From: Nitrososphaerota archaeon
GTDB lineage: Archaea; Thermoproteota; Nitrososphaeria_A; Caldarchaeales; Wolframiiraptoraceae
Assembly (NCBI GenBank): GCA_021157985.1
Contig: JAGGVM010000114.1
Location: forward strand, 1 to 13,630
Reading direction: 5' to 3'
DNA: 13,630 nucleotides
Each line of letters starts with the position of its first letter. The stretch's first letter is position 1. Below the pieces are notes generated by a model, which was not told the DNA's origin, ran no database searches, and worked only from the letters and a program-made list of their open reading frames with translations. This document shows positions 1 through 13,630 of this stretch, piece by piece. Made by a program: the position numbers and the translations under genes.

Positions 1-1100
1 AGAACTACGAGGGTTGCGCCGATTATCCCCGCTAAACCTGCTCCGAACATGTATAGCCATTGGCCGGGGAAGAGCCAGTAGACTACCGCGGCGTAGGTTA
101 TCGCGGAGATTATCGCGGAGACGACTATTCCGAAGGCGAACGGCTCGAAGGGCTCCTTGAACTCCTTGTAAGCGAGGATCGAGATTATCCCGAAGACCGT
201 GGAGATTATCCCGACCGCGCCTATCGCGAGGGGTAGAACCATGAAGAGAGAGTCCTTTGTTAAGACGTAGAGAACCCATCCGATGATCATTCCTCCGAGG
301 GTTTCCGCGGTAACGGATTCGAAGATGTCGGCGCCTCTTCCAGCGCAGTCTCCGACGTTGTCTCCCACCTGATCCGCTATCACCGCGGGATTTCTCGGAT
401 CGTCTTCCGGTATTCCCGCCTCGACTTTTCCGACGAGGTCCGCCCCGATGTCAGCAGACTTAGTGTAGATCCCTCCTCCGAGCTGCGCGAAGAGCGCTGA
501 GAGGCTGGCTCCGAACGCGAATCCGGCTAAGGCGTCTAAGACCATTCGGTACTCGATCATCTCGGATAATCCTTCGGCGAAGAATCCGTAGATCAGGAAG
601 AGGACGGCGAGTCCGAGGAGGCTCAGGCTGTAAACCGAGAACCCGAGGACGCCGCCTCCGAGAACCGATACCTTCAACGCTTCTCTGCTTCCGCGCTTAC
701 CTGCCTCCGTCACCCTGATGTTCGTTCTGGTCGATGCATCCATGCTAAAGAAAGCCGCGGCGATTGAGGCGATTCCGCCTATGATCACCGAGATCCCGGT
801 TAGGAGGGCTTCCTTCGACGCTATCGCGGGCTCTATGTTCATCGCCGCCGTGTAGATCACGTAGATCATTATACCGATTATTACGGCTAATCCGAAGGTG
901 AACGAGAGAATCGTCTTCAGCTGCTTATTCATGTACGCCTTCGATCCTTCTCTGATCGCGCTCCAGATCTCCCGCATCTTCTCCGTTCCCATCGGATATC
1001 TCCGGACCGTGAGGAAGAGGAAGACCGCGGCGATTATCCCGACGAGCCCCGACGCGATCGCGAGTAAAACCACGGAGAGAGTCAGGCCTGATAGGAGCAT
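1..1100 (-). CDS. hppA: Membrane-bound proton-translocating pyrophosphatase, N-terminal half (runs off the window)
   Basis: Pyrophosphate-energised ion pump of the cytoplasmic membrane: it hydrolyses PPi and moves H+ (or Na+) outward. My reading of the minus strand gives a protein starting MLLSGLTLSVVLLAIASGLV, with many hydrophobic helices. The family's acidic substrate site lies at about residues 210-250: GGGIYTKSADIGADLVGKVE, then AGIPEDDPRNP and ADQVGDNVGDCAG. These carry the DxxxD and DNVGD residues that bind Mg-PPi. About 366 codons are present, and family members are usually 650-800 aa, so the C-terminal half lies left of base 1. The residues that separate K+-dependent from K+-independent pumps are in the missing half, so that type is unresolved. 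The ATG at 1098-1100 has a gggaag-type ribosome site just upstream. It is divergent from the DUF763 gene and is most likely a host gene. Confidence 0.95.
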   Translation of the reverse strand, partial: MLLSGLTLSVVLLAIASGLVGIIAAVFLFLTVRRYPMGTEKMREIWSAIREGSKAYMNKQLKTILSFTFGLAVIIGIMIYVIYTAAMNIEPAIASKEALLTGISVIIGGIASIAAAFFSMDASTRTNIRVTEAGKRGSREALKVSVLGGGVLGFSVYSLSLLGLAVLFLIYGFFAEGLSEMIEYRMVLDALAGFAFGASLSALFAQLGGGIYTKSADIGADLVGKVEAGIPEDDPRNPAVIADQVGDNVGDCAGRGADIFESVTAETLGGMIIGWVLYVLTKDSLFMVLPLAIGAVGIISTVFGIISILAYKEFKEPFEPFAFGIVVSAIISAITYAAVVYWLFPGQWLYMFGAGLAGIIGATLVV

Positions 1101-1140
1101 TCTCTTCCCACCAACCAGAATATCACGGCATCTGAGAGCT

Positions 1141-1147
1141 CATAAAC
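1141..1147 (-). promoter_or_regulatory. Candidate TATA element for hppA
   Basis: On the minus strand the stretch reads GTTTATG, an archaeal TATA-like element. It lies about 41 nt before the hppA ATG, which would leave a short leader holding the gggaag ribosome site. Based only on sequence and spacing. Confidence 0.35.
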
Positions 1148-1187
1148 CTTAACTTTTCCCAGACCGTCGAGTTAAACGTTAAATCTG

Positions 1188-1196
1188 AAATTATAC
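1188..1196 (+). promoter_or_regulatory. Candidate TATA element for the DUF763 gene
   Basis: AAATTATAC ends 27 nt before the ATG at 1223, the distance expected for an archaeal TATA box serving a transcript with little or no leader. Confidence 0.4.
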
Positions 1197-1222
1197 AACG
1201 AATACGCGTAGGAAAGCAGGGA

Positions 1223-2329
1223 ATGAGGATCTCGGGGACCAGCGATCTCCCCCTGCACGATGGAAAAGCCCCCTACTGGCTTATGGCTAGGATGAAGCCT
1301 ATGGCGTCCGCGGTAGCCAAGGTCATCATCGACGACTACGGTTCGAGGGAGTTTCTGAGGAGGATCGGTGACCCGTACTGGTTTCAGGCTTTCGGATGCG
1401 CTCTGGGGTTCGATTGGCATTCAAGCGGGTTGACGACCACGGTCGTCGGAGCTCTCAGAGAGGTGTTGAAGCTCGATGAGCATGGAGTCGCGGTGGCCGG
1501 CGGTAAGGGAAGGCTTAGCAGAAGGGTTCCGGAGGAGGTTCTCAAGATGGGTTTGGACGAGGATAAAGCGGTGAAGCTCGTCAAGGTCAGCAGGTTGACC
1601 GCGAAAGTGGATAACGCGGTTCTCCAAGACGGATATGAGATCTACCACCACGCGATAATATTCACGGAGAACGGGGACTGGGCCGTGATCCAGCAGGGAA
1701 TGAACCCGGAGATAGGATACGCGAGGAGATATCACTGGCTCGATGAGAAAGTGGAGAGCTTCGTCGTGGAGCCTCATTCCGGGATAGCCGCGGCGAGAAA
1801 GGAGACGGCGGTCTTGAACATGGTTTCGAGGGAGAGCGAGGAGGCGAGGAAGACTTCGGTCGACCTCGTGTCGGAGAACCCCAGCAAGCTCATCAGGCTT
1901 CTCAACCTAACGATCAGGAGGCAGGAGACCTTGACGGCCTGGATCGAGGAAATACCCGTCGAAAACCTTCCGAGCCACCTCGACATGCCGAGGAGGATAG
2001 ATTGGAAAGCGGTTAAGCGGGCTTATGACGTGAAGCCGAGGAACTACGAGGAGCTGATACAGATAAGGGGGATAGGGCCCTCGACGGTTAGAGCCCTCGC
2101 CCTGATCTCAGCCCTGATCTACGGATCGAAAGTCGACTGGAGGGATCCCGTGAAGTTCACTTTCGCGGTCGGCGGGAAGGATGGAGTCCCCTATCCCGTT
2201 GCGAGGAGAACCTACGATAAGGCGATCAAGTTCATGCAGGAAGTTTTGGAGGAGGCGGAGATCGGCTTGGAGGAGAAGAAGAAAGCGTTGAAGAGGCTTT
2301 TGACCCTTGAGAGAAAAATTTATGGATAA
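1223..2329 (+). CDS. DUF763 family protein
   Basis: Conserved, mainly archaeal protein of unknown biochemical function (DUF763). The N-terminus carries the family signature: ISGTSDLPLHDGKAPYWL at residues 3-20, then FLRRIGDPYWFQAFGCALGF and DWHSSGLTTTVVGALRE at about 44-80. These strongly conserved Asp/His/Trp residues look like a catalytic or nucleic-acid-binding core. Near the C-terminus, LIQIRGIGPSTVRALALI at about residues 280-297 is a helix-hairpin-helix type DNA-binding motif. A role in DNA metabolism is therefore likely but inferred. At 368 aa it looks full length. It is divergent from hppA with its own TATA-like element. Its stop codon sits inside the palindrome where the viral minus-strand operon ends, so it is the last gene that looks cellular. 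Confidence 0.9.
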   Translation: MRISGTSDLPLHDGKAPYWLMARMKPMASAVAKVIIDDYGSREFLRRIGDPYWFQAFGCALGFDWHSSGLTTTVVGALREVLKLDEHGVAVAGGKGRLSRRVPEEVLKMGLDEDKAVKLVKVSRLTAKVDNAVLQDGYEIYHHAIIFTENGDWAVIQQGMNPEIGYARRYHWLDEKVESFVVEPHSGIAAARKETAVLNMVSRESEEARKTSVDLVSENPSKLIRLLNLTIRRQETLTAWIEEIPVENLPSHLDMPRRIDWKAVKRAYDVKPRNYEELIQIRGIGPSTVRALALISALIYGSKVDWRDPVKFTFAVGGKDGVPYPVARRTYDKAIKFMQEVLEEAEIGLEEKKKALKRLLTLERKIYG

Positions 2330-2691
2330 TCGTTATCCATGAAGATCAACTCCTTCCTATGCCTCGCGTAAACCTTCTTAGCGTATCTCGTGTGGCCGCA
2401 TGTAAACGACTTGCAGTACTCGCAGTAGAGCTCTCCCCTAACGAGCCTAACGGAGACTATCTCCCCGAGGAGCTTATCGACTATGTTTATTCTGTCATGC
2501 CTGATCGTGAAGAGCTGGAAGCGGTCGTCGACGTAGTCCTCGAGCCAGTCAGCTAAAAGCGAGGCCACGAGCCTGTTCCGCCTCACGCCCCTACGCCTCG
2601 AGACCCTCTCCAGGTTCTTGACCAAGTTCACGGGAAGCCTGAGCTTCACGACTACCGATTTCTGCTCCGCGCCCATCTCCGCCTTTAACAT
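2320..2691 (-). CDS. Ribbon-helix-helix DNA-binding protein with C-terminal zinc knuckle
   Basis: Probable transcription regulator of 123 aa. Residues 11-55 fit the RHH (Arc/MetJ/CopG) pattern: a short strand KSVVVKLRLP, then helix NLVKNLERVSRRRG and helix RRNRLVASLLADWLEDYV. RHH proteins bind DNA as dimers through the N-terminal strand. Residues 90-100 (CEYCKSFTCGH) form a CxxC-x4-CxH cluster likely to bind zinc, an added domain that plain RHH repressors lack. It is the last gene of the minus-strand portal operon; its ATG follows the ABC-GNAT stop by a few bases. An in-frame ATG at 2676 is an alternative start, because GGCGGAG lies just before it. The 3' end overlaps the DUF763 gene by 10 nt, tail to tail. 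No specific target is known. Confidence 0.8.
   Translation of the reverse strand: MLKAEMGAEQKSVVVKLRLPVNLVKNLERVSRRRGVRRNRLVASLLADWLEDYVDDRFQLFTIRHDRINIVDKLLGEIVSVRLVRGELYCEYCKSFTCGHTRYAKKVYARHRKELIFMDNDYP
2322..2340. terminator. Perfect 8-bp inverted repeat at the host/virus gene junction; terminator or attachment-site candidate
   Basis: ATGGATAA, a 3-nt loop, then TTATCCAT. Read on the minus strand, the hairpin is followed by AAATTTTTC, giving the stem plus T-run layout of an intrinsic terminator for the RHH-ended operon. The same palindrome contains the DUF763 stop codon (2327-2329) and encodes the last residues of the RHH protein. Its place at the change from cellular to viral genes also makes it a possible recombination site, but no second copy is visible in the window. 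Confidence 0.45.
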
Positions 2692-2697
2692 CGTTAA

Positions 2698-4203
2698 TCA
2701 AGTGTTTTTTATTTTGCAGAGGGTTGGTTGAAAGTGGGCTTCACTTTCGGTTTTATGGGCCCTCTCCGGATTTGGCCAGATGAAGTACTCGGGCTCGGCG
2801 CGCAGGGATGAAAGCAGGTCGGCGATCGCCTCGACGTCAAGCGACCTTATCCTCTCGATCGTTCTCCTGGTTCTGAGCTTCAGCTCGGCGATCCGCGCAG
2901 CGGCTTCCGACGCTTTCCTGAAATCCCTTCTTCGAAGCTTTTTGAGGGACTTAAGGAGATAGCTCCTCGAGCTCAGCAGGTCCAAGTTTATTCCGAGGGC
3001 TTCCAGCTTCTCGAGCTCCCTGAGCGTTTTCTTCCTGGCTTCCGATTCATAGGCCACGTGGAGCATGCCGGCCTTCTCGAAGAACGGGTTGTATCTCGCC
3101 ATTACGGCGAGGGCTTCGACGAACCTAGTTCCAGCCCGTGGGAGGGTTTCGCGGACGAGCATCGATCCGAGCCCTATTCCCCGGTACTTCGGGTGGACTA
3201 TTACCCGCGCTATCCTGCTGAAGTTCTCGTCGACCCACTTCGCGTACCGCTTCTTTCCGAGCTTTCTCCTCAGCTCTCTTAGTTTCGGGATGACCTTGCT
3301 CCGGGCTGAGACGTCGAGGTATGGATGCGAGTATACTATTACTCCGGCGAGCTCGCGTCTTCCATCGACCACGGCAACGGCCTTGAATATCTTCCTGACG
3401 TAGCCGACGGTTTTCCCGATGTAGTGGAAGGGGGCGAGCGCCTTGTAGTCCGCGTAGCTTCCTTCCTCGATCTCCACGTTCTTCAGGATGCTGCAGGGCC
3501 GGGGTTTTGGATTCAGCTTCGCGACTTCTACGTATGGGCCGAAGCTTTTCCTGATTAGTAGGTTGGGGTTTAGGTCTTCGAGGAGGTCTTCGTGGGCGGT
3601 TGCGGCGATCAGGGTTCTACCGGTTTTCCTGCAGAACTTCTGGGAGAGGTAGGCTACTATCCGCGCGGTCACCCTGTCGAGGGTTGAGCAGAACTCGTCG
3701 AAGATCAAGGTCTTTCTGCCGGTCCAGTAAGCCTTCGCGAGCCTATACCGGTATTTCTGGCCCTCGCTCAAGTCCCTGTAGCGCCTGAGGAAGAGGAAGG
3801 CTTCGTTCAACCCGACCATGCTGAGGATCCTCATGGCCTCGGATTCGTCTCGGCCGACCCCGTGGATCAGGATCTCCCCGGGCTTCACCTCCACGTCTCG
3901 GTCGGTTACCACTCCGCCGAACTCGCTATGCCTCGATAGCTCCCTCGCGAGCGCTTTGAGGAGAACGCTTTTCCCGGCTCCGCTTTCACCGGTAACGTAG
4001 ACCACGTCTCCCGGGTTTACCTCGACCTCGAAGTCCTCGAAGACCGGGAAGACCTTTTCCTCGTCGACCCCTATTCCGAATGCCTTGGCCACCGCTATGG
4101 TCCGCTTCGTGACCCTGCTCCTCGCCCTGAAGGATCTATCCACCTTTACTTTTAGGAGACCGTATTTCTCTTCCTCGCTTAGGCTTATCCTGAGCCTAGC
4201 CAT
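2698..4203 (-). CDS. ABC-type ATPase fused to a GNAT N-acetyltransferase
   Basis: A 501-aa two-domain protein. The ATPase half has Walker A GESGAGKS (72-79), the ABC signature LSEGQ (145-149), Walker B TLIFDE (165-170) and a likely H-loop His in ATAHED (204). It has no membrane segments, so it is a soluble ABC protein and not a transporter. The second half (about 250-390) has the GNAT acetyl-CoA loop HPKYRGIGLGSMLV (337-350, RGxGxG pattern) and the late motif NPFFEKAGM. A basic, helical tail follows (about 385-470). Only one nucleotide-binding domain is present, so it would need to dimerise. Its place between the portal operon's small membrane protein and the RHH gene ties it to the virus. 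The substrate is unknown; modification of a host or virion protein is a guess. The ATG at 4203 overlaps the upstream gene by 19 nt. Confidence 0.88.
   Translation of the reverse strand: MARLRISLSEEEKYGLLKVKVDRSFRARSRVTKRTIAVAKAFGIGVDEEKVFPVFEDFEVEVNPGDVVYVTGESGAGKSVLLKALARELSRHSEFGGVVTDRDVEVKPGEILIHGVGRDESEAMRILSMVGLNEAFLFLRRYRDLSEGQKYRYRLAKAYWTGRKTLIFDEFCSTLDRVTARIVAYLSQKFCRKTGRTLIAATAHEDLLEDLNPNLLIRKSFGPYVEVAKLNPKPRPCSILKNVEIEEGSYADYKALAPFHYIGKTVGYVRKIFKAVAVVDGRRELAGVIVYSHPYLDVSARSKVIPKLRELRRKLGKKRYAKWVDENFSRIARVIVHPKYRGIGLGSMLVRETLPRAGTRFVEALAVMARYNPFFEKAGMLHVAYESEARKKTLRELEKLEALGINLDLLSSRSYLLKSLKKLRRRDFRKASEAAARIAELKLRTRRTIERIRSLDVEAIADLLSSLRAEPEYFIWPNPERAHKTESEAHFQPTLCKIKNT
2705..2715 (+). 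terminator. Weak T-tract that could stop plus-strand transcription
   Basis: TTTTTTATTTT on the plus strand. Archaeal RNA polymerase can terminate at such T-runs. It lies about 375 nt past DUF763, inside the 3' end of the ABC-GNAT gene, and may simply encode that protein's lysine-rich end. Confidence 0.2.
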
Positions 4204-4493
4204 CTCCGCTCCTCATCTTCCCGCAACGCGGATCCCAAAGCCTTCAGAGCCTTATCCAAGAGAACGGTTTCGCCGGCTCCTTGCAGCAGGGCGTCGGCAT
4301 CCGAGAGGCTTACACCGCTCAGCGCGTTGAGCACCGCGAGAAATCCGGAGATCAAAAGCGTCTTCAACATCTTCGATGAGTCGAAGGACTCGCCTTTCAG
4401 CATGCTCCTCGACATCGCCGTCAACGCGTAGAGGACGCCTCCGACGAACACCATTAGAAGAGACTTAGGATCAGGCTGCAAGAAAGGCTTCAC
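4185..4493 (-). CDS. Small two-TM membrane protein, holin-like candidate
   Basis: With a GTG start at 4493 (gtgA overlapping the portal stop tga, 4490-4492) this is 102 aa. A longer frame from 4568 exists, but that extension would lie inside the portal gene. Two hydrophobic stretches are visible: LLMVFVGGVLYALTAMS (about 13-29) and MLKTLLISGFLAVLNALSGV (about 43-62). A charged C-terminus (REDEERRW) follows. Size, two TM segments and location among virion genes resemble holins or other small viral membrane proteins, but there is no recognisable family signature. Its end overlaps the ABC-GNAT start by 19 nt, so the three genes look translationally coupled. Confidence 0.65.
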   Translation of the reverse strand: MKPFLQPDPKSLLMVFVGGVLYALTAMSRSMLKGESFDSSKMLKTLLISGFLAVLNALSGVSLSDADALLQGAGETVLLDKALKALGSALREDEERRWLGSG

Positions 4494-5929
4494 CTCGCTA
4501 AAGCGGCTTTCATCAGCTCCAAGTTCTCCTCGACCCACGTCCTCGCTTTCTCGGCGTTCCAAGGCCACTTCTCCTTATCGAACGTCGCCGCCAGGATCGC
4601 AGGCTCTCCGGATCCCTCAAGCATCGTGAGGCTTATTCCCCGCTTCCGATCGACCACCACCTCTCTAAGCGATGAGAAATCTCCGGGAATGTTTCCGCGA
4701 AGCTGGATGACGATCGACCTCGCCGACTCGGCTACGCGGATCGAAGCCTCCTCATCGGTTATCGGGAATCCGAGGTTCTTCAGGATCTTTCTCACCTCTT
4801 CGCGGGTTAGGGCGGGCTCGATGTGCGGAGGAGTGGAGTAGAACTTTTGGACGTCTCCGAGCGTGATCTTCGGCTTCTCCGGCATCCCCCAGTTAAAGCG
4901 CACCCCGGCTTCTCCCGGGTCTATTCCATGGCTTCGGAGAAGGGGGTCGTAGATCTGGTTCTCGACTATTCTCTTGACGGATCGCTGGATCGCCGACACT
5001 ATGTTTCCCTGAAGCCTGTTCGCTTCCCTCGCGCTGGCCTCGGTGAAACCCGGCTTGGTGAACAATCGGAGAACGCTGTTCATCAACCCTATCGTCACCT
5101 TGTTGTCCAGGTACTCGATGTAAGCGTCGAACCTCGCCCTGGGATCCATCTTCACGTCGATCACCCTGACCTCCTGGTTCGTCACGATGTCCTCTCCTGG
5201 AAGCATCTGCTTGATCTTCTCAGCGTATTCTCTCTGCGCTTCTCCCCCGATCTTCGGGAACTGGTAGATATGCCTCGGAGGATACTTCATCAGGACCTTC
5301 CACATCGCCCACTCCATGCTCCACTTTATGTCGTAGTAGCTTGGAACCGTGTAAGCCGAGTTTCTATCCGGATCGTAAACCACTCTTTCTTCGAGGAGGG
5401 GGCGGTTGATCGGCGATCCGAGCACCTCGTCTCCGTGTTTGATGAAGTAGAAGTGGACCACGTCGTTGAAGTCGAGCTTCACGGTTTCGCCGGTTATCGA
5501 CCTGACCTCTATCGCCTTTATCTCGAGATCGCTTCGATGGATCGCGGTGATCGACGGCAGCGGGATATGTCTAAGCCCCGTGAGCCTCCCGGATTCATGG
5601 ATCTTTAGCCAGAAGCTGTTCCCGGCCCAAAGCATCTCCGAGATCGCCTTGAACAATATCTGATCCATTCCAACCCTCCGATTGAACTCGTTGACCAATT
5701 CGACCGCTTCACGCCTACCCGAGACGTGGAACCCTGGGCCGACGACGAAAGCCGTCAAAGCCATCACCGCGACGTAGGTATCCGGATCCTTCAGAAAGCA
5801 CTCCAACCTCCTCTTGAAGAGGTTCGCGGGGGTCGAGATCGAAGAAACCTGGCCGGCGCCCGATCCCTCGAAGAAGCCCGATGCCTCTCTGAGACCGAGC
5901 TTCTCCAGGAGCTTCTCAAGCAACTTCAT
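4490..5929 (-). CDS. Phage portal protein (HK97/SPP1-like)
   Basis: Portal of the viral head: a ring-forming protein at one vertex through which DNA is pumped by the terminase and to which the tail joins. At 479 aa it fits the family. Matching features include an early conserved region (DPDTYVAVMALTAFVVGPGF), the wing/stem-like WAGNSFWLKI with GLRHIPLPSITAI (about 100-130), and FNDVVHFYFIKHGDEVLGSP (about 155-173), the portal 'vihf + G SPl' region. Later segments include YLDNKVTIGLMNSVLRLFTKPGFTEASAREANR, typical of the crown/stem helices. The assignment comes from pattern recognition, not a search. The gene leads the minus-strand operon and is divergent from the protease/MCP gene. A promoter-like element ends 25 nt before its ATG, so its mRNA is probably nearly leaderless. 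Portal transcribed away from the capsid and terminase genes is unusual for tailed viruses. Confidence 0.88.
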   Translation of the reverse strand: MKLLEKLLEKLGLREASGFFEGSGAGQVSSISTPANLFKRRLECFLKDPDTYVAVMALTAFVVGPGFHVSGRREAVELVNEFNRRVGMDQILFKAISEMLWAGNSFWLKIHESGRLTGLRHIPLPSITAIHRSDLEIKAIEVRSITGETVKLDFNDVVHFYFIKHGDEVLGSPINRPLLEERVVYDPDRNSAYTVPSYYDIKWSMEWAMWKVLMKYPPRHIYQFPKIGGEAQREYAEKIKQMLPGEDIVTNQEVRVIDVKMDPRARFDAYIEYLDNKVTIGLMNSVLRLFTKPGFTEASAREANRLQGNIVSAIQRSVKRIVENQIYDPLLRSHGIDPGEAGVRFNWGMPEKPKITLGDVQKFYSTPPHIEPALTREEVRKILKNLGFPITDEEASIRVAESARSIVIQLRGNIPGDFSSLREVVVDRKRGISLTMLEGSGEPAILAATFDKEKWPWNAEKARTWVEENLELMKAALAR

Positions 5930-5953
5930 CGAGGCCGCGGAGGCCGCGTGAGC

Positions 5954-5964
5954 ATTTTACGTAT
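5954..5964 (-). promoter_or_regulatory. Virus promoter motif copy 1 (portal)
   Basis: Minus-strand reading ATACGTAAAAT, ending 25 nt before the portal ATG. It is the left arm of a 31-bp imperfect palindrome (5954-5984), with 12 of 15 base pairs matched around the centre. It shares the word AT(G/A)CG(A/T)AA(A/T)AT with six other sites. Confidence 0.6.
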
Positions 5965-5973
5965 CTCCCGGGG

Positions 5974-5984
5974 ATGCGTAATAT
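5974..5984 (+). promoter_or_regulatory. Virus promoter motif copy 2 (protease/MCP)
   Basis: ATGCGTAATAT ends 27 nt before the ATG at 6011. It is the right arm of the same 31-bp palindrome, with a 9-bp spacer ctcccgggg between the arms. An AAAGGTTGATC ribosome-site-like stretch also precedes the ATG. Confidence 0.6.
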
Positions 5985-6010
5985 CCTCGGATCGGTTCAA
6001 AGGTTGATCG

Positions 6011-7990
6011 ATGAGCCTTCAGGTCCTAGGCTGGGCTGGAAACGCTCTCAGGATAAAGGGGGTGCTGGCGCCGGCGAGGGTCAGCAGGAACAACAGGCTA
6101 TACCTGCCCGAGGAACTGAGGAAGATGGCGGAGGAAGTTGATGGAAAGGAGATCCCGGTTTACTGGGAGCACGTCTCAGCCGGAAACGCGGTCGGAAAAG
6201 CTAAGGTGTTCTGGGACGACGTCAAGAAAGCCCTGAGATACGAGGCCGAGATATTCGACGAAGCCGCCGCCGAGAAGATCAGAAGCGGGCTCGTAAAGCA
6301 TGTGAGCCTTGGAGCCGACTACGAGCGAATAGACCTCGTCGACGACGTGATCGTCCCCAGAGACCTCCACCTCCGCGAGATATCCCTCGTCGCAGTCCCA
6401 GGGATACCTGAAGCGAACATCGAGATCGCCGAGTCCATTAAGCTCAGGGCCGTGGAGCGGGCGGTTCGAGCTCATGAGACCTTAAAGGCGCCGGTCACGA
6501 AGCCGTGGGACGCGGAGAAGGCCGTCGAGTCTCTCAGGAAGTGGGCCAGCGCGGATAGGTCGGGCGCCAAGGAGACCATAGACTGGGCTAAGTATAGGCT
6601 CGGGTTCGCGTGGTACGATGAGGATGATCCGGAGAGCTTCGGGAGCTACAAGCTTCCCCACCACGAAGTCGTTAACGGAAATCTCTACGTCGTCTGGAGA
6701 GGGGTCGCGGCCGCGATGGCAGCGCTCTTCGGGGCCAGGGGAGGAGTCAACATACCCGAGGAAAATAGAGAGGGGGTCTACAGGCATCTCGCCGCCCATT
6801 ACAGGCAATTCGATAAACAGCCTCCAAGCTATGAAAAGCTCAGCGAGCTATCCAGGCTCGAGGAGCCTTTGAGGAGCTTCAAGCTCCTTGAATACGTCGG
6901 GCTCATCGACGAGGCATACGCGGATCTGAAGAAGATCGTCGAGGAGATCGCGGAGGAAAAGCATGCGAAATATTCTCGACCCCGAGTTGATGAACCCGTG
7001 GAAGCCATGGCCCATGAGAATAAGGATGAGAAAGTCGTGGTTGAGAAGCTCGACCAAGAGCCGAGATCGTTCAGCGAGCTCTGTAGACAGGTCGGGAGGA
7101 GGATCGCGGAGAGCGTGAAGCTCAAGGCGAGGGAAGCCGTAACCGGAGCCTCCGATCAACCCGTAACCCACTCCATGCCCCTGTTCAGGGTTCCAGCCGG
7201 AGCTCCGATCGGGCTTAGATCCTTCGGCGAAGTCGTGGCCCTCGAGCGGGGAGCGAAGACGGCGACCCTCCCGATAATAAACTCGATAACCTTCAGCGAG
7301 CTGACGCCGGGATCCGAGCCCACCGAGGCAACTCAGACGATAACCTTCGCGGAGGTAACCCCGGTTGAATACGGCGCGATCCAGAGCTTCACCTACGTCG
7401 ACGCGGAGAGGATGACCGAAGACCTCGGAGCGGTCGTTGCGAGATGCTTCGCCGAAGCAGCCCAGCTCAGCAGCGACGACGTAATCCTCCAGGAGCTGGA
7501 TTCATCGGCTGGAGCCGCGGTCACGCCGGGTGGAAAAGCCGAGGGCGAGCTGACCTCCTCCGATACCTTCACCAGCGACCTCATCCTATCCGCCTTGACC
7601 CAGCTCAGGAACAACAACGTCGGCTTCGCGCCCGGAGACCTCGTCCTAGTCCTCCACCCCAAGCAATACGAGGACTTATTGAAGGAGGATTACGTGAAGA
7701 CGGCGATGCAGTTCGGGACCTTCGATCCCCAGACCGGCGTCATCGCGAGGCTGTTTGGAGTCGATATCTTCGTCAGCCCGAGGGTTAAGACGGGAACCGG
7801 ATCCGATGCGACGACCTATCACGCGGTTCTCTTCAAGAAGCGGGACGCCTTCGTGATGGCGATCAGCAGGGATCTCCTGATCGAGACCTTCAGGGACGTT
7901 AAGGCGAGGAAGGTTTACGTCGCCGGAAGCCACTGCATCGCCGCGAAGGTGAAATGGGATAAGGCGGTCGTCAAGATCATTACGGCTTAG
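6011..7990 (+). CDS. Prohead protease-scaffold-major capsid protein fusion (HK97 fold)
   Basis: One 659-aa reading frame holds three parts usually made separately. (1) Residues about 10-145: HK97-type prohead protease (U35-like). His54 in YWEH, Ser99 in KHVSLGAD and the family block LREISLVAVPGIPEANI (121-137) fit the His/Ser catalytic pattern. (2) About 160-270: the phage protease-associated domain, with PWDAEKAVESLRKWAS, the YRLGFAWYD..FGSYKLPHHEV stretch and ARGGVNIPEENREGVYRHLAAHY. About 270-380 is charged and helical, likely scaffold/delta domain. (3) About 385-659: HK97-fold capsid protein, with PLFRVPAGAPIGLRSFGEV, a Thr/Glu-rich N-arm, the long helix AERMTEDLGAVVARCFAEAA and late blocks PGDLVLVLHPKQY and GVDIFVSPRV. 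The protease would cut itself and the scaffold away during head maturation. An internal promoter-like site suggests that free MCP is also made (see 7007-7990). Confidence 0.88.
   Translation: MSLQVLGWAGNALRIKGVLAPARVSRNNRLYLPEELRKMAEEVDGKEIPVYWEHVSAGNAVGKAKVFWDDVKKALRYEAEIFDEAAAEKIRSGLVKHVSLGADYERIDLVDDVIVPRDLHLREISLVAVPGIPEANIEIAESIKLRAVERAVRAHETLKAPVTKPWDAEKAVESLRKWASADRSGAKETIDWAKYRLGFAWYDEDDPESFGSYKLPHHEVVNGNLYVVWRGVAAAMAALFGARGGVNIPEENREGVYRHLAAHYRQFDKQPPSYEKLSELSRLEEPLRSFKLLEYVGLIDEAYADLKKIVEEIAEEKHAKYSRPRVDEPVEAMAHENKDEKVVVEKLDQEPRSFSELCRQVGRRIAESVKLKAREAVTGASDQPVTHSMPLFRVPAGAPIGLRSFGEVVALERGAKTATLPIINSITFSELTPGSEPTEATQTITFAEVTPVEYGAIQSFTYVDAERMTEDLGAVVARCFAEAAQLSSDDVILQELDSSAGAAVTPGGKAEGELTSSDTFTSDLILSALTQLRNNNVGFAPGDLVLVLHPKQYEDLLKEDYVKTAMQFGTFDPQTGVIARLFGVDIFVSPRVKTGTGSDATTYHAVLFKKRDAFVMAISRDLLIETFRDVKARKVYVAGSHCIAAKVKWDKAVVKIITA
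6963..6973 (+). promoter_or_regulatory. Virus promoter motif copy 3, internal to the protease/MCP gene
   Basis: ATGCGAAATAT ends 25 nt before an in-frame GTG (6998) and 34 nt before an in-frame ATG (7007). The spacing is identical to copy 4. It also encodes HAKYS, so chance is possible. Confidence 0.4.
7007..7990 (+). other. Possible separate major capsid protein product from an internal start
   Basis: In-frame ATG at 7007 (Met333 of the fusion), or GTG at 6998, would give about 327-330 aa. The product would carry a short delta-like helix plus the whole HK97-fold capsid domain, a normal MCP length. The GTGGNNGNNATG arrangement here matches that at 8516-8527. The ribosome site is weak, so initiation on a leaderless or short-leader mRNA would be needed. 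Inference from spacing, not a proven product. Confidence 0.4.
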
Positions 7991-7994
7991 CGAG

Positions 7995-8162
7995 GTGGTT
8001 AATACGCCGTCGGAATCGATCTCGGTAAAGGAGCTCGACGTAAGGGAGATCTACTCGATGCTCGTGAGGATCGAGCAGAAGCTCGGAGACCTCGACAGAT
8101 ACCTGCACGACAAGCTCGAGTACCTCGACCGGAGGATAACCGCTGCGACGGCGAGAAGATGA
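7995..8162 (+). CDS. Small coiled-coil protein (55 aa)
   Basis: GTG start 4 nt after the capsid stop; the frame reads VVNTPSESISVKELDVREIY and ends in ITAATARR. Residues about 13-48 are a continuous charged helix with a heptad-like pattern (REIYSMLVRIEQKLGDLDRYL), likely a coiled coil. The stop tga (8160-8162) overlaps the next ATG (8159), which supports real translation by coupling. The ribosome site is weak. No known family is recognised. The helix resembles that of the 60-aa protein two genes downstream (VRIEQKLGDLDRYL versus VSIEVKLSSIESRL), so the two may be paralogous or partner proteins. Confidence 0.6.
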   Translation: MVNTPSESISVKELDVREIYSMLVRIEQKLGDLDRYLHDKLEYLDRRITAATARR

Positions 8163-8380
8163 GGAAACTCGTTTACGCGGCGATTCTCCTCGCTTCATCC
8201 TTCATCCCCATTTTTTCCGCGGTTCAGGAAGTCTCAAAGCATGCGCGCTTTCTCGGAGAAAACTTGATGGAGGTTTTCATCGTGATCTATGGGGCGTTGT
8301 TCGCCGCGATCGCGGCCTTAGCCATCGTTGATGAAGGGAGCGGAGATGAAAAAGAATGGGATGGAGAAGTTCTTGGCTAA
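8159..8380 (+). CDS. Small two-TM membrane protein (73 aa), holin-like candidate
   Basis: The N-terminus MRKLVYAAILLASSFIPIFS looks like a signal anchor or first TM segment (about 4-21). A second hydrophobic stretch, VFIVIYGALFAAIAALAIV (about 39-57), follows. The C-terminus is acidic (DEGSGDEKEWDGE). The ATG overlaps the upstream stop (atga). It sits between two small coiled-coil proteins, which suggests a small membrane-linked complex. A holin or other membrane role is possible by size and topology only; no family is recognised. Confidence 0.65.
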   Translation: MRKLVYAAILLASSFIPIFSAVQEVSKHARFLGENLMEVFIVIYGALFAAIAALAIVDEGSGDEKEWDGEVLG

Positions 8381-8528
8381 CCTACTGACCCGGGAGATCA
8401 GGGAGCTCGAGCTTAAGCTGGTTTCAATCGAGGTGAAGCTGAGCTCGATCGAGTCGAGGTTAACGGACCTGCACGAGGAGATGCGAAAAATCCTCGAGCG
8501 GCCTGAGAAGAGGAGGTGGCTGATATGA
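8346..8528 (+). CDS. Small coiled-coil protein (60 aa)
   Basis: Start chosen at ATG 8346 because AAGGGAG lies a few bases upstream; in-frame ATG 8331 and TTG 8328 are possible longer starts. It overlaps the membrane-protein gene by 35 nt. Almost the whole chain is one amphipathic helix with a leucine/isoleucine heptad (LTREIRELELKLVSIEVKL, then SSIESRLTDLHEEM), a strong coiled-coil prediction by eye. Its stop tga (8526-8528) overlaps the next ATG (8525). It contains promoter motif copy 4. Function unknown. Confidence 0.65.
   Translation: MKKNGMEKFLANLLTREIRELELKLVSIEVKLSSIESRLTDLHEEMRKILERPEKRRWLI
8481..8491 (+). promoter_or_regulatory. Virus promoter motif copy 4 (connector/terminase)
   Basis: ATGCGAAAAAT ends 25 nt before GTG 8516 and 34 nt before ATG 8525, the same two distances as at copy 3. 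It is identical to copy 7. It lies inside the upstream coding frame (MRKI), so coding constraint cannot be excluded. Confidence 0.4.
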
Positions 8529-8842
8529 CGTATGCAAGCGTCTCGGATGTGAAGTGGTGGCTGAAGCATCCTCAAGACGACTCAACCCTCGATCAAGAAA
8601 TAGAGGAAGCCCTCGAATCGGTCGACGCCGAGATAAACGACGTCCTCTCCGAATACGTTGAGACCCCGGTCTCCGATGAAACCCTCGCGGAGATATTGTC
8701 GGATATAGAGGCTCAGTGGGCCGCGGGCTTGATCAGGCAGAGGAGGAGCCCGAGCTCGGAGGAGGACGTGTATGTCCAGGTCGCGAAGAACAGGCTTGAG
8801 AGGCTCGTCGAGAGGCGTTTCAAGTTCCTCGACCTCGCTTAA
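8525..8842 (+). CDS. Head-tail connector / DUF1320-like protein candidate
   Basis: 105 aa. Start at ATG 8525 is favoured by GGAGGTG (8512-8518) at good spacing and by atga coupling to the upstream stop; GTG 8516 is an in-frame alternative. The sequence begins TYASVSDVKWWLKHPQDDST, followed by LDQEIEEALESVDAEINDVL and IEAQWAAGLIRQRRSP. This is the layout of small helical head-completion or connector proteins (gp6/gp36-like): an N-terminal motif 'YASVsDV', then acidic helices and a C-terminal helix. Such proteins ring the portal and join it to the tail. The position between capsid and terminase genes fits. Assigned from resemblance and context, not a search. Confidence 0.6.
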   Translation: MTYASVSDVKWWLKHPQDDSTLDQEIEEALESVDAEINDVLSEYVETPVSDETLAEILSDIEAQWAAGLIRQRRSPSSEEDVYVQVAKNRLERLVERRFKFLDLA

Positions 8843-10082
8843 CCGGGTTTTAAGGGAGATCGCGGCGGACCCCGTCCTCTTCTCGCGGCTCATCCTACGA
8901 TTCGATCCATACCCGTATCAGGAGAAGTTCCTGAGGGATCTGAGTAAGAGGATTATAGTGTGCGCGGGGAGGCAGGTTGGGAAATCCACGGTCGCGGCCG
9001 CCAAGGCGGTTTACTTCGCTGCGACGAGAAGCGATTCGACCACGCTGATAATCTCCGCTACAATGAGGCAGAGCATGCTCATCTTCGAGAAGGTCTCCGG
9101 CTTCGTTGACCGAAGCATTCTCAGATACAGCGTCGCGAAGAAGACGCAGACGAGGCTTGTCTTCGAGAACGGTGGGAGGATAATCGCGCTTCCATGCGGG
9201 AGAGGGGATACCTTGAGGGGATACACCGCGGACCTTGTGATACTCGATGAAGCCGCTTTCATGCCCGAGCACGTGATAGCGAACGTCGTCCTCCCGATGA
9301 TAGCCGCGAAAAACGGATACTGCTGGATCCTCTCGACGCCCTGGGATCGAGGCCACATCTTCTATAGAATCTGGATCGATGAAAGCGGGGCCTGGACCAA
9401 GTATCACTGGCCATCGAGGCTTAATCCGCTGATAAGCCGCGATTTCCTCCGCGAGCAACTCGACCTAATAGGCGAGGAAAGGTTTTCGGTCGAATACGAG
9501 GCCAGGTTCCTCGACGAAGAGTCAAGCTTCTTCCCGATGAAGCTGCTGAGAAAAGTCGTCGAGGACTATGAGCCGAAGCTCGAGCCCGGCGCGATCTACG
9601 GATACGATCCGGGAGGAAGGGAGAGCCTCGCAGCCCTCGTCGGGGTGAAATACGACTCGAGGAGGGGGAAGTGGTATCTGACCTATTGGAGAGCGGAGAA
9701 GAATGCTAGTTACTCGGATTTCAATGCCCTGATCCGCAGCTTGCATGAGGCTGCTTCGATGGAGAGGATCGTCGTGGACGAGACGGGGCTCGGCGGGCCG
9801 ATAGTCGAGGAGCTCAGGGGGCTCGGGCTTCCCGCCGTGGGAGTGAAGCTCACGGAGAGGGTGAAGGAGGAGATGTTCGGGAGGTTGAAGCTGATGTTGG
9901 AGAAAGGGGAGCTCGCCTTGCCCAACGACCCCCAGCTCCTCAGCCACCTCAACTGCATCCAATACGAGCGGAATCGAGCGGGTGGATTCAGGTTCACTCG
10001 CCGAGCCGGAGCACACGACGACCTCGCCTACGCCCTCGCCCTGGCCTTCTACTATCAGCCGTCGAGGGGATTCCTCCTCTAA
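8772..10082 (+). CDS. terL: Terminase large subunit (ATPase and nuclease)
   Basis: DNA-packaging motor of the virus, 436 aa. Visible ATPase parts: adenine-binding Q in YPYQ (Gln50), Walker A GRQVGKS (66-72), Walker B LVILDE (155-160) and coupling motif STPWDRGH (188-195). Visible RNase H-fold nuclease parts: Asp279 in YGYDPGG, Asp336 in IVVDETGLGG and the pair D416/D417 in GAHDDLAYALAL. All expected catalytic residues are present, so it should be active. The ATG at 8772 is supported by GGAGGAGG a few bases upstream, although this start lies 71 nt inside the connector gene; TTG 8796 is an alternative. Conserved sequence begins near residue 27. A T-run follows the stop. It lies downstream of the capsid gene, unlike the usual terS-terL-portal-MCP order. 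Confidence 0.96.
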   Translation: MSRSRRTGLRGSSRGVSSSSTSLNRVLREIAADPVLFSRLILRFDPYPYQEKFLRDLSKRIIVCAGRQVGKSTVAAAKAVYFAATRSDSTTLIISATMRQSMLIFEKVSGFVDRSILRYSVAKKTQTRLVFENGGRIIALPCGRGDTLRGYTADLVILDEAAFMPEHVIANVVLPMIAAKNGYCWILSTPWDRGHIFYRIWIDESGAWTKYHWPSRLNPLISRDFLREQLDLIGEERFSVEYEARFLDEESSFFPMKLLRKVVEDYEPKLEPGAIYGYDPGGRESLAALVGVKYDSRRGKWYLTYWRAEKNASYSDFNALIRSLHEAASMERIVVDETGLGGPIVEELRGLGLPAVGVKLTERVKEEMFGRLKLMLEKGELALPNDPQLLSHLNCIQYERNRAGGFRFTRRAGAHDDLAYALALAFYYQPSRGFLL

Positions 10083-10083
10083 C

Positions 10084-10257
10084 TCATTTTTTCAGGAGCC
10101 ATTTTTCCCTTGGGAGGAAGGGGACCTTTCCCTCGACCACCTGCATGACGCATTCCCGTATGAACCAGCTTCTACTGTATCCCTTCTCCCTCAGGTATCG
10201 CTCGATCTCCAACGCGTCCTCAACGTCGCAGCTGAACGTTATCACGGTTGAAACCAT
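10084..10257 (-). CDS. Small ribbon-helix-helix regulator candidate (57 aa)
   Basis: Start chosen at ATG 10257 (MVSTVITFSCDVEDALEIER); a TTG start at 10284 would fall inside the TATA-like element. The order is strand STVITFSCDV, helix EDALEIERYLREKG, then YSRSWFIRECVMQVVEG, which fits the RHH (CopG/Arc) fold. The family dimerises and binds DNA through the first strand. A basic tail follows (REKWLLKK). The gene faces the end of terL tail to tail and is divergent from the zinc-ribbon gene. The intergenic region holds tandem 11-bp repeats next to its own TATA box, as expected for autoregulation. It may control the switch of virus genes, but that is inference. Confidence 0.7.
   Translation of the reverse strand: MVSTVITFSCDVEDALEIERYLREKGYSRSWFIRECVMQVVEGKVPFLPREKWLLKK
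10087..10092 (+). terminator. T-tract terminator after the terminase
   Basis: TTTTTT begins 5 nt after the terL stop. Archaeal transcription commonly ends at such T-runs, so this likely closes the plus-strand head operon. It overlaps the 3' end of the RHH gene on the other strand. Confidence 0.45.
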
Positions 10258-10282
10258 CAACCTAATCTCAGGTCTAAGGATC

Positions 10283-10288
10283 AATATA
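10283..10288 (-). promoter_or_regulatory. TATA element for the RHH regulator
   Basis: Minus-strand TATATT ends 26 nt before the ATG at 10257, so the transcript is probably leaderless. The wider word ATCCCTATATT differs from the seven-copy virus motif. Confidence 0.5.
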
Positions 10289-10310
10289 GGGATGCTTGAT
10301 GGGTGCTTGA
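10289..10310. repeat. Tandem 11-bp direct repeats, operator candidate
   Basis: GGGATGCTTGA followed at once by TGGGTGCTTGA: TGCTTGA recurs at 10293-10299 and 10304-10310, one helical turn apart. The repeats abut the TATA element of the RHH gene, which suits binding of RHH dimers side by side. Confidence 0.4.
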
Positions 10311-10374
10311 AAACCGAAAGTGGGACTTCTTGTTAAAGATTTGATCGAAATAAGGGTTGAAGCCGCTTCGATGC

Positions 10375-10731
10375 ATGGGTCAGAAGGAGTGCCGTGGCCT
10401 CTGCAAGCTTCTCCCCGACGTGATCCACAGGCCTTGGTGGAAGCCGAGGGTAGTCCGATACCTCTACTGCCCCGTCTGCAAGGTCTCCTTCCCCGACCTC
10501 AAGATATACTACAAGGTTGATTCGAAGGGTAGGAAGACGTGCATCTGCTGCGGCACGACCTTGAGAACCGTTCCGAGGAGATCGAAGTGGAAGAACTCAC
10601 CGATCTACAAGAGCTTGGAGGACCTGCCCAAACCCTCCTCCGGCCAAGAAAATGAAGAGCTTCTCCGCCGCATCCTCTTTTCCCAAGGCGACGAGAGCGA
10701 CCGAGAGAACGGTGACGAAAACGATGATTAA
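10375..10731 (+). CDS. Zinc-ribbon protein (118 aa)
   Basis: Start taken at ATG 10375; TTG 10357 is an in-frame alternative. The chain has Cys pairs C32-x2-C35 (YCPVC) and C56-x2-C59 (CICC, with an extra Cys58), separated by about 20 residues: a zinc ribbon. Two more Cys (C6, C10) lie at the N-terminus. Many Lys/Arg residues around the ribbon suggest DNA or RNA binding. The C-terminal 35 residues are acidic and probably disordered (GDESDRENGDENDD). A CGAAATA element at 10346-10352 resembles the virus promoter motif but ends only about 22 nt upstream. The 3' third overlaps a membrane-protein gene on the other strand by 135 nt. No family is recognised; a regulator or a packaging accessory is possible. 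Confidence 0.7.
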   Translation: MGQKECRGLCKLLPDVIHRPWWKPRVVRYLYCPVCKVSFPDLKIYYKVDSKGRKTCICCGTTLRTVPRRSKWKNSPIYKSLEDLPKPSSGQENEELLRRILFSQGDESDRENGDENDD

Positions 10732-10815
10732 GGCTGCCCAGTCGCTTCTCCCCCAATTTATCTGCCCGCTTCGCCGCTTGACCACGAACCCCGCGCGCTT
10801 AACCTTTCTCTGCAA
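10597..10815 (-). CDS. Small membrane protein (72 aa) overlapping the zinc-ribbon gene antisense
   Basis: The frame starts with TTG 10815, overlapping the upstream stop (10799-10801); GTG 10785 would give 62 aa and is a plausible start. A basic N-terminus (KVKRAGFVVKRRSG) is followed by WAALIIVFVTVLSVALVAL (about 26-44) and LFIFLAGGGFGQVLQALV (about 53-70), giving two TM segments. The positive-inside pattern supports a real membrane protein. Its second half is antisense to the acidic tail of the zinc-ribbon protein, so one of the two ends could be spurious. Holin-like by size and topology only. Confidence 0.5.
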   Translation of the reverse strand: MQRKVKRAGFVVKRRSGQINWGRSDWAALIIVFVTVLSVALVALGKEDAAEKLFIFLAGGGFGQVLQALVDR

Positions 10816-11173
10816 ACCTCTTCGCCCCGTATATCTTGATCGCGCGGCCGTGCAGCCTGTGAAACCTGTGCGAGATCAGCGGCTTCTTGAAGGCTTCGGC
10901 TTTCCTCGCGCGCTTAACCTCGATTATCAGGGAGACGGGGATCACGGCGAGCTTATGGCCCTTGTCGTCTTGGCCTATCCAGAGAACCGCGTAGTCCATG
11001 AGCCTGCCGCGCTTAACCCCGAGAAACCTCCCGACGTTCCTCATCGGAGTGTCCAAGTGCTCCGGCTTCAGGTCCCCGAGCATTCTATCGGTCACCCGCT
11101 CGTAGATGCAGGCATCGCCCCACAGGATCTCGACGTATTCTCCAACCCTGATCCCCTTCAATTTCTCGGACAT
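10799..11173 (-). CDS. Unknown protein (124 aa), SH3-like beta-rich N-terminus
   Basis: Start at ATG 11173 is chosen because GGAGGTGA stands 9-10 nt upstream, overlapping the previous gene's stop; GTG 11191 is an alternative 6 residues longer. The sequence begins MSEKLKGIRVGEYVEILWGD and continues with alternating strand-like segments (RFLGVKRGRLMDYAVLWIGQ and LAVIPVSLIIEVKRAR), suggesting a small beta barrel. A very basic tail follows (FKKPLISHRFHRLHGRAIKIYGAKRF), likely nucleic-acid binding. It belongs to a three-gene minus-strand operon with its neighbours. No family is recognised. Confidence 0.65.
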   Translation of the reverse strand: MSEKLKGIRVGEYVEILWGDACIYERVTDRMLGDLKPEHLDTPMRNVGRFLGVKRGRLMDYAVLWIGQDDKGHKLAVIPVSLIIEVKRARKAEAFKKPLISHRFHRLHGRAIKIYGAKRFAEKG

Positions 11174-11177
11174 CCTT

Positions 11178-11540
11178 TCACTCACCTCCACCGCCTAAGA
11201 GGAAAAGCTTCAATCTCCTAAGCTCCCTCAAGGCTTCGGCGAGCCTCCTGCACGGCCCATTCTCACCGTAAGGCTTCACGGTCCGCAGCGCTGTTTTATC
11301 CGCCTCGGATTCCCGCCTGAACTCCGAGAGAATTCTCGTGAGCTCGTTCTCCCTCTCCTCGATCTCGAGGACGCCTCGGTAAGTTAGGATGAGCCTCGCG
11401 AGCCTGGTCAAGGCGTCGACCTGCTTCACGAGCTGGGTCATCGAAGCCCGCTCAATCGAGGAATCCATCTTCTCCGAAAGCTTCTCGTATTTCCCGATCA
11501 AGTCTCGGAGAACCCTCCTCACCTTATCCTCTCCGCTCAT
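11178..11540 (-). CDS. Unknown helical protein (120 aa)
   Basis: Start set at ATG 11540 (MSGEDKVRRVLRDLIGKYEK), because promoter motif copy 5 ends 27 nt upstream. The open frame continues upstream to 11825, but that part is antisense to the tail gene and low in complexity. The protein is almost wholly helical and charged (LVKQVDALTRLARLILTYRG, then LEIEERENELTRILSEFRRE), with coiled-coil potential, and ends in GGGGE. It heads a minus-strand operon, divergent from the tail module. A small terminase or regulator is conceivable in this position, but I see no HTH motif, so the function is left open. Confidence 0.65.
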   Translation of the reverse strand: MSGEDKVRRVLRDLIGKYEKLSEKMDSSIERASMTQLVKQVDALTRLARLILTYRGVLEIEERENELTRILSEFRRESEADKTALRTVKPYGENGPCRRLAEALRELRRLKLFLLGGGGE

Positions 11541-11566
11541 CGATTGGATGAACGCGTGCTCTGCGC

Positions 11567-11577
11567 ATTTTTCGTAT
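11567..11577 (-). promoter_or_regulatory. Virus promoter motif copy 5 (minus-strand small operon)
   Basis: Minus-strand ATACGAAAAAT ends 27 nt before ATG 11540. It overlaps copy 6 by two bases, forming a 20-bp imperfect palindrome (8 of 10 pairs). Confidence 0.6.
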
Positions 11578-11586
11578 GCGTAAAAT
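11576..11586 (+). promoter_or_regulatory. Virus promoter motif copy 6 (tail operon)
   Basis: ATGCGTAAAAT ends 25 nt before ATG 11611. With copy 5 it makes a compact back-to-back promoter, equal to that at 5954-5984 with 11 bp removed from the middle. Confidence 0.6.
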
Positions 11587-11610
11587 TCGCTGAAACAGCT
11601 TTTCGGAGAT

Positions 11611-12033
11611 ATGAGCCTGGAGTCCTTGTTCGACGAGGTGGAGAAGGCTCTCGCGGAGATCGCGGAGAAGGTTGAGGGAGTTGAGGAGGTATCGGTCTCG
11701 GAGCCCTCGCTGAGCCGGGGATTCAAGTCGCCGAGGGTCTTCGTCTGGATAAGAGACGGTGAAGTCAGGTATTTGACGATCAGCGGTGGGCGGAGGCTGC
11801 ATACCTGGAGATTCGAGTACGTCATAGACGCCGTGAGCGGAGACCCGTCGATCGCGTATCAGCAGGCCAAGAAGATCATGTGGAGAATCTGCTCGGAGAT
11901 CGAGAAGGATCGAAGCCTAGGCGGCTTAGTGAGAGACGCGAAGCCCATAAGCTTCGAAAGAGCTGAAGCACCCTCCGAATCCGCGTACGGCCATAGAATA
12001 TACTTGCTCGTCGAGGTGACCGTCGAGGATTGA
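11611..12033 (+). CDS. Tail completion / tail terminator candidate
   Basis: 140 aa, first gene of the tail module. It has an acidic helical N-terminus (SLESLFDEVEKALAEIAEKV), then strands (SPRVFVWIRDGEVRYLTISG and RLHTWRFEYVIDAV), a helix (SIAYQQAKKIMWRICSEIEK) and final strands (GHRIYLLVEVTVED). This alpha/beta order, size and the position directly before a gp10-like and a tail tube gene match tail terminator or neck proteins of siphoviruses. The assignment rests on gene order and fold impression; sequence similarity is not obvious. GGAG lies near the ATG, but the promoter spacing suggests a short or absent leader. Its stop overlaps the next start (tgatg). Confidence 0.55.
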   Translation: MSLESLFDEVEKALAEIAEKVEGVEEVSVSEPSLSRGFKSPRVFVWIRDGEVRYLTISGGRRLHTWRFEYVIDAVSGDPSIAYQQAKKIMWRICSEIEKDRSLGGLVRDAKPISFERAEAPSESAYGHRIYLLVEVTVED

Positions 12034-12446
12034 TGACCCGGGGAACGAGGAGAATCTTGGAGGCCTTAGAGAAGATCCGGGACGGGTTCGCTGAGATCCC
12101 GAGGGAGCTCGCCCACTTGATCCTTCAAAGAGCTGTCGAGACGGCTCCTAAGAGGACCGGAAGGCTTCGGAAGAGCATTAGGATGAGGAGGATACGCGGG
12201 GGATATGAGGTCTCGATGGGCGGAGGCGAGGCGCCTTACGCGGGGTTCCTGGAGTACGGGACCCGGGGCCACGTGATCAGGGCCAGGAGGGCGAGGGCTC
12301 TGCGGTTCGAGATACGCGGCGAAGTCGTTTACGCGAAATACGTTCATCACCCGGGGCTGAAGCCGAGGAGGATCATGGCCGAAGCTGTTAGAGAGGCCTC
12401 GAGAGATCTCCGGGAAATCGCTTCGAGAATTCTCTGCGGAGGATGA
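12033..12446 (+). CDS. HK97 gp10-like head-tail joining protein
   Basis: 137 aa. Start at ATG 12033, overlapping the upstream stop as tgatg; a TTG one codon earlier is possible. The family pattern is clear: APKRTGRLRKSIRMRR (about 38-53), then YEVSMGGGEAPYAGFLEYGT (about 58-77) and RAFRAL-like RARRARALRFEIRG. HK97 gp10-like proteins have the order 'aP.dTG.Lr.Si ... y.g.veyGT' and take part in joining head and tail. A C-terminal helix (RIMAEAVREASRDLREIASRIL) is usual. The gene ends in tgatg overlapping a 13-codon mini-frame that leads to the tail tube start. Confidence 0.85.
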   Translation: MTRGTRRILEALEKIRDGFAEIPRELAHLILQRAVETAPKRTGRLRKSIRMRRIRGGYEVSMGGGEAPYAGFLEYGTRGHVIRARRARALRFEIRGEVVYAKYVHHPGLKPRRIMAEAVREASRDLREIASRILCGG

Positions 12447-12456
12447 TGCGAAAAAT
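12446..12456 (+). promoter_or_regulatory. Virus promoter motif copy 7 (tail tube)
   Basis: ATGCGAAAAAT, identical to copy 4, lies in the short gap between two tail genes and ends 28 nt before ATG 12484. It could boost tail tube mRNA, a protein needed in many copies. Confidence 0.5.
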
Positions 12457-12483
12457 ACTCAGACGATTCTCATGGTTGCCGAG

Positions 12484-13416
12484 ATGACCCGGTACCTTGG
12501 TTTAGGTAAGGAGGATGCTTTCGGTCAGCCGGCTTCGCCCACGAGGTTCATCGACCCGCTTAGGATAGATGTGGCATCGGAGAAGGAGCCGATCTTGAGG
12601 AGATCCGTTGCGTCGAGGGCTCCGGTCGATGAAGCGGCTGGAAGCGTCGTCGTATCCGGTGAAGTAGAGTTCCAAGTCGAGCCAACGGTTTTCGGAGACT
12701 TCCTCCTAATGCTCTTGGGAAAGGTTTCTTCGAGTCAGCCTGATCCATCGAACGCCCCGACGGTTTACCAGCATACTTTCACTCCCTGCGAAGTCGGCGA
12801 AACCCCGCCAACCTACACCCTCGAGCTAGCGTCGGATAGCACCGCGAGAAAAGTCGTTTCAGCGATAATCGAATCCATGAAGATCGAGCTGGCTCCGGGT
12901 GAATACGTCTCGGCGACGGCGAGCATAGTCGGGCAAAAAGAAGAGCAGTCCTCGCCTCAGTCCCCGAGCTTTCCGCAGACGAGGCCCTGGCACTCGGGAG
13001 AAGCGTCGATAAAGATAAACGGGGAAGAAGCCGAGCTCCAGGCGCTCAGCCTCGAGATAAACAACAACCCGTCGACGGATCACCACGTCATAGGCTCGAG
13101 GTATCTGCCGAGACACGAGCTGGGAGAACTCGAGATCAAGGGAAGCATGGACATAAGGTTCTCGGATCGAAAATATCTCGACGAATTCCTAGAAGAGGAG
13201 GAGGCATCGATAACCATAGAGCTCGCGGGAGACCCGATCGAAGGCGGATACGGATACGGGGCCAGGATAGAGTTCCCGAGGGTGGTTTACTCGGCTTGGA
13301 GCGGGGAGATCTCCGGATCAGATCCCATCGTTCAAAGCGTCGACTTCGTGGCTCTCAAGCCGTCGAGCGGAGACGCGGTCAAGTTCACCCTGACGAACAC
13401 GGTCTCAGAATACTGA
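12484..13416 (+). CDS. Tail tube protein
   Basis: 310 aa from ATG 12484 (MTRYLGLGKEDAFGQPASPT); ATG 12472 would add four residues but fits neither the promoter spacing nor the usual tail tube start. The N-terminus 'rYlglGkEdafG' is typical of phage tail tube proteins. The rest is beta-rich with polar loops: SVVVSGEVEFQVEPTVFGDF (about 50-69), TLELASDSTARKVVSAIIES, KIELAPGEYVSATASIVGQ and a second similar half (LQALSLEINNN, then LGELEIKGSMDIRF). Two tube-like halves in one chain suggest a trimer making a hexagonal tube, as in some siphoviruses. The tube carries DNA from the head to the host. High copy number would fit its own promoter. Confidence 0.75.
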   Translation: MTRYLGLGKEDAFGQPASPTRFIDPLRIDVASEKEPILRRSVASRAPVDEAAGSVVVSGEVEFQVEPTVFGDFLLMLLGKVSSSQPDPSNAPTVYQHTFTPCEVGETPPTYTLELASDSTARKVVSAIIESMKIELAPGEYVSATASIVGQKEEQSSPQSPSFPQTRPWHSGEASIKINGEEAELQALSLEINNNPSTDHHVIGSRYLPRHELGELEIKGSMDIRFSDRKYLDEFLEEEEASITIELAGDPIEGGYGYGARIEFPRVVYSAWSGEISGSDPIVQSVDFVALKPSSGDAVKFTLTNTVSEY

Positions 13417-13436
13417 GAAGGAGGACTGATGGAGAA

Positions 13437-13630
13437 ATGGCCTTCAAAATCAAGGTCGATGGAGTTGAATACGTCGTCGACCTCCCCGCCTACGCGATGC
13501 CCTACGTCAACCTCCTCGGAAACGGCTTAGCGGAGATGCCTAAATCCGCCAGCACGGCGAAGCAGCTCTCCGAAGACCTCAAGGCCGCGATGGAGGAGAT
13601 AGCGAGATACGTTGAGCCCAAGCCCGCGGA
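13437..13630 (+). CDS. Tail-assembly protein candidate, N-terminal part (runs off the window)
   Basis: Begins MAFKIKVDGVEYVVDLPAYA and stays open to the end of the window (64 codons). AAGGAGG (13418-13424) stands about 12 nt before the ATG; the nearer ATG at 13429 opens a frame that soon stops. The N-terminal strand pattern followed by acidic helices (AKQLSEDLKAAMEEIARYVE), and its place directly after the tail tube gene, fit a tail assembly chaperone, which usually precedes the tape measure gene. Such genes often use a programmed frameshift; that region would lie beyond the window. Confidence 0.5.
   Translation, partial: MAFKIKVDGVEYVVDLPAYAMPYVNLLGNGLAEMPKSASTAKQLSEDLKAAMEEIARYVEPKPA

Follow-up and report, generated by a model that had tools for sequence, protein, structure and literature searches.

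A putative internal promoter and nested capsid gene within a protease-capsid fusion gene of a Wolframiiraptoraceae head-tail gene cluster

A 659-aa gene that encodes a protease, a conserved middle domain and a major capsid protein in one frame likely comprises two nested genes, with an internal promoter that would release the capsid protein by itself. The candidate promoter is a copy of a motif that recurs among the surrounding head-tail genes at a nearly constant distance from their start codons, and the reading of an internal promoter with a nested capsid gene is well supported by sequence comparison.

Results

The fusion gene and its gene cluster

The window, that is the whole stretch of 13,630 nucleotides that was analysed, is an entire contig of an archaeal assembly of 810,631 bases that is 76% complete. 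Pfam and PHROG matches together with the open frames reveal a cluster of portal, fusion, terminase, neck and tail tube genes. The portal protein gene is on the minus strand (4490..5929; Pfam Portal_Mu, E 1.5e-5), while the terminase large subunit (8772..10082; Pfam Terminase_6N, E 1e-17; PHROG, E 2e-46) and the tail tube protein (12484..13416; Pfam Phage_tube_2, E 6e-31 for 12472-13416) are encoded on the plus strand, the start of the latter having been revised from 12472 to 12484 because of the promoter spacing described below. Neighbouring genes include a DUF763 gene and an ABC/GNAT gene, both recognised with Pfam, and a further frame taken by eye for a membrane pyrophosphatase. A small protein whose paired CxxC motifs look zinc-ribbon-like to the eye is conserved between the window (10357-10731) and a related contig (L224, 12983-13333); the Pfam search of the window gave no match to it, and it could be a regulator reading the cluster's own promoter motif.

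The fusion gene is an open frame of 659 aa on the plus strand (6011..7990, from ATG 6011), as originally predicted. Among PHROG families, its product matches that of the major head protein at 1e-18 and that of head maturation proteases at 1e-4, and it has full-length homologues at 76-82% identity. The protease-like domain (about residues 13-154; 6047..6472) scores 196.7 bits with a profile built from an alignment (A1) that itself includes the window protein, and the PHROG match to head maturation protease over it is weak. In that alignment, H54 is nearly invariant and S99 invariant, a candidate catalytic pair. No match of the window protein to the S78 prohead protease family (PF04586) was found at E 0.01, and that family is present in some proteins sharing part of the fusion, for example P0047. 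A conserved middle domain follows at about residues 160-275. This domain, with its YKLPHH motif (window 6488-6835), recurs in many other viral-contig proteins, fused or separate.

The C-terminal part (about residues 386-659; 7166..7987) is a predicted HK97-fold major capsid protein, based on a profile, on Pfam and on comparison of a model with solved capsids. Phage_capsid_4 matches residues 423-655 (E 1.5e-11), and two capsid families score above their curated cut-offs (PF25209, 45.5 bits against 27; PF19821, 30.6 against 25). The AlphaFold2 model of the fusion protein (mean pLDDT 74.8, pTM 0.40) matches HK97 (1ohg) with an E of 2e-12 and a TM of 0.65 by target length. In the model the middle domain is followed by a stretch of low pLDDT, a helix and the HK97-fold domain. 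Linker residues 317-360 have a pLDDT below 50, with predicted disorder, and contain the internal motif site. The original prediction spoke of a scaffold and of a short delta-like region; a delta-like role fits best the helix at 354-378, downstream of the internal start, and the term scaffold for the middle part is unproven.

A promoter motif at a fixed distance from start codons

The motif ATGCGWAAWATNCTC (also written ATGCGNAANATNCTCR, with close variants) occurs in seven copies among the head-tail genes, on both strands, and all seven have an ATG or GTG 35-38 nt after the first motif base. Upstream of the portal gene lies a putative divergent promoter (5949..5964, minus strand, 1 mismatch; ATG 5929 at +35), which is kept in the related contigs L001, L224 and L225. 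An exact copy precedes the full-length fusion gene (5974..5989, plus strand; ATG 6011 at +37), with a like arrangement in the same three contigs at +35/+36. The third copy, inside the fusion gene, is treated separately below. Copy 4 is also exact (8481..8496, plus strand; GTG 8516 at +35, ATG 8525 at +44) and sits within the end of a preceding small frame; it is retained in contig L002, and no counterpart was found in L224 or L225. Downstream are a divergent copy (11562..11577, minus strand, 2 mismatches; minus-strand ATG at +37), with counterparts in L224 (ATG at +33) and L225 (+38), a plus-strand copy (11576..11591, 2 mismatches; ATG 11611 at +35), also with counterparts in both, and an exact plus-strand copy before the tail tube gene (12446..12461; ATG 12484 at +38), whose counterparts in L224 and L225 have a start at +37. 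The numbering of copies 1-4 in the original prediction would fit the sites at 5949 (minus), 5974, 6963 and 8481 (all plus), leaving those at 11562 (minus), 11576 and 12446 (both plus) as three more.

Chance was rejected as the source of the motif by match counts, by start spacing and by the matrix test given below. Allowing up to 3 mismatches, the window has 12 matches where 4.35 are expected, and 0 of 200 shuffles reach 12. The exact motif has four matches in the 810,631-base assembly, every one in the window contig. A start at +35 to +38 follows 7/7 head-tail sites and 0/21 sites elsewhere in the genome, the 21 being those examined out of 38 off-contig matches (Fisher p 8e-7). For the flanking genes of the window the count is 0/2, and 7.5% of all window positions have a start at this distance. 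Across the window, L001, L002, L224 and L225, a list of 24 sites, which omits the window's two matches in flanking genes as well as additional matches with 3 mismatches in L224 and L225, has the start at 35-38 in 23 and at 33 in one. The pattern AT-x-x-G-x-AA-x-AT-x-C is common to all 24, and in the relatives such sites precede the portal, fusion and tail tube genes and two further genes.

Archaeal TATA boxes place an A/T core about 27-30 nt upstream of a leaderless start. The A/T core of the motif, about 27-30 nt before the start, thus suits a leaderless archaeal promoter, and host frames have a raised A+T content at -39 to -28 (29 frames with rough starts); the motif core differs from the textbook TATA box. 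Taking the most A/T-rich 10-mer as a promoter finder was uninformative, as other A/T-rich stretches score equally high.

The internal site and the nested capsid start

Copy 3, ATGCGAAATATTCTCG, is an exact motif match at 6963..6978 on the plus strand, where the fusion gene reads CAT GCG AAA TAT TCT CGA from codon 318 onward. It is followed in frame by GTG 6998 at +35 and ATG 7007 at +44, the arrangement originally predicted. The putative nested capsid gene (6998..7990, plus strand) would begin with a leaderless GTG and encode 330 aa; from the alternative ATG 7007 the product has the 327 aa originally estimated. In a blind test, matrices were trained on the non-internal sites of other genomes, and the internal site was the best plus-strand site of the fusion gene in 4/4 genomes. 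It scored 24.6, 26.1, 18.7 and 14.3 bits, with runners-up at 2.1, 5.6, 7.5 and 6.8, so that its lead ranges from 7.5 to 22.5 bits. Whole-codon shuffles reached the score of the internal site in 0 of 300 cases in each genome, and synonymous shuffles in 0, 0, 4 and 3 of 300.

We infer that GTG 6998 is used as the capsid start. In the homologue P0006, Met stands at +35 and position +44 is Lys, so that the main start appears better placed at +35/+38 than at ATG 7007; Met at +44 is retained in 10/12 sequences, and ATG 7007 is the less favoured alternative. The original prediction also noted that copies 3 and 4 share the arrangement GTGGNNGNNATG at the same distances. This likeness is present in the window, and it fails as a general rule: it was rejected as a shared element, being absent from copy 3 of L034 and L035 and disrupted at copy 4 of L002. 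By eye, the GTG of copy 4 belongs to GGAGGTG, which is Shine-Dalgarno-like for ATG 8525.

Conservation of the internal site

The window protein was compared with 11 homologues, ten at 76-85% identity and one partial (P0012) at 71%; P0011 lacks its N terminus, and contigs L002, L034 and L035 are represented among the proteins too, by P0002, P0012 and P0010 or by near copies. The linker around the site is more variable, and the residues that spell the motif are kept in 12/12. Residue 0 is H, Y or N, followed by A (11) or T (1), K (12), Y (10) or N (2), and S, T or A (12). Residues 0-4 match what the fixed and degenerate positions of the motif permit, and residue 5, for which the motif requires a codon starting with C, fits in 8/12. 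The single Thr, in P0006, would be encoded by ACG, giving the ATACG variant seen in 4 of the 24 promoter copies. Residue +12 is V (8), M (2) or E (2), both sequences with E having M at residue +13, and residue +15 is M in 10 and otherwise K or V. One check originally proposed was whether related fusions keep the motif and the Met. Close relatives that had lost the motif, which would have counted against the prediction, were sought and not found: the residues that spell it are kept in 11/11 homologues, and the DNA motif in four further contigs. The Met at +44 itself is kept in 10/12, and a start-type residue at +35/+38 in 12/12 (V/M at nt +35 in ten, M at +38 in two).

At the DNA level, the internal site has 1, 1, 2 and 3 mismatches in the four further contigs, the weaker sites (2 and 3 mismatches) being those of genomes G010 and G013. 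Since L001 and L002 share an almost identical linker, the independent DNA witnesses number four, not five. Indels in alignment A1 lie outside the stretch from motif to start; a five-gene alignment has a two-codon gap there for L034 and L035. Over the site, the synonymous rate between G010 and G013 is only moderately reduced, windows that start at the site codons ranking 13-79 of 636, and the support from this test is modest. Across four sequences, 11 of 15 columns of the motif window are identical, and 583 of 1968 windows of the whole gene are as good, so that the motif window is exceptional only within the variable part of the linker. Conservation of the motif residues for protein reasons was considered and is disfavoured, because the kept residues track the fixed and degenerate positions of the promoter.

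Separate and fused forms in relatives

A 67-row tree built on the protease and middle domains contains a clade (support 100/99) of 25 rows, of which 20 are fusions and five are separate proteases; the label "fused" requires four changes. The pattern K[NY] with a Met 9-13 codons later, which was picked after the alignment had been inspected, is present in 18/20 fusions of the clade versus 0/15 other fusions, the failures being P0013 and P0008. For nine far members of the clade (P0013-P0020 and P0026) the evidence comes from protein: none of their DNA was recognised among the matches listed, in viral contigs and genomes, and a box there is therefore inferred from the protein. A single-protein scan of viral contigs found no relative.

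Among the separate-gene relatives whose junction could be read, 4/5 have an A/T box, chosen by eye, 30 nt before the capsid start. L053, L054 and G036 are the separate forms of the clade with DNA, G036 standing on a long branch. In these three the box lies in or just past the end of the protease gene, exactly 30 nt from the capsid start, which equals the distance in the window. Of two separate pairs outside the tree, G033 has AAATAA 30 nt before the capsid ATG and G534 has no box at that distance. No capsid gene was found in the stretch of G495 examined. A capsid promoter at the junction thus probably predates at least some fusions and was kept inside the frame; the reverse history, in which a fusion was split by a new stop, is less favoured. 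In another genome (G527; L236 1-700), a protease-capsid frame is without the middle domain, and one of its internal ATG codons is preceded by GGGGGTGAGGGAA.

Nine other fusion loci with DNA were scored (L069, L137, L138, L139, L055, L057, L060, L063 and Pro-Nvie1), the frames of L055, L057, L060 and L063 having the middle domain and capsid without a protease match. The best linker score with the motif matrix is at most 4.1 bits, and a box of the listed type 27-34 nt before an in-frame start occurs in 0/9 of them versus 4/4 here. In all except Pro-Nvie1 (8/9), an internal ATG or TTG of the linker has a Shine-Dalgarno energy in the best 0.6-3.4% of the gene's codons, these ranks being the best of 3-6 candidate starts each and L138 and L139 being near copies. 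The linker of the Nitrososphaera element Pro-Nvie1 has neither a box nor a Shine-Dalgarno start. The internal starts of L001 and L002 are intermediate, with a fairly good energy (3-9% of codons), and translation from the long message may therefore add product there. Strong Shine-Dalgarno energies are also found at non-conserved positions (a TTG in L002, a TTG in L137 and GTG 7115 of the window, preceded by a strong Shine-Dalgarno stretch, with GTC or GTT as the codon in relatives), and the measure alone therefore proves little.

The genomic locus

The head-tail cluster occupies one locus between host genes in G000, G010 and G013, thus in two genera. G010 and G013, of another genus, have the same gene order there from pyrophosphatase to tail tube. 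In G010 the cluster extends from 7082 to about 24,488 (L224 7082-20000 with L232 1-4488) and is followed by seemingly cellular genes; no integrase or replication gene was recognised by eye among its frames of at least 90 aa. Between G010 and G013, six cluster genes have a dS of 0.77-1.45 and a dN/dS of 0.04-0.10, similar to the dS of 0.74-1.10 and the dN/dS of 0.03-0.09 of four flanking genes. In G013 the portal frame (L225 6467-7953) is split into two pieces that overlap, owing to a frame break or a sequencing error.

A terminase search of 22 genomes of the family gave close matches (51-100% identity) in 5, weaker matches in 9 and none in 8, and the cluster is patchy within the genus. Genomes G002 and G003, of the same genus and without the cluster, have an RHH gene and a short ABC/GNAT piece beside DUF763 (L289 4447-4969; L290 10770-11588), which suggests decay of the region. 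The ABC/GNAT match of G007 is cut off by the end of its contig. G008 has more distant relatives of the cluster genes on other contigs, away from its DUF763. With its shared locus in two genera, the cluster is perhaps a domesticated element like a gene transfer agent (GTA); its patchiness and the position in G008 speak against this. Contig L001 (QMXE01000143.1) is a 3.9-kb contig of a Bathyarchaeota MAG whose linker is nearly identical to that of L002, from a relative named Wolframiiraptor sp.; its protein is 82% identical to that of the window, and its place in that MAG would reflect misbinning or transfer.

Discussion

The arrangement suggests how one frame could supply its two products in different amounts. 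From the promoter at 5974, a message, probably leaderless, would encode the full fusion of protease, middle domain and capsid protein, while a second such promoter, at 6963 and likewise specific to the cluster, would give a message starting at or near GTG 6998. The short message would yield the capsid protein alone, of about 330 aa including a short helical segment at its N terminus. In the procapsid the fusion would be a minor component that carries the protease, and the free capsid protein would form the rest of the shell. Under this scenario the motif would be bound and transcribed, and would set the product ratio.

Free capsid protein could also arise by internal translation initiation on the long message, the motif being incidental. 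The eight fusion loci outside the promoter clade with a strong Shine-Dalgarno sequence before an internal start, and the moderate ones of L001 and L002, lend this route some weight. However, the window starts have poor Shine-Dalgarno energies (GTG at the 33rd and ATG at the 81st percentile), no Shine-Dalgarno sequence of the lambda Nu3 type precedes the internal start in the window, those of L034 and L035 rank at 13-24%, and a conserved motif at a fixed distance is left unexplained; we consider internal translation unlikely as the source of the capsid protein here. It is more improbable still that the fusion is the sole product, proteolysis freeing the capsid protein at a 1:1 ratio to the protease and the motif being a chance match or a relic promoter. 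Tailed viruses do commonly cleave their capsid protein, and Pro-Nvie1 is an example of a fusion in which no internal signal was detected, but a relic would decay, and here the motif residues and a start are kept in 12/12 sequences across a variable linker.

The motif might instead be bound by another kind of protein, as an operator or a packaging signal would be, and stand before starts by coincidence. It forms two back-to-back, near-palindromic divergent pairs (5949-5989 and 11562-11591; ATWTTWCGCAT / ATGCGWAAWAT), as operators can, and its exact form is specific to the cluster. Yet on both strands it points towards a start at a fixed distance, and its A/T core lies at the archaeal TATA-box distance, in the region where host frames also have raised A+T, leaving very little probability for this explanation. 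A broader scenario, in which the clade frees its capsid protein by a promoter and other fusions by Shine-Dalgarno starts, fused and separate forms interchange at a fixed junction, the promoter dictates the linker sequence, and the Wolframiiraptoraceae cluster is a vertically inherited, GTA-like element, is offered tentatively and, taken as a whole, is slightly more doubtful than not.

Both the fusion of protease and capsid protein and an internal promoter in a protease gene, the latter in herpesviruses, are already known. Among thaumarchaeal proviruses, Nvie-Pro1 and NCAV2-Pro1 have, like the window, a protease fused to an HK97-like capsid protein, while CalSub-Pro encodes the two as separate genes (PMC6563490). 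These proviruses are without replication genes or att sites, and a GTA-like fate has been proposed for them (PMC6563490, PMC5797428); an integrase is also absent (PMC5797428). The linker of Nvie-Pro1 is without the box of the window, and the accessible part of PMC6563490 makes no mention of an internal promoter in Nvie-Pro1 or NCAV2-Pro1. Neither of two papers on archaeal tailed viruses uses "fused" or "fusion" in its main text; "internal promoter" is absent from the one (PMC8651126) and "promoter" from the other (PMC11705971). In searches of the open-licence literature, no report was found of an internal promoter releasing a capsid protein, or of any such promoter in archaea. The stoichiometry problem posed by protease-capsid fusions is unaddressed in the passages on them that were available, and this locus offers a testable answer.

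In lambda C/Nu3 and Mu I/Z, an abundant head-assembly product is made from the 3' part of the protease gene by an internal translation start. That product is a scaffold, whereas in the window the nested product would be the capsid protein and a good Shine-Dalgarno site is lacking. Related fusions appear to use translation instead of a promoter, which opens an evolutionary comparison. The seemingly promoter-set amino acids of the linker are a warning when protein conservation is read, and annotation of such fusions is predicted to miss the gene of the most abundant shell protein. The layout recalls herpesvirus UL26/UL26.5, where a promoter within the protease gene likewise drives separate in-frame expression of its 3' part, the UL26.5-type short product being the more abundant one in B-capsids (according to the part of PMC2949831 consulted). 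The window would share with UL26/UL26.5 an intragenic promoter that precedes an in-frame 3' gene, and would differ from it in its archaeal promoter, its putative leaderless start and its nested product, a capsid protein rather than a scaffold, for which no homology is claimed.
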